From NCBI GenBank assembly GCA_017302435.1, contig JAFLDL010000009.1:43652-107651 (forward strand): a stretch of 64,000 nucleotides of DNA, in the 5' to 3' direction. A program made the translations under genes and the position numbers. Positions 1 to 64,000 of the stretch are shown here, one piece after another. How positions within the stretch are numbered: the first letter of the stretch is position 1; every line of letters starts with the position of its first letter. Source of the stretch: Candidatus Accumulibacter necessarius. Its GTDB lineage: Bacteria > Pseudomonadota > Gammaproteobacteria > Burkholderiales > Rhodocyclaceae. Under the pieces are notes generated by a model that had not been told where the DNA came from, ran no database searches, and saw only the letters and a list, made by a program, of their open reading frames with translations.

Positions 1-814
1 TACAGAAAACGCCCACCAGTTCGACGCCGGCGCGCTTCAGTCGCGCATAGTTTTCGCTATTGGTGAGGGTCATCTTCCGCCAGTCGACAATGCACTGCAC
101 CCAGACCCCGTGGTGACTGGCATGCACCAGATGGCGCGTAAAGTCATGGTCGTCAATGCAGTCCACGCTCACCTTGATGGTGCAAAAGCGCGCGGGATGC
201 TCGTGCTTGGAGCGAATGACCTTGTCGATGTGGTCGTGAATGAAACGCTTGGGATGATACGGATGATACTGCTGCCCCTTGGTAAACTTGGGAATCAGAT
301 GCAGGGAATCGAAATGATGGTTGTACCAGTCGACGTCGCTTTGCAATTGCCAGGCGTTGCACTCATGTGTGTGATAACCGTTGTGCGTGGCCCACTCCGA
401 GGTGATTCTTCGGTATTGCGGGTGCTCGTCGCGCAACTGCGACCAATCCATGAAGATGTACTCGAGCTGCGAGGACACGGAGTGCTCGTCGCGGTGCACG
501 ACGAAAGCGAACTTGACACAATTGATGGGCCCGAAACTGCGTGACGAGGGATGGATGTAGAAATCCCGCGTGCGCCGCTTGTGATGGTTCCACTGAATAT
601 CGTAGGGGTCGGTGTCAACAATGTAGGTTTCGCAAATATTGTTGTCCCGATAGACCCGGAGGACAACCTTTACGTTCACCTGTACGCCGAACGATACATC
701 GAAGATGATCTTGCCCCAGCGCAGATAGAATTTCTCGTTGAAGTCGTTGGTCCGCACGAAAGAACCGCCAAGGTTTCCGTGCACCGGGACCGCGTATTTT
801 TCTGCTGTATCCAT
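1..814 (-). CDS. Phospholipase D-like protein, 3' end cut by window edge
   Basis: An open frame starts at ATG 814 and runs off the left edge with no stop, giving about 271 residues of the N-terminal part. Residues about 200-271 (a KVIRSKH stretch, then TIKVSVDCIDDHDFTRHLV, HHGVWVQCIVDW and RLKRAGVELVG) have the look of the first half of a phospholipase D domain, where a beta strand and helix precede the HKD motif. That motif would lie beyond the edge and is not visible. The first 190 residues resemble nothing I recognise. An AGGTG sits about 13 bases before the ATG, a weak ribosome site. The gene is the third in a leftward cluster behind the carbamoyltransferase and the CBM21-EEP gene, 80 bp downstream of the latter. 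Family assignment is moderate; substrate is unknown. Confidence 0.6.
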   Translation of the reverse strand, partial: MDTAEKYAVPVHGNLGGSFVRTNDFNEKFYLRWGKIIFDVSFGVQVNVKVVLRVYRDNNICETYIVDTDPYDIQWNHHKRRTRDFYIHPSSRSFGPINCVKFAFVVHRDEHSVSSQLEYIFMDWSQLRDEHPQYRRITSEWATHNGYHTHECNAWQLQSDVDWYNHHFDSLHLIPKFTKGQQYHPYHPKRFIHDHIDKVIRSKHEHPARFCTIKVSVDCIDDHDFTRHLVHASHHGVWVQCIVDWRKMTLTNSENYARLKRAGVELVGVFC

Positions 815-894
815 GTAAAAGAAAGAACACCTATGTTATTTGGCGCGGACGCGGCACCGCGGGTGCCGCGTCCGCGATGAAACTCGCCCGCCAC

Positions 895-2415
895 TCATGT
901 TGGCTCGAAGGTCATCAGATAGCCGAAATGGTCGGACACTCTTCCATAATCCTGCTCGGTAAACACCGCTCGGCCGGCGGTGGCCGCCAGTCCACTTCCC
1001 TTGCGGAGGAAAACATAATCAATACGATGATCCTCGTCGAGGTAGCGCTCCCAATGCGCGTCCTTTGCCGTGAAGATCCGGCGAAAAACCTGCGGCGAGT
1101 TTGCCGAAAGATACTGATCATCATATTCGCTGGAATCAACCACGAACTGATAACCCCTTGAACCCGCCTTGATGTTGAAGTCGCCACACAGCATGGTCGT
1201 GGTGACCTGAGGGGTATGCTCATCAGCCGCCCATTGACGCAGATTCTCGAATTGCTCGGCGAACCCATCCTCCCACCAGCTCAAGTGTGAAGAGAAGACA
1301 TTGATCAGGCCGATATAAGGAACCCTCACCTGAGCCATCACCACCTTGCGCGAGTGGATGCTGTAGGGGTCGCGGCTGCTTGAGACATATCTTCCCTGAT
1401 GCCTCTCTAACGGGTATCTGCTCAGCACCGCGACCCCCTCGCGATAGCGGTCAAAACCCAGATGCGACCAATCAGTCACCAGATGATAGGGGGATTTGAG
1501 CCGTTCATTGATGATCCGCGCTGTATTGGTCTGCCAGTCGCCCTTGCCATTGTTCCATAGCTCGGCCACTTCCTGCAGGCAGACGATATCGACATCCTGC
1601 GCGTCAATTGCCCTCGCGATCCGCGATAGCTTGTCATCCTGATTCTCTTCCTGACAGCAGTGCAGATTCAGGATCATCACCGTCAACGGCCGACGCTGAA
1701 CCGAGTAGTTCTGGCCGAAGTTGTCATCCCATAGGACTTCCTGCCGGGTTTCACAAGAGATCCTGTATTGAACCCGACAGGCCGCGTCCACCTTCAGCAC
1801 GGTATTCCAGATCTGACAACCGTAGTGATTGGGGTTTCTCGCGTTGCTGAGAAACTCGCTGTCCCAGTAGTTGCGCCCGTAGTGGCAGGCCGACTTGCGC
1901 GAGCTCCTCCAGTCGTCTCGCGTCCAGTGAATCGTGACTCTGCGCGCCTGCAAGGCAGCATCTGCCGCCACGACAACTGGCAAAAGGGTTTGGCCATCAG
2001 CCAGACGGCGCCCGAACTCAACATTCAGAAGCGGGCGCTTGTCAGCCAGCATGATCCCCGAATCTGCCTGCAACGAATGATTCTCACCCTGCTGGTTATC
2101 CCAGTACTCCGCCCCGGATACCCGGTAGCGCAAGGCGAACTGGACGCTGCCAGGAAGTGATTGATCCGTCGCGGCAGCAAAGGCGATCCGGGCGAACCAG
2201 TATTCCTGGTTCCGGCCGGCCTTGCCATGATAGGCAGCGGCCAGGGTATGCCACACGCCATCTTCGCCGGCCCACGCGACATCAACGCTCTTGTCGAAGG
2301 CAAGATCGTCCACCAGAACAAGAAACGACAGGTCCTGCTCGGGCACCGTTGCTTTTCGGGTGATTACATTCTTTGCGTAGAGTAGATTGATCTTGTTCAT
2401 TGTTCCCCACGTCAA
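895..2415 (-). CDS. CBM21-CBM21-endonuclease/exonuclease/phosphatase fusion protein
   Basis: A 506-residue protein. Residues about 15-110 look like a CBM21 starch/glycogen-binding module (FLVLVDDLAFDKSVDVAW, then GAEYWDNQQGENHSL), and about 115-245 like a second, more divergent copy ending EVLWDDNFGQNYSV. Residues about 248-506 form an endonuclease/exonuclease/phosphatase (DNase I-like) domain with DIVCLQEV, a CGDFN motif, DHRIDYVFLR and a final VSDHFGYL, so the metal and catalytic Glu/Asp/His positions appear intact. No signal peptide is seen. The ATG at 2415 overlaps the upstream carbamoyltransferase stop (ATGA), implying translational coupling; ATG 2400 is an alternative start. The domain can cleave nucleic acids, phosphoinositides or sphingomyelin in different families. 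The CBM21 modules suggest it works at a glucan surface, which is inference. Confidence 0.8.
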   Translation of the reverse strand: MTWGTMNKINLLYAKNVITRKATVPEQDLSFLVLVDDLAFDKSVDVAWAGEDGVWHTLAAAYHGKAGRNQEYWFARIAFAAATDQSLPGSVQFALRYRVSGAEYWDNQQGENHSLQADSGIMLADKRPLLNVEFGRRLADGQTLLPVVVAADAALQARRVTIHWTRDDWRSSRKSACHYGRNYWDSEFLSNARNPNHYGCQIWNTVLKVDAACRVQYRISCETRQEVLWDDNFGQNYSVQRRPLTVMILNLHCCQEENQDDKLSRIARAIDAQDVDIVCLQEVAELWNNGKGDWQTNTARIINERLKSPYHLVTDWSHLGFDRYREGVAVLSRYPLERHQGRYVSSSRDPYSIHSRKVVMAQVRVPYIGLINVFSSHLSWWEDGFAEQFENLRQWAADEHTPQVTTTMLCGDFNIKAGSRGYQFVVDSSEYDDQYLSANSPQVFRRIFTAKDAHWERYLDEDHRIDYVFLRKGSGLAATAGRAVFTEQDYGRVSDHFGYLMTFEPT

Positions 2416-4196
2416 GGGGCAAATGCAGAGGTTGGAGATTGGTCTGAATCGGTCTTCGTCGCTGCTGGCGCTTTCACCACCAGTACATCTTCCATGACCA
2501 AATACTGCAGGTCGGACCCGAAGAACATGTTCAGGGCATCGGTCGGTGAGCAGATCATCGGCTCGCCGCGGCGGTTGAGCGAAGTGTTGAGAACGACACC
2601 ATTACCGGTCAGCTTCTCGAGTTCTACCATCAGATCATAATAGCGTGGGTTGAACTCGCGCTGCAGCACCTGCGCGCGCGATGTCCCGTCCTCGTGCACC
2701 ACTTCGGGAACGCGTTCCTTCCAGCCTTTGGCTACCTTGAAGGTGAAGGTCATGAAGGGCGCCGGATGTTCGCTGCCCAGCATCTGTGGTCCGACAGTGT
2801 CGAGCATGCTGGGGCAGAAGGGGCGCCAGCGTTCGCGGAACTTGATCTGGGCATTGATTCGGTCGGCGACGCCGGGGGCACTCGGGCAACCGAGGATCGA
2901 ACGTCCGCCAAGGGCCCGCGGGCCAAACTCCATTCGCCCCTGAAACCAGGCCACCGGCTGCCCGTCGGCGAGCAGTCGGGCAATGTGCTGCGGCACGTCG
3001 CTCAACCGTTGCCATGCAGGCCGCGCCGGATGGCGAGCACAGGCGGCGACGACGTCTTCGTTGCTGTACGCGGGGCCCAGGTAGACATGCTCCATCTTCT
3101 CAACTGCAACGCCCCGCTGTACGGACACATAGGCCGCGGCACCGACAGCGGTGCCGGCGTCGCCCGAGGCAGGCTGAACGAAGAGTTCGCGGACGTCCGA
3201 ACGGGCAATGATCTTCTGGTTGAGCTTGACGTTCAATGCGCCGCCACCCGAAAAGGCAAGTCGGCCGGTCTCCCGCAGAATCTCTCCCAGGTAATGCTCG
3301 ATCATCCGAAGGGAGAGGTCCTCGAAGAGCTTCTGCATGCTTGCTGCGTAGTGGATGTAGGGGTCGTCGGCGATGTCTCCCGAACGTTTGGGACCCAGCC
3401 ATTCGACCAGCTTGGGCGAAAAGTAGTAGCCCTTGCCGTTCTCCTTGTAACGACGGAAGCCGATCACGTTGGCATAGGCGGTGTTGACCGTCAGCTCGCC
3501 ATCCTCGAACTTCGCCAGGCGCGAGAAATCGTATCGGTCAGGATCGCCGTAAGGCGCCATGCCCATTACCTTGTACTCGCCGTCGAGCATCTCGAAACCG
3601 AGATACTCGGTCAGAGCGCCATACAGGCCGCCCAACGAATCGGGATCGTAGAATTCCTTGAGCTTGTGGATCCTGCCGTTCTCGCCGTAGCCGAAGAAGG
3701 TGGTCGCGTATTCGCCCTTGCCGTCGATGCCGAGAATCGCCGTCTTTTCCTTGAAACCGGCGCAATGGTAAGCACTGGCGGCATGTGCGAGGTGATGCTC
3801 GACCGGCACGATGTCCGTCTTCTTCAGGTCGAAGCCAAGTTGCAGGAGGCACCACTCGATACGCTTACGGTAGCGATGGAAGCGCCGGTTGCCGGTCAGG
3901 ATCGCGTCCAGTCCGCGGTCGGGAGCATACCAGTAGCGTTTCGCATAGTGCCAGCGCGCCGGTTCCGAAAGGCTGATCGGGGCAAAGGGGATAGCCACCG
4001 CGTCTACGTCCTGCGGCCTGAGGCCGGCAAACTCCAGGCAGAACTTCGCGGCCTCGTAGGGCATACGGTTCTTGGCGTGCTTGTCGCGAACGAAACGCTC
4101 CTCCTCTGCCGCTGCGACGAGCTTGCCGTCGATATAGAGCGCTGCCGAAGGATCGTGGGTCAATGCGCCGGACAGGCCGAGTAGGGTCAGTGCCAA
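2412..4196 (-). CDS. Carbamoyltransferase, NodU/CmcH family
   Basis: A 594-residue enzyme of the family that transfers a carbamoyl group from carbamoyl phosphate, through an ATP-activated carbamoyl-adenylate, to a hydroxyl on a sugar, antibiotic or other small molecule. The N-terminal ASKHA-type fold is visible in LGLSGALTHDPSAALYIDG and AAAEEERF, followed by the EHHLAHAASAY metal/active-site motif near residue 133. The C-terminal YrdC-like half contains MEFGPRALGGRSILG and LNTSLNRRGEPM. Length is normal for the family. It heads the leftward cluster with the CBM21-EEP gene (ATGA overlap) and the PLD-like gene. The acceptor cannot be read from sequence; a polysaccharide or secondary metabolite are both possible. 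The start at 4196 (MALTLLGLSGALTHDPS) fits the conserved N terminus. Confidence 0.88.
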   Translation of the reverse strand: MALTLLGLSGALTHDPSAALYIDGKLVAAAEEERFVRDKHAKNRMPYEAAKFCLEFAGLRPQDVDAVAIPFAPISLSEPARWHYAKRYWYAPDRGLDAILTGNRRFHRYRKRIEWCLLQLGFDLKKTDIVPVEHHLAHAASAYHCAGFKEKTAILGIDGKGEYATTFFGYGENGRIHKLKEFYDPDSLGGLYGALTEYLGFEMLDGEYKVMGMAPYGDPDRYDFSRLAKFEDGELTVNTAYANVIGFRRYKENGKGYYFSPKLVEWLGPKRSGDIADDPYIHYAASMQKLFEDLSLRMIEHYLGEILRETGRLAFSGGGALNVKLNQKIIARSDVRELFVQPASGDAGTAVGAAAYVSVQRGVAVEKMEHVYLGPAYSNEDVVAACARHPARPAWQRLSDVPQHIARLLADGQPVAWFQGRMEFGPRALGGRSILGCPSAPGVADRINAQIKFRERWRPFCPSMLDTVGPQMLGSEHPAPFMTFTFKVAKGWKERVPEVVHEDGTSRAQVLQREFNPRYYDLMVELEKLTGNGVVLNTSLNRRGEPMICSPTDALNMFFGSDLQYLVMEDVLVVKAPAATKTDSDQSPTSAFAP

Positions 4197-4342
4197 AGTG
4201 TCGAGGTCTCAGAGGATCACATTTTCGGCCCACGGCGCGTGAAAGCGGCCGCTGACCGACGAATTCGCCAAGTATACCCGTGGCGGACCCTCTTCGGTTC
4301 CACTGCCGGAGGAAGCTGCCCGGCGATCGGCCCGGGGGAGGA

Positions 4343-5218
4343 TCAATAGGGGCGTGGCTCGCCCGCTGGCCGGGTCTTGAAACGACGATGGACCCAGTAG
4401 TACTGCTCAGGCAGGGTGCGCACGGCCGCTTCGATCCAGGCGTTCATGCGGCGGGTGTCGGCCTCGACGTCGTCGGTCGGAAAATCCTGCCATGGCTCGC
4501 CAACCGTCACGACATAGCCCTCGCCGCCGGGCAGGATGCGCGTCAGGCAGGGGACGACGGTAGCTCCGGCCAGGTGTGCCAGTCGCGACAGACCGGGAAC
4601 GGTTGCCGCCAGGACACCAAAAAAAGGGACAAAAATCGAATCCTTGCGCCCGAAATCCATGTCCGGCAGGTAGTACAGCGGGCGCCCTGCCTTCATCGCC
4701 CGGATACTGGCGCGCACGCTTGCGTCACGCGACAGCAGCAGCTGATCGCCAAAACGACAACGGCCGCGTAGCAATAGGCGGTCAAAGACGGCGTTCGACT
4801 GTTCGGCGTAGATACTCGCGCTGTCGAAGCGCATGGCAATCCCGGCGCCGCCGGCGTCGAGCCCGACGAAGTGTGGCGTCAGCATCAGCACTGGCTGGCC
4901 GGCCGCGAGCAGCGTCCGCATTCGCTCTTCGCCCTCCACCCGAATCAGCCGCGACAGCCTCTCCGGACGGGCCCAGAGCAGCAGACTGCGCTCGAGCACA
5001 CTGCGGCCCAGCACCCTGAAATGTGCTTTCGCCAGCAGTCGACGCTGTTCATCATCGCGTTCCGGGAAGCACAGGCGAAGATTCACCAGGACAATGTGCC
5101 GGCGCCGACGGGCAAGCAAGAAAAAGGCACTGCCGAGCGCATTACCGCAGGCCGCCAGAACGGACAAGGGCAGGAAATGCAGCAGCCAGAGCGCTGCGAC
5201 GAGCAGTCGACTCAGCAC
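4343..5218 (-). CDS. Lysophospholipid/lipid A acyltransferase (LpxL/HtrB family)
   Basis: A 291-residue inner-membrane acyltransferase of the LpxL/LpxM superfamily, which moves a fatty acyl chain from acyl-ACP to lipid A precursors or related lipids. The HX4D catalytic motif is HFVGLD (near residue 116), and a single hydrophobic N-terminal anchor (LLVAALWLLHFLPLSVLAA) precedes the soluble domain. YYLPDMDFG and the C-terminal YYWVHRRFKTRP are typical of this family, and the length is close to normal. The gene stands alone on the minus strand, 124 bp beyond the carbamoyltransferase start, with a 385-bp upstream gap. It is probably a housekeeping lipid A gene; which secondary acylation it makes cannot be told. 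Confidence 0.9.
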   Translation of the reverse strand: MLSRLLVAALWLLHFLPLSVLAACGNALGSAFFLLARRRRHIVLVNLRLCFPERDDEQRRLLAKAHFRVLGRSVLERSLLLWARPERLSRLIRVEGEERMRTLLAAGQPVLMLTPHFVGLDAGGAGIAMRFDSASIYAEQSNAVFDRLLLRGRCRFGDQLLLSRDASVRASIRAMKAGRPLYYLPDMDFGRKDSIFVPFFGVLAATVPGLSRLAHLAGATVVPCLTRILPGGEGYVVTVGEPWQDFPTDDVEADTRRMNAWIEAAVRTLPEQYYWVHRRFKTRPAGEPRPY

Positions 5219-5603
5219 CGGCTCAGGTGGCAGCAGTCAGCCTCGCCTCGATACAGGTCTTTCATGCCAGGCAGCCTCATGCCACGGTTGGTTGGTCGGA
5301 TGTTCAGGCGTCTTTGGCGCGGTATTGTACTTTCATCCAGGCGACGCCGACGCGCTTTTCCGCATGCGCCATAGCGACACAGCGCATCCCGATGATGGTC
5401 AAGGCCGCACCGGCAGCCGTGCGGACCGCCTTGTTTGCGGGCATGCTGCAAGTCGTCAGTGCCGGCACCTTGCGCCAAGGTGTGTTGAATGGCTTTGAGC
5501 ATGCCAAAGCGCTCTGCCTGGGTCGACTCTCCCTTGGCAGGGTCGCATAATGGATGTGTATAATTAGTGTGTAAAGCAATAGATCACAAAGGGAGGGTGA
5601 GTC
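5219..5603. other. Intergenic region between acyltransferase and VapBC-like pair
   Basis: No credible gene on either strand. The short frames here lack recognisable motifs and ribosome sites. The stretch must carry the leftward promoter of the acyltransferase and the rightward promoter of the toxin-antitoxin pair, the latter near 5534-5564. Confidence 0.5.
5534..5564 (+). promoter_or_regulatory. Likely sigma-70 promoter of the VapBC-like operon
   Basis: TTGGCA at 5534-5539 and TATAAT at 5559-5564, separated by 19 bp. The -10 is perfect and the spacing is long. A strong GGGAGGGTGAG ribosome site follows, just before ATG 5604. Confidence 0.5.
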
Positions 5604-5831
5604 ATGGCTCATCGAGTCAATATCGTACTGGATGACGATGTTTGGCAACGCTTCCAGGCCATTCCAGGTGGCGAGCGCAGTCGTTTTGTCAATGAAGTGA
5701 TTTCGGTGGAACTGCTCAGGCGGCAGCAGCAGCAGGCGTGGGCAGGCATACAGTCCTTGCGCGGCACTCTGCCGCCAATTCCTGGGCGGAGCGAGGACTG
5801 GGTCCGGGAAGATCGGGATGCGCTGCCGTGA
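5604..5831 (+). CDS. Ribbon-helix-helix antitoxin (VapB-like)
   Basis: A 75-residue protein whose first 40 residues (HRVNIVLDDDVWQRF, then SRFVNEVISVEL) fit a ribbon-helix-helix DNA-binding fold: a beta strand of alternating hydrophobic residues, then two helices. The acidic, tryptophan-containing tail (SEDWVREDRDALP) would bind the toxin. It overlaps the PIN-domain toxin by GTGA at 5828-5831, the usual antitoxin-first order. It is expected to neutralise the downstream RNase and, with it, repress the operon at the promoter near 5534-5564. A GGGAGGGTGAG ribosome site lies just upstream of the ATG. Confidence 0.82.
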   Translation: MAHRVNIVLDDDVWQRFQAIPGGERSRFVNEVISVELLRRQQQQAWAGIQSLRGTLPPIPGRSEDWVREDRDALP

Positions 5832-6265
5832 ACACGGTGGTACTTGATGCATCGATACTGCTCAAATGGGTGTTGCCTGAGACGGAGGAGGATTTCATCG
5901 CTCAGGCGAATGACATTGGGGCGGCAGCTCTGACGGGCCGAGTGTGCTTGCTGGTTCCATCGCTCTGGTACTACGAAGTCGGCAATATCGTGGCGCGGAA
6001 CATCCCCGACCACGCGAGTGCGGCAATGAATCATCTCAGCTCCCTTCTCGCGCCATGGACACGGGCGCCCACGCCTGAAGTCCAGACGCTGACCCTGGAT
6101 TTGATGCGCAGCCACGGAGTGACTTTCTACGATGCCAGCTACCACGCTCTGGCAATCGCCAGTCGCGGCGTGCTGATCACAGCCGATGCACTTTATGTTC
6201 GCAAGGTGGGTGTAGGCGACAATCTCATGGCCCTCGCCGATTGGCCGCCACACGGATCCGCATAA
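5828..6265 (+). CDS. PIN-domain toxin (VapC-like RNase)
   Basis: A 145-residue PIN-domain protein starting at GTG 5828, which overlaps the antitoxin stop. Acidic active-site residues appear in VVLDASILLKWVLPE, in LWYYEVGNIV (conserved Glu), in VTFYDASYHALAIA and in LITADALYV. This is the four-acid pattern of Mg-dependent VapC RNases, which cut tRNA or rRNA when freed from antitoxin. Length is usual. A longer frame begins upstream at 5738, but it would bury the antitoxin's second half, so the coupled GTG is preferred. The pair looks intact. It sits next to a cas1 relic in what appears to be an accessory insertion downstream of hom. Confidence 0.87.
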   Translation: MNTVVLDASILLKWVLPETEEDFIAQANDIGAAALTGRVCLLVPSLWYYEVGNIVARNIPDHASAAMNHLSSLLAPWTRAPTPEVQTLTLDLMRSHGVTFYDASYHALAIASRGVLITADALYVRKVGVGDNLMALADWPPHGSA

Positions 6266-6293
6266 GGAACTGGCGCCGTGAAGCCGATCAACG

Positions 6294-6404
6294 ATGCCTG
6301 AACTGCTGCCGCCACTGTTTCCGACACCGCTCAAAGAGACGCCTGTCGATCCTCTATGTCGAATGCGGCCATCTCGACGTACCCGACGGCGCATTCATCG
6401 TGGA
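6294..6404 (+). pseudogene. cas1: Relic of type I-E cas1 (N-terminal fragment, frameshifted)
   Basis: Starting at ATG 6294 the reading is MPELLPPLFPTPLKE. After an apparent one-base insertion (the A near 6339) the next frame continues as RLSILYVECGHLDVPDGAF. Joined, this closely follows the well-known start of Cas1 from type I-E systems (PL-P-PIPLKDR-S-IFLQYGQIDV-DGAF in E. coli, from memory). Similarity stops near 6404. No cas2, Cascade gene, leader or repeat array is visible nearby, so this is a dead fragment of about 37 codons out of roughly 300. What follows to 6566 (a frame ending TANVAQ) is unrecognised. Confidence 0.72.
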
Positions 6405-6708
6405 GACCACGATACCAAAGAGCCAGAGGTGCTGGCTGCGCAAGGCATTGCGCCAGCAGTGCCCAAGCTGACCCTGCGTAGCGGCGATGGCAAGCTGGTT
6501 AAGATCTCCCAGACCCTGCTCGATGAAGGCCCGGCAGGGCTCTGGACCGCTAACGTCGCTCAGTGATTGACTGTGCTCTAGTGGGCTCCGGAGGACCTGG
6601 ACATTCAGGGCCGGGTGATGCTCCCGTGGGCACTTCTCGCTGGCGGCTGAGCAATTCCCTGCCAATCGACGGTGGCGTCCGAAGTCGACGCCAGCCCTGC
6701 CGATTCCG

Positions 6709-8019
6709 TTAGAGGAGGTCTTCCAGCCGCAAGCGAATGATCCTGCCCTTGACCGCTGCCAGTGCCTCGATGCCGGCAATCGCGGTGTCGATATTCCGTT
6801 CACGCGTCTTGTGGGTGAGCATGATGATGTCGGTCTGCTCTTCGCCCTCGCCCGGCTCTCGCTGGATCATGGCGACGATCGAGATGCCATCGTCGGCGAG
6901 GATACGCGTCACGTCGGCGAGCACGCCCGGCCGGTCTTCGACGCGCAGGCGCAGGTAGTAGCTGCTGACGACGTCGGCGATCGGCAGAATGGCCAGATCG
7001 AGCATTGCGTCGGGCTGAAAGGCCAGATGCGGGACGCGGTGCTCGGGATCGGCGGTGTGCATGCGCGTCACATCGACCAGATCGGCGATCACCGCCGAGG
7101 CGGTGGGCTCGGCGCCGGCGCCCTTGCCGTAGTACAGCGTGGCGCCGACCGCGTCGCCCTTGACCAGTACTGCGTTCATCGCCCCTTCGACGTTGGCGAT
7201 CAGCCGTTTGGCGGGAATCAGCGTCGGATGCACGCGCAACTCGACGCCCTCCGGGGTGCGCTTGGTGATACCGAGCAGCTTGATACGGTAACCGAGTTGT
7301 TCGGCGTACCTGATGTCGGCGGCGTCGAGCTGGCTGATGCCCTCGATGTACGCCTGGTCGAAGCTCATCGAGTTGCCAAAAGCGATGGCCGACATGATCG
7401 AGAGCTTGTGCGCGGCGTCCACCCCTTCGATGTCGAAGGTCGGATCGGCCTCCGCGTAGCCGAGTCGTTGCGCTTCCGTGAGCACCGCTGCAAAAGACAA
7501 CCCCTTGTCGCGCATCTCGGAGAGAATGAAGTTGGTCGTGCCGTTGATGATGCCGGCAATCCATTCGATACGGTTGGCGGTGAGGCCCTCGCGCAGCGCC
7601 TTGATGATCGGAATGCCGCCGGCGACGGCGGCTTCGAAAGCGACCATCACGCCTTTTTCCTGCGCGGCGGCAAAAATCTCGTTGCCATGCTTGGCCAGCA
7701 AGGCCTTGTTGGCGGTCACCACGTGCTTGCCATTGGCGATCGCGTGCAGCACTAGCTCCCTGGCAACGCCATAGCCGCCGATCAGTTCGACGACGATGTC
7801 GACTTCCGGGTCGCTGACCACGGCAAAAGCATCGTCGGTAACCCGACAGCTACCCCCAGTCAGTTGGCGCGTGCGTTCGAGGTCCCGGTCGGCAACGATG
7901 CTGACCTGAATGGGACGACCAGCGCGGCGGGTGATTTCTTCGGCATTGCGCTTGAGTACGGCGTAGGTGCCGCCACCGACGGTGCCGATGCCAAGCAGTC
8001 CAACGTTGATGGGTTTCAT
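6709..8019 (-). CDS. hom: Homoserine dehydrogenase
   Basis: A 436-residue NAD(P)-dependent enzyme that reduces aspartate semialdehyde to homoserine, the branch point to threonine and methionine. The Rossmann motif is VGLLGIGTVGGGTY at residues 4-17. VVELIGG, HVVTANKALLAKHG, GIINGTTNFIL and the YAEADPTFDIEG signature follow. The C-terminal ~85 residues (LRLRVEDRPGVLADVTRIL onward) are an ACT domain for feedback by threonine. Length is that of the monofunctional enzyme. It follows the two aminotransferase genes on the same strand, 66 bp after the nearer one. thrC, which commonly follows hom in betaproteobacteria, is absent; the VapBC-like pair and cas1 relic lie there instead. Confidence 0.96.
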   Translation of the reverse strand: MKPINVGLLGIGTVGGGTYAVLKRNAEEITRRAGRPIQVSIVADRDLERTRQLTGGSCRVTDDAFAVVSDPEVDIVVELIGGYGVARELVLHAIANGKHVVTANKALLAKHGNEIFAAAQEKGVMVAFEAAVAGGIPIIKALREGLTANRIEWIAGIINGTTNFILSEMRDKGLSFAAVLTEAQRLGYAEADPTFDIEGVDAAHKLSIMSAIAFGNSMSFDQAYIEGISQLDAADIRYAEQLGYRIKLLGITKRTPEGVELRVHPTLIPAKRLIANVEGAMNAVLVKGDAVGATLYYGKGAGAEPTASAVIADLVDVTRMHTADPEHRVPHLAFQPDAMLDLAILPIADVVSSYYLRLRVEDRPGVLADVTRILADDGISIVAMIQREPGEGEEQTDIIMLTHKTRERNIDTAIAGIEALAAVKGRIIRLRLEDLL

Positions 8020-8085
8020 AGAGCAGTCAGGGAGGGTGAGTAGAGAAAACGACCGCAGACCAGGCGAGCGGTGGACTCCCCGCAG

Positions 8086-9318
8086 CTACGCCGAGGTTCC
8101 GGCGCGCCTGCGATAAGCGGCAAGAAAACGCGCGATGCGGGCAATGGCGTCGCGCAGATCGTCTTCATAGGGCAGGAAGACGAGGCGGAAATGATCAGGT
8201 GCTGGCCAGTTGAAGCCGCTGCCCTGGACCAGCAGTACGCGCTCTTCCTGCAGCAGTTCGGCAATGAAGTCCTGGTCATTGTCGATCGGATAGATCTCGG
8301 GATCGAGCCGCGGAAACATGTAAAGCGCCGCTTTCGGCTTGACGCAACTGACCCCGGGGATGGCGGTGATCAGGGCATGTGCCAGGTCGCGCTGGCGGCA
8401 CATGCGGCCACCCGGCGCGACCAGGTCGTCGATGCTCTGATAGCCGCCAAGCGCGGTCTGAATCGCGTGCTGCGCCGGCACGTTGGCGCACAGTCGCATC
8501 GAGGCGAGCATGTCGAGGCCCTCGATATAGTCGCGCGCCTCGCGCAGGTCGCCGGAAACGACCATCCAGCCGGCACGATAACCGCAGGAGCGGTAGTTCT
8601 TCGAAAGGCCGTTGAAGGTCACCGTCAGCACGTCCTCCGACAGTGAGGCGATCGCCGTATGCGTGGCGCCGTCGTAGAGCACCTTGTCGTACACCTCGTC
8701 GGCGTAGATGATCAGGTCGTGTTCGCGCGCGATGGCGACCAGGTCGCGCAGCACGCTCTCCGGATACAGCGCACCGGTCGGGTTGTTCGGGTTGATCACC
8801 ACCAAGGCGCGGGTTCTTGGCGTAATCCTGGCTCTCAGGTCGTCGAGGTCGGGCAGCCACTCGTTCCCTTCGTCACAGAGGTAGTGACACGGCGTACCGC
8901 TCGACAGGCTCACGGCAGCCGTCCATAAAGGATAGTCGGGCGCCGGTACCAGCACTTCGTCGCCGGCATTGAGGAGGGCGTTCATCGCCATCACGATCAG
9001 CTCCGATACGCCATTGCCGATGTAGATGTCCTCGAGCGTCACCCCCTTGATGTGCTTCTGCTGCGTGTAATGCATGACCGCCTTGCGCGCCGAGAAGATG
9101 CCCTTCGAATCCGAATAACCCGCCGCATTCGGCAGGTTGCGGATCATGTCGAGCTGGATCTCCTCGGGCGCCTCGAAGCCAAAAGCGGCGAGGTTGCCGA
9201 TGTTCAGCTTGATGATGTGGTGACCGTCGTCCTCCATCTGCCTGGCCTTCTGCAGCACGGCGCCGCGGATGTCGTAGCAGACGTTGTCGAGCTTGTTCGA
9301 TTTGAGTACCGTTTTCAT
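8086..9318 (-). CDS. alaA: PLP-dependent alanine aminotransferase (AlaA/YfbQ type)
   Basis: A 410-residue class I/II aminotransferase of fold type I. The PLP-binding lysine is in FNGLSKNYRSCGYRAGWM, a signature of the AlaA (YfbQ) group, which makes alanine from pyruvate and glutamate. VINPNNPTGALY, IYADEVYDKVLYD and the C-terminal Arg in HFRLVFLPYEDD complete the active site. Ten bp separate it from the upstream alaC-like gene, and hom follows, so the three are probably one leftward operon. The length matches YfbQ (about 405 residues). Substrate range beyond alanine/glutamate is not readable from sequence. Confidence 0.9.
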   Translation of the reverse strand: MKTVLKSNKLDNVCYDIRGAVLQKARQMEDDGHHIIKLNIGNLAAFGFEAPEEIQLDMIRNLPNAAGYSDSKGIFSARKAVMHYTQQKHIKGVTLEDIYIGNGVSELIVMAMNALLNAGDEVLVPAPDYPLWTAAVSLSSGTPCHYLCDEGNEWLPDLDDLRARITPRTRALVVINPNNPTGALYPESVLRDLVAIAREHDLIIYADEVYDKVLYDGATHTAIASLSEDVLTVTFNGLSKNYRSCGYRAGWMVVSGDLREARDYIEGLDMLASMRLCANVPAQHAIQTALGGYQSIDDLVAPGGRMCRQRDLAHALITAIPGVSCVKPKAALYMFPRLDPEIYPIDNDQDFIAELLQEERVLLVQGSGFNWPAPDHFRLVFLPYEDDLRDAIARIARFLAAYRRRAGTSA

Positions 9319-9327
9319 CGTCCTGGC

Positions 9328-10512
9328 CTAGAGCAGGCCGTCCTTCCTGAACATGTCCTTGATGCCGCGAACGGCCTGGCGTGTGCGCTCCTCGTTTTCG
9401 ATCAGCGCGAAACGAACGTGATCGTCGCCATACTCGCCGAAACCGACGCCGGGCGACACGGCAACCTTTGCCTCGCCGAGCAGCTTCTTGGCGAATTCGA
9501 GCGAGCCCATCTGCTGGTAAGCTGCGGGAATCTTCGCCCAGATGTACATCGAGGCCCTGGGTATTTCGACCATCCAGCCGGCTTCGTGCAGCCCTTTGGC
9601 GAGCACGTTGCGACGGCCCTGATAGAGCTGGCGAACTTCCTCGACGCAGTCCTGCGGACCGTCGAGGGCGATCACCGAAGCGACCTGGATCGGCGTGAAG
9701 GTGCCGTAGTCGTGATAGCTCTTGATGCGCACCAGCGCGTTGCACAGTTCCTGGTTGCCGACCATATAGCCGACCCGCCAACCGGCCATGCTGTAGCTCT
9801 TCGACATGGTGAAGAACTCCACGGCGATCTCGCGCGCGCCGGGAACCTGCATGATCGAAGGTGCCTGGTAGCCATCGAAGACGATATCGGCGTAAGCGAG
9901 ATCATGGACCACGAGGATGTCGTGCTGCCGGGCCAAGGCGATGATGCGCTCGAAAAACTCGAGGTCTACACAGCGCGCGGTCGGATTGCTCGGAAAACCG
10001 AGAATCATCATTTTTGGCTTCGGAATCGACTCGCGGATGGCCCGCTGAACCTCCTCGATAAAGTCGACATCCGGCGTCATGCGTACCGAGCGAATGTCGG
10101 CGCCGGCGATGATCGCTCCATAGATATGGATCGGGTACGACGGGTTGGGCACCAGAACCGTATCACCACGGTCCAGCGTGGCGAGCATCAGATGCGCGAG
10201 ACCTTCCTTCGAGCCGATGGTCACCACCGCCTCGGTCTCCGGGTCGAAGCTGACGTCATAGCGTCGCCGATACCAGTCGCAAATCGCCCGGCGGAGGCGC
10301 GGAATACCTTTGGAGATCGAGTAGCCATGCGTGTTCTCACGCAGCGCCGCCTCGACCAGCTTGTCGGTGATGTGCTGCGGCGTCGGACCATCGGGGTTGC
10401 CCATGCTCATGTCGATGATGTCCTCGCCGCGCCGGCGTGCGGCCATCTTCAGCTCGGCGGTGATGCTGAAGACGTAGGGTGGCAAACGTTCGATGCGGGG
10501 AAAGTCTCTCAT
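9328..10512 (-). CDS. alaC: PLP-dependent alanine aminotransferase (AlaC type)
   Basis: A 394-residue class I/II aminotransferase. The start at ATG 10512 ([15 protein letters not shown]) is chosen over an in-frame start at 10575 because the family begins there and the extra residues look non-coding. Features: [14 protein letters not shown] near the N terminus, [28 protein letters not shown], and the PLP lysine in [18 protein letters not shown], which is the AlaC pattern. It makes alanine from pyruvate with glutamate as donor. It is the first gene of the apparent alaC-alaA-hom unit. Having both alanine aminotransferases adjacent suggests an amino-nitrogen distribution role. Confidence 0.92.
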
Positions 10513-10642
10513 GATCCAGGCTCGGGAAATGGTCAACGCTACTCGCCGCGATCGACCGTAGTTGGCACAACGCATCGATCGACACCCGTCGCAGCGGAGC
10601 CAGCAGTCGCTGTCACCCTCTGAACGCGATTGGCAAAAAAGC

Positions 10643-10648
10643 TATAAT
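10643..10648 (+). promoter_or_regulatory. Probable -10 box of the Mth938-like gene
   Basis: A perfect TATAAT lies 33 bp before ATG 10681 in an A-rich stretch. No convincing -35 is at ideal spacing, so only the -10 is annotated. Confidence 0.4.
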
Positions 10649-10680
10649 CGTACTTCAACGCAATGTGCACCGCAATTTTC

Positions 10681-11052
10681 ATGAAACTGCAGCTCGACAA
10701 GACCGATGGTTTGAACACCTTCACCGCTTACGGTGAGGGCTACGTCTGCGTCAATGGTGTCCGTCACAACTGCAATCTGGCCGTGTTGCCCGATCGCCTG
10801 CTACCGAACTGGACAAAGGCGACCTTCGAAACACTGAGCGTTGCCGACCTCGAAGTTCTCGCCGCACTCGATGCCGAGATCATCCTGCTCGGCACCGGCA
10901 ACCGCCTGCGCTTCCCGGCCCCGAACCTTCTGCGACCGCTGGCTCGCGCGCAGAAGGGGCTCGAAGTGATGGATCTGCCGGCCGCCTGCCGCACCTACAA
11001 CGTCTTGATGGGTGAAGGCCGCAAGGTCGCCGTCGGCCTCCTCCTTGTCTGA
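10681..11052 (+). CDS. Mth938-like domain protein (DUF498)
   Basis: A 123-residue protein starting MKLQLDKTDGLNTFTAYGEGYV. It has the small Mth938 alpha/beta fold also seen in the human complex I assembly factor NDUFAF3. Conserved family features are the ...LNTFTAYGEGYVCVNG start, EIILLGTGNRLRFP in the middle and the C-terminal GLEVMDLPAACRTYNVLMGEGRKVAVGLLL. Length is normal. A start at 10663 is possible but less likely, because the conserved domain begins at 10681. It is followed after 57 bp by the ArnD-like gene. The biochemical role of bacterial members is unknown to me. Confidence 0.88.
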   Translation: MKLQLDKTDGLNTFTAYGEGYVCVNGVRHNCNLAVLPDRLLPNWTKATFETLSVADLEVLAALDAEIILLGTGNRLRFPAPNLLRPLARAQKGLEVMDLPAACRTYNVLMGEGRKVAVGLLLV

Positions 11053-11109
11053 CTGCTGTCCGCAGTCGACGGCTTCTTCCGCCCCCACTCAGCCACGGCT
11101 TCCCCTCCG

Positions 11110-11985
11110 ATGAAGCGCATTGCCCTCAAGATCGACGTCGACACCTGCCGTGGCACACTTTTCGGTGTGCCAGCGCTGATCGAACTGCTGCAGCGGCATG
11201 AGGCATCGGGCACTTTCTTCTTCTCACTCGGTCCCGACACCAGCGGTCGGGAAGCACGCCGGTTTTCACCAGGCCGCTACTACGACCTCGTCACGCGCCT
11301 CTACGGGCTGCTCCTGCCGGTACCCGATATCGGGGTTCGCGGCGCCGACCGCATGCGGCAGGCGCGCGATGCCGGTTTTGAAGTCGGCATCCATGCCTGG
11401 CATCGTGTGCGCTGGGAAAAGCTCGTCCCGACTGCCGACAACGCCTGGATTGAAGCCGAAATGGAACAGGCCAGCCGGCGTTTTGCCGCGGTTTTTGGTG
11501 CGCAGGCACAAGCCCATGCTGCGCCTGGCTGGCGAATGAATCGTCATGCCCTGCGCCTGACGCAGCGCCTCGGCTTCTGCTATGCCAGTGATTGCCGGGG
11601 GAATTTCCCCTTCATTCCGGTCGTTGATGGGGAACTCGTGCACTGTCCGCAGGTTCCGACAACGCTGCCCACGCTTGACGAACTCCTCGTCAGCGAAACG
11701 ACTTCTGCCGCCCAGGCAGCCGAGCGAATTCTCGCCGAATCCGCCAGCATCGACGGCGACCACGTATTCACCTTGCGTGCCGAGCTTGAGGGAATGAAGT
11801 ACAAGGGTGCGTTCGAGGAACTGCTCGTCGGTTGGACGAGAAGGGGTTATCGACTGGTCGCCTTGCGCGATCTGCTCAGCTCGCAAAACATCGCCACCCT
11901 GCCGCGCCACACCGTCGTTTTTGCCGAGATGCCGGGTCGCTTCGGCCAGCGAATGACACAGGGGCCCGCTTTCCTGGATACTTGA
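11110..11985 (+). CDS. Polysaccharide deacetylase family protein, ArnD-like
   Basis: A 291-residue NodB-fold deacetylase. The opening KRIALKIDVDTCRGTLFGVPALIELL, GTFFFSLGPD, GFEVGIHAWHRVRWE and AAPGWRMNRHALRL follow the ArnD pattern; ArnD deformylates undecaprenyl-phosphate-4-formamido-arabinose during polymyxin-resistance lipid A modification. Metal ligands would be Asp in KIDVDT and His in HAWHR. No other arn genes are in the window, so the substrate may differ. It runs in the same direction as the Mth938-like gene and ends just before a bidirectional-looking hairpin. Confidence 0.85.
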   Translation: MKRIALKIDVDTCRGTLFGVPALIELLQRHEASGTFFFSLGPDTSGREARRFSPGRYYDLVTRLYGLLLPVPDIGVRGADRMRQARDAGFEVGIHAWHRVRWEKLVPTADNAWIEAEMEQASRRFAAVFGAQAQAHAAPGWRMNRHALRLTQRLGFCYASDCRGNFPFIPVVDGELVHCPQVPTTLPTLDELLVSETTSAAQAAERILAESASIDGDHVFTLRAELEGMKYKGAFEELLVGWTRRGYRLVALRDLLSSQNIATLPRHTVVFAEMPGRFGQRMTQGPAFLDT

Positions 11986-11990
11986 ATGAA

Positions 11991-12014
11991 CAAGGGCGGC
12001 CGGAGCCGCCCTTG
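11991..12014. terminator. Hairpin between convergent genes
   Basis: A perfect 10-bp inverted repeat (CAAGGGCGGC / GCCGCCCTTG) with a CGGA loop lies between the convergent arnD-like and BI-1 family genes. The minus-strand side is followed by TTCATTC, a modest T-rich tail. It probably terminates the leftward BI-1 gene less than the rightward one can be judged; direction is uncertain. Confidence 0.55.
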
Positions 12015-12036
12015 CCTGTCAGACCACCGGATTCGA

Positions 12037-12729
12037 TCAGTCGCGATCGCCGCTGAAGACCATCAGCAGGTTGAGCAGGCTGACAAAGACGTTGTAGATG
12101 TCGAGATAGACCGCCAGCGTCGCCGAAATGTAGTTGTCCTCGCCGCCGTTAACAATCCGGCTGATGTCATAGAGGATGTAGGCCGAGAAGATCATCACGG
12201 CAATCGCCGAGATGGTCAGCGACAAGGCCGGAATCTGGAAGAAGATATTGGCCAGCGCTGCCAGCAGAATGACGACCATGCCGATGAACAGGAACTTGCC
12301 CATGAAGCTGAAGTCTTTCCTGGTCACCGTCGCCACGCCTGCGAGCGAGAAGAAGATCACCCCGGTACCGCCGGCAGCCATGGCGATCAGCGAACCGCCG
12401 TTGCTGAAGCCGAGCGCCACCTGCAGGATGCGTGACAGCATCAGGCCCATGAAGAAGGTGAAAGCCAGCAACAGCACCACCCCCATGCCCCTGTTCTTGG
12501 TCCGCTCGATGCCCCACATGAAGCCGAAGGCGATACCGAGGAAGAGCAGGAACGACATGAACGGGCTGCCGGACATGAACGAGAATTGCATCTGTACGCC
12601 GACCAGTGCGCCGAGAACGGTCGGCACCATGGTCAGGGCGAGCATCATGAAGGTATTGCGCAGGACGCGGTTCTGTTGCAGCGCTAGCTCGCCGCTGGCC
12701 TGGCCTGTCATCTGAAACTGGGGTTGCAT
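12037..12729 (-). CDS. Bax inhibitor-1 / YccA family membrane protein
   Basis: A 230-residue, strongly hydrophobic protein with about seven transmembrane segments. Visible segments include TFMMLALTMVPTVLGALVG, FMSFLLFLGIAFGFMWG, VVLLLAFTFFMGLML and LFIGMVVILLAALANIFF. It belongs to the Bax inhibitor-1 (TMBIM) family, close to E. coli YccA, which modulates the FtsH membrane protease. The C-terminal YDISRIVNGGEDNYISATLAVYLD carries the two conserved acidic positions linked to pH-sensitive ion leak in BsYetJ. A likely ribosome site (GAGGAAC) precedes ATG 12729. It appears to be a single-gene unit. Confidence 0.92.
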   Translation of the reverse strand: MQPQFQMTGQASGELALQQNRVLRNTFMMLALTMVPTVLGALVGVQMQFSFMSGSPFMSFLLFLGIAFGFMWGIERTKNRGMGVVLLLAFTFFMGLMLSRILQVALGFSNGGSLIAMAAGGTGVIFFSLAGVATVTRKDFSFMGKFLFIGMVVILLAALANIFFQIPALSLTISAIAVMIFSAYILYDISRIVNGGEDNYISATLAVYLDIYNVFVSLLNLLMVFSGDRD

Positions 12730-12945
12730 CGTGTTCCTCCTGTGTATGGAAATGCGACTACGGCCCTAAGACTAGCCAAATAGGAAAAAAGTTTCAATGC
12801 TGGCAGTTCCTTGGCGAGCAAGGCCGTAGGGTGTCAGCGGGTCGCTGGTGGCTCTGGAACATCAGTGGCCATGCTATCATTCGCGTCGCACCGACGCGTG
12901 GCAGTGGCCTGAACCGGCTGCGAGTCGAGTCAGTGGGGATGTGCA

Positions 12946-13033
12946 GGAAGCGTGGCAGAGTGGTCGATTGCACCGGTCTTGAAAACCGGCAACGGGCAAC
13001 CGTTCGTGAGTTCGAATCTCACCGCTTCCGCCA
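12946..13033 (+). tRNA. tRNA-Ser (anticodon TGA)
   Basis: An 88-nt cloverleaf with encoded CCA. Acceptor stem GGAAGCG/CGCTTCC, discriminator G, and anticodon stem CCGGT/ACCGG with loop CTTGAAA (anticodon TGA) are all present. A long variable arm (AACGG...CCGTT) is typical of tRNA-Ser. The T arm is GTGAG-TTCGAAT-CTCAC. Its last 13 bases before the terminal A are repeated at 34242-34254, marking it as the attachment site of the adjacent island. Confidence 0.97.
13020..13032 (+). repeat. attL: 13-bp direct repeat in the tRNA-Ser 3' end
   Basis: CACCGCTTCCGCC, identical to 34242-34254. It covers part of the T and acceptor stems, as is common for P4-type integrases, so the tRNA stays intact after insertion. 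Confidence 0.85.
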
Positions 13034-13369
13034 TATACGACATGTAACAAAATGATTATTATGGAGTTCGTGTCTTAGTTGTATTGTCGACTATCAATTC
13101 GACTATCAATTAGTGGCCTGGTTGGTAGGCTGTCGCCGTTTCGCCAGCGCCGACTATAGAGTTCTGCATTCGGCAATAGGGACAGTCCATCGCGACGGAC
13201 AGCTTTGGCGACAGCTTCCTTTTCAATCGTACGATTTGGGTGGAAAAGGTCACGGTCCGGATCGGCGCCGAGTCGGCGCCAACAACCAGAGGGTAACGTA
13301 CGATGTTCATTTGCCATGAATTAGTCGCAGCGGTCTGTGCGTGGCTCGAGTCTGCGGCGGCACGAACAG
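13034..13369. other. Left end of island: integrase-site region, no clear gene
   Basis: A 336-bp stretch after the tRNA. It holds the tandem 12-bp repeat at 13087-13110. A minus-strand frame (13110-13310, 66 codons) contains a CPYC motif within KLSVAMDCPYCRMQNS, which might be the zinc-ribbon remnant of a larger gene. It lacks a persuasive ribosome site, so I do not call it a gene. Confidence 0.4.
13087..13110. repeat. Tandem 12-bp repeats, likely integrase arm sites (left)
   Basis: Two perfect adjacent copies of TCGACTATCAAT. The ACTATCAA core, with the same 12-bp spacing, recurs just inside the right end (34101-34120). This arrangement suggests arm-type integrase binding sites. Confidence 0.6.
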
Positions 13370-15346
13370 TCAGGTCATCTGAAGCGCCAGCTCCGGGTGA
13401 AGTTCGCGTTTCTCAGGGATAGCCAGGTCGACGTCTGCAGGGATTGGCGGATTGCTTTCTATGGTCAGCGCCCATTTCGGGATCGCAAGGCAATCTGAAA
13501 TTCGATCTCGTATGCGCTCTGGGCTGACTCTTCTCCGTCGAGTCATTCCCGACCAGGCGTTCGGCTCCCTATCAACTGCGTTGCGCATAAGTTCAACTCC
13601 GTCAAGCGTGACTGAGCGAACCTCATGAGTTGGATGTGCCCCTTCGAAGGGCTGCGGTGCATCGTCTGCGGGTTGGGACACGGGCGCCGAATTAACACGG
13701 ATCAACTTGCGGGTACGGTCCCCAGGCATGAACGTGAGGCGAGCCCTGTGATCGCGCAAGTGATAGGTGATGAATTCCAGAGCATCAGAGAATTCTCCAT
13801 TTGTGACTATTGAGAGTGGCTTGTCGGCGTTGGTGAACTTGGCACCGTCACGGAACTCGCCGCGGGAGTCGAAATACACCTCGAAGAGCATACCGGCGAG
13901 CAAGTGCTGTGCAGTCTCCAGGGGGAGTTGGTGGAGTTGCGTTTCGAGCCCAGCCATAAACTCCATCGCCTTCTGAGAGTTGCCGCAAGCCGCTTGATAT
14001 ATGTTGCGGCCGAGGACGAACCACGACGAGGGAGGGAACTCATCCTGCCGGATAGTGCGAATCTTTGTGATCGCGGGATTCTGGGTGTACCAATTCATGG
14101 ACTTCAGGGCGCGAATAATCTCGTTGATATCCGAAGGCGCGTCTGCCTGGTACTCGCAGTCCCGGAGCGCGGCCTGGTCGTACTGAAGCCGGGGTAGGAC
14201 GGGTTCGACAGGTACGGCCAGCACCACTTCAGGAGGTGGTACAACCGGCACCGCCGGACCGCCGGGCAGCAAATCGTTGCCGGGGGGCACTGGCTGAGCT
14301 TCGACAGGCAATGGGACCTCTCTGCCGGTTGCTTCGATCGGCTGCCCATTGGTGGGCGCTTCTGGCTCATCGGCAGTGGGTGGCAGTGGCGCCGACTGCT
14401 CGATGTTGATCTGAATCGCTGCTGCCAAGTGAGAGAAAGGAGCGGGATTGGCCCTTGACAAGCCTTCAACTAGGGTGTCGATGGTGGTGATCGTGATGTT
14501 GGCATGACCAGTCGCACGGCGGAACTCAACTACGAGTCTTGGATCTGCGAGCTTGATTTCGGGCGGTGAATTGCTCACTGCCTTGCGGACGCCTCGTACC
14601 AATTCCATACGCATCTTCGGCGCATATACCCAGTCATTCTTCTCGTCCCTGCTAATGAAAAGAATATGCGGAAAGGTCGTCGCACTGCTGGTGGATTTTT
14701 CGAGTATCTCGAACCATATGATGAGATCGCCAAGGCGATTCTCAGGCTTGCCTTCGTCACGAAAGCCTGGCGGGAGCCTGTGTTCAAACCGCCCGGGGCC
14801 TTCTTGAGTCGCACGAACGCACAGGGCGGCAAGATCAGAGTCGAGAATAGTTGGCGACAGGTGCGCCTCAATCTGTTGGTGTATGACCCCTGAGTCAAAG
14901 TCCTGCGAGAATACCCGCGTAAACGGGGCCAGAGCATCGATGGCGTTGCGGAATCCTGCAACAAAGGCCGCGCGATCGCCGGAAAAACTGATCCTTCGCA
15001 GTGAGGCATCATCAACAAACAATGATGCTGTTTCGAAGAGGCCATTGAGGAGTTTCGTGGCCTGATCTGCCTCCTTTTTCTTAGGCGTGTAAGAGTCGAG
15101 CGTCTTTGACGTTACTCTGGACAGGTACTCGTTGGCAGCCCATGCCGGAACGACCAATCGGTTGGAGGTTGCCATTGCGTCTGACCAAACAAAGAACTCA
15201 CGTCGCGCTGCTTCGTGCAGCTTATAGAGATACGAGAGGATATTGGTATCAAGAAAGATGAGCGTTTGAGGATCGTTTGCAAGGGCAGCAATTTCGCCGA
15301 TATGCTCGTCAACGGTCTTATCGATCACATGATGACCAAACAACAT
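13370..15346 (-). CDS. Large PIN-like domain protein (PIN_8/DUF4935 type), candidate defence nuclease
   Basis: A 658-residue protein. Residues about 30-270 match the PIN-like DUF4935 pattern: TLIFLDTNILSYLYKLHEAARREF with the first catalytic Asp, WAANEYLSRV with the Glu, RLPPGFRDEGKPENRLGDLIIWFEIL, and HILFISRDEKNDWVYAPK with a late Asp. The next ~120 residues are low-complexity and proline-rich (LPPTADEPEAPTNGQP and PVEAQPVPPGNDLLPGGPA), a flexible linker. Residues about 400-560 form a second globular part I do not recognise (MNWYTQNPAITKI, AAQHLLAGMLFEVYFDSRGEFR). DUF4935-type proteins often sit in defence islands, so an RNA- or DNA-cleaving abortive role is plausible but inferred. It stands alone and leftward at the island's left end. 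Confidence 0.78.
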   Translation of the reverse strand: MLFGHHVIDKTVDEHIGEIAALANDPQTLIFLDTNILSYLYKLHEAARREFFVWSDAMATSNRLVVPAWAANEYLSRVTSKTLDSYTPKKKEADQATKLLNGLFETASLFVDDASLRRISFSGDRAAFVAGFRNAIDALAPFTRVFSQDFDSGVIHQQIEAHLSPTILDSDLAALCVRATQEGPGRFEHRLPPGFRDEGKPENRLGDLIIWFEILEKSTSSATTFPHILFISRDEKNDWVYAPKMRMELVRGVRKAVSNSPPEIKLADPRLVVEFRRATGHANITITTIDTLVEGLSRANPAPFSHLAAAIQINIEQSAPLPPTADEPEAPTNGQPIEATGREVPLPVEAQPVPPGNDLLPGGPAVPVVPPPEVVLAVPVEPVLPRLQYDQAALRDCEYQADAPSDINEIIRALKSMNWYTQNPAITKIRTIRQDEFPPSSWFVLGRNIYQAACGNSQKAMEFMAGLETQLHQLPLETAQHLLAGMLFEVYFDSRGEFRDGAKFTNADKPLSIVTNGEFSDALEFITYHLRDHRARLTFMPGDRTRKLIRVNSAPVSQPADDAPQPFEGAHPTHEVRSVTLDGVELMRNAVDREPNAWSGMTRRRRVSPERIRDRISDCLAIPKWALTIESNPPIPADVDLAIPEKRELHPELALQMT

Positions 15347-15680
15347 TTGATGCCTCCCTTGCCCTCGTTCTTGATGGCGCTGCGCTCTGGCAGCACAAGG
15401 GCATAGTACTCCCCTACGAGGCAGGCGCGGCGGTTATCATTACTTCCACCGGTTAATCCAAACTGATTCCGCATCCGATCCTGCTCTGCAAGCGAAACGC
15501 CCAGGGTTTGCGGGATGCCACGGTGCCAGTATCCGAACCTTGGGCCAAGGCAGGCTCTGTTCCAAGACGTTTGAGCTGAACGACGGCTTTGAGGTGATCT
15601 CATTTGACGCCTTGTGCGGCTGCTTAGGGTCGGCTATCGCCGTCCCACCAGCGCCGGCTTTCGGCTTTTGCCAAACAGAT
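15347..15680. other. Intergenic stretch in island, no supported gene
   Basis: 334 bp with two overlapping minus-strand frames (15325-15603 and 15440-15715) that show no family motif or ribosome site. It must carry the leftward promoter of the PIN-domain gene. It might be the decayed tail of something older, but I cannot support that. Confidence 0.35.
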
Positions 15681-16337
15681 TCAGCCATCCCGGCCCACGT
15701 CATCAAGCGGATCAAGCCCCAAGTTTGCCATCCGCCGCTTCATCAGCCCAAGCCGTTCGGCCATACCCATCCATGACGCATTGGCGAAAGCATCATGCTC
15801 CGCTTTCAGCTGTTCAAAGGAGCGCCAGTGCATGCCCGCCGGTTTGCCGCCTTCGCGGTTGATGATGCCCGGTTGCCAACCCAAACGCTGCCTGATCTTC
15901 TCCGCCTGCCGCCGCGCACGATCGTCCTCCGCTTCTCGCTGACTCGCATAGACCAGACGGTAGCAGTGGCGACAGGCAAACAGTCTGCCGGGACCGTAGA
16001 CAACGGCGACGCGCCGACCGCAGGACGGACAGATCCACCAGCGCCTTGTCGCCCCGTAGCTGCAGGGCGTGTGATCGAAGCGAACCGGCTGTTCGACATC
16101 CTGCCAGGTTTCGTCATCACCGCCGCGGTGTCGGTAGAGAAGAATGACGCGATCAACTTCCACCCGACCCTGGATGTTGGCTACCGCACGGCCATCGACG
16201 GTCCACTCCCACCCAAAGCATTGCCCTTGGATCAGGACGCCGGCCCGTTGCAGCCTGCGTATGTCGAGCGGCGTCGAGTCTTCAGTGGTGCGCTTCGCGC
16301 CGTAATGCCAGCGTCGCCCGCTGCCGATACCGCCCAT
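15681..16337 (-). CDS. Zinc-ribbon hypothetical protein of mobile elements
   Basis: A 218-residue protein starting MGGIGSGRRWHYGAKRTTED, a start motif I know from many uncharacterised proteins on proteobacterial islands; ATG 16337 is therefore preferred to 16412. The middle carries two zinc-binding pairs, WICPSCGRRV and ACRHCYRLVY, about 17 residues apart, forming a zinc ribbon. A basic, charged helix (REAEDDRARRQAEKIRQRLGW) follows. It probably binds nucleic acid; nothing more specific can be said. It is the last gene of the leftward block that starts with the AlpA-like regulator. Confidence 0.75.
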   Translation of the reverse strand: MGGIGSGRRWHYGAKRTTEDSTPLDIRRLQRAGVLIQGQCFGWEWTVDGRAVANIQGRVEVDRVILLYRHRGGDDETWQDVEQPVRFDHTPCSYGATRRWWICPSCGRRVAVVYGPGRLFACRHCYRLVYASQREAEDDRARRQAEKIRQRLGWQPGIINREGGKPAGMHWRSFEQLKAEHDAFANASWMGMAERLGLMKRRMANLGLDPLDDVGRDG

Positions 16338-16454
16338 TTTCTTGCTCCCGGATTCTACCGAAATCATCAGGCAATTCTGCTGGATCATTGTTGCCTGAAT
16401 CTGCTGAAACACTTGTCCTGCCTAGCATTGCGCCGGTTTCGATGGTGTTGCATT

Positions 16455-17258
16455 TCATGCGCCGCGCAGGTCTTTCAGCTTCAGAATCATGGCCAGTGTT
16501 CGCTCGAACTTGCGATCCAGGTGCGTTTCGTAGCGGCTAAGGTTCTCCAACAGGTGCGGCCGCAGCCCTTCGCCCAAGATTTGCGCCTTGATCGCCGCGG
16601 CATGTTGGACTTGCTGCGCGATACCGGCGCACACGGGTTCCAGAGATTCACGGATGAACCCCGCCAGCCCTTCAGCGGTGGCCGGGTACTCCTCCTCGTC
16701 GACCTGTATATCCCACCAATCACGCGAGTCTGGAATCAACGCCCGACGAGCCTTATCGTAGGCATTGGGGCCACCCTTGGCCAGAATCGCTGCCGCTTTT
16801 CGTGTCGCAGCAAGATCAACGTCTGCCTCCTGCCGCCGTTCGGCAATCCGCTCCGTCGTCGCGTTCAGCAAGTTTGGCAAGTCGACATGTTCTCCGGACA
16901 GATCAGATTGGAAAGGTGCAGCCGCAGGTATCACTGTCTTCGGGCTGCGCAAGGTGTTTTTCAGTCCCTCGTTGATCTTGGCACCCTCGGCCAGCAATAC
17001 CCGCCGCTTGCGCCAGATGATCGTGGCAAGTTCATCGATCAGATGCCGCTCGGTAATGCCTGCCGGGCGATGCTCTTCGATCAAAGCGGCCAGTAGGTCG
17101 TCGAACTCGGCATGATCTTCGTGCGCCAATACGGCCAACTTGCAGAGAATGCCGTGCCGCACGGCGTTGAAGCGAACGGCCTCGTAACTGCCATTCGGCG
17201 TCTCGCTGTCGGCGCTCACGCAGGCCACCGCTGTGGAATCGTGTTCAAGCGTTTGCAT
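16455..17258 (-). CDS. Hypothetical protein common on integrative elements
   Basis: A 267-residue, mostly helical protein. YEAVRFNAVRHGILCKLAVL, EHRPAGITERHLIDELATIIWRKRRVLLAEGA and the C-terminal RYETHLDRKFERTLAMILKLKDLRG are motifs I have seen in uncharacterised proteins on proteobacterial islands; their function is unknown to me. ATG 17258 is preferred over 17282 because AGGAG lies six bases upstream of it. It overlaps the preceding gene's end by 14 bp, placing it in the leftward block with the TubC-like gene and the split primase-helicase. Confidence 0.72.
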   Translation of the reverse strand: MQTLEHDSTAVACVSADSETPNGSYEAVRFNAVRHGILCKLAVLAHEDHAEFDDLLAALIEEHRPAGITERHLIDELATIIWRKRRVLLAEGAKINEGLKNTLRSPKTVIPAAAPFQSDLSGEHVDLPNLLNATTERIAERRQEADVDLAATRKAAAILAKGGPNAYDKARRALIPDSRDWWDIQVDEEEYPATAEGLAGFIRESLEPVCAGIAQQVQHAAAIKAQILGEGLRPHLLENLSRYETHLDRKFERTLAMILKLKDLRGA

Positions 17259-17625
17259 GTTCATCTCCTGTATGCTTCTCAATCAGTTCCAGCAGTGCAG
17301 AGGCGTCGTAGTACGCCTGCGGAATGTTCAGCTCGAAGGTGGCGACGCTACGGATAGCGATGGAGACGATCACCGGGTCCGTGTTCGCATCAAGCACCTC
17401 GATGGCGTAGCGAATGCCGGGGTTATCGCGCAGCATCGACAGCACTTTGGCGCGGCGACTCTCAAGCTGTAACTCGGCGATAATCGCGGCCTTGCTCTGC
17501 TTGATTTCTGGCAGCCAGCGATCGATGACTGCCTGATCACCTTTGGCTGAAATGCTGCCCGAGGGCGAGAGCGCCAACAGCACACCCTCCTCGGTTGCAC
17601 GTTCGATGATCTCGGCGGGGCTCAT
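17245..17625 (-). CDS. TubC N-terminal docking domain-like hypothetical protein
   Basis: A 126-residue protein. Residues 1-50 (SPAEIIERATEEGVLLALSPSGSI, then WLPEIKQSKAAIIAEL) look like the small TubC N-terminal docking-type domain, which also turns up on mobile elements outside polyketide clusters. The rest is unassigned. ATG 17625 overlaps the primase-helicase stop by ATGA, so the two are translationally coupled. Here it is probably a replication-module accessory protein; its partner is unknown. Confidence 0.68.
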   Translation of the reverse strand: MSPAEIIERATEEGVLLALSPSGSISAKGDQAVIDRWLPEIKQSKAAIIAELQLESRRAKVLSMLRDNPGIRYAIEVLDANTDPVIVSIAIRSVATFELNIPQAYYDASALLELIEKHTGDEHANA

Positions 17626-19843
17626 ATTTCCACCTCGACTTCTGTTACCTCTGGCGTGACAGTTTTCTCAACCGGCGGGGTGAAAGGCGGTGAAGGCGTT
17701 AAAGGGGGTGATTTCACAGCTACCACCCGCCAAGCCGTGCGACCATCGGCCTCCGCTTGCTGAAATTCATACCCGCGGACAATCCGATTCGCATTCTTTT
17801 TCAGCAGCCAGCCCAGTTTCGAGCGATTGATCTCGCCACGTTCTTCCACTGGAAATTCACGCATCGCATCAAGCAGATTGGGCTGACTACCTTCCGCCGC
17901 TTCAACGGCCTTGCGCACCGTCGTCGCAGCCGATCCAAATGCCGCCCGCCACGCGGTCATCAAGCCACTGAGTGCATCGCCATCGGGATCATGACGCACC
18001 TGGTTCAGCAGCGCCGTGGCCGGGTCAGGCTGCCCCAGCCACATCAACGGATACCGGCAATAGTCCGACCACGCGCCACCGAACGTGACAATACTGTCGG
18101 CCGTCGCGCGGGGCATTCCAGCCTTGCGCCATGCCTGGATGATAGTCAGTACCGCCGCCACATAGACCCCACGGCAGCTTCGCACCTTATCGACCGGAAA
18201 GCCCTTGTAGGTCATCGTTGCCGGTGTCGCACAACGCGGGTCAATGTGGATCGTCAGCACGCGCCGCAGCAGATCGCGGATCGGGCCGACGTTATTGCCC
18301 GACCCCAGAAACAATGTGCGCGTGCTCACCGTCGCGGTCTTGCTCACGCCCAGAATCCGGTCGGTGATCTGCTCCGCCGTCAGCATCCGTTTTATCGTGC
18401 CGTGCGGAATCCAGTCGGTGTCCATGTCGTCGAACTCGATGACGGCCGGGCTGGTCAGCAGCAAGGACAAAATCACCTTGGTAGCTTCCTCCGAAGTCGT
18501 CGGATAGCTGACCTTGGCATTGCCGGCCGGTCCGGCGAAGGCACCGATCAGTTCGCACAGATAGGTCTTGCCGCTGCCGGGCATGGGCGCACGGACATGA
18601 AACCCCGGCGCATGTGACAGCGACGGCCGCACCACGGCGGTGAAGATCGCCGACAGCGCAGCGGCCTTATCGGTGTCCGCAACAAAGTGAAACTCCGTGA
18701 GCAGGTCTTCCAGCAAGGCGAGCGCTGCCCGTGCGGCATCGGGTGTCGGGTCAGGGATCACAAACTGCCGTGAATCAAACACGCCGAAACGCTGTGCCGT
18801 CTTGTCGTACCCGGCCTGCGTAATCAGTTCGGCGTCAGACTCGCGGAAGTAAGGTTGCCGCGCCACACCGGCTAAGGGCGGCAGGTAACGGAAGCTCTGG
18901 GCATCGTAAAGAATCGCCGTGTGTCGCGTTGGCGGATCGCAGCGCACCCAGTCTTCCGCCCGTCCGTCGTATTTCTCCCAGGTAGCTGCCACCGACAATT
19001 CCCGGGTCAGCGCCGGTGCGCTGGTCGGCACGATCGACGGATCACCGCTGGTCGGGTCGGTCGAGACAGAGACGATCAGGCTCCCTGCCTGGTAGTGCCG
19101 CCCGCGGTTGGCCAATTCCTTCTCTGCCGCATCCACCACCCGGTGCAAGTCACCGGCTACCACACGGATCACCGGCTTGTGCCGCGCCTCGGCATTGCGC
19201 ACACCCAGGAATTCGAGCAACTGCCGGATGTGGAACTTCTCGCGGTGCGAGTGCTGGCAGCAGAAGCCGCCCACCGAATAGAACTCGTCTGGCTCGAAAT
19301 AGGCAGCACCGCTATCCAGTCCGTCGCTATGCTCCTGAGCCCACGGACAAGTGATATCGTGTTTTCCGGAACCCAGTGGCGTCTTGTACAACCCACGCGC
19401 CTTGAGTGCCGCGACCACAGGGTTCTCCGCCGCTCTGGGTGTCAGTACATCGTCGGCGTCATTGCCGATACTGCGCAACGCATCGGCAGCCGCAGCAGAA
19501 GGTTTCGATGTTTTCTTCGGTCGCCCAGCCGGTGCCAGTTCCAGTTGCAGACGATCCTCAATCTCTTGTGGCGTATAGCGGGCGTCAGGTCGCCATTCGA
19601 TCAGGCGGCACTGAAACGGCGTGCCGTCTTCGTCCGCATACTTTGGCTTGCCGTTGATCGCCACCGGCAGCCGCGCCCAGCGGCTCAATGGCCCGGTCGC
19701 GCCCGCATCGCACAGCCCCGAGTCGATCATCGCGTTAAGCAGTCGCACGGCAGCCGGACCATCGGTCATCGGTTCGGCGAGGATGATCCCGCCCTGATGA
19801 TTGCCGGGGCTGGTCTCGATCAGCCAGGACAACTCGAACCCGG

Positions 19844-19847
19844 CTAG
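19844..19847. repeat. Target-site duplication CTAG (left copy)
   Basis: CTAG immediately outside the left IS end; the other copy is at 21392-21395. Deleting the IS and one copy restores the host reading frame. Confidence 0.85.
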
Positions 19848-21391
19848 CAGCCTGTCGGACTTGAGGTTTAGAAAACCGCCAAATTTCACAATGCGGAATG
19901 AACGGGCCGGATATTCTCGACTTTGCGGCCTTTTGGACGGTTTTCTCCTCGTTTTCCCTACTGTGGGCGCAATTTGGCCATGCGCTTCAAGTTCCACGCC
20001 AGGCAGACCAGCGTCCACTCGCCCGTGACCTTCTTCAATCCGCGCAGCGAGAACTGGCGAAAACCCATGACCGATTTGATGATGCCGAAGACCGGCTCGA
20101 CCGTCTGCTTGCGCAAGGCGTAGAGCGCTCGTCCGGCTTTGGTCTTCAAACGGTGAGACAGGGCCTGCACGGGTGTCGCATTTTCCGGCAGCGGCGCCGG
20201 TTCGCTGTGCCGCTCCCGCCAGTCAGGATGGTGCTCGTCGCGAGCCACCGCGATCACCGGATCAATGCTGGCCGCCTCGCACGCCTTGATGTTCTTCTCG
20301 CTGTAGAAGCCACTGTCGGCGATCAGACTTTCCACGGGGCCCAGTACCTCGGCCTGTGCCTTGAGCGTCGCCAGCATCGGTTCGACCTGCTCTTTGTCAT
20401 TGGGGGCTTGCGTCACGCCGACCGCGACCACCAGCATCGTCGCCGCATCAACCCCGGCCTGGGCGTTGTACGCCTGTTCGAAGCCGCCACCGGCCACCGG
20501 CATGATGCGGGATTCTTCGTCGGTCAGATTGATCTGGTCACTGTCCCGTGCGCCGGGCTCGGGGGCTTTCGGCGGCTTGCCGCCCAACTTCTTGCCGGCC
20601 GCTTCTTCCTTGGCCGCGCGCCGCGCCATTTTTTCGTCGTACTCGGCTTTCTCTCGCTGATAGCGCTCCGCGGCCCGGGCAGCAATCTTCGCCTTGGCCA
20701 CTGCCATCGCCGCCAGCCGATCTTCACGGCGCTTGAGTTCTTCGGGCAGGCTGACGCCGTCCGGAACGTCGGCCTGATCGGCCTGTTCCGCCAAACTGAA
20801 GAGTTCCTGCACCTCAGCCTTGAGCTGAGCTTCCAGCTTCTCGATGTGTCCGTGCGAGAGCGCGCTGTGCCGTGAGGCGTTGGCTTCGATCTTCGTGCCG
20901 TCAAGACAGACGTTTCCCAGCTTGAGCAGTTTCATTTCCTTGGCCATCGCCAGGACCTGAAGGAACAGGTCGCTCAGTTCGTCCAGAAAACGCCGGCGGA
21001 ACGTCGCCAGGCTGTCGTGATCGGGATGACTTCCGGCGGCAATGTAGCGGAAGGCCACCGAATCGTAGGTTGCCCGCTCCAGCCTGCGGCTGGAGAAAAT
21101 ACCCGTGGCGTAGCCATAGACCAGAATCGCCAGCAGGGTCGCCGGATGGTACGCCTTCGATCCACGTCCAGCGTACTGTCGCGTCAGCTTCGAAAGATCA
21201 AGCTCGTCGACCACCTCCACGATGAATCGCGCCAGGTGATCCTGGTTCAGCCAATCGTCAACCGATGGCGGCAGCAGGTAGTCGGTCTTACGGTCGGTGA
21301 CAATGAAGTGGGACATGCCGGACCTCGGTTGCTTCAACAGACATGATTATAGCATATCCGGTGGCGAGCAAACCGAAAGTCCGACAGGCTG
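19848..21391 (-). mobile_element. IS1182-family insertion sequence (1544 bp)
   Basis: Outer ends are CAGCCTGTCGGACTT and its complement; the terminal inverted repeats are 22 bp with two mismatches (19848-19869 and 21370-21391). It is flanked by a CTAG target duplication at 19844-19847 and 21392-21395. It carries one transposase gene. Intact ends, an intact transposase and a clean target duplication point to a recent insertion. Confidence 0.93.
19958..21316 (-). CDS. IS1182-family transposase
   Basis: A 452-residue DDE transposase. Residues 1-120 (MSHFIVTDRKTDYLLPPSVD, then YATGIFSSRRLERATYDSVAFRY, HPDHDSLATFRRRF) are the DUF772-like N-terminal region. The catalytic Asp residues are in NVCLDGTKIEANAS and SLIADSGFYSEKN, and the Glu is probably in KQTVEPVFGIIKSVMGFRQF. 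A charged helical insert (EKAEYDEKMARRAAKEEAAG) lies between. ATG 21316 has AGGT five bases upstream and fits the family start; ATG 21337 is the longer option. A TATAAT at 21348-21353 (minus strand) lies just inside the IS end. The gene appears functional. Confidence 0.93.
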   Translation of the reverse strand: MSHFIVTDRKTDYLLPPSVDDWLNQDHLARFIVEVVDELDLSKLTRQYAGRGSKAYHPATLLAILVYGYATGIFSSRRLERATYDSVAFRYIAAGSHPDHDSLATFRRRFLDELSDLFLQVLAMAKEMKLLKLGNVCLDGTKIEANASRHSALSHGHIEKLEAQLKAEVQELFSLAEQADQADVPDGVSLPEELKRREDRLAAMAVAKAKIAARAAERYQREKAEYDEKMARRAAKEEAAGKKLGGKPPKAPEPGARDSDQINLTDEESRIMPVAGGGFEQAYNAQAGVDAATMLVVAVGVTQAPNDKEQVEPMLATLKAQAEVLGPVESLIADSGFYSEKNIKACEAASIDPVIAVARDEHHPDWRERHSEPAPLPENATPVQALSHRLKTKAGRALYALRKQTVEPVFGIIKSVMGFRQFSLRGLKKVTGEWTLVCLAWNLKRMAKLRPQ

Positions 21392-21395
21392 CTAG
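21392..21395. repeat. Target-site duplication CTAG (right copy)
   Basis: CTAG immediately outside the right IS end, matching 19844-19847. Confidence 0.85.
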
Positions 21396-21764
21396 ACGCT
21401 CCATCGGCACCTTGGTGCCCAGGTCATCGAGCATCAAGAAATGGCAGGCGGCAAACTGGGCTTTGCGCGCCTTGAAAGAGCCGTCGGCGCCGGGATAGAA
21501 GCTCGCACAACCGATGTAGTTGTTATTTGCGGCAGAAAGGCTGCTGGCCACCTGATCGGCACGACTGGCTGACCATCCGCCCAGACCGGGGTCGCCCCTC
21601 TTCGAGCACGCCGCCGCGAAGGCGCCTTCGGGCAAGGAAGGAAACACCGCCGCCACAAAGTCGGCATTGGTGATTTGAAAAACACCGCCTTCACCGGCTT
21701 TACCGGCTTCCAGCGGTTCGGTTGAGGAATCTGTCAGCACGTTGGGATCCATGGCCGTCGCTCC

Positions 21765-22007
21765 TCAAGAGGCCGCTTTGCGGGCGGCTTCGAGCTTCGC
21801 GACCAGTTCGCGAATCTCGGCTTCGGTCTTACCGGCGATGCGCGCTGCGTTGAGCGCCGTGACCTCGCTGGATGGCCAGCCTACGGCGCGCAAACCGATC
21901 TGCACCGGCCGCGCGAAAAGACCTTGCTGAATATCGAGGTAGTGGGAACTGCGGGATCTTCCACGTTCATGCAGAACGGCGCGAAGTCGTTGGATGATTT
22001 GCGACAT
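21765..22007 (-). CDS. AlpA-family excisionase/regulator-like protein
   Basis: An 80-residue protein with a winged-helix (MerR-like) pattern: RGRSRSSHYLDIQQGLFARPVQ, then LRAVGWPSSEVTALNAARI, then a short charged C-terminal helix. This is the AlpA form known from P4-like islands, where it activates integrase expression and excision. GAGGTG lies five bases before ATG 22007. It is 12 bp upstream of the split primase-helicase gene and opens the leftward block, the usual order in P4-type elements. Its likely target is the integrase promoter, about 12 kb away. Confidence 0.85.
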   Translation of the reverse strand: MSQIIQRLRAVLHERGRSRSSHYLDIQQGLFARPVQIGLRAVGWPSSEVTALNAARIAGKTEAEIRELVAKLEAARKAAS

Positions 22008-22112
22008 GTTGGCACCTCATGGGGTGTTGTTGAACATGCCGCTAGTAAATCGAGGGGCAGGCACCCCGTTGGCGAACTCGGAATTGGCAATTCCGAATTC
22101 GGTATTGCTCCT

Positions 22113-22844
22113 CTATTTCATCCGGGCTTCGAGCGCGTCCGGTATTTCCTTCAGCATGGTTTGGATGGTGCCGTCGTCAACGTGCGCCCCAAGGTCATCA
22201 GTCATTTCCATGATGCGTTGCGCCACCCCCCGCGCTTGTGCGTCAAGTCCTTCGTGCTTGCACATTGCAGCAATAACAGTCAGCAGGGTTCGTCGCTGGC
22301 GCGTGGTCATTGCCTTATCAACCATGGCGCGCAATGAATCGCGCTCCCCCTTGATGGCGTCCAGCTCCTGTTTCATATTTCGGAAGGTGTCAGCCGCCTT
22401 TTCAAGGCGAACATTCAATGCGTCTCTATCGGCTTGCAGCGCCCGAAAGGTGTCGGCGTTAATTGCCGCATGGGTATTGCGCTCAACCTCATCGAACAGA
22501 AATGGGGGTTTTTGGTCTGGGTAGTTTTTTGCCATCCATTCCCGCAAATCAGCATGGCGGATGGTCAAGCGTTCTTTTGCTACATGGTCGCCAGGGCTGA
22601 CTGTGCGCCCGTCCCTGCCGTGAGGAAGACCACCGTTCAAGATTGCGTCATAAATTTTTTCAGCATTGGCACGAAGGCACGGCCACTGCGGAAATACACC
22701 AATTCCAGGAAATAATTCATTGCCAGTGCCACGCAATATTTCAATTTCATGGTTGATGAGATTGCACCAGCGCAAGGCAGCTTCAATGGGTTTGTAATAC
22801 GGTTTTTCCAGTGCGTTGCAACTTTTTGAGTTGTATCCGTCCAT
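22113..22844 (-). CDS. Hypothetical protein with coiled-coil middle
   Basis: A 243-residue protein starting MDGYNSKSCNALEKPYYKPI. AGGAG seven bases before ATG 22844 supports this start over 22865. Residues about 1-115 look globular (AALRWCNLINHEIEIL, HADLREWMAKNYPDQKPPFLFD). About 130-185 form a predicted coiled coil (ALQADRDALNVRLEKAADTF, QELDAIKGERDSL), and the rest is a short helical domain. The local sequence is more AT-rich than the chromosome, consistent with foreign origin. It faces away from the defence operon, with a 200-bp shared upstream region. I do not recognise the family's function. Confidence 0.7.
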   Translation of the reverse strand: MDGYNSKSCNALEKPYYKPIEAALRWCNLINHEIEILRGTGNELFPGIGVFPQWPCLRANAEKIYDAILNGGLPHGRDGRTVSPGDHVAKERLTIRHADLREWMAKNYPDQKPPFLFDEVERNTHAAINADTFRALQADRDALNVRLEKAADTFRNMKQELDAIKGERDSLRAMVDKAMTTRQRRTLLTVIAAMCKHEGLDAQARGVAQRIMEMTDDLGAHVDDGTIQTMLKEIPDALEARMK

Positions 22845-23045
22845 CAGCACACTCCTTTTACGCATCGCGCCTGAAAATATCGGGCTAGCAGCGCATTCGG
22901 CCTCTGCCGGAAGAAATCCTTGATGGAATAGTGCTGGGCCATGCGCGCGCTCCTCGGGTTAAGTTGCGGTATCAATTTGGATTATGCCGGACTTTCCGGT
23001 ACATTACCGTACTTCCGCAATACAAGTGCCACACAAGGAGAAGCA

Positions 23046-23282
23046 ATGGCTACCGGCAAGACAGCCATCTTGAGTCTTCGCATCGAGCCGGGCCTGAAGG
23101 AAGCGCTACGCGTCGCCGCCGAGCACGAGCACCGCAGCATCGCCAACATGGTGGAAGTGATGATCCGCGAGTATTGCGGGCGGAACAGCGTCGCCCTTGC
23201 CGAACAACCTGCACCCGTCTACAGCAAGCAGTCTTCCGCAACCGACGAGACACAATCGCCAAGAACCAAGAAAGACGCATGA
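23046..23282 (+). CDS. Ribbon-helix-helix protein, likely operon regulator
   Basis: A 78-residue protein starting at ATG 23046, with AAGGAG six bases upstream. TAILSLRIEPGLKEALRVAA and HRSIANMVEVMIREYC form a ribbon-helix-helix fold: one strand with alternating hydrophobics, two helices, then a disordered polar tail. It is the first gene of the rightward eight-gene operon and overlaps the methyltransferase start by ATGA. Such proteins usually bind palindromes in their own promoter, so autoregulation is the simplest reading. TTGCGG (near 22965) and CCGCAA (near 23017) in the upstream region could be part of an operator. Confidence 0.82.
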   Translation: MATGKTAILSLRIEPGLKEALRVAAEHEHRSIANMVEVMIREYCGRNSVALAEQPAPVYSKQSSATDETQSPRTKKDA

Positions 23283-26026
23283 ACACCAAGGAAGTCATCG
23301 ACCGGATCTTCAAGGAGCCCGGCGTCCAGTTTGAACTGACGGCGTTCGAGAACCTCGGCAAACCCATCCACGAGATCCTCTTCGTCTACCCAAAGGCCGC
23401 CACGACTGGCAAGGATGCCGGCAAGACCAAGTACTACCTGAAGAGCTTGATCCCGTTCTCGACCGGCAACGACGAGGTGCAGGTCTATGCCGAGGGCGGA
23501 AAGTCGGCACCGGAGGAGATCGTCAGGCAGCTTTGGGTGTACAAGCTGATGCACCAGTACGGCTACCATGCTGACGAAATCGACCTGGAAAAAGGCGTTC
23601 AATTCGGCACCGAGATCGGCACCAAGGCCGCCGATATCATCGTCTATACGGATGCGACCAAGCTCACGCCGAAAATCATCGTCGAGTGCAAGAAACCCAA
23701 GCGCAAGGACGGTATCGAGCAGCTCAAGAGCTACATGAACGCCAAGGGCGCGCCGGTTGCGGTGTGGTCCAACGGGGCCGACAGCATCATCCTGTATCGG
23801 CCCTACCCGGCACAGTTCGACGACACGCTGTTCGACATCCCGAAGCGTGGGCAGGCGCCCAGAGATGTGCTCGAAGCCAGCAAGACCCTGCTGCAACTCA
23901 AGAAGGACTTCAACTTCAAGAAGATCATCCAGGACCTGGAAGAGCTGGTCCTGGCCGACAGCGGTAAGGACGAGTTCAATGAAATCTTCAAGCTGATCTT
24001 CGCCAAGATCTGGGACGAGAAGGAGGCGCTGGAGCATCGGGCAAACAAGGTGGTCGAGTTTCGCAAGGCCATTGACCCCGTGATCACCTACGGTCGTATC
24101 AACAACCTGTTTCACAAAGCCTGTGAAGAATGGCCCGGCATCTTCAAGCAAGGCGAGGACATCGAGTTAGCAAACCGCCACCTGCAGGTGTGCGTTGGCC
24201 CCATCGAGGGCGTGCGGCTGATGGGCTCGAACCTGCGCATCATGGACGATGCGTTCGAATATCTGCTGCCGACCGAGGCCAAGAAGAAGAAGGGACAGTT
24301 CTTCACGCCACGCCATGTCGTTGAAATGTGCGTGCGCATGCTCAACCCGAAGCGTACCGAATATGTCATGGACCCGGCGTGTGGGTCAGGCGGCTTTCTG
24401 CTGCACGCCATGGACTGGTGCTACCCCGCCATGGACAACGACCAGCGCGAACTGCGCAAGCACAGGTACGCGTCCAGGTACCTTTGGGGCATCGACTTTG
24501 AGCAGCGCGCCGCCAAGACTTCGCGTGCCCTGATGCTGATTGCCGGCGACGGGCACACCAACATCTTTGGCCCCGATGTCAGCAGCCTCGATCCTCGGAC
24601 CTGGTACGAAAACGCTTCGGGCCAGGCGCTGATGCAGGGCCTGCGCCAAGCCAGGCTGACCGCCACGAAGATTCCGGAAGGCGAGACCCTCAAGGACGAC
24701 GACAAAGCCTGGGAATATTTCGACGAGCTGAAATTCGACGTGATCCTCGCCAACCCGCCCTTCGCCGGCGAGATGAAGGATCGCAAGATGCTTGTGCGCT
24801 ACGAGTTGGCCAGGCCGGCGCTCAAACGCGCCGGCGACGACAAGCAACCGAAGGAAGAGCGCGACGTGCTCTTCATCGAACGTATCCTGAAGATGCTCAA
24901 GCCCGGCGGCCGTGCCGCGATCGTCCTGCCGCAGGGCAAGTTCAACAACTCCTCGCTGGCATTCATCCGCGAGTGGATTCTCAAGAAGGCGCGCTTGCTG
25001 GCCGTGGTCGGCCTGCACCCCAACACCTTCAAGCCGCATACCGGCACCAAGACCTCGGTGCTGTTCGTGCAGAAATACACGCCGGAACAGCTCGTCCGGA
25101 TTGCGCAGGTCCATGATCAGGTCGCCGGTGCCTCCCCGGATTATGAAGCGCAGATCAAGGTACTGCTGGCGGCCCATGATGCGGCGGCCGACGTACCGGA
25201 TGAAGCCATCCCCGAAGCGGTGGCCGACCTGATCGCCGAGAACTTCGGAGAGCCCGAACCGGACGAGGCCGCCAACGATAACGGAGGCGACGAAAACGGC
25301 GAAGGCGGCTACGAGGACATTCCCAGTGCCGACCAGGACCGCATCGCCGCCGCCGAAGCAAGGCTGAACGACCTCAAGGCCGCGCTCGTCAAGGCCAGGC
25401 AGCGGCTGATCAACCTCGACAGCGATCTCGAAGCGCTCGCGCTCAAGCAGTCGCAGGAAATCGACGCCTGCACGACACAATGGGGCGGCGAAAAGAGCGC
25501 GCTCCGCCAACAGCTCCAGGAAGTCCGCCAGCGCTATCGAATCAGCGTCCAGGAGATGAAGGAGGTGCAGAAAGCGCAGCAGCGAGTCATCAAGGTCGAG
25601 ATCAAGGTGCTGGAGAGGCAGATACCGCAAGCCGAAAGGGCACTGCAACTGCTCAGCAATCGCGGCAAGCTGCAACTGCTGCTCGCTGACGACGACTTGA
25701 TCGGCACGCTCAAGGAACGCTGGATCGCCGCCGAAGTCGCCAAGCAACTCGACTACCCGATTTTCATGGCGGTCAGCGAGCGCGGCGGCAAGGACAATTC
25801 CGGCGACTACAAGCATCTGCTGGATGAGCAAGGCAGCCTGGTCGAATTCCCAGACGGCCACCCGCAGGAAGGGCAGCTCGTCATCGATCAGGACCTGGTG
25901 AACTATGACTTGCGCGCTGCCGATCTGGCCGACGCGGCCACAATCCCTGACGATCGGTTGTGTGTGGCGGAGGCTTTCGTTCGCTTTGCTCAGGAGCAAG
26001 AGCTGGATTTTTGGGGAGGCAAGTAA
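23279..26026 (+). CDS. Fusion of HSDR_N-type nuclease domain and N6-adenine DNA methyltransferase
   Basis: A 915-residue protein starting at ATG 23279 (ATGA overlap). Residues about 1-185 match the type I restriction R-subunit N-terminal domain: AADIIVYTD (D119) and KIIVECKKPK (E136, K138) form a complete PD-(D/E)xK-like site. Residues about 230-700 are an HsdM-like methyltransferase with KKGQFFTPRHVVEMCV, SAM motif I (VMDPACGSGGFLLHAM, about 363-378) and catalytic NPPF (492-495). A long acidic and coiled-coil region follows (about 740-850), then a small domain containing WIAAEVAKQLDYPIFMA. It may therefore both mark and cut DNA, with specificity from the next gene's product. Type IIG or split type I arrangements are the nearest known designs. 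Nuclease activity is inferred. Confidence 0.88.
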   Translation: MNTKEVIDRIFKEPGVQFELTAFENLGKPIHEILFVYPKAATTGKDAGKTKYYLKSLIPFSTGNDEVQVYAEGGKSAPEEIVRQLWVYKLMHQYGYHADEIDLEKGVQFGTEIGTKAADIIVYTDATKLTPKIIVECKKPKRKDGIEQLKSYMNAKGAPVAVWSNGADSIILYRPYPAQFDDTLFDIPKRGQAPRDVLEASKTLLQLKKDFNFKKIIQDLEELVLADSGKDEFNEIFKLIFAKIWDEKEALEHRANKVVEFRKAIDPVITYGRINNLFHKACEEWPGIFKQGEDIELANRHLQVCVGPIEGVRLMGSNLRIMDDAFEYLLPTEAKKKKGQFFTPRHVVEMCVRMLNPKRTEYVMDPACGSGGFLLHAMDWCYPAMDNDQRELRKHRYASRYLWGIDFEQRAAKTSRALMLIAGDGHTNIFGPDVSSLDPRTWYENASGQALMQGLRQARLTATKIPEGETLKDDDKAWEYFDELKFDVILANPPFAGEMKDRKMLVRYELARPALKRAGDDKQPKEERDVLFIERILKMLKPGGRAAIVLPQGKFNNSSLAFIREWILKKARLLAVVGLHPNTFKPHTGTKTSVLFVQKYTPEQLVRIAQVHDQVAGASPDYEAQIKVLLAAHDAAADVPDEAIPEAVADLIAENFGEPEPDEAANDNGGDENGEGGYEDIPSADQDRIAAAEARLNDLKAALVKARQRLINLDSDLEALALKQSQEIDACTTQWGGEKSALRQQLQEVRQRYRISVQEMKEVQKAQQRVIKVEIKVLERQIPQAERALQLLSNRGKLQLLLADDDLIGTLKERWIAAEVAKQLDYPIFMAVSERGGKDNSGDYKHLLDEQGSLVEFPDGHPQEGQLVIDQDLVNYDLRAADLADAATIPDDRLCVAEAFVRFAQEQELDFWGGK

Positions 26027-27375
26027 TGGCCGCTGTGAATCTGGTACAGCTAAGCGAGGCAGTTGCCCACAACAGATTTTCAGCGGAGTTCTTTGATCCC
26101 CGTTACGTCTTCGAGCCAGTCGCAGGGTCTGAGTGGGCGCCAATTGGGCGCGTGCTGAAGAAATGCGAGTATGGCTTGTCGATTTCGATGAATTCCGTTG
26201 GCAAGGGATTCCCCATTTTCCGTATGAATGAGTTGGATGACTGCTTTGCGTTGCGGCCAGAAAAGTTCGCCAACATTTCACAGTCCGAATTCAATGCCAG
26301 CGCGCTTCAAGAAAATGATGTCCTGTTCAATCGAACGAATTCATTCGAGTTTGTCGGTAGAACGGGAATCGTCAAGGACCAGACAGATTGTACTTTTGCG
26401 TCGTACCTCATCCGACTTGTGCCTGATGCTGCGAGGCTATTGCCGGAATTTCTGACGGTTTACCTGAATACGCCATTTGGAATTGGACAGATCAAGCGGC
26501 GCGCAATGCGCTCGATCAATCAGGCGAATGTGAGTGGCTCAGAAGTACGAAAAATCCTTATTCCGCTCGTTGATCTTTCTGTGCAACAGGAGGTGGCTGA
26601 TCTTGTGAATGCCGCTTTCTCCAAACAGCGAGACGCGCTCAGTTACTTCGCTACAGCGCAGAGCTTTTTGGAAACAGAGCTTGGCCTGGACAAGCTGACC
26701 TTCCAGAAGCCGGTGGGTTACACCGCTCAGTTGAGGAACATCGAGGTGTCTCGGCGAATCGACCCGGAACATTACTTTCCGGCATTCAGCGCTTTTTGCG
26801 CAGCCTTGCCTTCTGGTGTCGCCCTTTCACCGCTAGCGAACCATCTTGATTTCTGCCAGCGAGGCAAGCAGCCGATCTATGCGAAAGCTGGCTTGCCGGT
26901 AATCAACTCGAAACACGTTCAGCCGAACCGGGTCATCATGGAAGGCAACCGTTTTGCCTTGTCGAATCCGGTCGATGATTTGCAGATTCGCAGCGGCGAC
27001 ACACTGATCAATGGAACCGGCCGCGGAACCATAGGGCGGGCGGCGCCTTACCTAAATGTCACGCCGGCGGTGGCGGACAACCACGTCACCATCCTCCGTT
27101 CGAATAGCTTGGACCCTGCCTATTTGTCTCTCTACCTCAATAGCGCTGCTGGGCAGATGCAGGTCGAGATGCATCAACGTGGCTCGTCGGGACAACTTGA
27201 GCTGTACCCGTTCGATATTCGAAAGTTTCTCGTATGGCCCGCGCCGACCGGATTGCAGCGAGAGCTGCGCGAGTTATACGACAAAGCGACGGCCGCAGAA
27301 CAGGAATCAAGACGACTGCTCGACCAAGCCAAAGCCTGTGTCGAACAACTCATCAAGGCCGCCGTCCAGCCATGA
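26026..27375 (+). CDS. HsdS-like restriction-modification specificity subunit
   Basis: A 449-residue protein starting at ATG 26026 (TAATG overlap with the methyltransferase stop; GGGGAGG upstream). Two target-recognition-like halves are seen. The first, about residues 1-205, includes FRMNELDDCF and QENDVLFNRTNS and ends with a helix (VQQEVADLVNAAFSKQRDAL). The second, about 245-440, includes QPIYAKAGLPVINSKHVQ, IRSGDTLINGTGRGTIGRA and a final helix (AAEQESRRLLDQAKACVEQL). This is the type I specificity layout: two DNA-reading domains joined by spacer helices, so a bipartite target is expected. The gene is more AT-rich at its start than its neighbours, as expected of a swapped specificity module. 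Confidence 0.9.
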   Translation: MAAVNLVQLSEAVAHNRFSAEFFDPRYVFEPVAGSEWAPIGRVLKKCEYGLSISMNSVGKGFPIFRMNELDDCFALRPEKFANISQSEFNASALQENDVLFNRTNSFEFVGRTGIVKDQTDCTFASYLIRLVPDAARLLPEFLTVYLNTPFGIGQIKRRAMRSINQANVSGSEVRKILIPLVDLSVQQEVADLVNAAFSKQRDALSYFATAQSFLETELGLDKLTFQKPVGYTAQLRNIEVSRRIDPEHYFPAFSAFCAALPSGVALSPLANHLDFCQRGKQPIYAKAGLPVINSKHVQPNRVIMEGNRFALSNPVDDLQIRSGDTLINGTGRGTIGRAAPYLNVTPAVADNHVTILRSNSLDPAYLSLYLNSAAGQMQVEMHQRGSSGQLELYPFDIRKFLVWPAPTGLQRELRELYDKATAAEQESRRLLDQAKACVEQLIKAAVQP

Positions 27376-28406
27376 GCGAGCAGATTCCCGACCCCGCCGC
27401 ACCGGGCAAAGGCCAGTTTCTGGTCTATGAAGCCGAGGACGGGCGCATCAAGATCGACGTGCGGCTGGACGAGGAAACGCTCTGGCTACCCCAGGCGCAA
27501 CTGGCGGAGTTGTTCCAGACCAGCCAGCAGAACATCAGCCTGCACATCCAGCACATCTACGAGGAAGGCGAACTGCTGCCGGAGACAACTCACAAGAAAT
27601 ACTTGTTGGTTCGCGTCGAGGGCGGGCGCGAGGTCAAGCGCCTCGTCGATCACTACAACCTCGACCTGATCATTTCGGTTGGCTACCGGGTGAAAAGCCA
27701 TGTCGCGACCCGCTTTCGCATCTGGGCGACGCAACGCCTCAAGGAGTACATCGTCAAGGGCTTCACGCTCGACGACGAACGGCTGAAGAACCCGCAGCAG
27801 CCCTTCGATTACTTCGAAGAGCTGACCCGCCGCATCCAGGACATTCGCACCTCGGAGCGGCGCTTCTACCAGAAGATCACCGACATCTACGCCACCAGCA
27901 TCGATTACGATCCGACGCTGGACATCAGCCTGACCTTCTTCAAGACCGTGCAGAACAAGATGCATTGGGCGATCACCGGCCAGACCGCCGCCGAGATCGT
28001 GCATGCGCGCGCCGATGCCGACAAACCCCACATGGGCCTGACCACCTGGCGTGGTGCAAAGGTGCGCAAGCAGGATGTCGCCATCGCCAAGAACTATCTG
28101 GCCGAAGACGAACTGCGGGCCTTGAACAACCTGACGGAGCAATACCTGATCTTCGCCGAGGGCCAGGCCATGCGGCGCATTGCCATGCACATGCGCGACT
28201 GGATCCAGAAGCTGGATGCCTTCCTGAACATCAACGACCGCGACATCCTGACCCATGCCGGGAAGATCTCGCATGAGATGGCCCAGCAGCGCGCGGAAAG
28301 CGAGTACGACCTGTATCACCGCCGACGGATCGAGGAGCAGGCGCGGGTTGGCAGCGACTTTGACCAGATGACGAAGAAATTGACAGACGACCGGAAGAAA
28401 TCATGA
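27372..28406 (+). CDS. RhuM-family protein
   Basis: A 344-residue protein starting at ATG 27372 (ATGA overlap). QFLVYEAEDGRIKIDVRLDEETLWLPQAQLAELF and SQQNISLHIQHIYEEGEL at the start look like a DNA-binding helix-turn-helix. Then come the RhuM core motifs: HYNLDLIISVGYRVKS, FRIWATQRLKEYIVKGF and RIQDIRTSERRFYQKITDIYATS. The family was named from Salmonella SPI-3 as a virulence protein, but most members lie next to restriction genes and their activity is unknown. Here it is embedded between the specificity subunit and the SMC-like ATPase, so it is probably part of the system and not a passenger. Confidence 0.88.
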   Translation: MSEQIPDPAAPGKGQFLVYEAEDGRIKIDVRLDEETLWLPQAQLAELFQTSQQNISLHIQHIYEEGELLPETTHKKYLLVRVEGGREVKRLVDHYNLDLIISVGYRVKSHVATRFRIWATQRLKEYIVKGFTLDDERLKNPQQPFDYFEELTRRIQDIRTSERRFYQKITDIYATSIDYDPTLDISLTFFKTVQNKMHWAITGQTAAEIVHARADADKPHMGLTTWRGAKVRKQDVAIAKNYLAEDELRALNNLTEQYLIFAEGQAMRRIAMHMRDWIQKLDAFLNINDRDILTHAGKISHEMAQQRAESEYDLYHRRRIEEQARVGSDFDQMTKKLTDDRKKS

Positions 28407-28597
28407 AGATGACCCTGGAGGACTCTCGGCTGTTGGCGGATCTGTGCGAGCAGCACGGGGTCAGCCCGGACAAGGTGCTGAAGCTGCTAGAGGCCGTGCG
28501 CGAATACGAGTTCAAGGATCGGCGCACGGGGGTGTATGACGCGCTGCGAGAGATTCTCAAGAGCACGCCGGCACGCAGTGGGGGGCGGTCAGCATGA
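28403..28597 (+). CDS. Small helical protein of the DndD/HerA operon
   Basis: A 64-residue protein starting at ATG 28403 (ATGA overlap). The sequence DSRLLADLCEQHGVSPDKVLKLLEAVREYE is an all-helical small domain with a basic Ser/Gly/Arg-rich tail. I recall small proteins of this kind being annotated only as associated with DNA-modification systems. No catalytic residues are evident. A bridging or regulatory role between the methyltransferase side and the ATPase side of the operon is a guess. Confidence 0.75.
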   Translation: MKMTLEDSRLLADLCEQHGVSPDKVLKLLEAVREYEFKDRRTGVYDALREILKSTPARSGGRSA

Positions 28598-29229
28598 GCG
28601 ACAGGCCAGACATCGATCGCTTCGTCAAGGATCCCAGCCTGCTGGTGGAACTGTGCCGCAGCGTCGTTGATGAACTCGATGCCAATACCGATGACTCGAA
28701 CGTCAGCGAGCGAGAGGCGCAGCTCAGGGAGATCTCGAAGGCGGTCGAGCGTCTCGAGAAGCTGGGGGTAGCAGTGCCCAATGTGCTGCGCGCCGAAAAG
28801 ACACGCCTGGCAGCATCGCTTGCTGTCCATGCCGATTCGACCCAGGCGCTGGCTCAGCTTGCCGGCGAGTTCACCGATATCCTCAAGGAACTGAAGGCTC
28901 GCTTGGGGCAAGAGCCAGCCACAGCAGAACCCAGGGCCAAGGGCAAGCGCTCACGAGCGCCGAAAACTGACAAGAACGTGCTCAGGGAGCACATCATCCG
29001 CGCGCTGCAGAAGCTCGGCGGCAGTGGTCGGGTGGGGGATGTCATCGAAGCGATGGGGCGGCAACTGGAGGGCAAGCTAATGCCCAGCGATCTGCAATGG
29101 CGCGAGGCGACCAAGGAATATGTCTGGCAGAACAACACCAAGTGGGAGCGCTATCGCATGACGCAGGACGGCACGCTGCGCAACGATTCGCCTTATGGCA
29201 TTTGGGCGCTCACGGAGAATGCGAAATGA
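28594..29229 (+). CDS. Two-part protein with C-terminal winged-helix domain
   Basis: A 211-residue protein starting at ATG 28594 (ATGA overlap). Residues about 1-110 are helical and acidic (SLLVELCRSVVDELDANTDD, REAQLREISKAVERLEKLG). A basic linker (RAKGKRSRAPKTDKN) joins to residues about 130-211: LREHIIRALQKLGGSGRVGDVIEAMGRQ, then YVWQNNTKWERYRMTQDGTL and a final YGIWALTENAK. This second half follows the winged-helix pattern found at the N terminus of Mrr-type restriction proteins, so it probably contacts DNA. It has no nuclease motif of its own and is presumed to be a DNA-binding adaptor for the ATPase encoded next. Confidence 0.74.
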   Translation: MSDRPDIDRFVKDPSLLVELCRSVVDELDANTDDSNVSEREAQLREISKAVERLEKLGVAVPNVLRAEKTRLAASLAVHADSTQALAQLAGEFTDILKELKARLGQEPATAEPRAKGKRSRAPKTDKNVLREHIIRALQKLGGSGRVGDVIEAMGRQLEGKLMPSDLQWREATKEYVWQNNTKWERYRMTQDGTLRNDSPYGIWALTENAK

Positions 29230-31226
29230 AATTCCGCAAGCTGACCATCGAGAACTACAAGTCCTTTCAGTTTCCGACCGAGATCGTCTTTCCGATCGGA
29301 GAAGACGGACGTAGCATCTTCCTGATTGGCGGCATGAACGGCGCGGGCAAGACCTCGATCATGGAAGCGGTGACGTATTGCCTCTATGGCGGCAAGGCCG
29401 ACGACATTTTCCGCAACATCAACCGGCGCGAGAAAGCCAAGGGCAATGCCAACGTGGCATTCGAGATCGCCATCGCGATGGATGACGGCTCGGAATTGGT
29501 CGTCAAGCGATCGTGGGCGGCTGGCGCGATGAGCGAACCCCGGCCGCGCGACCTGACCGAACGGCTGGTTGTGGTGCGCGACGGCAGGCGGGTATCGGTG
29601 CAGAACCAGGAGATTTGGCAGGATTTCATTCGCGCGGCGATTCCGCCGGGAATCACCCAATTTTTCTTCTTCGACGGCGAAAAAATTCAGGAGATTGCGG
29701 CCGATGATCATTCGGAAGTGCGCCTGAAATCCTCGCTGGAAGCCGCGCTGGGCATTCAGTACATCAACCGGTTGGCGAGCGATATCGTCTACATCAAGCA
29801 GGAGGAACGCAAAGGCTTTATCGAGATTTCCGACGAAGACCTGGAGTTCAAGCAAAGCGAACTGAAGCGCGAGAAGAGCAAGCTGGCGCGAAAAGTTCAG
29901 GAACGAGAGGCTCTGCGCGCCGAACTGGAAGGCTTCAAAGGGCAGTTGGATGAAGCCAGGAAACGCTTCGAGGCGAGCTTCCAGGTCGCTCCGGAATCGC
30001 GGGAAGCCATGCGCGAGCAGGAGAAGAAGCGCATCTCGGCCACCAACCGGCTCGCGCAGGTAGAGAGCGAGATTCGCGGGCTATGCGAAAAGGCGCTGCC
30101 CTTCAGTATCGCCGGCAAGCTGTTCGACGGCATACGGCGGCAGATTGAGGCGGAGCGCGAGTTGGCCAGCGGCGAGGCCATCAAGGAGAACGCTGCGACG
30201 CTCGCGAAGCGAATCGTCCGCGTCGTCGAGGAGCCGGAGCCGATCTACACCGAGAGGCTGTCTGCCGAGCGAATGGCCGAACTGGAGCGGCGTATCTTCC
30301 GGTTGCTCAAGGAAGGCGATCCGGGGTCGGATATCACCAAGGTGCTGGACCTGTCGGAACGTGACGCGGCGCGCGTGCTGAACCGTATGGAGGCTCTGGA
30401 AGGTAGTGACGTCTTTGTCCTGAAACCCTTGCTGGACGAAGCGCACGGCCTGGAGGCGCAGCAACGACAGTTTGAAGGGTTTGGCCAAGGGGGGGGCCTG
30501 ACCAGCACCGAGCACGAGCTGTTTGACGAACTGCAGAGCGTGATGGATGGTTGCTCCACGCAGATCGGGCGCAAGACTGAGCAACTGCGCCTGGTCGAGG
30601 AAGACATTCTGACACTCGGCAAGAAGATCAGCGACATCGAGGTGGAGATCGAGAAACTCTACGAGAAGCATCACGTATCGAAAGAGAAGGCGGAATTCAT
30701 CGAAGAGTGCGACGCGATCGCCAGCGTGCTCAATCAGTTCATCGTGCGCTTGCGCAAGAACAAGGTGCATTTGCTCCAGGAAAAGACCTTCGAAATGTAC
30801 CGGCTGTTGTCCAGCCGTAGCGGGCTGATCAAGGACATCAGCATCGACGACAAGACCTACGAGGTCCGGATCACTGATCGCAACGGTCATGAGATTCGAA
30901 AATCATCCATGGCGGCCGGCGAAAAGGAGGTTTTCGCCGTGTCGCTGCTCTGGGGCTTGGCGCAGACGAGCGAACTCAAGCTGCCGATCATCATCGATAC
31001 CCCGCTGTCGCGTCTCGACAGTGCGCACCGCGACAACATCGTGAACCACTATTTCCCCAACGCTGGCGAGCAGGTGGTGATTCTGTCCACCGATACGGAG
31101 ATTGACACCGACTACTACCGCTCGCTGAAGCCGCGGTTGAGCGGTGCGGGCTGCCTGGAGTTCGACCAGAGACAGGAACTGACAACGTTCCGCAAGGGCT
31201 ACTTCTGGGAGAAGAACCATGGCTGA
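29226..31226 (+). CDS. DndD-like SMC/Rad50-type ATPase
   Basis: A 666-residue protein starting at ATG 29226 (ATGA overlap). Walker A is GGMNGAGKTS (35-44). TQFFFFDGEKIQEIAADD is characteristic of DndD and related Rad50-like ATPases. Long coiled coils occupy about 200-560 (SELKREKSKLARKVQEREAL and others). The signature-like MAAGEKEVFAVSLLWGLAQ and Walker B LPIIIDTPLSRLD (from 586) complete the ABC-type head. DndD acts in phosphorothioate DNA modification with DndC/E, but no DndA, DndB or DndC is present here. The protein more likely serves as a DNA-scanning or loading ATPase coupled to the methyltransferase/nuclease. It overlaps the next gene by 8 bp. Confidence 0.9.
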   Translation: MKFRKLTIENYKSFQFPTEIVFPIGEDGRSIFLIGGMNGAGKTSIMEAVTYCLYGGKADDIFRNINRREKAKGNANVAFEIAIAMDDGSELVVKRSWAAGAMSEPRPRDLTERLVVVRDGRRVSVQNQEIWQDFIRAAIPPGITQFFFFDGEKIQEIAADDHSEVRLKSSLEAALGIQYINRLASDIVYIKQEERKGFIEISDEDLEFKQSELKREKSKLARKVQEREALRAELEGFKGQLDEARKRFEASFQVAPESREAMREQEKKRISATNRLAQVESEIRGLCEKALPFSIAGKLFDGIRRQIEAERELASGEAIKENAATLAKRIVRVVEEPEPIYTERLSAERMAELERRIFRLLKEGDPGSDITKVLDLSERDAARVLNRMEALEGSDVFVLKPLLDEAHGLEAQQRQFEGFGQGGGLTSTEHELFDELQSVMDGCSTQIGRKTEQLRLVEEDILTLGKKISDIEVEIEKLYEKHHVSKEKAEFIEECDAIASVLNQFIVRLRKNKVHLLQEKTFEMYRLLSSRSGLIKDISIDDKTYEVRITDRNGHEIRKSSMAAGEKEVFAVSLLWGLAQTSELKLPIIIDTPLSRLDSAHRDNIVNHYFPNAGEQVVILSTDTEIDTDYYRSLKPRLSGAGCLEFDQRQELTTFRKGYFWEKNHG

Positions 31227-32748
31227 CCGTCTCTACACATCGAGCGAGTCCGATGAAGTACTGAGCGCACTCCGTTTCGAAACCAAACTCGAGAAGGTCA
31301 CGCTGGCGCGGATCGCCTTCACCCTTTCTTTGGTGAAAGACGGAGCGAGTGTTCCTCAAAGCCCGAGCTTCGGCGGCGGCGAAATGAAGCGGCCGACTTT
31401 CGTCGCTGACGATGAGGTGTTTCTGCGCACGCTGATTGCCCACACCTACGGCAAGCGGGACTTCACCGAGGATGAATTCTTCTCCAATCGATCGATCGTC
31501 AAGAACCACATCGACAGCGGCGCGGCTCTGCTGGCGCAGATGTTCCATGAGACAGGCAACAGCGGCGAAGCCCTGATCCGGCGGCTGGTTGATGAGGCGG
31601 AATTCTCCGGCCGGCGCGAGCAACTCGGCAGTGGCCTCGACATCTTCATCGGACGGACGCTATTGCAGCGGGCTGAGCTGGTCATGGAATTGAACAACAC
31701 CACGAGGCACGCCAATTCACACTTGGCCATCATGGGCACGCCCGGCGTCGGCAAGACGCAGTTCCTGCTGAAAATATTGACCGACATCCGTATACAGTCG
31801 AGTTTCCAGACCAACTTCATCTACTTCGACTACAAGGGCGACGTGGTTGACAACGCAAGGTTCTTGGAACTAGCGCGGGTACAGCCTTTTCGCTTGCTGC
31901 AGGGCGTGCAGAGTCTGCCGATCAATCCTTTCATCCTGCCGGCGTACGACGAGCAGACGATCAACGTGTCGGCGCGGGAGAAGGCCGAGAGCTTTGCGTC
32001 AATCAACAGCAGACTGGGCCCCGTGCAGAAGGGCGCACTGACCGAGGCGATTCGGGTCGCCTACGCCAAACGCGCCGGTTCGCCTGCGCCGTATCCGGAT
32101 TTCCCCGACGTTCTCGAAGTCGCGATGGCGGCGTACGAAGAGGATGGCAAGAAGGATGATAGCCTCATTGAGGTACTGCGGGACTTGTCCGACTTCGATC
32201 TGTTCTGGCGCCACGGCAGTGAAGGCACCCCGATGGAGCGACTCGCAAACCGAACGATGTTGATCGACGTGCACGCAATGCCCGTTCTCAAGGAGCTGGT
32301 GGCGTACCTCGTCATCGAGCGGCTCTACAAAGAGATGGCAACGCTTCCCGACAGCCCGGTTATGGAGGGCCGGCGGACGATTCGAACCATCCTGGTCATC
32401 GACGAGGCACACAACTACCTCAGCCAGAAAAACATGTTCCTTCAGCGCATCATTCGCGAAGGGCGTTCAAAAGGGGTGGCCGTGTTCTTCGCCAGTCAGT
32501 CGCCGAACGACTATCAGCAAAAGTTCTTCGATTTCCAGCAACTGCTGGAGTTCGCGTACATCTTCCAATGTAACGGCGTTGCAGCAGCGTCGGTTCAAGA
32601 CATCCTGGGTTGCAGCGCCAAGACCGCGAGAGAGCTACAGACCGAGATTGCGCGACTGGAGCCATGGCAAGTCATCGCACGCAGTCAGGAGAAGACGGAG
32701 GAGTTCGTCAAGTTCACGGCTGAAGCGTTCTACAAGAGCTACTCGTAA
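31219..32748 (+). CDS. DndE-like domain fused to HerA/FtsK-type ATPase
   Basis: A 509-residue protein starting at ATG 31219 inside the end of the DndD-like gene. Residues about 15-115 (KLEKVTLARIAFTLSLVKDG, then RSIVKNHIDSGAALLAQMF) resemble DndE, a small DNA-binding protein. Residues about 140-505 are a HerA-type hexameric translocase with Walker A GTPGVGKT (173-180), FIYFDYKGDV, Walker B ILVIDEAH (391-398) and a Gln/Arg-rich FFASQSPNDYQQKFFDFQQ sensor region. DndH-like HerA ATPases drive restriction in Dnd systems. Here the fusion would load onto DNA and translocate, either to recruit the nuclease or to block phage DNA. It is the last gene of the operon. Confidence 0.87.
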   Translation: MADRLYTSSESDEVLSALRFETKLEKVTLARIAFTLSLVKDGASVPQSPSFGGGEMKRPTFVADDEVFLRTLIAHTYGKRDFTEDEFFSNRSIVKNHIDSGAALLAQMFHETGNSGEALIRRLVDEAEFSGRREQLGSGLDIFIGRTLLQRAELVMELNNTTRHANSHLAIMGTPGVGKTQFLLKILTDIRIQSSFQTNFIYFDYKGDVVDNARFLELARVQPFRLLQGVQSLPINPFILPAYDEQTINVSAREKAESFASINSRLGPVQKGALTEAIRVAYAKRAGSPAPYPDFPDVLEVAMAAYEEDGKKDDSLIEVLRDLSDFDLFWRHGSEGTPMERLANRTMLIDVHAMPVLKELVAYLVIERLYKEMATLPDSPVMEGRRTIRTILVIDEAHNYLSQKNMFLQRIIREGRSKGVAVFFASQSPNDYQQKFFDFQQLLEFAYIFQCNGVAAASVQDILGCSAKTARELQTEIARLEPWQVIARSQEKTEEFVKFTAEAFYKSYS

Positions 32749-32825
32749 TCAATACGCCGGTAGGTCTACCCAAGATCAAGACAGGAAGCCCGATCACCGT
32801 ATCACCAGCACCAACTCTCTGTCGT

Positions 32826-34088
32826 TTACGCCGCGCCACGAATCGGCTTGATCACCGCATCGGTCGGCACCGTCGCGCAATACACGGCCCACTCCGCCAT
32901 CAGTGCGGCACGCTTGGCGAACTGCGAACCGCGCTGGTAGGCACGTTCGACAGCATCCGGCAATTGGTGCGCCAGCGCGTGCTCGGCAACCTCTCGCGGG
33001 TAATTGGTGGTCTCTGCCGCCCACATACGGAAGCTGCTACGGAAGCCATGAACGGTAATGCCTTCGCCGTTGGCAGCTGCCCAGACCGGCTTGTCGTCGC
33101 CGTTCATGCGCCGGATCACGGCAGTCAGCGACATGTCCGACAAGGGTTGGCCTTTCGTACCGGCGAATACAACGTCGGTATCACTGTCTTTCGGCATTGA
33201 CGCCAGCAAGGCCAGCGCGGCATCGCTCAAGGGAACCTGATGTTCACGTTTGGCTTTCATGCGCTCGGCCGGAATCGTCCAGACCTTGCCAGCCGTATCG
33301 AACTCGGCCCACCGAGCGCCTCGCACTTCCCCCGACCGGCAAGCGGTGAGAATGGCGAATTCGAGCGCTCGGGCGGACACACCCTCACGTACGCGCAGGG
33401 CAGATATGAACGCACCGATGCGCGGCCACGGTAGCGACGGATGATTCTTCGTTCGGCTCGACTTGCTGATGGTTGCCAGTAAGTTTTCCAGATGGCCTTT
33501 CCAGCGGGCAGGATTCTCGCCGGTACGGTAGCCGCTGGTGGTCGCCCAGCCCAGCACTGACTCGATACGCCCGCGCACTCGACTGGCGGTTTCGGTCTTG
33601 CTCTCCCATATAGGTGCAAGACATTTCACTACAAGGCCGGTATCGACCTCGGCCACGGGGAAATGGCCGAATACCGGACTGACGTAGGTACTGAGTGTGT
33701 TGGTCCACTGGTCGCCATGCTTGGCGTTTTTCCAGCCCGCCTTGTGGGCCAGGATGTACGCCTCGGCACACTGATCGAAAGTCATCATCTTGGCGGCGGC
33801 CAGCGCGGCGGCGATCTGGTTCTGCTTCTTGGCCGCCAAAGGATTGATGCCGTCGACAAGCAGCTTCCGTGCGTCCAGCGCCTTTTGCCGCGCCTCAGCC
33901 AGACTGACGGTATGCGTCGGCCCCAACCCCATCCCGAACGGCTTACCGGCCACCATGTAACGAAACAGCCAGGACTTCGCGCCCGTGGCGGTGATCTGGA
34001 GTGTCAAGCCGCCACCATCGCCATAGAGCCCAGGCTTGGTGAGCTTGCTGACTTGCAGTGCAGAAAGTCGTTGCTGTTGGCGTGCCAT
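32826..34088 (-). CDS. P4-type tyrosine integrase
   Basis: A 420-residue integrase. The N-terminal DUF4102 domain (LTKPGLYGDGGGLTLQITATG, SLAEARQKALDARKLL) binds arm sites. A core-binding SAM-like domain follows, then the catalytic domain with Arg in ILTACRSGEVRGARW, the His-x-x-Arg box in VHGFRSSFRMWA, His in EHALAHQLPD and the nucleophile Tyr in ERAYQRG. The gene reads inward from the right end, 154 bp from attR. It recombines the 13-bp core in tRNA-Ser and would mediate excision together with the AlpA-like protein. All catalytic residues are present, so it should be active. Confidence 0.95.
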   Translation of the reverse strand: MARQQQRLSALQVSKLTKPGLYGDGGGLTLQITATGAKSWLFRYMVAGKPFGMGLGPTHTVSLAEARQKALDARKLLVDGINPLAAKKQNQIAAALAAAKMMTFDQCAEAYILAHKAGWKNAKHGDQWTNTLSTYVSPVFGHFPVAEVDTGLVVKCLAPIWESKTETASRVRGRIESVLGWATTSGYRTGENPARWKGHLENLLATISKSSRTKNHPSLPWPRIGAFISALRVREGVSARALEFAILTACRSGEVRGARWAEFDTAGKVWTIPAERMKAKREHQVPLSDAALALLASMPKDSDTDVVFAGTKGQPLSDMSLTAVIRRMNGDDKPVWAAANGEGITVHGFRSSFRMWAAETTNYPREVAEHALAHQLPDAVERAYQRGSQFAKRAALMAEWAVYCATVPTDAVIKPIRGAA

Positions 34089-34100
34089 GCTATCCGCTCC

Positions 34101-34120
34101 ACTATCAAAATGACTATCAA
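34101..34120. repeat. Tandem ACTATCAA motifs, likely integrase arm sites (right)
   Basis: ACTATCAA at 34101-34108 and again at 34113-34120, spaced 12 bp as in the left pair (13087-13110). Further GACTATC/GACTATA motifs follow near 34151 and 34204. They sit in the integrase promoter region, so they could also allow autoregulation. Confidence 0.6.
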
Positions 34121-34241
34121 ACTATAGCCGGATTTGACGGGTTTGTATAGGACTATCTTGGACGCCTGTATTCTATATCTTGTTGTTATGTATTGTACTT
34201 TATGGACTATACGGGATTCTGTCGGACTTCTACAAGGCGGA

Positions 34242-34254
34242 CACCGCTTCCGCC
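34242..34254 (+). repeat. attR: 13-bp direct repeat, right island boundary
   Basis: CACCGCTTCCGCC, identical to tRNA-Ser positions 13020-13032. Chromosomal genes resume immediately to the right. Confidence 0.85.
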
Positions 34255-34340
34255 GGATAAAGCAGTACCGATTGGCATCGCGACCGAAAGGTCTGACCGT
34301 CGTTGAGAGTGCCGCGAAGCGACGCGACGCGATGCCCTGA

Positions 34341-35684
34341 TCAGCGCGAGCGCGCCAGATCGAAGTCGGCGGTGTTGCGTTCGTCGATGAACAGGCGAGC
34401 CGGTTCTGGCGGCTCGCCGTTACGGCAGGTGACCACCACGTTGGCCAGCACCTGCTTCTTCTGCAGCACTTCGACGGCACAGCGGCCGTAGATGCTCTCG
34501 ATGGTCGCCAGCAGGTTGCGCGAGTAGGGCGTGGCGAGGGCGCTGTCGAGAATCAGGTTGGCAATCAGCAGTCCATCGGGTTCAAGTACCCGGCGCGTCG
34601 CCTGCCAGAATTCGCGCGTGACCAGGTGGCCGGGGATCGACGAGTGGGCGCCGTAGACGTCCACCAGCATGGCAGCGAAGCGCTCCTCGGTCCGGATCAC
34701 GAAGCGGCGTGCATCGTCGGCGATGAAGTCGCCGCGCGCGGCTGTGTGGAGAAAATGCTTTTCGGCGATGCCGCGGACCGCCGGGTCGATATCGACATAG
34801 GTGTAATGGTTGCGCGGTTCGCGGTGCGACAGCGTGAAGCCGCCGGCGCCGAGTACCAGAATCCGGCGGTCACGGAAGCCAAGGTCATCGAGCAGGAGAC
34901 TGCGAACGTGCCGGATGTAGCGTGCGTAGTGTGGCGGGTCTGACTCGTCGATCAATGAGGCGAACGAGTTGTTGTTCTTGAAGGCTTGGCCGTTGATCGC
35001 ACCGTCGTATTTGGCCGGCACCACCAGATAGCTGGCGTAAGCCGTTTCGATTTCCGGGCGCAGCCAGGCATTGGCGACAACGGCCAGGGTGATGACCGTC
35101 AAGCCGGCGGTGGTGGTGGCCCAGCCGCGACCGCGCAACAGCACGAAGCCGACGACCAGCAACAGCGCGCAGAGCGCCACGGCCGCCGACACGCCCAGCC
35201 ATTGCATCACCAGCAGCGACAAGGACAGCGAACCGAGAAAGGAGCCGAGCGTGGAGTAGTAAAGTGCCTGTCCGCTGGCCTCGCCGACGCGTTCGTGCTG
35301 TAGCAGATTAGTCAGGATGGGTACGGTCTGCCCGAGCAGCCAGGCGATCGGACAGAGTACGCCGGCAATGAGCACCAGGTAGGCGAGTTCCGGCGGACGG
35401 ATTGCAGCAAAGATAACATCAACGCTCACCCCGGCCAGACCGACGCCGATCAGCAAGGCCGCGAGCAGAAAGTTCCTCGCCACGACATCGAGATACTCGT
35501 CGTCGATCTTTGCCCCGGCGTGGTAACCCAGGGCCAGGGCAAGAAGAAAGAAACCGATCGTGGGTGCGGTGACGACGATCGAGCTGCCCATGTGCGGGAT
35601 GATCTGGCGCAACGCGATGACTTCGGCGCCAAGCGAGCAGAAGCCTTCAATGAAGACAATGAGAAAGAGCAGCAGACGTGGCAT
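34341..35684 (-). CDS. Membrane-fused spermidine synthase-like protein
   Basis: A 447-residue protein. The first ~210 residues hold six or more transmembrane segments (LLLFLIVFIEGFCSLGAEVIAL, IGFFLLALALGYHAG, YLVLIAGVLCPIAWLLG). The soluble C-terminal half is a Rossmann-type aminopropyltransferase fold with RRILVLGAGGFTLSHRE, HYTYVDIDPAVRGIAEKHF and MLVDVYGAHSSIPGHL. The fused-membrane spermidine synthase group is common in proteobacteria, and its true substrate is usually unproven. It ends just right of the island boundary and was probably the original neighbour of tRNA-Ser. A second, soluble member of this fold lies at 48982-49866. Confidence 0.86.
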   Translation of the reverse strand: MPRLLLFLIVFIEGFCSLGAEVIALRQIIPHMGSSIVVTAPTIGFFLLALALGYHAGAKIDDEYLDVVARNFLLAALLIGVGLAGVSVDVIFAAIRPPELAYLVLIAGVLCPIAWLLGQTVPILTNLLQHERVGEASGQALYYSTLGSFLGSLSLSLLVMQWLGVSAAVALCALLLVVGFVLLRGRGWATTTAGLTVITLAVVANAWLRPEIETAYASYLVVPAKYDGAINGQAFKNNNSFASLIDESDPPHYARYIRHVRSLLLDDLGFRDRRILVLGAGGFTLSHREPRNHYTYVDIDPAVRGIAEKHFLHTAARGDFIADDARRFVIRTEERFAAMLVDVYGAHSSIPGHLVTREFWQATRRVLEPDGLLIANLILDSALATPYSRNLLATIESIYGRCAVEVLQKKQVLANVVVTCRNGEPPEPARLFIDERNTADFDLARSR

Positions 35685-35717
35685 GCGGGAGTGTGCGCCG
35701 GGCGGAGTAAGCCGGCA

Positions 35718-36599
35718 CTATACTCCAGCACCACCTTCACGAAGGAATCGGGGCAGGAGTTCGGGCGGCAACTGCAGCCGATGGAGCAGGGTTTCGCGGC
35801 TGATGTGCAGCAGGTCCTGGACGGCTTTCAGGTCATCCGGTATGGCCGGGTCAGCCCAGCCGTCGATCGAGTGGCGAGCGAGGTTGACAGCCAGTTTCAC
35901 GTTCTGCACCCTGGGCAGATGCGCGTTGCCGTCGTCGATCAGCTTCGTCAGCAGCTCGGGTAGATGCCAGGCGTGGCAGAGCGCCAACTGCAGTTCGGCC
36001 AGCGGAAACCCGAGCACCTCCTGCTGCACGCTGGCGCTGCGCAGTGATCTGTCGGCCTGCAGCCGCGAGCGAATCTCGATTGCCAGATCCGGCGCAAAGC
36101 ACCATAGCAGGATCTCTGCGAGGTCATGCAGCAACGCGGCGAGAGCCACTTCCTCAACGTTCATGTCATGCCGCGCGAACGCCCACTCGTGGGCGTAGCG
36201 TGAGGCACGTTGTGTGCGCAGGATCACCTGCAGTACGCCGAGCAGGGCTTGCGGCTGACCACTGAGCATGCTCTCGAGCGTCAGCGGCCGGTCGAACTGC
36301 CGGAAAAAAGGGTCGACGCCGAGCATCATCACCGCGCTGGCGATATTCGTGATGTCGCTTTGCAGGCGGCGACGGCTGCCAGCCTGAATATAGGCCAGGA
36401 CGCGGATGGCCAACAACGGGTCCTGTAGCACGATGTCAGTGATGTCGCGGCCGGTGACCCGGTCGATATTCTGACGCGCCTCGTCGAGGCGGCGCGCCGT
36501 CTGGCGTAGAACGGGCATTTCTCTGCCGCTGACGAAGGCCAGCCAGCCAGCCAGGTCGCGGGGCGGGTGCTTGTCGAACATGGGTGTCGCCTTCAACAA
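35718..36599 (-). CDS. HDOD-domain protein
   Basis: A 293-residue protein. Most of it is an HDOD domain, a phosphohydrolase-like fold with degenerate metal ligands: DIVLQDPLLAIRVLAYIQAGS, SDITNIASAVMMLGVDPF, EEVALAALLHDLAEILLW and LQLALCHAWHLPELLTKLID. LLHDLAE keeps an HD pair. HDOD proteins take part in signalling, often linked to cyclic-di-GMP or stress pathways. ATG 36599 (MLKATP...) or ATG 36581 (MFDKHPP) could be the start. It is 34 bp from the membrane aminopropyltransferase-like gene on the same strand. No effector domain is attached, so its partner is unknown. Confidence 0.87.
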   Translation of the reverse strand: MLKATPMFDKHPPRDLAGWLAFVSGREMPVLRQTARRLDEARQNIDRVTGRDITDIVLQDPLLAIRVLAYIQAGSRRRLQSDITNIASAVMMLGVDPFFRQFDRPLTLESMLSGQPQALLGVLQVILRTQRASRYAHEWAFARHDMNVEEVALAALLHDLAEILLWCFAPDLAIEIRSRLQADRSLRSASVQQEVLGFPLAELQLALCHAWHLPELLTKLIDDGNAHLPRVQNVKLAVNLARHSIDGWADPAIPDDLKAVQDLLHISRETLLHRLQLPPELLPRFLREGGAGV

Positions 36600-36721
36600 G
36601 GGCGTCCGAAGAATGCGCTGACTGCGGAACAGCTTGCCATGCCGCTGGCCAGCGCGATCAGGCAGATGGTAGTCCCAGCCTCGTCAGCCTGCAAGCTGCC
36701 GGTGGCGGTTTGCCTGAAAGG

Positions 36722-37984
36722 TCAGAAGCGCTCCCCCGTCCGCAGATAGCGCCATTGCCCGGGAGCCAGCTTGCCAAGCGATACGCTGCCGATCCGGACG
36801 CGTTTGATGTCGGTCGCCCGCAAGCCCACCTGCTCGCACATGCTCTGGATCTGTCGCTTCCTGTTTTCGTGCAGGACGAAGCGCAATTGCTGCTCACTCA
36901 GCCAGGACACCTCCGCGCGCAGCAGTTTGACCTTGTCGAGCGACAGGCCATACCGGAGCAGCTCCAGGCCACCCGGCAGCAACTCACCCTCGACGCGGAC
37001 ATGATATTCCTTCTCCAGCCTGGAATCGCCACCAGTCAGTCGGCGGGCGACACTACCCTCCTGGGTAAACACCAGCATGCCACCCTCCTCCGGCTCAAGT
37101 CTGCCGGCCAGAGCCAACCCGCGCAGGTGGCCGACCTTGAAACGGAGCGGGCAGCCGTCTTCCGGCCAACGGTTCTCGGCACGGATCGATTCGACCGGGT
37201 TCTCGCGCCCGTTCCCTGCCGGCGCATCGAGATCGTCACACGGAATCTTGTTGAAGAGGATGGTTACACTTTCGGTCTGATGCTTGCTCGCCGCCTCCTT
37301 GACCTGGATCCTGGCCTTCGGGTTCACCCGCGCGCCAAGTGTCGTGATGACGACGCCGTCCACAGTCACCCAGCCATTCTCGATCCACTCGTCAGCTTCG
37401 CGTCGCGAACACTGGGCCTGTGCGCTCACCAGCTTCGACAGCCGCGGTGATTCCTTCGCCAGACCACGTTTCGTGCTGGCCGCAGCCACCGTCGGTTCGG
37501 CTGGCGGCGCTGGGCGCGGCTCTTGCGGCGCCGGTGCTGTCGGCAAGACGTTCGCGATCCGGGCTGGCGCAAGCGCCGCACGCTCGCTGCGCTGCGGCGC
37601 CGGTGGGAGGGCGCGCGCGCCGGTGCTGCGTGCTATTCCACGTTGCGGATGTTTCTTGGCAGCTTTCGTGGCCGGCAGAATCGGTGCTGCCGGCGAGACA
37701 TCCGCGACCGGGGTTGGCGGAAGCGCCTCACGCTCGGTGCGTTGCGGCGCCGGAGGGAAGGCGCGCACGCCGGTGCTGCGCGCTATTCCACGTTGTGGAT
37801 GGTTTTTCGCAGCTTTCGTGGCTGGCGGAGGCGGTGCTGTCGGCTTGCCGTCAGCCGGCTGCTGCGTGGCATGCTTCGATGTCGGAGAACCGCCGCGAAT
37901 CGGCCGGCGCGCAGGCGCCCTCGCTTCGCCGGGAGCAGCAGAGCTGGCGGGTCTTTTCGGTAGCTTCAGGGTCGCGCGGGACAT
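36722..37984 (-). CDS. RsuA/RluB-family pseudouridine synthase with repeat-rich N-terminal extension
   Basis: A 420-residue protein. Residues about 1-175 are a Pro/Ala/Arg/Lys-rich, disordered extension that contains two 50-residue repeats (KAAKNHPQRGIARSTG, KAAKKHPQRGIARSTG). Residues about 180-240 are an S4 RNA-binding domain (RLSKLVSAQAQCSRREADEW). The rest is a pseudouridine synthase core (NRKRQIQSMCEQVGLRATDIKRVRIG near the end) that isomerises uridine in rRNA in this family. The usual catalytic Asp of the GRLD motif is Glu here (GRLEPEEGGMLVF, near residue 297). That change normally abolishes activity, so the protein may bind rRNA without modifying it. Confidence 0.87.
   Translation of the reverse strand: MSRATLKLPKRPASSAAPGEARAPARRPIRGGSPTSKHATQQPADGKPTAPPPPATKAAKNHPQRGIARSTGVRAFPPAPQRTEREALPPTPVADVSPAAPILPATKAAKKHPQRGIARSTGARALPPAPQRSERAALAPARIANVLPTAPAPQEPRPAPPAEPTVAAASTKRGLAKESPRLSKLVSAQAQCSRREADEWIENGWVTVDGVVITTLGARVNPKARIQVKEAASKHQTESVTILFNKIPCDDLDAPAGNGRENPVESIRAENRWPEDGCPLRFKVGHLRGLALAGRLEPEEGGMLVFTQEGSVARRLTGGDSRLEKEYHVRVEGELLPGGLELLRYGLSLDKVKLLRAEVSWLSEQQLRFVLHENRKRQIQSMCEQVGLRATDIKRVRIGSVSLGKLAPGQWRYLRTGERF
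37533..37832. repeat. Two tandem 150-bp imperfect repeats within the pseudouridine synthase gene
   Basis: Units 37533-37682 and 37683-37832 repeat with a 150-bp period; a third partial copy begins at 37833 (GGTGCTGTCGGC). Each encodes 50 residues of the Pro/Ala/Arg-rich extension, so copy-number change stays in frame. Confidence 0.8.
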
Positions 37985-38074
37985 GGCATGGCTTTTCGTC
38001 GGGTCGGGGCGCGTAGTTTACGCCAGAACTTACCGCGGCCGCGCTCGGAATTGCCTGCCGCCATCCCTCCTGCG

Positions 38075-38641
38075 CTAACGCGGCGGGGGTGGTGGGGGTG
38101 CGCCACGCGGCGGTGGCGGTGGTGGTGGGCTGCCACGTGGCGGTGGGGGGGGTGGTGGAAGAGCGGTGGCAGCAAAGGGCCGGCCAGCGTTCGCATTCTG
38201 TAGTGAATAGCCACCAATCAGCGGCACCTTGTGACCGCGCGAGTACATGCACTGCACGTAGCTCTGGTCGTACCGCTGCTGCAGGGCATAGCTCGATGCA
38301 TTACTGGCCGCGACTCCGCTGGTACTGCCAACGAGCAGGCCAACACCGGCGCCAACGGCGGCACCACTCGACCCATCGACAGCGGCACCAACCGCAGCGC
38401 CAACTGCCGTTCCCAGCACGGCGCTCGCCACGCCGGCATCGACGGCCGCCGTTTCAGGGGTTCTCGGACTGATCACCTGGCGCGCATAGTCCCTGCACAT
38501 GGCGTCGTCGGCGCGGAACTGCGCGAAGCTCTGGCCCGTTCCAGGCAGGGTCATCACGCTCGGACCCTCCGGTGGCAGACTGACACAGGCGGTTAAGATG
38601 AGGATCAACAGCGGTGGGCTATGGCGGAGGCTGGGCATCAC
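38075..38641 (-). CDS. Glycine-zipper lipoprotein with polyproline tail
   Basis: A 188-residue protein. The N terminus is a lipoprotein signal (PPLLILILTACVSLPP; lipobox LTAC, acylated Cys about residue 19). A domain with DDAMCRDYARQVISP follows, then a glycine-zipper stretch (SAVLGTAVGAAVGAAVDGSS and GAAVGAGVGLLVGST) suited to membrane insertion or oligomerisation. Next comes a YVQCMYSRGHKVP segment with a Cys likely paired to the earlier one. The tail is unusual: PPPPPPPRGSPP and similar runs repeated three times, ending PPPPPPR. It probably sits in the outer membrane or periplasm; function is unknown. Polyproline runs would need EF-P for translation. Confidence 0.8.
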   Translation of the reverse strand: MMPSLRHSPPLLILILTACVSLPPEGPSVMTLPGTGQSFAQFRADDAMCRDYARQVISPRTPETAAVDAGVASAVLGTAVGAAVGAAVDGSSGAAVGAGVGLLVGSTSGVAASNASSYALQQRYDQSYVQCMYSRGHKVPLIGGYSLQNANAGRPFAATALPPPPPPPRGSPPPPPPPRGAPPPPPPR

Positions 38642-39005
38642 GGGGCGGTTCCTGGTGGCAAGACATCTGGTCGGCGCGGATCATCGCCCGGGGTACGTAC
38701 CAGTGCGCGGTCAACACCTGCTTGAAACACTTAATAACGCAGGCGGCGCCCAAAGGCTGACGCGTTTCGAAAGCCTGTTCACCCGCGACCAGCATTGGCC
38801 GTCTGATCCGGGCGCAGTTCTCCCGCTGCCAGTCGCGCATTGGCGCGGGCACTGAACCGGAAAACAGAGGGTGTTGGCGCTTGCGGTTTCTGGTACGCTG
38901 CTGGCGACAGAGCTGTGGGCGTGATGACCGGGCAACGAACCGTCGGCTGCACTGCTGTGATGCAGTCGGCCGACGGCCCGTGATTGTGGGCACCGTGATT
39001 CTCGC
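38642..39005. other. Intergenic region between divergent lipoprotein and FapA genes
   Basis: 364 bp with no supported gene. The long minus-strand frame that crosses it is antisense to the FapA gene and is GC-driven. The region must hold the divergent promoters. A GC-rich imperfect dyad (GTCGGCTGCACTGC...GCAGTCGGCCGAC) lies near 38940-38976. Confidence 0.45.
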
Positions 39006-41057
39006 ATGAAGCTGAACGACGGGGCTGCCGAGCAGCCCTTGACACGCACCAGACGCGGCGGGCCTTCCGCGCTGGGAATCGACCTTGATCTGACTGCCGT
39101 CATGCCACAACATCCGGAAAGCGCCATCGGCAACCTGGCCGACCTTCAGGAGGGACAGATCGCGCTGTCGCGATTCATCGTACAGCGCGACGCTGGCCTG
39201 TATGTCAGTCTTTCGCGGCTGGAGTCGGCCACCGACTTTTCCGACTTCGTCAATCGCGTCTTCGCGTCGGGCCTTTACTTCCGGGGGCTTGATTACCCCC
39301 GCTTCCTTTCCCTGCTCTACGACGATCCCATCGGCGTTGGCATGAATGCCGGCGAGGAGGTATTCCTGGCGGCCGACATCACATCGCTCCGGCCGGAGCG
39401 CCAGGCGCTGTACCAGGCGCCGCTGATCGAAAACGGCGAAGCAGCCTATCTCTTCGAGCCGCGTTATCGCGAAGAAGAAAGTGATCAGGCGTTTGTCGAG
39501 CAGGGTGAAGACCTCGCTCAGCCAGGCTCGGACCGCGGCCACCAACCAGCCGAGACACGGGTTTACCTCGACGTCGACGAATTCATAGCCAATGCCTGGA
39601 CAAAAGGCGTGCGCTTCGGTATCGACGTCGCGGTGGTGCGCGAAGGGCTCGAACTCGACAAACCCGAGCGCCGGGTGGTTGCCCGCAGCCGGCCATGTGT
39701 TCCCGGCAAGGATGCCGAGATTGTCGAACAGGCACCTGGACTTCGCCGCAACAACGCACCCCGTCGGCTGCTCGGGGATCGAGTCGACCTTCGCCAGTTC
39801 GAAACTCGCTACCCGCAAGTCGCCGCCGGAATACGCCTGGTCAAAAAGACGCCGCGCACGCCGGGCCTCGACGGCTGGGACATCAGTGGCGAGCCGCTGC
39901 CGGCACCGTTGCCCAAGGACTGCGACCTGGAGAGCCTGGCCGGCCCCGGGACCCGCATCAACCGGGAGACGGATGGCGAATACCTGCTGGCCTCGGTCTG
40001 TGGCTTTCTCAATATCGACCGGCGCAGCAACCAGTTCTCGGTTGCCGACAAGATCGTCAGTCACGAGGGCGTCAGTGTGCGCACCACCGGCGACCTCCTG
40101 CTGACCGGCGAAGTGTACGAGCAGCACGGCGAGATCCAGGAGAAGCGGGTCGTCCAGTGTCGCAGCATCACGGCTTACGCTGACGTTTTTGGCAACATCG
40201 TTTCGAGCGGCGGGGTGGTCTGCCTGAAGCACAATCTGGTCGGCGGCAGTGCCAGCAATGATGAAGGCGACATTGTCGTCGAGGGCATGGCTTCCGGCGC
40301 GACGCTGACCGCACACCACGGATGCATCACTGTCCGGCAAGCGGACAACTGCGTGCTTCTGGGTCGCCAGGTAGTTGTCGGACAAGCGACGAACTGCGCC
40401 ATCGTCGCCGATGAGGTGACGCTCGATGTTTCGGAGGCCTGTGGTGTGGCCGCCAGGGCGATAACCGTGCAAACTGCTCGTTCGCGCCGCGAGCTTGACA
40501 CCGTTTTGCTGCTCCTCCTGCCTGACCTGTCCACGTACGCGGCACAGATCGCCGCCCTGGAGAAGAAATGTGCGGCGCTGGACAAGGAAATTGCCGAGCA
40601 TCGTTCCCGGATCGATGCCTTGCGCAGCGAGAAGGAGGTCGCCAGTTACCTGCTACTGGCGGGGAAGCTACGCCGCCAGGAAGTCACCCTGAGTGCGGAG
40701 CAGCAAGTTGGCTGGCGCAGGCTCTCGGCCCTGGTCGCACCCGTTTTGCGGACGATGTCTCAGTTGGCGGAAGTGGCCAGGGAGCTGGATGGCAATTTGA
40801 ATGCCCTGCGCAGCCAGCACAACGAAGTGACCGCGGCCAGGGAACAGGCCTGCAGCGGTATCGCCTGTACGGTCGAGCGCGTCGAAGGGGAAACGCGGGT
40901 CAGTACCTTGTTGCTGCGCTTGGCCGATACCCCGCTGAGCGCTCTGCCCGGCAAGGACCTGAAGGCGAGACTGCGCAGAACCGATCCGGCCACCCGGCTG
41001 CTGTTTTCTGGGACCGCCGGCCACTTTGCCTGGAGTTACCGCCCGCCGTCGGCCTGA
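39006..41057 (+). CDS. FapA/DUF342-family protein
   Basis: A 683-residue protein. The N-terminal ~250 residues are variable. The centre has the FapA pattern: AAGIRLVKKTPRTPGLDGWDISGEPL, then DGEYLLASVCGFLNIDR. This leads into a beta-solenoid of short repeats (ITAYADVFGNIVSSGGVVCL, GDIVVEGMASGATLTAHHGC, NCVLLGRQVVVGQATNCAIV). A coiled coil follows (YAAQIAALEKKCAALDKEIAE). FapA-type polymers scaffold polar assemblies such as flagella in Vibrio. No flagellar or chemotaxis genes are nearby, so here it is an orphan scaffold. The start at ATG 39006 is the first good one after the divergent promoter region. Confidence 0.82.
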   Translation: MKLNDGAAEQPLTRTRRGGPSALGIDLDLTAVMPQHPESAIGNLADLQEGQIALSRFIVQRDAGLYVSLSRLESATDFSDFVNRVFASGLYFRGLDYPRFLSLLYDDPIGVGMNAGEEVFLAADITSLRPERQALYQAPLIENGEAAYLFEPRYREEESDQAFVEQGEDLAQPGSDRGHQPAETRVYLDVDEFIANAWTKGVRFGIDVAVVREGLELDKPERRVVARSRPCVPGKDAEIVEQAPGLRRNNAPRRLLGDRVDLRQFETRYPQVAAGIRLVKKTPRTPGLDGWDISGEPLPAPLPKDCDLESLAGPGTRINRETDGEYLLASVCGFLNIDRRSNQFSVADKIVSHEGVSVRTTGDLLLTGEVYEQHGEIQEKRVVQCRSITAYADVFGNIVSSGGVVCLKHNLVGGSASNDEGDIVVEGMASGATLTAHHGCITVRQADNCVLLGRQVVVGQATNCAIVADEVTLDVSEACGVAARAITVQTARSRRELDTVLLLLLPDLSTYAAQIAALEKKCAALDKEIAEHRSRIDALRSEKEVASYLLLAGKLRRQEVTLSAEQQVGWRRLSALVAPVLRTMSQLAEVARELDGNLNALRSQHNEVTAAREQACSGIACTVERVEGETRVSTLLLRLADTPLSALPGKDLKARLRRTDPATRLLFSGTAGHFAWSYRPPSA

Positions 41058-41100
41058 GTGCCGGTGCGGTCGAAGGCGGGCGCGAACTCGACGGCTGGTA

Positions 41101-43683
41101 CTACGCCTCCGCTACCCGCCGGGCGATGTGTTCAAGCGCTTCCTCGATCTGATCGATGAGGATCAGGCAGAGATCCCCCGCCTGCAGTTCGGCCAGAGCG
41201 CTGTCGATGGCCAGAAACTCGCCATGGATCTCCCGGATCTCCGAGGTTCGTTCAGCGTCCTTCAGACCCTCCTGCAACAACGCAAGCACTTCGCCATCGG
41301 CACGACCCCGTTGGCACTGGTCTTGATAGAGCACAACCCGATCAAAAGCGCCACCCAGGATCTGCGTTTGCTGGCGGATGTCCTCGTCGCGCCGGTCGCC
41401 GGCACCGCTGATGACCACCGAGCGCTTGGCACCCGCCGCCGACGGCAGGTTATCAATGGCGTCAACCAGCGCCTGAATGGCGTCCGGGTTATGCCCGTAA
41501 TCGGCAATCAAGGTCGCCCCGCGATAGCTGAAAACATTGAAACGTCCGGGTGCGGTCGCGGCGTCGTTGACGAAACTGGCCAGTCCCCGCTCGATGATCG
41601 CCCAGTCCAGCCCCAGGGCCCAAACGGCGGCGATCGCCGCCATGGCATTCTCGACCTGGAAGCCAATGGCCCCGGCTTGTGTCACGGCGATCTCCGCCAG
41701 CGCGATGCGGTACTCAATACCGCCTCCGGAGGCGACGATCGAATCGCCATCGCGATAGACGACCCGTTTGCGCTGGGCGCGGTGCATCGCCATGACCGGA
41801 TGGTTCCGGTCACAGGCGAAGTAGGTCACGCTGCCGGGGCACGAATCGGCCATCCTCACGACCATCGGATCGGCGGCGTTGAGCACCGCAACACCGCTCC
41901 CCGGCCGAACGTTGTTGACGATCACGCGCTTGACGACCGAGAGATCCTCGACCGTGCTGATGTAGGATAGTCCCAGATGGTCACCGAGGCCGATGTTCGT
42001 AACGACGGCGACATCACAGCGGTCGAAGCCGAGCCCCTCACGCAGGACACCACCGCGCGCCGTCTCGAGCACGGCGGCGTCGACGTCAGGGTGCAGCAGG
42101 ACGTTTCTGGCGCTCTTCGGGCCGCTGCAGTCACCGGTATCGATGCGCCGACCCTCGATATAGACGCCGTCGGTCGTCGTCATGCCGACGCGCAGACCTT
42201 GCTGGCCAAGGATGTGGGCGATCAGGCGCACGGTTGTCGTCTTGCCGTTCGTTCCGGCGACGGCAACAATAGGAATCCGTCCATCATCGCCGGCGGCAAA
42301 CATGTTGGCAATGATCGCCTCGCCCACCGGCCGCCCCTTGCCGAACGACGGCTGCAGGTGCATGCGCAGTCCCGGCGCCGCGTTGATTTCGACGATGCCG
42401 CCGCCCTGGTCTTCAAGCGGCCGCAGGACGCCGTCGCAGACGACATCGACGCCGGCAATATCGAGGCCGATCGTCTGCGCCGCCGCGACCGCCTGAGCCG
42501 CGAAATCGGGATGCACGTCATCGGTGACGTCGGTTGCCGTGCCGCCGGTTGACAGATTGGCGTTGTTGCGCAGGACCACGCGCTGGCCTCTCGCCGGGAT
42601 CGATTCCGGCGTGAGGCCAGCGCTGGTCAGACGCGCCAGCGCCACCTCGTCGAGTCGGATTCTGGTCAGCGACGTGGCGTGGCCTTCGCTACGTCGTGGA
42701 TCCTGGTTCACACGTTCGACCAACTGGCGAATGTTGCGCACACCATCGCCGATGACCAGCGGTGGATCCCGTCGGGCGGCAGCGATCAGCTTGTCGCCAA
42801 CCACCAGCAGTCGGTAGTCGTGGCCGGGAATGTAGCGCTCGACGAGGACTTCGTCACTGACTTCAAAAGCGATCGCGTAGGCCGCTTCAATCTGCTCACG
42901 CGTACTCAGATTGACCGCGACCCCCTTGCCCTGGTTGCCATCCTGTGGCTTGACGACGACCGGTCCGTCGATCTCGCAGGCGGCCGCCCAGGCGTCCTCG
43001 GCGCTGAGCACCGGCCGACCAGTGGGTACCGGGACCCCGGCAGCGTGCAGCAGAACCTTGCTCAGCTCCTTGTCCTGGGCGATCGATTCGGCGACCGCGC
43101 TGGTACGATCGGTTTCCGCTGCCTGAATCCGCCGCTGGCGGCTGCCCCAGCCGAACTGCACCATGCTCCCCTCGGTCAGCCGACGGTAGGGGATGTTGCG
43201 CGCCGCTGCCGCATAGACGATTGCCCCGGTACTTGGTCCCAGACGCACATCCTCGTCGAGTTCGCGCAAACGGTCGAGCGCCTCGTCGAGTTCGAAAGGC
43301 TTGTCGTCGACAGCGGCTGAGCAAAGGTTCTGGGCAAGTTCGAAGGCCAATCGGCCAACCGCCTCTTCGCTGTATTCGACGACCACCTGGTAGGTACACG
43401 CTTCAGTGGTCTGCGCCGTTCGGCTGAAAGTCACCGGGCATCCCGCCTGTGCCTGCAGCCCCAGTGCGGCAAACTCAAGTGCCTGGGCCATCGATACCGC
43501 TTCCTCATGACCGAGCGGTCGCAGCATGGCCAGCTCGGGGAAGCGCTCACGCAGGCGGTTCTCGAAGCCCGGCAGGTGGTCGATGTTGCACTCGATTTCG
43601 GTGCAGCAAACGATTGCTTCAATCGCCGTATGCCGGCTCCAGAGATTGGGACCGCGCAGAGCGCGGATACGCGAGACTTCCAT
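41101..43683 (-). CDS. cphA: Cyanophycin synthetase
   Basis: An 860-residue enzyme that polymerises aspartate and arginine into cyanophycin with two ATP per dipeptide. The N-terminal domain (residues 1-160) precedes an ATP-grasp domain with VVVKPQDGNQGKGVAVNL and IPGHDYRLLVVGDKLIAA. The Mur ligase-like domain has VAVAGTNGKTTTVRLIAHIL (P-loop), then ETARGGVLREGLGFDRCDVAV, and the final lobe with LIADYGHNPDAIQALVDAI, all complete. Length is normal (about 870). It follows the shorter CphA-like gene, 71 bp downstream, on the same strand. The local cluster also has the DUF1854 and ABC transporter genes found beside cyanophycin genes. A granule-forming nitrogen store is expected. Confidence 0.94.
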   Translation of the reverse strand: MEVSRIRALRGPNLWSRHTAIEAIVCCTEIECNIDHLPGFENRLRERFPELAMLRPLGHEEAVSMAQALEFAALGLQAQAGCPVTFSRTAQTTEACTYQVVVEYSEEAVGRLAFELAQNLCSAAVDDKPFELDEALDRLRELDEDVRLGPSTGAIVYAAAARNIPYRRLTEGSMVQFGWGSRQRRIQAAETDRTSAVAESIAQDKELSKVLLHAAGVPVPTGRPVLSAEDAWAAACEIDGPVVVKPQDGNQGKGVAVNLSTREQIEAAYAIAFEVSDEVLVERYIPGHDYRLLVVGDKLIAAARRDPPLVIGDGVRNIRQLVERVNQDPRRSEGHATSLTRIRLDEVALARLTSAGLTPESIPARGQRVVLRNNANLSTGGTATDVTDDVHPDFAAQAVAAAQTIGLDIAGVDVVCDGVLRPLEDQGGGIVEINAAPGLRMHLQPSFGKGRPVGEAIIANMFAAGDDGRIPIVAVAGTNGKTTTVRLIAHILGQQGLRVGMTTTDGVYIEGRRIDTGDCSGPKSARNVLLHPDVDAAVLETARGGVLREGLGFDRCDVAVVTNIGLGDHLGLSYISTVEDLSVVKRVIVNNVRPGSGVAVLNAADPMVVRMADSCPGSVTYFACDRNHPVMAMHRAQRKRVVYRDGDSIVASGGGIEYRIALAEIAVTQAGAIGFQVENAMAAIAAVWALGLDWAIIERGLASFVNDAATAPGRFNVFSYRGATLIADYGHNPDAIQALVDAIDNLPSAAGAKRSVVISGAGDRRDEDIRQQTQILGGAFDRVVLYQDQCQRGRADGEVLALLQEGLKDAERTSEIREIHGEFLAIDSALAELQAGDLCLILIDQIEEALEHIARRVAEA

Positions 43684-43754
43684 GAACAGTTTCCTCTTTC
43701 TGGTTCAGTCCGGATGCCGGCGGCCTTGCCCGGATCCCTGCTGGTGGTTTCGGT

Positions 43755-45926
43755 TCAAACGACGGTGAAGGTTTCCAGCCCGGTGCGTATCAGTTCGGGA
43801 GCGACGCCCAGGGCCCAGGCCGCAGCCGTGGCCGCGAGGACATTTTCGACCTGGAAGCCGAGCTGCCCGCCGTCGGTCAGCGGAATGCCCTTCAGGCTGA
43901 CAATCGGCGTCTCGTACTCGCCGCTGGCCAGTACCACCCGGCCGTTGCGTACGAAGACTGCGCGTTTGCCCTGCGCCCGGTGTTCGACGATCGTCGGCAA
44001 CTCGGGATCGGCAGCAAAGAAGATCACTTCGCCGTCGCACAGGGCAGCCATCTCGACCAGCATCGGCTGACTCGCATTGAGTACGGCAGCACCCGCCGGG
44101 AGCACCAGATCGACCTGGGTGCGCAGGACGGTGAATACCTGCTCGGGCGTGTTGACATCGTAGCGACCAAAGTGCCGCGGCGCGTCGACATGGGTGATCA
44201 CGCCCACCTGGCAGCGGTCATAGGCCAGGCCTTCGCCGAGGATGGTATCGCTGCCGTTTTCGAGAACGGCGGCTTCGACGGAGCGATTCATCAGGATCCG
44301 GTTTGCCGATCCCCAGTTCGCGCAGTCGCCCTTGTCGATGCAACGCCGGTCAACGAACAGACCGGCGCTACAGGCCAGACCCGTATGCTTTCCGGATAGC
44401 GCAAGCAGGCGGGCGATCAGTCGGGCGACGGTGGTCTTGCCCAGGCTGCCGCTGACGCCGACCACCGGGATGCGGCCGTCGTCCCCGTTGGGGAACAATT
44501 CATCGACAATGGCGCGACCGACCGGGCGTGGCTGGCCGCTTTCTGGCTTGAGGTGCATCAGCAGGCCAGGACCGGCATTGACCTCGACAATCGCACCCCG
44601 TTGGCCATCGAGCGGCTGCGAAATGTCTTCACAGACCAGGTCGACGCCGGCGATGTCGAGTCCGACGATACGCGCGGCGAGCGAGGCGGTGGCCGCCGTC
44701 TCCGGGTGCACGAGGTCGGTGACATCATCGGTGTGGTTGCCGCTGCGCACGATCAGGACTTCGCGACCCGCCGGCGGGATCGAATCCGGCGCAAACCCCT
44801 GCCGCGAAACCTCGAGCCGGGCAACCGGGTTGTCGGTCAGGGTGATGATGTCGAGCGGGAATTCCTCGGCGGCACCGCGTCGCGGGTCGGAGTTGATCTG
44901 GCTGTCGATCAGTTCGTCGATCGTCGAACGGCCATCACCGATGACCCGGGCGGTCTCGCCGCGTGCGGCGGCGACCAGCTTGCCGCCAATGACGAGCAAG
45001 CGATGCTCCGAGCCACGCACGTAACGTTCTACAATGACGCCGCTGCCTTCGACGACCGCCGCGGCATAGGCCGACTCGACCTCTTCGCGCGCAATCAGAT
45101 TCGTGAACACGCCCCGGGCGTGGTTGCCGTCGGATGGCTTGACGACCACCGGTAGCCCGATCTCCTCGGCGGCCTCCCAGGCATCTTCCGCACTGTCGAC
45201 CAGGCGCCCCTCGGGCACCGGCACGCCACACGATTTCAACAGCATCTTGGTCAGATCCTTGTCGCGCGAGATGCCCTCGGCGATGGCGCTGGTGCGGTCG
45301 GTTTCGGCGGTCCAGATACGTCGGCTGCGAGCGCCGTAACCCAATTGCACGAGGTTGCCGGTGGCCAGCAGGCGAATGGCCGGAATGCGACGATCCTTGG
45401 CGGTCGCCGCTTCGACGATGCAACCGGTACTCGGCCCGAGCAGCTTCCGCTCGGCCATGTCGGCCAGGCGTTCGACCGTCGTGGCCACATCGAAAGGCCG
45501 GTCCTGAATGGCGGCCAGCAGCAGGTCGCGGCCGGCATGCAGGCAGGAACGGGTGACGTCCTCGTGCCAGGCACGGACAACCACCTTATAGACACCACGC
45601 GTCGACGTTTCCCGCGCCTTGCCGAACCCTCCATGCATGCCGGCCAGGTTCTGCAGTTCGAGCGTGACATGTTCGAGAATGTGGGCCGGCCAGGTTCCCT
45701 CCTGCACCCGCCGCAGGAACCCGCCAGGCTCGCCATAGCTGCAGCGGTGCTCGCTCAGCGATGGCAGCAGGGCCGTCAGGCGCTCGTAAAAACCCGGGAT
45801 GGTGTTGGAAGGAAAGTCTTCGAGCTCGCCGATATCCACGATTGCTTCAATGACCGGGCGGTAAGTCCAGATGTTCGGACCTCGCAGGTAGCGGATTTCA
45901 AGAAACTTGATATCTTTCGTTTTCAT
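43755..45926 (-). CDS. Cyanophycin synthetase-like protein, C-terminally short
   Basis: A 723-residue paralogue of CphA starting at ATG 45926 (MKTKDIKFLEIRYLRGPNIW), preferred to 46031 by alignment with its neighbour. ATP-grasp motifs are intact (VVVKPSDGNHARGVFTNL, RYVRGSEHRLLVIGG), and the Mur-ligase P-loop reads VVGVSGSLGKTTVARL. The protein ends soon after GFQVENVLAATAAAWAL. It lacks the final lobe with the YGHNPDA motif that the 860-residue CphA retains, about 130 residues. It resembles the second CphA form that many betaproteobacteria carry beside cphA. It may synthesise primer, form a heteromer or have lost the second condensation step; which is not known from sequence. Confidence 0.88.
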   Translation of the reverse strand: MKTKDIKFLEIRYLRGPNIWTYRPVIEAIVDIGELEDFPSNTIPGFYERLTALLPSLSEHRCSYGEPGGFLRRVQEGTWPAHILEHVTLELQNLAGMHGGFGKARETSTRGVYKVVVRAWHEDVTRSCLHAGRDLLLAAIQDRPFDVATTVERLADMAERKLLGPSTGCIVEAATAKDRRIPAIRLLATGNLVQLGYGARSRRIWTAETDRTSAIAEGISRDKDLTKMLLKSCGVPVPEGRLVDSAEDAWEAAEEIGLPVVVKPSDGNHARGVFTNLIAREEVESAYAAAVVEGSGVIVERYVRGSEHRLLVIGGKLVAAARGETARVIGDGRSTIDELIDSQINSDPRRGAAEEFPLDIITLTDNPVARLEVSRQGFAPDSIPPAGREVLIVRSGNHTDDVTDLVHPETAATASLAARIVGLDIAGVDLVCEDISQPLDGQRGAIVEVNAGPGLLMHLKPESGQPRPVGRAIVDELFPNGDDGRIPVVGVSGSLGKTTVARLIARLLALSGKHTGLACSAGLFVDRRCIDKGDCANWGSANRILMNRSVEAAVLENGSDTILGEGLAYDRCQVGVITHVDAPRHFGRYDVNTPEQVFTVLRTQVDLVLPAGAAVLNASQPMLVEMAALCDGEVIFFAADPELPTIVEHRAQGKRAVFVRNGRVVLASGEYETPIVSLKGIPLTDGGQLGFQVENVLAATAAAWALGVAPELIRTGLETFTVV

Positions 45927-46077
45927 GGCGTCAGTCCAGGCATGGGAAGGTTGGCGCAGAGCAGCGCGGGACAGGCGGCAGGCAAGCGGACAACAGGCCG
46001 GGCCCGGAGTATCGTCGGTATAACGCGGCATTCGTCAATCGGCTGACCGACCGATAAAACGATCGCCGAAAAACGGT

Positions 46078-46551
46078 TCACAGGAAGCGATCCAGAATTC
46101 GTCGGCTGTGCTGGTCCAGTGCGGAACGGTCGCGGATCAGGAAGTGGATGCCATGACTGTCGGCGATCAGCAGTGCCGGTGGCGTCAGGCGGCGAATGTC
46201 CTCTTCGCCCTTGAGGACGAAACTTGCCGGGCCGCGATTGGTTTCCACCTGCCAGGTGCTCGGCGTGGCGAAGCTTGCGACGCCGACGATGCGCGTGATC
46301 ACCGGCATGAACTCGCGCTGCGCCAGTTCGGCTTCGACCAGGGTGCGGAGCTCGTCCGGCAGGTCGCCAAGCTGGTCGATCCAGGCCAGCTCGTGGCCAT
46401 AAGGGTCGACCAGCGCGACGCCATCGTCGGCGGCGCTGATCGGAAAAGCGCGCACCGGCACCACTCCGACGTGGACCTCGCCGTCGCTGCCGATGAACTC
46501 CAGCCGGCCAAAGGCATTCCGGCGCAATTGATAGTCGGCTGCGTCGCTCAT
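46078..46551 (-). CDS. DUF1854 protein of the cyanophycin cluster
   Basis: A 157-residue protein starting at ATG 46551, which overlaps the ABC transporter stop (ATGA); the longer frame from 46659 runs through the transporter gene and is rejected. YQLRRNAFGRLEFIGSDGEV, PYGHELAWIDQLGDLPDELR, QREFMPVITRIVGVASFATP and ADSHGIHFLIRDRSALD are DUF1854 hallmarks. The family lies next to cphA and a matching ABC transporter in betaproteobacteria, which links it to cyanophycin metabolism by context only. Its role is unknown; it may regulate or cap the transporter. Confidence 0.87.
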   Translation of the reverse strand: MSDAADYQLRRNAFGRLEFIGSDGEVHVGVVPVRAFPISAADDGVALVDPYGHELAWIDQLGDLPDELRTLVEAELAQREFMPVITRIVGVASFATPSTWQVETNRGPASFVLKGEEDIRRLTPPALLIADSHGIHFLIRDRSALDQHSRRILDRFL

Positions 46552-48872
46552 TCGCGGTCTCCCTCGTCCTTGGGATCGATTTCCATTCGGCGCAGCTCGT
46601 CTTCGGTGTCGACGTTGCGGGCCTGCGCCTGATAGAGGCGGTAATAATGGCCCTCGCAAGCCATCAGCTCGTCGTGGCTGCCGACCTCGACGACGCTACC
46701 CCGGTCGAGAACCACCAGGCGATTGGCGTCACGGAGGGTGGACAGGCGGTGGGCAATGGCAATCGTCGTCCGTCCGCGCACCAGGTTGTCGAGCGCCTTC
46801 TGGATTTCCTTCTCGGTCGTCGTATCCACGGACGAAGTGGCCTCGTCGAGGATCAGGATGCGCGGGTCGATCAGCAGCGCGCGCGCGATCGAAATCCGCT
46901 GCCTTTCGCCGCCCGACAGCGCCTGGCCGCGTTCGCCGACCAGCGAGTCATAGCCATGGGGCAGGCGCAGGATGAACTCGTGCGCGTGCGCGGCGCGCGC
47001 CGCCGCGACGATTTCGGCGCGTGAGGCCTCGGGCTTGCCGTAGGCGATGTTCTCGGCAATCGTGCCGAAGAACAGGAAGGGCTCCTGCAGCACTAGGCCA
47101 ATGTGTTTGCGGTATTCAGCGACCGGCAGCGAACGGATGTCCACGCCATCGATCAGGATGGCGCCTTCGGTGACATCGTAAAATCGGCAGATCAGGTTGA
47201 CCATCGTGCTCTTGCCGGAACCGCTGTGCCCGACCAGACCGACCATCTCGCCGGGTTCGATGACCAGATTGATGTCGCGGGTGACGCTGCGCGTGCCGTA
47301 GCGGAAGCCGACGCTGCGCAACTCGATGCGGCCCGAAACCTTCGGCAGGTGCACCGGGTTGACCGGCTCGGGAACGCTTGAAACATGGTCGAGAATGTCG
47401 AAGATGCGCTTGGCGCCCGCTGCCGCCTTCTGCGTCACCGAGACGATGCGGCTCATCGAGTCGAGGCGCAGGTAGAAGCGGCTGATGTAGGCCAGGAAAG
47501 CGGTCAACACACCGACCGTGATCTGATCGCCGGCGATCTGCCAGATACCGAAAGCCCAGACGATCAGCAGGCCGATTTCGGTCAGCAGCGTGACGGTCGG
47601 CGAGAACAGCGACCAGACCTTGTTGACCCGGTCGTTCACTTCCAGGTTGTGCACATTGGCGGCGCGGAAACGCGCTGCCTCGCGGCTCTCCTGGGCAAAG
47701 GCCTTGACCACGCGGATGCCGGGAATCGTATCGGCAAGCACATTGGTCACTTCTGCCCAGATGCGGTCGACGCGCTCGAAGCCGGTACGCAGTTTCTCCC
47801 GCACGACGTGGATCAACCAGCCGATGATCGGCAGCGGCAACAAGGTCACCGCCGCCAGCCAGGGATCGATCGAGACCAGGATCGCCGTCGTCATGACGAT
47901 CATCAGCACATCGGTCGCGAAATCAAGCAGGTGCAGCGAAATGAAGATGTTGATCCGGTCGGTCTCGGAACCGATCCGCGCCATCAGGTCGCCGGTCCGC
48001 TTGCCGCCGAAGTACTCCTGCGAGAGCTTCAACAGATGCTCGTAGGTGGTGGTGCGCAGGTCGGCGCCAATTCGTTCCGAAACCAGCGCCAGAATATAGG
48101 TCCGTCCCCAGCCAAGCACCCAGGCGACCAGCGACGCGCCGAGCAGGCCGGAGAGATAGAGGGCCACCAGGGCGGGGTCGATCGGCTGGCCATTCTGGTA
48201 GGGGATCAGCACCTTGTCCATCATCGGCATGGTCAGGTACGGCGCGACCAGCGTTGCGGCAGTGGTCAGCAGGGAGAGCACGAAACCTAGGATCAGTTGC
48301 CCCTTGTAGGGCCTGGCGAAGCGACCCAGGCGCAGCAGCGTCCAGGTCGAAGGCGGTTCGTGGATCTCCTTGCTGCAGACCGGGCACTCCTCCTGTCCAG
48401 CGAGCAGGGGCGTTTCGCACTTCGGGCACAGCGCCAGAGTGGATGGCGGCGGCACTTTGCCGGTGACCCGGAAGGTGAGCTGCCGCATGAAATGGTCGAC
48501 CAGGCGCCCGGCCGCAATGTCGGCGCCCAGCGTATAACGCCAGCTTGCCAACAGGGAATCGGTGTCGCAGAGTTCCAGCGTCCCGACGCCGGAATGGTCG
48601 CGGCGGCTGAAGGTCAGTCCCGGCCGGTAGGCCCAGCTCTGCCAGCGGCCGTCGTCTGCCGACAGTGCCAGCAGGCGTTCGCTGCTGACCACCAGGATGC
48701 CGCTGGCGAAGCGCAGGGTGGCGTCGAGATCGATCTCGATCCAGGCAAGGATCGCTTCGTCGCCAGCCAGCTGGCTGGCCAGTTGCGCCGACCAGGCGGC
48801 CGGCGGGGTCGTCGGCGACAGCCCGGCAAGCGACGGGCTGTCAGCGATCGATGGGAGAACGGGTTGGGTCAT
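46548..48872 (-). CDS. ABC transporter (fused permease-ATPase) of the cyanophycin cluster
   Basis: A 774-residue protein starting at ATG 48872 ([13 protein letters not shown]). The N-terminal ~170 residues hold a PH-like part with a zinc ribbon ([11 protein letters not shown]...[10 protein letters not shown]). Six transmembrane segments follow, then an ATPase with Walker [13 protein letters not shown], signature LSGGERQR and Walker [11 protein letters not shown], so it is an exporter-type half transporter that would dimerise. The zinc-ribbon N terminus is seen in the cyanophycin-associated version of this family. It overlaps the DUF1854 gene by ATGA. The exported substrate is unknown; context suggests an amino acid or peptide linked to cyanophycin turnover. 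Confidence 0.91.
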
Positions 48873-48981
48873 GGCTTGGCCGCTTTTCGAACAAGGCTGC
48901 CGCAGGCAGCCGTAACCGGCGAGTATACCCGTCTTGACGCGGCTGCCGCTCGGCACACCAGCGGATCGGAGATCCTCGGCA

Positions 48982-49866
48982 TCAGACCTTGAGCCAATCG
49001 CTGGGCAGATGACGTTCCTGTTGCAGGCGGGCGATGGTCGGCAACAGGTTCAGACCGGTCTCCTGCCGGCACTGATTCGCGCGCTTGATCAGCTCGTCGA
49101 AGCGGAGGTTGACCGGATCGCCGGCGCTGGCGAAGGCAATCGTATTGCCGCTGTCGCACGACGGAAAGACCAGCGCACGGCCGTCGAAGGCCTGGCTGAT
49201 GCGCTCGGCGCTGGCCTCGAAGCCGCGTTCGCGACCGAGCAGGTTGACCGCCAACAAGCCACTCTGGCTCAGCCGCGCACGACAGGCCTGGTAAAAGGGC
49301 AGGGTATCGAGCACGCCGGCACGCGCGTGCCGGTCGAAGCCATCGATCAGGATGTAATCATGCAGGCTGTCGCCCTTGAGCATGTACTCGGCCCCGTCGG
49401 CAACCAGCACGCGCAGCCGCAGCGGGTCGTCCGGCAGTTTGAAGTGCAGCCGGGCGACGATCTCCACCTGCGGATCGATCTCGACGACGGTGATCCTGGT
49501 TGCCGGCAGTTGGTGGTAGATGAACTTGGCGATCGATCCCGCACCAAGACCGATCAGCAGGGCCTGGCGCGGCCATGGTGGGTCGCGCAGCAGCAATCCG
49601 GCCATCATTTCACGCGTATAGGGCAATTCCAGGGCATTGGGACGCTGCACGCGCATCGCACCCTGCACCCAGTCTGACGAAAAATGCAGGTAACGTACGC
49701 CCGCCCGCTCGCTGATCTCGATCGAGCTGCGCGCCATCAGGCGCTGCCGCAGCCGGTGGAGCCACAAGGGCAACCGCCAGCGGGAGACGATGTCCCCGTC
49801 AGGGCTGTAGAAGACGACTGCGTCTTTCCTGCCATCGGTGTCTTCGGTCAAGTTGCGGTTTTTCAA
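48982..49866 (-). CDS. Spermidine synthase-like methyltransferase-fold protein
   Basis: A 294-residue soluble protein with an aminopropyltransferase/Rossmann fold: QALLIGLGAGSIAKFIYHQLP (SAM-like binding glycine loop), ITVVEIDPQVEIVARLHF, VLVADGAEYML and ILIDGFDRHARAGVLDTLPF. It has a conserved Asp in LIDGFD. Spermidine synthases use decarboxylated SAM, but many bacterial paralogues do something else, and no companion SAM decarboxylase is nearby. It lies 109 bp upstream of the ABC transporter start and may be part of the cyanophycin cluster, since arginine and polyamine nitrogen pools are linked. Confidence 0.85.
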   Translation of the reverse strand: MKNRNLTEDTDGRKDAVVFYSPDGDIVSRWRLPLWLHRLRQRLMARSSIEISERAGVRYLHFSSDWVQGAMRVQRPNALELPYTREMMAGLLLRDPPWPRQALLIGLGAGSIAKFIYHQLPATRITVVEIDPQVEIVARLHFKLPDDPLRLRVLVADGAEYMLKGDSLHDYILIDGFDRHARAGVLDTLPFYQACRARLSQSGLLAVNLLGRERGFEASAERISQAFDGRALVFPSCDSGNTIAFASAGDPVNLRFDELIKRANQCRQETGLNLLPTIARLQQERHLPSDWLKV

Positions 49867-50016
49867 GGAGGCGAGTCAAGGTTTTCGCCTCGCATTCTAG
49901 CGCATGGCCGGATCGCCCCGGTGCCGGCTGCGTTTCCCCGCGCGCCTGTCCGCTGCTGACGGGAGAGACTACGGCCAGGCGGGAACGAGAGTTCTTCTCT
50001 CTCGGGCCCGCTGACC

Positions 50017-50437
50017 GCCGCTGACCGCCACCGAGCGCAAGGCGATGATCAGGGCCTCGCCGTTGCTGACCACCTACGGTGCTCCGGTCGACCGCGTATG
50101 GGCCTGCGAATTGCTACGCGGCAAGCCGGCCAGCACCCAGCCCGCCCCCGGCGCCGCCAACGACTGGGGCAACCACGGCGGCGGGCAGACGCAGCGGCGA
50201 CCCGCCCCGAAACTGCGCGAGAGCGCCCTAGCGCCGCATCAGGAGTCCGGCGGCGGCCTGTTCGGCGGCCCCGGCGAAATCCTCACCGGCAGCACCGGCC
50301 GGCGCGGGCCGCAGCGAAGGGGGGATCGAAGCGGTCGCCAGCAGCGCCGCACGTGGCAAGGCCAGCAGCGTCGGCGGTGGGATCGGCAACCAGATCCTGC
50401 GCGGGATGCTGGGGTCGATACTTGGGGACGGCGCTGA
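50017..50437 (+). pseudogene. C-terminal relic of a HerA-like helicase (DUF853)
   Basis: Two frames carry recognisable pieces. 50017-50142 reads LTATERKAMIRASPLLTTYG, then APVDRVWACELL. After a frame break, 50320-50420 reads EGGIEAVASSAARGKASSVG, then GGIGNQILRGMLGSILGDG. Both match the C-terminal end of the YjgR/DUF853 family, where an INTSPL...YDRDSAYELL helix and a glycine-rich tail ending in RG-LGSLLG are usual. The N-terminal ATPase is missing, so the gene is dead. It opens the decayed zone between the cyanophycin cluster and nifS. Confidence 0.72.
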
Positions 50438-50664
50438 AACAGGGCGGCCTCACGCCAAAAATCGAAGTCTGTCCTCCACTACTCGCGTCAATGTCAATCT
50501 CTCGCTACCATCACCACTACAGGCTTCACGGCTGGTGGGTTTCGATCTATCCGGACGCTACTGAATTGCGCGGCCCCTTTGTATCGGTTGCGGATCAAAT
50601 CGCTGTTGCCGGTCGCCGAGCAGCGAGACTATCATTGCGTCTGTCATGACTTCGGAAACTTGCC

Positions 50665-51012
50665 ATGCCCACCGTGCTTGAAGCTTGCGAACCCGCTGCC
50701 CCGCAACTCATACGGTTGGCGCTTGATCACTTGGCCTCAGCTCTGCCACGTGGCGCCCGGGTAATCGTTTTCGGCTCCCATGCCGCGGGAAACGCCCGTG
50801 CCGACAGCGATATCGACATTCTGATCATCGAACCCGAGGTCAAGGACCGCGCTGCGGAAATGATCCGCCTTTCTGCGCTGCTGGGCCGACAACTCATTCC
50901 GGCAGATGTCGTGGTGATGAGCAGCGAAATGTTCGGCCGGCAGTGCGAAATTCCCAATACGCTGGCCTGGCGGGTAGCGCGGCAAGGCATCGAGTATGCA
51001 CTCGTCCACTGA
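50665..51012 (+). CDS. MNT-type nucleotidyltransferase (antitoxin of a HEPN/MNT pair)
   Basis: A 115-residue minimal nucleotidyltransferase. The motif GSHAAGNARADSDIDILIIE is the GS(x)10DxD signature of the MNT family. In HEPN/MNT toxin-antitoxin systems, MntA AMPylates or otherwise blocks the HEPN RNase. It overlaps the HEPN gene by 17 bp. The length is usual and the catalytic motif is intact, so the antitoxin side remains functional even though its partner is broken. The 227-bp stretch upstream, after the helicase relic, shows no clear promoter. Confidence 0.88.
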   Translation: MPTVLEACEPAAPQLIRLALDHLASALPRGARVIVFGSHAAGNARADSDIDILIIEPEVKDRAAEMIRLSALLGRQLIPADVVVMSSEMFGRQCEIPNTLAWRVARQGIEYALVH

Positions 51013-51387
51013 CTACGCAGCCGCCTTATTAAGCAAAGCCCGCGACGACGGCTATGTCGTTCGTAGCCTGTCGGCCGATGCCGGCGCACCGAATTGGGTC
51101 ATCGGCTTTCATGCCCAACAGGCGGTCGAGAAATCGGTCAAGTCGGTATTGACCAGACATGAGATCGAATTTCCGAGAACGCACAACCTCTCGATGCTGA
51201 TCGAATTACTGCGGCGTCACGCAATCACCCTGCCACCAGACGCCGATGGCCTCGCTCGCCTGACGCCGTTTGGTGTGGCGCTGCGCTGCGCTATGACGAT
51301 ACCGCCGGCGAAGATGAACTGATAGTTCAGCGGGAGTGGCCAGTGGACGTGGTGTCACGCACGCTCGATTGGTCGGCGTCACCCTAA
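50996..51387 (+). pseudogene. HEPN toxin with frameshift from a 5-bp duplication
   Basis: The reading starts at ATG 50996, NWVIGFHAQQAVEKSVKSVL and RTHNLSMLIELLRRHAITLP being HEPN-type helices. After LARLTPFGVALR the frame shifts and stops at 51322 (108 residues). In the other frame, YDDTAGEDELIVQREWPVDV and then SRTLDWSASP, to the stop at 51387, would complete a normal HEPN C terminus. The cause is CTGCG duplicated at about 51287-51296 (GCGCTGCGCTGCGC). The truncated product probably lost its last helix and toxicity. The MNT partner is intact. Confidence 0.8.
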
Positions 51388-51497
51388 AAACCGTGTCCCC
51401 AAATAACACGCTCGACACCGGGCCGAATCTTGAAGTCGGCATCAACCATTCGTATGTTTGTACGAGCGAACGTCGCGGCTTGGTCTGAGGGAAACCG

Positions 51498-51542
51498 GGG
51501 GTAATGCAGATTGTCAATTTCTTTGACAATCTGCATTACCCC
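51498..51542. repeat. Perfect 20-bp inverted repeat with 5-nt loop
   Basis: Arms 51498-51517 and 51523-51542 are exact complements, loop TTTCT. The arms contain GTAATGCAGATTGTCAA. There is no T tract, so it does not look like an intrinsic terminator. It lies just upstream of the deleted ATPase gene (start 51558) and may be a regulator-binding dyad or an end of a small non-autonomous element. Confidence 0.85.
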
Positions 51543-51557
51543 ATCCGAGCTGACCGC

Positions 51558-52170
51558 ATGATTCCTCGTCTTGCGGCGCCGCGCCTCGTAGAACTGGCCA
51601 GCTACTATCCTATCGTCGCCATTACCGGGCCGCGTCAGTCCGGCAAGACCACGCTTGCTCGCGCGACATTTCCGGACCAACCTTACGCCAGCCTCGAAGA
51701 CCCCGACGTGCGCGCACTAGCCGCCACCGACCCGCGCGGTTTTCTCGCCCAGTATCCCGACGGCGCCGTTATCGATGAAGCTCAGCGCGTCCCCGACTTG
51801 TTCTCCTACCTGCAAACCCGCGTCGACGGGGACCGGCGCACCGGGCTGTTCGTGCTCACCGGCTCGCAGCAGTTCGGTCTGATGGAACGGATTACTCAAT
51901 CGCTCGCCGGGCGCGTTGGCCTGCTGCACCTGCTGCCCTGCGCTTTCGACGAGATCGCCGAAGCGCAGCCCGGCGGCGGCCTGGAGGATTGGCTCTGGCG
52001 CGGCTTCTATCCGCCGCTGCACGACCGCGCCATCCCGCCCCATGGCGGGTTTTCCATTGAATGCAAGTCCGGGTGCACCGTCGCGGGAGACTGGTTCGCC
52101 CCGCTGGAACGTTTTGCCGCCCTGGCTGGCGCGCCATCGGCCGCGCCATGGATCTCGCGTTCGCTTGACC
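51558..52170 (+). pseudogene. AAA+ ATPase (DUF4143 type) with an internal deletion
   Basis: Starts MIPRLAAPRLVELASYYPIV. The N-terminal third is normal: VAITGPRQSGKTTLARATFP (Walker A), GAVIDEAQRVPDLFSYLQ (Walker B) and LTGSQQFGLMERITQSLAGR. After WLWRGFYPPLHDRAIPP it jumps straight to IECKSGCTVAGDWFAPLERF, the end of the C-terminal DUF4143 nuclease-like domain. About 170 residues that normally lie between are missing. The frame then reads antisense into nifS, so the true end is near 52170. Function is surely lost. Confidence 0.8.
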
Positions 52171-52178
52171 CTATCCGG

Positions 52179-53387
52179 TCAGGCGTATTCCGGCTGGAAG
52201 GCCTGCTCCGGATTGGTCACCGGTCCGTCACCGCGCCAGTATGGCGAGAGCTTCCTGAGCTTGGCGATCACCGGCGGGACGGCGGCGATGACGCGGTCCA
52301 CTTCCTCCTCGGTGTTGTAGCGCGACAGCGAGAAGCGGATCGTGCCGTGGGCCGCGGTGTAGGGGATACCCATCGCACGCATGACATGCGACGGTTCCAG
52401 AGACCCCGAGGTGCAGGCCGAGCCGGAGGAGGCGGCAATCCCCTGCTGGTTCAGGAGCAGGAGAATCCCTTCGCCTTCGACGTACTCGAAGGCAATGCTC
52501 GACGTATTCGGCAGGCGATAGAGCGTGTCGCCGTTGACGAAGGCATTCGCGACCCTGGCGAGAATCCCACGCTCCAAGCGGTCCCGCAGGCGCTTGACGG
52601 TCGTGTTCTCCGCAACGATGCATTGCCGGGCGATCTCGCAGGCAACGCCGAGGCCGACGATCGACGCCGAGTTCTCGGTACCTGCGCGGCGGCCACGCTC
52701 CTGGTGGCCGCCGCGCAGGAGCGGGCGGAAGCGCGTATTGCGGCGCACATAGAGCACCCCGATGCCTTTCGGCGCGTGCAGCTTGTGACCGGACAGCGAG
52801 AGCATGTCAATCTTCGTGCTCTTCAGGTCAATGGCGACCTTGCCGACGGCCTGCACCGCGTCGGTGTGGAACAGGATGCCCTTCTCGTGCGCCATCTCGG
52901 CCATCTCCTCGACCGGAAAGAGGGTGCCGGTTTCATTGTTCGCCCACATCGCCGAAACGATCGCCACGCGGTCGTTGAGCAGCGACCGGTATTCGTCCAG
53001 GTCGACGCGCCCCTTGCGGTCGACGCGCAGGCGATGGACGACGTAGTCTTCCTTCTCGAGGTAGGCGCACAGGCTGAGGATCGCCGGATGCTCGACCACG
53101 GTGGTAATGACCGTTCGCCGATCCGGATTGGCCTTGAGTGCCGAGAGAATGGCCGTCGAGTCGGACTCGGTACCGCAGGAGTTGAAGACGATTTCGCTGT
53201 CGTGAGCGGCGCCAAGCAGCGACTGAACCTGCATCCGAGCCTGCTTGATTGCCTTGCCGACCTCGGAGCCGAAGCTGTGGATCGAGGAAGCATTGCCGAA
53301 CTGCTCGGTAAAATAGGGCAGCATGGCTGCCACGACAGCGGCATCGCAGGCCGTCGTGGCGTTATTGTCCATGTAGATCGGTTTCAT
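52179..53387 (-). CDS. nifS: Cysteine desulfurase NifS
   Basis: A 402-residue PLP enzyme that removes sulfur from cysteine and delivers it to NifU for nitrogenase Fe-S clusters. ATG 53387 (MKPIYMDNNATTACDAAVV) is the family start, with GGAG upstream; the longer frame to 53516 is rejected. PLP lysine is in SLSGHKLHAPKGIGVLY, and the catalytic Cys loop is AASSGSACTSGSLEPSH. The short Cys loop and HTDAVQAVGK motif are NifS-type. It follows nifU by 23 bp on the same strand as the last gene of the nif unit beginning with the iscA-like gene. Confidence 0.95.
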   Translation of the reverse strand: MKPIYMDNNATTACDAAVVAAMLPYFTEQFGNASSIHSFGSEVGKAIKQARMQVQSLLGAAHDSEIVFNSCGTESDSTAILSALKANPDRRTVITTVVEHPAILSLCAYLEKEDYVVHRLRVDRKGRVDLDEYRSLLNDRVAIVSAMWANNETGTLFPVEEMAEMAHEKGILFHTDAVQAVGKVAIDLKSTKIDMLSLSGHKLHAPKGIGVLYVRRNTRFRPLLRGGHQERGRRAGTENSASIVGLGVACEIARQCIVAENTTVKRLRDRLERGILARVANAFVNGDTLYRLPNTSSIAFEYVEGEGILLLLNQQGIAASSGSACTSGSLEPSHVMRAMGIPYTAAHGTIRFSLSRYNTEEEVDRVIAAVPPVIAKLRKLSPYWRGDGPVTNPEQAFQPEYA

Positions 53388-53410
53388 GGCTTCTCCAGGG
53401 GGAATGACGG

Positions 53411-54295
53411 TCAAGCGCGGGCCAGCGCGGCAACCGGGAGCACCTGCACCAGTTCGCCCAGGGCTTCGATGAGTTTCTGTTGCACGCCGCCAAGGGTGGC
53501 GGCTTCCATCGAGCATCCACGGCAGGCGCCGGTGAGCTCGACGTAGATCTTCTTGCCATCGACCTCGACCAGGGTGACATCACCGTGGTCACGCTGCAGC
53601 GAGGGGCGGATCGCCTCCAGCGTCTCCTCGATCTTGCGGATCCGCTGGTAGTTGGTCAGTTTCGGCTTGCCCGCCATTTCGCTGGCCGCCGGGCGAACCT
53701 TGGCGGGTTTCGCTTCACTGGCGTAGAGGCGGCCGTTGACAGCGATCAGGATGTCCTCGATCTTCTCGTGACACGCCGAACAGCCACCGCCGGCCTTGGT
53801 GTAGTTGGCCACCTCCTCGATCGTTCGCAGGCTGTTGGCGCGGACGGTGTGCTCGATCATCACGGCGTCGATGGCAAAGCACTTGCAGACCAGATCGCCT
53901 TCCTCGTGATCATCCTGCCAGGTCTCGCCGCGATAGTTGGCCACCGCGGCCTGCAGCGCCTCGCGTCCCATGACCGAGCAGTGCATCTTTTCCGGTGGCA
54001 GGCCGTCGAGGTAATCGGCGATGTCCTGGTTGCTGACCCGCAGGGCCTCGTCGAGCGTCTTGCCCTTGATGATCTCGGTCAGAGCCGACGAAGAGGCAAT
54101 CGCCGAGCCGCAGCCGAAGGTCTGAAAGCGCGCCTCGTCGATGATCTCGGTGGCCGGGTCGACCTTCAGCATCAGGCGCAGCGCGTCGCCGCACTTGATC
54201 GAGCCGAAGTCACCGATGGCGTTGGCGCTTTCCAGCGGGCCCGAATTGCGCGGGTTGAAAAAGTGTTCGCGGACCTTCTCTGAATAATCCCACAT
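53411..54295 (-). CDS. nifU: Fe-S cluster scaffold NifU
   Basis: A 294-residue protein with all three modules of full-length NifU. The N-terminal IscU-like domain has Cys in [23 protein letters not shown] and [11 protein letters not shown]. The middle [2Fe-2S] ferredoxin-like domain has [10 protein letters not shown] and [12 protein letters not shown]. The C-terminal Nfu domain has [13 protein letters not shown] (CxxC). It assembles clusters from NifS-derived sulfur and passes them to NifH and NifB. It sits 10 bp after the iscA-like gene and 23 bp before nifS, one operon under the sigma-54 promoter at 54684-54698. Confidence 0.96.
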
Positions 54296-54305
54296 GACGT
54301 TCCCC

Positions 54306-54632
54306 TCAGGCCTTGAACGACTGGCCGCAGGAGCAGGCCCCGGAGACGTTCGGATTGTTGAACTTGAAGCCGGTCTGGGTGAGGCTGTCGACGAAATCGA
54401 CGGTCAGGCCTTCGAGCATCGAACTGCTCATCGGGTCGACCAGCAGTTTGGCACCGGTACCGACATCGAATTCCAGATCGTCCTCGCTCTTGTCCTGTTC
54501 CAGCCGCAGCCCGTACTGCAGGCCGGCACAGCCCCCGCCGGAAACGAAGATGCGCAGACCGGCGACCGGCGTCTCGGTCGCCTTGATGAAGCGGTTGATC
54601 GCCCTGGATGCAGCGGGGGTCAGATTGATCAT
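54306..54632 (-). CDS. A-type Fe-S carrier (IscA/HesB family), nif-linked
   Basis: A 108-residue A-type carrier protein. Three Cys ligands are present: [13 protein letters not shown] and the paired [11 protein letters not shown]. It starts [20 protein letters not shown]. In nif clusters this protein (often called NifIscA) transfers clusters to nitrogenase maturation targets. It is the first gene of the iscA-nifU-nifS unit. A sigma-54 promoter (54684-54698) and a NifA-type upstream site (54766-54781) precede it. Start at ATG 54632. Confidence 0.92.
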
Positions 54633-54683
54633 TGTGTACTCTCCTTCAGACAGGGTAGGTTTGGGGTTCCGGGTCTACCTACG

Positions 54684-54698
54684 CAAGCTTCGTACCAG
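54684..54698 (-). promoter_or_regulatory. Sigma-54 promoter of the iscA-nifU-nifS unit
   Basis: On the minus strand TGGTAC-GAAGC-TTGC: the -24 element at 54698-54693 has one departure from TGGCAC, and -12 TTGC is at 54687-54684. It lies about 50 bp upstream of the iscA-like start. Confidence 0.78.
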
Positions 54699-54765
54699 CC
54701 GGTCATTGTGAGCACACGCACTTGATTTAACGCTAAGTTTCGGCTTTTCGAGTGAATGGGGCGGT

Positions 54766-54781
54766 TGTCGCAGACACGACA
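54766..54781. promoter_or_regulatory. NifA upstream activator site (TGT-N10-ACA)
   Basis: TGT-CGCAGACACG-ACA, a perfect match to the NifA binding consensus, about 68 bp upstream of the -24 element of the iscA-like gene, at a spacing typical of NifA activation through DNA looping. Confidence 0.72.
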
Positions 54782-54827
54782 CGCCGGCTGCCGCCAGGGT
54801 CGCCGGCAGGCGGGATGACGCCAATCC

Positions 54828-55127
54828 TCACCCTTCGGCAGGAGCATAGGTGTAGCAGTCTTTCGGACAGACGCGACCGCAGGCGCCACAGCCGATGCAG
54901 TCGGCGCCGTTGGCAATGGTCATCACCATCATCTCGTCGTCATCATCGGCATCGTCGTCGTCCGCGTCGGCCAGCAGTTGCTCGCTGCGCTCGACCAGGT
55001 CGAGGACGCTGCGCGGACAGACCTTGTAGCAGCGGCCGCAGCCAATGCACTTCTTCGGATCGAGAAAACTGACAAACTGCGGGACCCATTCGTCCCCGCC
55101 GCGCGTGCGACCGGTAATCGTGGTCAT
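54828..55127 (-). CDS. fdxB: Ferredoxin III, nif-specific
   Basis: A 99-residue two-[4Fe-4S] ferredoxin. ATG 55127 (MTTITGRTRGGDEWVPQFVS) is preferred over 55286. Cluster motifs are KKCIGCGRCYKVCPRS and ADCIGCGACGRVCPKDC, separated by a strongly acidic linker (LLADADDDDADDDDE) that is usual in nif ferredoxin III. It probably donates electrons to nitrogenase assembly or nitrogenase itself. It is the last gene of the nifE-nifN-nifX-rseC-like-DUF269-CCE_0567-fdxB unit, 4 bp after the CCE_0567-like gene. Confidence 0.94.
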   Translation of the reverse strand: MTTITGRTRGGDEWVPQFVSFLDPKKCIGCGRCYKVCPRSVLDLVERSEQLLADADDDDADDDDEMMVMTIANGADCIGCGACGRVCPKDCYTYAPAEG

Positions 55128-55131
55128 GGTC

Positions 55132-55341
55132 CTAGCCTTTCTGCGCCGCCTGCAGGCGGGCGTTGGCGGCCGCCCAGGCCTGGCAGGCCGTGAGGGTTGC
55201 CTGTGAAATTTCCGGGAGTTCCTGCCAACCGGCAGGCAGCCTGTCCTCGACCAGATCGTGGAGTCTCGCGGCCTGCTCGCTGGCAATGCGTTTGAGCTTC
55301 TTCACTTCCCGGTCGAGTTCCCTGACTTCGTCTTCGCTCAT
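55132..55341 (-). CDS. CCE_0567-family metalloprotein (DUF683), nif-linked
   Basis: A 69-residue, helical protein: SEDEVRELDREVKKLKRIAS and QAARLHDLVEDRLPAGWQELP. The family lies between nifX-associated genes and fdxB in many diazotrophs, and a cyanobacterial member binds a metal between two helices. Its exact role in nitrogenase maturation is unknown. It is 10 bp after the DUF269 gene and 4 bp before fdxB, so the three are translated together. The length is usual. Confidence 0.9.
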   Translation of the reverse strand: MSEDEVRELDREVKKLKRIASEQAARLHDLVEDRLPAGWQELPEISQATLTACQAWAAANARLQAAQKG

Positions 55342-55351
55342 CTTCGTCCTC

Positions 55352-55837
55352 TCACATGCCTGCCACTTCAGGGAATCTGCCGATGATGCCGAGTGCCACG
55401 GCGAGGTGCTTGTCGGCTTCGGTCTTCATTTTCGACAAGGACTCGAAGCCGAAGCGGTGTACGTCGCGCAGCGTCCGATCCATCACCACCAGCTTGCCGA
55501 CCGTGATCAGCGTGCGGCCGAAGCCCTCGTGGCTGATGTGCACGAAAGGCACAGCCATCTGGCCACATTCCTTCTCGATCAATACCGCAATGGCGTTGTG
55601 GAAGGCCTTGACGCGGGCCAGTGTCACTTCGTCGGGATCGCCGATGGTCGGGATCGCGCGCTTCTGTTCCTTGCTCAGCACGTAGCCAGAGAGTATTGCC
55701 GGGACCGGCTTGCCATCCCACTCGCCGTAAGTGTCGAGCGCGCGCGTCTGGCGCAGCATCTCCCGGATGAAGTCGGTGGCAAAGACGGGATCGTCGGCGG
55801 GCTCGATGGCCGATTCGGGGGCAAGCGTCAAGGTCAT
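55352..55837 (-). CDS. NifX-associated nitrogen fixation protein (DUF269)
   Basis: A 161-residue protein starting at ATG 55837 (MTLTLAPESAIEPADDPVFA), which overlaps the RseC-like gene's stop by ATGA; the longer frame through 56608 runs antiparallel to family limits and is rejected. FATDFIREMLRQTRALDTYG, LSKEQKRAIPTIGDPDE, KECGQMAVPFVHISHEGFGR and TLRDVHRFGFESL are DUF269 hallmarks. The family is found almost only beside nifX and supports nitrogenase cofactor assembly by an unresolved mechanism. The length is typical. Confidence 0.92.
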   Translation of the reverse strand: MTLTLAPESAIEPADDPVFATDFIREMLRQTRALDTYGEWDGKPVPAILSGYVLSKEQKRAIPTIGDPDEVTLARVKAFHNAIAVLIEKECGQMAVPFVHISHEGFGRTLITVGKLVVMDRTLRDVHRFGFESLSKMKTEADKHLAVALGIIGRFPEVAGM

Positions 55838-56271
55838 GGGTGTTCTCCGGGAAGTGACTGGGGCTGGCAGGTGATGGTCGCCGCCGGCCGCAGTCGGTCG
55901 GCCAGCAGCCGGCGGGAAAGCAGGCGGACGAGGAGGATGCCGACGGCCAGGCCAACCGCGGCACCGAGTGCCGCGGCGGTGTCGCCGGCGAATGACAGGA
56001 GCGCAGCGCCGAGCAGCAGGGTCAGCGCCGGCAGCAGATAGCCGATTGCGACGCCGAGCGAGAACTGCGCTTTGCCAAGCGCGAGGGATACGACGTCGCC
56101 AACCGCCAGACCGCCCGCTGCGGCGATACGAACCGACTGCTCGCGGCCGCTGCCGCAGACGCCCTGCGCCCGGCAGCCATGGCAGCTCGACGCCACCGCA
56201 AGCCGGACCTCGGCCGTGCCGTCGCGCACTTCGACCACCCGCCCGCGGGCTTCGAGCATGCCCGGCATCAT
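55834..56271 (-). CDS. RseC/MucC-family membrane protein in the nif operon
   Basis: A 145-residue protein. N-terminal Cys-rich part (ASSCHGCRAQGVCGSGREQS) and two transmembrane segments (SLGVAIGYLLPALTLLLGAAL, ALGAAVGLAVGILLVRLL) give the RseC/RsxC-related fold. RseC members regulate SoxR reduction or sigma-E; in nif clusters similar proteins accompany Rnf electron-transfer genes. No rnf genes are in the window. ATGA overlaps at both ends (with nifX and with DUF269) tie it firmly to the nif operon. A redox or electron-supply role is inferred. Confidence 0.85.
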   Translation of the reverse strand: MMPGMLEARGRVVEVRDGTAEVRLAVASSCHGCRAQGVCGSGREQSVRIAAAGGLAVGDVVSLALGKAQFSLGVAIGYLLPALTLLLGAALLSFAGDTAAALGAAVGLAVGILLVRLLSRRLLADRLRPAATITCQPQSLPGEHP

Positions 56272-56687
56272 TCGTCCCAGCCTTCGGCCAGCATGCGGTC
56301 GAAGCGGGCGCCATCATCCGTATGCGGGCGGATGGCTTTGTCGACCCAGGCCATGCCTCCTTCCCGAATCGCCAGGCTGATCTCCCGCAGCAAGCAATCG
56401 ATCGCCACCTCGTCGTCGAGCCGGATGGGCTGGACCCCGGCGGCCAGCAGTTGCCTGACCGCTGACGCACCGGCAGCAAGGCAATAGACGGCGGCACAGC
56501 CAGCCAGCGTCGCAATCTTTGCCGGCAAGCGGTTTTCGTTGCCGTCCATCGCTTCCGGGGGGAACTCGGCGAGTTCGACCAGTTGCGCCCGCTCGCCGTC
56601 CAGCGCATAGATGGCGAAGCCCGCCGCCGCGCCGAAGTGCTGATTCACCGTGTTGCGATCGTTGCTGGCAAAGGCGACCCTTAGCAT
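56268..56687 (-). CDS. nifX: Nitrogenase cofactor-binding protein NifX
   Basis: A 139-residue protein starting at ATG 56687 (MLRVAFASNDRNTVNQHFGA). The NifX/NifY-type fold shows VNQHFGAAAGFAIYAL and CAAVYCLAAGASAVRQLLAAG, with IREGGMAWVDKAI near the end. It carries the FeMo-co precursor between NifB, NifEN and apo-nitrogenase. The start is chosen because the longer frame to 57149 runs through nifN. It lies 13 bp after nifN and overlaps the RseC-like gene by ATGA. Confidence 0.94.
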   Translation of the reverse strand: MLRVAFASNDRNTVNQHFGAAAGFAIYALDGERAQLVELAEFPPEAMDGNENRLPAKIATLAGCAAVYCLAAGASAVRQLLAAGVQPIRLDDEVAIDCLLREISLAIREGGMAWVDKAIRPHTDDGARFDRMLAEGWDE

Positions 56688-56700
56688 GCTCGGCACCTCG

Positions 56701-58107
56701 CTACTGGCCGACCAGGCCAGCGCCAGGCGGCGCCTGGTGTGGCGGACCGCTTTCGCTGCCGACCCGGTAAATGGATCGATGGACAGGCGTGTCATGGTGG
56801 TTCCCGAGAAAGAGATTGGCGACATCGAACAAGGCCTGACGTGCGCCGCGATAGCCGACCCAGGTGCGCGCATAGCCACCGACCCAGTCGTACTGCGGGA
56901 AGCCGGCGCGCAGCAAGGGCAACTGCAGGCGTTCGGCGCTCGGCACGGCGTGCGAGTTGGCAACCATGAGCTGGGCGCGGTGCGCCCGTGCCTCGCGCTC
57001 GAGGTCCTCGAGATCGCCGATGCGCACCGACGCAGCCGGCAGTTCGGCCAGCACCTCGGACCGTGCCGCGGCCACGGCGGCAACGATTTCAGCACCGACC
57101 CCGTGGAGAAACTGGCCGAGTGCCAGCAGGAGGTCGGGGTCGCCGGCAATCGCGACGCGCAGGAACCCGGTCATGAAATGGGTATCGACCATCGCATCCT
57201 GCAGCTGCGCCCGCTGACGATCGACCGACGCCGGTACCGGCTGCCCGGAGATCTCCGCCAGCGCAAGGGTGAAGGCGTCGCCGGCATCGAGGCCCAGCAG
57301 ATGGTCAAAGCGATAGTCCGGCACGCCACTGCGCGTCTTCAACAGATCGGCTGCCCGTTGCAGCGAGCGGCCGATGACCAGCGTCGCCGCTGCTTCACCG
57401 AGCGTTGCGAGATCGCCCGTCGACGTTCCGCCGAGCGTCAGCGGCGATGTGTCCTGATCGACCAGATGGCCGTCGAGCGAGTCGCCGATATCGGGCAGCA
57501 CCAGCGGCTGCAGGCCGAAGGCCTCGATCCACGCCTTGATCGCCTCGATGTCGCCGGGTGTCAGCATCGACGAAGCGAGCACGTTGACCTGGCGCGGGCG
57601 TCGTCCGGCCAGACACCTGCCTGCACTGTCGGGGACCAGCGTGTCGATGATCGCTTCCACGGCCAGCGCAAAGCCGGATTCGAGGCAACCGGAATAATCC
57701 GGGGTGTTCACCGGCACGACGGCGGTTGCCGAGAACTCCGGATGGCGGGCGCGGAACTCGCGTACCAGCCGTTGAACATCGCAGCCCTGGGTCTCCGAGA
57801 GCCCCGTCGTGGGCAGCCCGATCAGCTCCGGCGAGTTCTTCTCGCAAAGCACGCGCAAACCCTCGATGACGTTTTCGTCGGCGCTCATGATGCTCGACAC
57901 CTGATCCATTGCCGTCGTCTGCAGCGGAATCGGTTCGCGGAAATGACGCACCAGGAAGACCTTGCCGAAAGCCGTGCAGCCCTGCGAGCCGTGCAGCATC
58001 GGAATCGCCCGGCGCATGCCGAGGAAGGCAAGCGCCGCGCCGATCGGCTGGCTGGCCTTGAGAGGATTGACCGTCAGCGGCTTGGCGCGCTTGAGGACTT
58101 CAGCCAT
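56701..58107 (-). CDS. nifN: FeMo-cofactor scaffold subunit NifN
   Basis: A 468-residue NifK paralogue, the beta subunit of the NifEN scaffold on which FeMo-co is matured. [51 protein letters not shown] and [16 protein letters not shown] are characteristic. Cys in HGSQGC would hold the P-cluster-like [4Fe-4S] centre. The length is normal. It overlaps nifE by 8 bp and is co-translated with it; the unit is under the sigma-54 promoter at 59554-59568. Confidence 0.96.
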
Positions 58108-59524
58108 CGCTTCCTCCCCGGACGGGCGGTGTTTCGTCCGCTGCCTGCTGTGCCGCCCACGGTGCCGGCGCCCGCACCTTGCGCCATACCGGCGACTCCA
58201 GGGTCAGCGCGAGCTGCCGTACCAGTTCGAGCATCCCGTCGTAGCCGGCGTAGCCGAATTCGCGTTCCTGGTTGATGTCGAGAAAGGGAATCCGCGCCTT
58301 CAACGCCGTATACAGGTTGCGTCCCCCGGCGATCAGGATGTCCGCCCGGTAGTCCTTGCAGGCCTGCAGCAGCGCCTTGGGGCTGCCGTCGGTGATCATC
58401 CTCGTGGCGTCGCCCATGAGCTCACGGATGCGCGCCTTGTCTTCCTCGGTGGATTTGTTGGTGCCGGTGGCGACCACCGTCATGCCGAGATCCTGCAGGG
58501 CGGAAACCACCGACCAGCTCTTCACGCCACCGGTGTACAGCAGCACCCGCTTGCCGGCCAGCCGTGCCCGCCAGGGTTCGAGTGCGGCGCGAATCCGCGC
58601 CTCCTCGCGGGTGATCATCGCCTCGGTGCGCGCCGCAAGATCGGCATCGCCGAGCAGCCGGGCGAAGTCGCGGAAGGCCTGCGAGGTGTCACTGACGCCG
58701 TAGAAGCTGCCCTCGAAGAAGGGCACGCCAAAGTCAGCCTCGAGCTTTCGCGCGACATTGAGCAGCGCCTTGGCGCAGACCACCATCGATGCCTGCGCCC
58801 GGTGCATGGTCTGCACCTCATGGAAGCGCGCGTCGCCCGAGAGCGTGCACAGGATGCGCAAGCCGAGTTCGTCGAACAGCGGCGCCACGTACCAGAATTC
58901 GCCGGCAATGTTGTATTCGCCGATCAGGTTCACGTCATGCACCCTGATGCCTGGCCGTAGTGCGGCGGCGGGCAGCGGCTCCGGTTCGCGGCGACCGATC
59001 ACGTACTTGAACATGGCTTCACCGGCGATGCGGTTGCCGAGGTTCTTGGTGCCGTAGAAGCCGGCGCAATCGACCGGCACCACCGGTACGCCCCAGCGTT
59101 CGCTGGCTGCCCTGGCCACCGCCTCAAGGTCGTCGCCAATCAGCGCCGGCACGCAGGTGGCGTAGACAAACACAGCCTTCGGTGCGTAGTCGTCGATCGC
59201 CTGCTTGATCGCGAGGAAAAGCCGTTTTTCGCCACGGCCCATGATCACGTCCTGCTCGGTGAGATCGGTGGTCATGCCGATCCGGTAAAGCGTCGGCCCC
59301 GACGAACGTGCGCCACGGTTGTCCCACGACGCGCCGGCGCAGGCGATTGGCCCATGGACGATATGCGCGACGTCGGCAATCGGCAGCAGGGCAATCTGCG
59401 CACCGTCAAAGGAACAGCCACCCGCCGTCGCCCCCGGGCGGGTGCGCGCACAACCGGATTTCTCGGTCCGGTTGTGGGTACAGGCGGGCTCGTTCAGCAG
59501 TTCGGTGATTTCGGCTGTCTTCAT
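58100..59524 (-). CDS. nifE: FeMo-cofactor scaffold subunit NifE
   Basis: A 474-residue NifD paralogue starting at ATG 59524 ([20 protein letters not shown]); the longer frame to 59779 reads through the promoter. Features include [53 protein letters not shown] and [20 protein letters not shown], with the conserved cofactor-region Cys/His pattern of NifE. It forms the alpha2beta2 scaffold with NifN that receives NifB-co and hands FeMo-co to NifDK. It is the first gene of a seven-gene leftward operon with a sigma-54 promoter 30 bp upstream. Confidence 0.97.
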
Positions 59525-59553
59525 CGCATCAGTCCTCTGTTTCCTGTCGTGTC

Positions 59554-59568
59554 GCAATTGCCGTGCCA
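59554..59568 (-). promoter_or_regulatory. Sigma-54 promoter of the nifE operon
   Basis: Minus-strand TGGCAC-GGCAA-TTGC: the -24 element at 59568-59563 and -12 at 59557-59554 match the consensus exactly. It lies about 30 bp upstream of nifE. Confidence 0.9.
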
Positions 59569-59612
59569 GCGCTAAGCACCTGATTCCTAGTCCTTGACCT
59601 TCCTCCAGGGCT

Positions 59613-59628
59613 TGTCGGCTTTGCGACA
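59613..59628. promoter_or_regulatory. NifA upstream activator site between nifE and nifQ
   Basis: TGT-CGGCTTTGCG-ACA, a perfect NifA half-site pair. It lies about 45 bp upstream of the nifE -24 element and 100 bp upstream of the nifQ -24 element, so one site could serve both divergent promoters. Confidence 0.75.
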
Positions 59629-59727
59629 TTGCGACATCGATCGCTGCGCTGGCGGGCGGGGCAAGACACCGCCACGGCCGGCCAGCGCCAGCGGCTTCAC
59701 CCGGGAATCGCGCCACCTCCGGAGCTT

Positions 59728-59742
59728 TGGCATGAGTCTTGC
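59728..59742 (+). promoter_or_regulatory. Sigma-54 promoter of nifQ
   Basis: TGGCAT-GAGTC-TTGC at 59728-59742, with one mismatch (T for C at the end of the -24 element). It lies 35 bp before nifQ ATG 59778. Confidence 0.85.
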
Positions 59743-59777
59743 GTAACCTGCCCATCCGCCATCCTCCGGAGCCGCGC

Positions 59778-60320
59778 ATGCTTCACCTGACCGACAGGCT
59801 GCCCACCGTGCCGCATGGGGCCGACCTCCGTGCATTGGCCATTGCCGGCGTCGTCGGCAAGTCCCTGGCGGCGGGCCGCCGGCCGTTGATCCGCGGGGTT
59901 GCTGACGAACGCCTGCAGGCACTACTCGCTGCCCCGGGCCTCGACGGAACGTTGGTGCCGGCGGCCAGCGCGCCGGACGCTGACGCAGGCGGCGACGAAT
60001 TTGCCGATCTGCTCGAGCTGCTGCGCGAAAACCTGGCGCAGCCGGACGAGTTCGGCGCCTGTCTGTGTTATGCGATCGCCAGCGCGGCCATGGGCGAGAA
60101 TCATCTGTGGCAGGACATGGGCCTGCCCGACCGCGAGGCCCTGTCGGCGTTGCTGCGCGAGAACTTCCCTGAGCTGGCGGCGAAGAACATCGGCAATATG
60201 AAGTGGAAGAAGTTTTTCTACCGGCAGCTCTGCGAGCGCGCCGGCGTGCCGATCTGCAAGTCACCGCACTGTGCCGAGTGCTGCGATCGCGCGCTCTGCT
60301 TCGGACCGGAGGAAGGGTAG
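59778..60320 (+). CDS. nifQ: Molybdenum donor protein NifQ
   Basis: A 180-residue protein starting at ATG 59778 ([20 protein letters not shown]), preferred to 59739, which lies inside the sigma-54 -12 element. The C-terminal Cys motif is complete: [15 protein letters not shown] gives C-X4-C-X2-C-X5-C, the Fe-S/Mo ligand set of NifQ. ICKSPH is preceded by [17 protein letters not shown], also typical. It delivers molybdenum to NifEN during FeMo-co synthesis. It is divergent from nifE and probably its own unit before nifV. Confidence 0.93.
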
Positions 60321-60426
60321 CGCTGACCGCGGCCACCGGCACCCGCGGTCGCGTCAGATACCCTGTCCCTGCCGCCGTGCCGCCGTGCCGCCAGCGCACA
60401 AGGCGGTCGCAAACCCGACAATTCTC

Positions 60427-60450
60427 CAACGCACTCCTTCAACGCACTCC
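60427..60450. repeat. Two 11-bp direct repeats upstream of nifV
   Basis: CAACGCACTCC at 60427-60437 and 60440-60450, period 13 bp, 33 bp upstream of the nifV -24 element. Possibly a protein-binding site; it does not match TGT-N10-ACA. Confidence 0.4.
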
Positions 60451-60482
60451 GGCAACGTACTGATTTGTAATGGATTGAATGC

Positions 60483-60497
60483 TGGCACTCTAATTGC
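60483..60497 (+). promoter_or_regulatory. Sigma-54 promoter of the nifV unit
   Basis: TGGCAC-TCTAA-TTGC, an exact consensus match, 12 bp before nifV ATG 60510. No perfect TGT-N10-ACA site was found between nifQ and this promoter. Confidence 0.9.
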
Positions 60498-60509
60498 TAG
60501 TCCACACCC

Positions 60510-61637
60510 ATGATGAACCATAAAGCTCCGACCGACATCGTCATCAACGACACCACCCTGCGCGACGGCGAGCAGTCGGCGGGTGTCGCCTTCAGTCTTG
60601 GCGAAAAGACCGGCATCGCGCGCGGCCTCGACGCTTTGGGCGTGCCCGAGCTGGAGATCGGGATTCCCGCCATGGGCGAGGCTGAACGCGAGAGCATCCG
60701 GGCGGTCGCGGCGCTGGGACTGAAGGCGCGCCTGATGGTGTGGACGCGAATGAACCGTGCCGACATTTCTCTGGCGGCGAATCTCGGTGCGCAGTTGATC
60801 GACATCTCCGTACCCGCCTCGGATCAACATCTCCAGGCGAAACTGCGACGTGATCGAAAGTGGCTGCTGACGCAGATCGGCGAGCATGTACAACTGGCGC
60901 GCGACCTCGGTTTCCGCGTCGGCATCGGCGCCGAGGATGCCTCGCGCGGCGACCCGGACCTGCTGGCGGCAATTGCCGAAGCGGCGCAGGTGGCCGGCGC
61001 GCAGCGCATTCGTTTTGCCGATACCCTGGGCGTTCTCGACCCCTTCGCGACCTTCGAGCGCATTCGTCACCTGCGCTCGCGATGCGATCTCGAAATCGAG
61101 ATGCACGCCCACGACGACCTGGGGATGGCTACGGCGAATACGTTGGCGGCCGCCCGCGCTGGCGCGACGCACCTCAACACGACCGTCAACGGCCTTGGCG
61201 AGCGCTGTGGCAACGCGCCGCTGGAAGAGGTCGTGCTCGGTCTGCATCTGTGCCAGGGAATCGGAACCGGGATTGATCTCGCCGGCTTCCCCGATATCTC
61301 GCAGCGCGTGGCCGTCGCTTCGGGACGCCCTCTGGCCTGGCAGAAGAGCATTGTCGGCGAAGGCGCCTTCACCCACGAGGCAGGGATTCACGTCGACGGT
61401 CTGCTCAAGGATCCGGCCAACTATCAAGGCTTTGATCCGCGTCTGGTCGGCCGTCGGCATCGCGTGGTTCTCGGCAAGCATTCCGGAGCGCGCGCCGTGC
61501 AGCAGGTGATGGCGGGCCTCGGCCATGACCTGTCGGACACTTCCGCGCGCGCCTTCCTGCAGCGACTGCGAAGCTTTGTCGTCGAGAAGAAGCAAGCGCC
61601 CTCGACGGCCGATCTCCTGGCCCTGCTGCGCTCCTGA
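60510..61637 (+). CDS. nifV: Homocitrate synthase NifV
   Basis: A 375-residue enzyme that condenses acetyl-CoA with 2-oxoglutarate to homocitrate, the organic ligand of FeMo-co. [17 protein letters not shown] at the N terminus, [16 protein letters not shown] (metal-binding His pair), [20 protein letters not shown] and [20 protein letters not shown] identify NifV-type homocitrate synthase over LeuA. The length is usual. ATG 60510 or 60513 ([10 protein letters not shown]) could be the start. It follows a perfect sigma-54 promoter and heads the nifV-unknown-nifW-nifZ-nifM unit. Confidence 0.94.
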
Positions 61638-61660
61638 GCCGATGATCAAGGAAAATGGCA

Positions 61661-62188
61661 ATGGCTGACCGACTCGAACTGCTCGAACTGGGCGATGACG
61701 TGCTTTATTTCGACGAGCCCTGCCCGCCCCGGGTGGCGGCCCAGATCGACGCCGCGGCGCATGACTACGGCCAGCCGGTGGCCGAGCAGCGGTTGCTCTA
61801 CGCCTACTTTCTGGCGCCCGAGCAGCTCTCGGTGCTGGTCGCACTCTACCGCTACTATTTCTATCAGCATCGCCTCGAGGATGCCCTGGTCGTCGCCGAA
61901 CGGGCGCTGGAAGTCAGTGCCCGCCGCCTGCAACTGGTCGGCGGTTGGCGCAGCCTCGGGCCGCACACGCTGGGCGAGGCGGCGATGCGCTCGATGGGCA
62001 TGCTGCGCTTCCATCTGCTGGCGCTCAAGGGATCAGCCGTGATTCTGCTGCGTCTCGGGCGAGTCAGCGAGGCGTGCACCCGCCTGCGGACGATTGCCCA
62101 AGTCGACCTCCGCGATGCTCTCGGTGCCCTGCCGCTGCTCGAGGTGGTCGATCGCCAGTACGCCGCTGCCCCCGAACCCCTGGACTGA
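61661..62188 (+). CDS. Unknown nif-linked helical protein
   Basis: A 175-residue protein between nifV and nifW. ATG 61661 has AAGGA eight bases upstream and is preferred over ATG 61655. The middle is helical and repeat-like (QLSVLVALYRYYFYQHRLED, ALVVAERALEVSARRLQLVG, LRFHLLALKGSAVILLRLGR), the general look of tetratricopeptide-type alpha-hairpins. Position and coupling imply a role in nitrogenase maturation or protection. I do not recognise a named family and do not assign a function. Confidence 0.75.
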   Translation: MADRLELLELGDDVLYFDEPCPPRVAAQIDAAAHDYGQPVAEQRLLYAYFLAPEQLSVLVALYRYYFYQHRLEDALVVAERALEVSARRLQLVGGWRSLGPHTLGEAAMRSMGMLRFHLLALKGSAVILLRLGRVSEACTRLRTIAQVDLRDALGALPLLEVVDRQYAAAPEPLD

Positions 62189-62202
62189 AAGAGGAGAAAG
62201 CC

Positions 62203-62517
62203 ATGGCCTGTGCCAACGACACCTTTGAGGACGACCTCGCCGAGTTGACCTCGGCGGAAGAGTTCCTCGAGTACTTCGGCATCGACTTCGACGGTCGCGT
62301 GGTGCAGGTCAATCGCCTGCACATCCTGCAACGATTTCACGATTACCTGGCCAAGCAGGAAGCCGGCAAGGCGCCGGATTACGTCGCCTACCGCCACTGG
62401 CTGGCGCACGCCTACGCCGACTTCGTCGGCTCCAGCGCTCAGGCCGAAAAGGTCTTTGCCGTCTTCCGGAAGGCCGAGGGATCGTCTTTCCTACCCCTCT
62501 CCTCGCTGACGGACTGA
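62203..62517 (+). CDS. nifW: Nitrogenase-stabilising protein NifW
   Basis: A 104-residue protein starting at ATG 62203 (MACANDTFEDDLAELTSAEE) with GAGGAGA upstream. EEFLEYFGIDFDGRVVQVNR, HILQRFHDYLAK and WLAHAYADFVGSSAQAEKVF are the NifW pattern. NifW binds the MoFe protein and protects it from oxygen. The length is usual. It lies 14 bp after the unknown gene and 4 bp before nifZ. Confidence 0.92.
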   Translation: MACANDTFEDDLAELTSAEEFLEYFGIDFDGRVVQVNRLHILQRFHDYLAKQEAGKAPDYVAYRHWLAHAYADFVGSSAQAEKVFAVFRKAEGSSFLPLSSLTD

Positions 62518-62521
62518 GGCC

Positions 62522-62983
62522 GTGTTGCCGCGCTGGGACTACGGCGATGCGGTGCGCGTGACGCGCAATGTGCGCAACGATGGCACCTTCCCCGGCGTAC
62601 CGACCGGCGACCTGCTGGTGCGACGCGGGCGCATCGGGCATGTCCGCGATGTCGGTACCTTTCTTCAGGATCAGATCATCTATTCCGTCCACTTCCTCGA
62701 CGAGGGCCGGCTGGTCGGCTGTCGTGAAGAAGAGCTGGTCGGCGTCGACGAGCCCTGGATCGAAAGCCGCTTCGAGGTCCGCCAGCGGGTGCGCGTACTG
62801 CGTCCGCTGGCCGTGGGCGGGGAGGTCCGGGTGCCGGCCGGCAGTCATGGCGAAATCCTCAATCTCGAGAAATCGGCGACCGAGGGTGTCGTCTATCAGA
62901 CGCACTTCGACTGCCTCGCAGGCATCCCCCTGCGGGTACCCGAGGCCGCGCTGGGCGAATGGCGGCGGCCAGACGATGCCTGA
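62522..62983 (+). CDS. nifZ: Nitrogenase P-cluster maturation protein NifZ
   Basis: A 153-residue protein starting at GTG 62522 (read M, LPRWDYGDAVRVTRNVRND). Two NifZ-type domains are visible: GDAVRVTRNVRNDGTFPGVP and RVRVLRPLAVGGEVRVPAGS. IIYSVHFLDEGRLVGCREEEL lies between. NifZ helps form the second P cluster of the MoFe protein. It overlaps nifM by 8 bp. GTG is the only plausible start in frame. Confidence 0.9.
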   Translation: MLPRWDYGDAVRVTRNVRNDGTFPGVPTGDLLVRRGRIGHVRDVGTFLQDQIIYSVHFLDEGRLVGCREEELVGVDEPWIESRFEVRQRVRVLRPLAVGGEVRVPAGSHGEILNLEKSATEGVVYQTHFDCLAGIPLRVPEAALGEWRRPDDA

Positions 62984-63824
62984 ACCGGGCAGCATCTACC
63001 GCTCGATCAAGCTCGCCGCGCAGTTGTTCGGCAAGCCGCTGGAGTCTCTCGCACCGGAAGAACTGCACCGGGTGACCAGGGTCGCCGCCCGGCAGCAGGA
63101 GATCGAGACCCTGATCCTGGAGACACCGGAAGCGGCCAGCGTGATGCTGCCGGCGGCCTCGATCGACGCCAGCCTGACGGAAATACGCGGGCGTTACGGC
63201 GACGACGACGAGTATCACGCGGAACTCGAGCGCCTTGGCCTGGATGCGTCGTCGCTGCGCCAGGCGGTGGCGCGCGACCTGGTCGTCGAGGCGGTGCTGG
63301 AAAGGGTCGCCGCAAGGTCGGCGGCGGTCAGCGATACCGACATCGAGATCTTCTGGTACATGAACCAGCAACGCTTCCGCCATGGCGAAACGCGCGTGCT
63401 TCGACACCTGCTGGTGACCATCAACGAGGGTCTGGCGGGGAGCGGTCGGCAGGCCGCACGCGCCCGCATCGACGCCATTCACGCCCGCCTGCGCAAGGAA
63501 CCGCAGCGCTTTGCGGAGCAGGCCCTCAAGCATTCCGAATGCCCGACGGCAATCCATGGCGGCCTGCTCGGCCGCGTGCCGCGCGGCCGCCTCTATCCGC
63601 AGCTCGATGCGGTCGCCTTCAGCCTCGCCGAGGGGATGCTCTCGGAGGTGATCGAGAGCGAACTCGGCTACCACCTGGTCCGCTGCGAAACCATCCAGCA
63701 CGAACGGCTGCTGAGCCTCCCGGAAGCACGCCAGACGATCCGCGAACATCTCGAAGGGCAACAGCAGGCCCTCTGCCAGAAGGCGTGGATCAGGGCACTG
63801 CGCCGGGCTGGCGCCCGCCCTTGA
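62976..63824 (+). CDS. nifM: NifH maturation peptidyl-prolyl isomerase NifM
   Basis: A 282-residue protein starting at ATG 62976 (MPEPGSIYRSIKLAAQLFGK). The N-terminal half is helical; the C-terminal half is a parvulin-type rotamase (GETRVLRHLLVTINEGLAG, CPTAIHGGLLGRVPRGRLYP, EGMLSEVIESELGYHLVRC). NifM folds the Fe protein NifH by proline isomerisation. The longer frame from 62568 is antiparallel to nifZ coding logic and is rejected. It is the last gene of the nifV unit, overlapping nifZ by 8 bp. Confidence 0.93.
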   Translation: MPEPGSIYRSIKLAAQLFGKPLESLAPEELHRVTRVAARQQEIETLILETPEAASVMLPAASIDASLTEIRGRYGDDDEYHAELERLGLDASSLRQAVARDLVVEAVLERVAARSAAVSDTDIEIFWYMNQQRFRHGETRVLRHLLVTINEGLAGSGRQAARARIDAIHARLRKEPQRFAEQALKHSECPTAIHGGLLGRVPRGRLYPQLDAVAFSLAEGMLSEVIESELGYHLVRCETIQHERLLSLPEARQTIREHLEGQQQALCQKAWIRALRRAGARP

Positions 63825-63883
63825 CCCGGCTCCTGGCCGGCAATTTGCGCGCCCGATTCACTGGTGGCGCTAATTCTACTTTG

Positions 63884-63904
63884 TCAGATTGTCTTTCAAT
63901 CTGA
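63884..63904 (+). terminator. Possible hairpin downstream of nifM
   Basis: An 8-bp inverted repeat TCAGATTG/CAATCTGA with a 5-nt loop, 60 bp after the nifM stop. No clear T tract follows, so terminator function is weak. Confidence 0.3.
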
Positions 63905-64000
63905 TGCTGAGAGCATGGTGGCTTGCTTTCTGTAGGCGGATTCCATGGCTTGGTGCCGCCGTCGATGCCTGTCGATGATGGATGCCGCGAGGTCTTCGTC

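What the first reader, a model, noticed from the sequence alone, without database searches (positions are those of the whole stretch)
23046..32748. Eight-gene methyltransferase/DndD/DndE-HerA operon: candidate undescribed defence system
Every junction overlaps (ATGA, TAATG or 8 bp), so RHH regulator, nuclease-methyltransferase, HsdS, RhuM, a 64-residue protein, a winged-helix protein, a DndD-like SMC ATPase and a DndE-HerA fusion form one translational unit on an island. It pairs Dnd-type motors with N6-adenine methylation, without HsdR, DndA, DndB or DndC. Known multi-gene systems (BREX, DISARM, Dnd/Ssp, type I RM, MADS) share parts with it, but I do not know one with exactly this set; MADS is the closest by memory and should be compared first.
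Basis: partly seen in the sequence, partly recalled or inferred. Interest (0 to 1): 0.92.

Follow-up and report, generated by a model that had tools for sequence, protein, structure and literature searches.

The report
Methylation system with Dnd-type DNA motors
A mobile island in a bacterial genome carries a gene set that joins a DNA-methylating restriction enzyme to DNA motors otherwise known from sulphur-based DNA marking; versions of the set occur in many unrelated bacteria, so it is probably an undescribed defence system and a natural test of what those motors do.

Summary
The eight overlapping genes at 23046-32748 are real. Genes 2+3 resemble a Type IIB R-M enzyme (nuclease-N6-methyltransferase fusion plus S subunit; best solved relative RM.BsaXI). 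Genes 5, 7 and 8 are a Dnd module: a free-standing copy of DndC's C-terminal tail (Pfam Sp-DndD), DndD, and a DndE-HerA fusion. Gene 6 is a coiled-coil protein with a C-terminal winged helix; some relatives have a RAMA domain there. A GTDB scan found 64 related loci in many phyla. Of 35 with at least 6 kb upstream of DndD, 29 carry the methyltransferase there; DndC was found in none of the 64. MTase and DndE-HerA diverge together (r=0.81); HsdS diverges far more (31% mean identity against 70-75%). RhuM is optional; its slot also holds DarTG, zeta-like, DUF4258 or other cassettes. MADS, Dnd/PT, PbeABCD, BREX and Type I R-M were tested and do not fit. Best reading: an m6A-guided restriction system in which the Dnd scanning motor has been re-tasked from phosphorothioation to N6-adenine methylation. 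Defence itself is inferred. Counter-examples exist: motor-only loci, and an MTase-S pair without a motor. Rated a new variant of a known kind.

The parts
23046..23282 (+). Gene 1: small RHH-like protein (78 aa), putative autoregulator; optional
   Evidence: RHH_5 22.1 bits, below cut-off 26; found in 5 of 35 evaluable loci by tblastn
23279..26026 (+). Gene 2: nuclease-N6-adenine methyltransferase fusion (915 aa), Type IIB RM-like
   Evidence: best solved relative RM.BsaXI
23510..23803 (+). HSDR_N_2 PD-(D/E)XK nuclease domain of gene 2 (residues 78-175; D119, E136, K138)
   Evidence: D..E-x-K kept in 24 of 25 rows of the family, L052 lacks the stretch
24644..25087 (+). N6_Mtase best-scoring stretch of gene 2 (residues 456-603, NPPF at 492)
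   Evidence: NPPF in all 25 rows
25325..25648 (+). Predicted long helical hairpin of gene 2 (residues 683-790), reminiscent of the BsaXI 'paddle'
   Evidence: local pLDDT about 80, whole model only 57.4; paddle described in PMC11997821 (passages)
26026..27375 (+). Gene 3: HsdS-like specificity subunit
   Evidence: mean identity 31% among 16 loci against 70-75% for genes 2, 7 and 8
27372..28406 (+). Gene 4: RhuM-family protein (PADLOC PDC-S05); variable cassette slot
   Evidence: slot alternatives
28403..28597 (+). Gene 5: Sp-DndD small protein (64 aa), free-standing equivalent of the DndC C-terminal tail
   Evidence: (DndC profile positions 404-455 of 481)
28594..29229 (+). Gene 6: coiled-coil + winged-helix protein (211 aa), putative reader; RAMA in some relatives
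   Evidence: (pLDDT 85.5, pTM 0.43)
29226..31226 (+). Gene 7: DndD ATPase
   Evidence: TIGR03185 368.7 bits, cut-off 245.85
31219..32748 (+). Gene 8: DndE-HerA fusion (509 aa)
   Evidence: DptH 7es4 best solved relative by sequence
31228..31545 (+). DndE domain of gene 8 (residues 4-109)
   Evidence: PF08870 38.7 bits, cut-off 25; TIGR03184 30.1, under its cut-off
31642..32733 (+). HerA/FtsK-like ATPase of gene 8 (about residues 142-505; GTPGVGKT, VIDEAH)

Best explanation
The locus is an m6A-guided restriction-type defence system built from two known modules. (1) Writer/cutter: gene 2 and gene 3 form a Type IIB-like (RM)2S enzyme that methylates adenine at a bipartite sequence set by the S subunit and can cut DNA with its N-terminal PD-(D/E)XK domain. 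(2) Motor: DndD and DndE-HerA scan or translocate DNA using ATP. Gene 5, the part of DndC left when its catalytic domain is absent, is the docking piece that couples the modification enzyme to DndD. Gene 6 reports the methylation state of the site through its winged-helix (or, in relatives, RAMA) domain. DNA lacking the host mark licenses motor-driven engagement and cleavage; marked host DNA is left alone. Gene 4's slot holds changing cassettes, several of them toxin-like, that plausibly act as back-up. Shown here: gene content, recurrent order and spread, intact catalytic motifs, co-divergence, hypervariable S, and the tail relation of gene 5.
For: Recurrent gene order over many phyla: 29 of 35 loci with at least 6 kb upstream of DndD carry the MTase upstream on the same strand, without an order exception; tblastn with three DndC proteins hits none of 64 loci, hence none of the 35, while the same queries find DndC in 5 of 5 DndC-type loci (three of the five are the query sources, but each is also found by the other queries). 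MTase and DndE-HerA distances correlate (r=0.81, n=25; DndD with DndE-HerA r=0.95, n=39), and S is hypervariable, as expected of a self/non-self specificity factor. Nuclease D/E/K kept in 24 of 25 rows and NPPF in 25 of 25. RM.BsaXI is the best solved relative of gene 2, and its E73, D90, E105 and K107 are needed for cleavage (PMC11997821 passages). Gene 5 matches the DndC tail; two DndC proteins carry that tail fused and L009/L010 carry it as a separate gene beside DndC. Gene 6 family: Mrr_N in 25 and RAMA in 9 of 50 members at E<=0.01; prokaryotic winged helices are proven 6mA sensors in DpnI and kin (PMC11037411 passages). Tree: the 47 DndE-HerA rows of this clade (grouped by sequence; not each has a visible MTase) form one side of a branch against 5 DndC-type rows (100/100), with phyla mixed inside, so horizontal spread is likely.
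Against: No activity data. Motor-only loci exist: L061 (no MTase match of any identity in the 8 kb before DndD) and L063 (none in 3.9 kb), which with L056 and L062 (both too short upstream to judge) form one subclade. Six of 35 evaluable loci lack the MTase (L035, L051, L061, L067, L073, L085), and only 25 of 35 show 800 or more of its residues. Of 4 clade members among 369 sampled genomes, only 2 have both halves. A 74% identical MTase with an S subunit sits on Trichormus plasmid D without gene 5-8 relatives, so the writer/cutter can stand alone. In the closest relative L022 the motor is 93-95% identical but the MTase only 79%, so MTase-S may be exchanged as a unit. RAMA as a 6mA reader is disputed (PMC9963953, passages), and the Mrr_N hit of gene 6 is under cut-off. 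11 of 35 loci show no gene-6 family ORF. Four HsdR genes over cut-off lie on other contigs of the host and could in principle serve in trans. The gene 2 model is poor (pLDDT 57.4).
Confidence: 0.6

Rival explanations
1. The operon is an ordinary two-gene Type IIB-like R-M enzyme that landed beside an unrelated Dnd-derived module; the halves act separately.
For: MTase-S without motor on Trichormus plasmid D; motor-only loci L061 and L063; in L022 the MTase diverges more than the motor.
Against: Upstream MTase in 29 of 35 evaluable loci over many phyla, overlapping or near-touching junctions in many loci, r=0.81 co-divergence, and no DndC found beside this DndE-HerA clade (0 of 64 loci, many of them short).
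Confidence: 0.2
2. It is a defence system without DNA cleavage by gene 2 (BREX-like): methylation marks self, and the DndD/DndE-HerA machine blocks replication, conjugation or packaging of unmarked DNA, the nuclease domain being structural or a licensing switch.
For: HerA/FtsK parts are proposed to intercept DNA being moved (PMC10853773, passages); Pfam shows no helicase domain of the HsdR kind among the eight proteins.
Against: The PD-(D/E)XK motif is kept in 24 of 25 family members, which suggests cleavage.
Confidence: 0.15
3. It is a diverged member of MADS.
For: Distant matches to MAD2, MAD5 and mad8 profiles.
Against: Scores far under cut-off (261.1 of 720; 87.7 of 400). A MADS locus examined here, L094, has MAD2, MAD3, MAD5, MAD6 kinase, MAD7 and a 1831-residue MAD8; NCBIfam shows no MAD3, MAD6 or MAD7 match for the window's eight proteins at E<=0.1 (the 3 weakest of 28 rows for gene 8 were not shown). 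BLAST finds no gene 5, 6 or 7 relative in L094.
Confidence: 0.03
4. A Dnd phosphorothioation system whose DndC and DndA act in trans, with a methyltransferase as passenger.
For: DndD, DndE and Sp-DndD are all Dnd parts.
Against: No DndC match in the host assembly, which is 100% complete by estimate. The only DndC match in M. buryatense (G546) lies at its own gene 5 homologue.
Confidence: 0.02

Closest known systems
Dnd phosphorothioation systems with DndE-HerA fusion (noted in PMC10853773; examples here L006, L009, L010, L011)
   Same: DndD followed by DndE-HerA, preceded by Sp-DndD in L009-L011; 24-27% identity to gene 8
   Different: They carry DndC and presumably write phosphorothioate; here DndC is absent and an N6-MTase, S subunit and gene 6 take its place. 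No separate Sp was found in L006 by BLAST
CxC/PbeABCD systems with cytosine methylases (PMC10853773, sections 16 and 24)
   Same: ABC ATPase + DndE core joined to base methylation and a small protein
   Different: CxC-clade ATPase, cytosine-5/N4 methylases, HKD-SF2 helicase PbeA; here DndD-type ATPase, N6-adenine MTase with S subunit, DndE fused to HerA
Type IIB R-M enzymes such as BsaXI
   Same: RM fusion of about 915 residues plus separate S; N-terminal PD-(D/E)XK; helical hairpin near the C-terminus
   Different: Type IIB enzymes need no ATP-driven motor (PMC11997821, passages); here a DndD/DndE-HerA motor and a putative reader are encoded in the same operon. The nuclease part aligns only weakly by sequence
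MADS
   Same: N6-MTase (MAD2), S subunit (MAD5) and a HerA-like ATPase match (mad8)
   Different: No MAD3, MAD6 kinase or MAD7 match; MAD8 of L094 has 1831 residues; DndD, DndE and Sp-DndD are present here

Membership tests
Dnd phosphorothioation (DndABCDE) | DndC sulphurtransferase beside DndD/DndE | tested here: not met
   0 of 64 loci by tblastn, positive control 5 of 5; none in host assembly
Dnd phosphorothioation (DndABCDE) | DndD ATPase with DndE partner | tested here: met
   TIGR03185 and PF08870 over cut-off; TIGR03184 (DndE) under its cut-off
Dnd phosphorothioation (DndABCDE) | Phosphorothioate in DNA | not testable with these tools
   needs LC-MS or iodine cleavage
MADS | MAD2 and MAD5 over curated cut-offs | tested here: not met
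   261.1 against 720 bits; 87.7 against 400
MADS | MAD3, MAD6 kinase, MAD7 | tested here: not met
   no match among the 8 proteins at E<=0.1 in NCBIfam (25 of 28 rows shown for gene 8, the other lists complete); all present in MADS locus L094
Type IIB R-M (BsaXI-like) | RM fusion with N-terminal PD-(D/E)XK and N6-MTase | tested here: met
Type IIB R-M (BsaXI-like) | Separate S subunit | tested here: met
Type IIB R-M (BsaXI-like) | Cleavage on both sides of the site without an ATP motor | not testable with these tools
   biochemistry needed; a motor is encoded in the operon
Type I R-M | HsdR motor subunit in the operon | tested here: not met
   no helicase domain of that kind in the complete Pfam lists of the eight proteins; HsdR genes lie on other contigs
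PbeABCD/CxC | PbeA (HKD + SF2 helicase) and CxC ATPase | tested here: not met
   no HKD or SF2 domain in the Pfam lists; ATPase scores 441.9 bits to its best DndD model and 410.5 to its best PbeC model, a narrow margin (lists capped at 25)
BREX | PglZ, BrxC, PglX | tested here: not met
   PglX matches far under cut-off (36.8 against 500); no PglZ domain in the Pfam lists; no BrxC in the NCBIfam rows shown

The most novel reading that the evidence does not exclude
A widespread, undescribed class of defence in which the Dnd scanning machine is modification-agnostic: by keeping DndC's docking tail but losing its sulphur chemistry, the DndD/DndE-HerA motor was rewired to an N6-adenine Type IIB R-M enzyme and to swappable readers (winged helix or RAMA), giving an ATP-driven restriction system whose motor is a Rad50-like ATPase plus a HerA translocase instead of an SF2 helicase.
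Probability: 0.45. Interest if true: 0.86.

Novelty: new variant of a known kind. Interest (0 to 1): 0.74.

Why it matters
The 2024 reappraisal of Dnd systems asks openly whether DndD- and CxC-centred systems serve only phosphorothioation; in the sections I read it reports methylase coupling for the CxC clade, with cytosine methylases (PMC10853773, section 24). This locus is a natural swap experiment: same motor, same tail, different chemistry. If it works as proposed, DndD/DndE are a general DNA-scanning engine, not part of sulphur chemistry, and an ATP-driven kind of R-M has gone unnamed although it occurs in many phyla. A relative with the same gene order lies in Methylotuvimicrobium buryatense 5G (L042), which (recalled) is genetically tractable, so tests are within reach.

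Tried and rejected
A true MADS locus (L094) was found with the MAD2 model (3 of 200 genomes at E<=1e-100, 2 of them over cut-off) and labelled; rejected. Phosphorothioation in trans was rejected. I first took PADLOC PDLC03333 ('MTase_II') as evidence that methyltransferases carry the gene 5 tail; one search showed that a DndC protein matches it over most of its length, so it is probably a DndC-type model and the claim was dropped. The gene 2 model was too poor (pLDDT 57.4) for a fold search. Foldseek with the gene 6 model gave no match at E<=0.001; the top rows are mostly winged-helix domains and DpnI ranks 28th at E 0.43. Scans of viral contigs with gene 8, its alignment and the gene 2 alignment found no relative. 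Att-site search found nothing of use. Promoter and terminator scans gave counts no higher than shuffles. Plasmid tblastn with gene 8 gave only distant rows (16 records, all under 60% identity). The 2020 ABC-ATPase classification paper (10.1093/nar/gkaa726) is not held and the original MADS paper did not appear in the listings; both are known to me only by recall, so a prior description there cannot be excluded. The class labels come from short ad hoc motif patterns of mine; the Pfam counts are the firmer ones. Rows dropped: L063 from the gene-6 alignment (same record as L019, 51 ORFs found, 50 aligned); L017 and L019 (copies of L042 and L063) and L084 (outside the clade) from the distance tests; L017 and L019 from the tree; L028 and L052 from the gene 2 alignment used for modelling.

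Full report
WHAT IS THERE. Family scans give RHH-like (under cut-off), HSDR_N_2 + N6_Mtase, Methylase_S, Virulence_RhuM, Sp-DndD, weak Mrr_N, DndD (over the TIGR03185 cut-off) and DndE (over the Pfam cut-off, under the NCBIfam one) fused to a DptH/HerA-like ATPase. The window is contig C88:43652-107651 of a 4.56 Mb, 88-contig assembly. The nearest row in the DndE-HerA tree is Candidatus Accumulibacter aalborgensis, 93%; the host itself was not identified. A phage-type integrase, a DDE transposase and a RepB-primase match under cut-off flank the operon, so a mobile island is plausible; no att repeat was found.

IT IS CONSERVED. Close relatives of gene 8 are uncommon: 5 of 300 genomes of the order and 5 of 369 of the class have any match at E<=1e-20, the window's own genome counted in both, and some of those matches are DndC-type or DndH-type. 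One scan of 84,980 species genomes with a three-row alignment gave 65 confirmed stretches, 64 loci. They lie in Pseudomonadota, Thermodesulfobacteriota, Bacillota, Bacteroidota, Nitrospirota, Planctomycetota, Chloroflexota, Acidobacteriota, Kiritimatiellota, Myxococcota and Cloacimonadota (record titles and labels; most are MAGs, so binning errors may inflate the list). Of the 64, L084 (27% identity) is outside the clade and many contigs are short. I counted the 35 loci in which DndD begins, or would begin by extrapolation, at least 6,000 bases into the locus (recounted): 29 carry a gene 2 homologue upstream on the same strand (at least 100 residues at 45% identity or more; 25 show 800 residues or more). 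The six without are L035, L051, L061, L067, L073 and L085; none has any gene 2 match at E<=1e-4; L085 is a small fragment and L035 keeps a 47-residue piece of HsdS. L032 counts as present, but only 121 residues of MTase remain, run into DndD. Sp-DndD is seen in 33 of 35 (not L032, L085). HsdS matches are found in 27 of the 29 (shortest 84 residues); L053 has an S-sized ORF in the place that the search missed, and L032 has none. DndC: 0 of 64 with three DndC queries; the same queries find DndC in 5 of 5 DndC-type loci, three of which are the query sources, each also found by the others.

CO-DIVERGENCE. Over loci with intact genes, pairwise distances of MTase and DndE-HerA correlate with r=0.81 (n=25), MTase and DndD 0.77 (n=23), DndD and DndE-HerA 0.95 (n=39); each p=0.001 in 999 permutations. 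HsdS correlates less (0.45 with MTase, n=16; 0.55 with DndE-HerA, n=18), still p=0.001. Over 16 loci with all four genes the mean pairwise identity is 70% (MTase), 31% (HsdS), 73% (DndD), 75% (DndE-HerA). A fast-changing S beside a stable enzyme is the usual sign of changing sequence specificity.

THE WRITER/CUTTER. Gene 2's best solved relative is RM.BsaXI, the RM subunit of a Type IIB enzyme, and the chain is of the same length (915 and 916). BsaXI is an (RM)2S trimer; alanine mutants of E73, D90, E105 and K107 in its nuclease domain abolish cleavage (PMC11997821, passages). In the gene 2 family D119, E136 and K138 are kept in 24 of 25 rows (L052 lacks the stretch) and NPPF in 25 of 25. A helical hairpin at 683-790 is predicted with local confidence of about 80 in an otherwise poor model and recalls the BsaXI paddle. 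The nuclease part of the alignment to BsaXI is weak by sequence.

THE MOTOR AND THE TAIL. DndE-HerA fused beside a DndD-related ATPase was noted before, in phosphorothioation systems (PMC10853773, section 22). The DndC-type examples found here (L009, L010) have the order DndC, Sp, DndD, DndE-HerA; L006 has DndC, DndD, DndE-HerA. Gene 5 aligns to positions 404-455 of the 481-position DndC profile. DndC of L009 aligns to positions 12-374 only and has its tail as a separate gene, whereas two other DndC proteins carry the tail fused. So gene 5 is the DndC tail without DndC. That it docks the modification enzyme on DndD is inference.

Gene 6 is a helical N-terminal half plus a winged helix joined by a loose linker. 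Its family of 50 aligned proteins keeps the N-terminal part and varies the C-terminal part: Mrr_N in 25, RAMA in 9 (E<=0.01), and a third HTH-like type found downstream of DndE-HerA in some loci. 24 of 35 evaluable loci have at least one member. Winged helices of DpnI and related enzymes sense N6-methyladenine (PMC11037411, passages). RAMA is a proposed reader, but a 2023 structure paper saw no preference for 6mA (PMC9963953, passages). RhuM is present with at least 100 matched residues in 12 of 35. Other loci have in its place DarT + macro-domain protein (L040, Pfam-checked; L045 and L068 by likeness), a zeta-toxin-like protein (L043), DUF4258 (L017/L042 Pfam-checked, with a shortened RhuM before it; L044 by likeness), a NOV_C protein (L059), or a YhcG-type gene and, by eye, a PIN-like gene beside RhuM (L024). 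Ten such proteins were given to Pfam, not the whole set.

AGAINST. In the class sample only two of four clade genomes have both halves near each other; of the others G367 is broken and G497 (=L063) has no MTase in the 3.9 kb seen. L061 and L063 lie in one subclade with L056 and L062, so loss or separation of the MTase occurs. Trichormus variabilis plasmid D has a 74% identical MTase with S and ParAB; gene 8 finds nothing in that record and genes 5-8 find nothing in the two fetched stretches L089 and L090, which together cover the plasmid (two records of one species). In L022, the closest locus, the motor is 93-95% identical while the MTase is 79% and S 47%. These results fit a modular system as well as a loose association.

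NOT A KNOWN SYSTEM, AS FAR AS SEEN. MADS: a reference locus was fetched and labelled; the window fails the MAD2 and MAD5 cut-offs and shows no MAD3, MAD6 or MAD7 match. Dnd/PT: no DndC. Type I: no helicase of the HsdR kind in the operon, though four HsdR genes over cut-off lie elsewhere in the genome. PbeABCD: no HKD or SF2 domain; gene 7 scores only slightly better with DndD than with PbeC. The PADLOC lists for genes 2, 3, 4 and 7 were capped at 25 rows, so absence claims rest on the Pfam and NCBIfam lists. Paper searches (listings seen) showed no description of this set; they cover open-licence PMC papers only. I read the abstract and sections 14, 16, 17, 22 and 24 of PMC10853773, plus passages, and passages only of PMC12839542, PMC11037411, PMC9963953 and PMC11997821.

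VERDICT. Function in defence is inferred from parts, mobility, S hypervariability and toxin-type cassettes. I rate it a new variant of a known kind, interest 0.74.

Noticed in passing
window 13370-15346 (-): PIN_8-domain protein of 658 aa on the same presumed island, next to tRNA-Ser (12946-13033); possibly a further defence or toxin gene. No PADLOC match at E<=1e-5.
   Followed up: partly
L089 60-4198 and L090: Trichormus variabilis plasmid D carries a 74% identical RM-type methyltransferase plus S subunit beside ParA/ParB, with no gene 5-8 relatives: a free-standing form of the writer/cutter half.
   Followed up: partly
L040 5469-7163, L045 4067-5760, L068 7674-9368, L035 5395-7031: DarT/DarG-like toxin-antitoxin genes sit in or near the RhuM slot of the operon in several loci of sulphate-reducing bacteria (Pfam-checked: L040 DarT and macro, L035 macro; the rest by likeness).
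   Followed up: partly
L040 11553-12200, L035 11554-12234, L037 10001-10672, L053 10349-10984, L073 11553-12200: A second gene-6 paralogue with another C-terminal HTH-like domain lies just downstream of DndE-HerA in some loci.
   Followed up: partly
PADLOC model PDLC03333: Labelled Type II methyltransferase, yet a DndC protein matches it over positions 30-398 of 544; probably a mislabelled DndC-type model.
   Followed up: partly
L061, L062, L063: Related loci with Sp, gene 6, DndD and DndE-HerA; no MTase in the 8 kb before DndD (L061) or 3.9 kb (L063), L062 too short upstream to judge. A possible motor-only branch.
   Followed up: partly
G367:C10:3003-3714 (L020): A broken DndE-HerA relative (two frames, one in-frame stop) without the rest of the operon in the 12 kb seen.
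   Followed up: no
L032 8089-10008: MTase N-terminal region runs directly into the C-terminal part of DndD in one ORF, a deletion or an assembly chimera.
   Followed up: no
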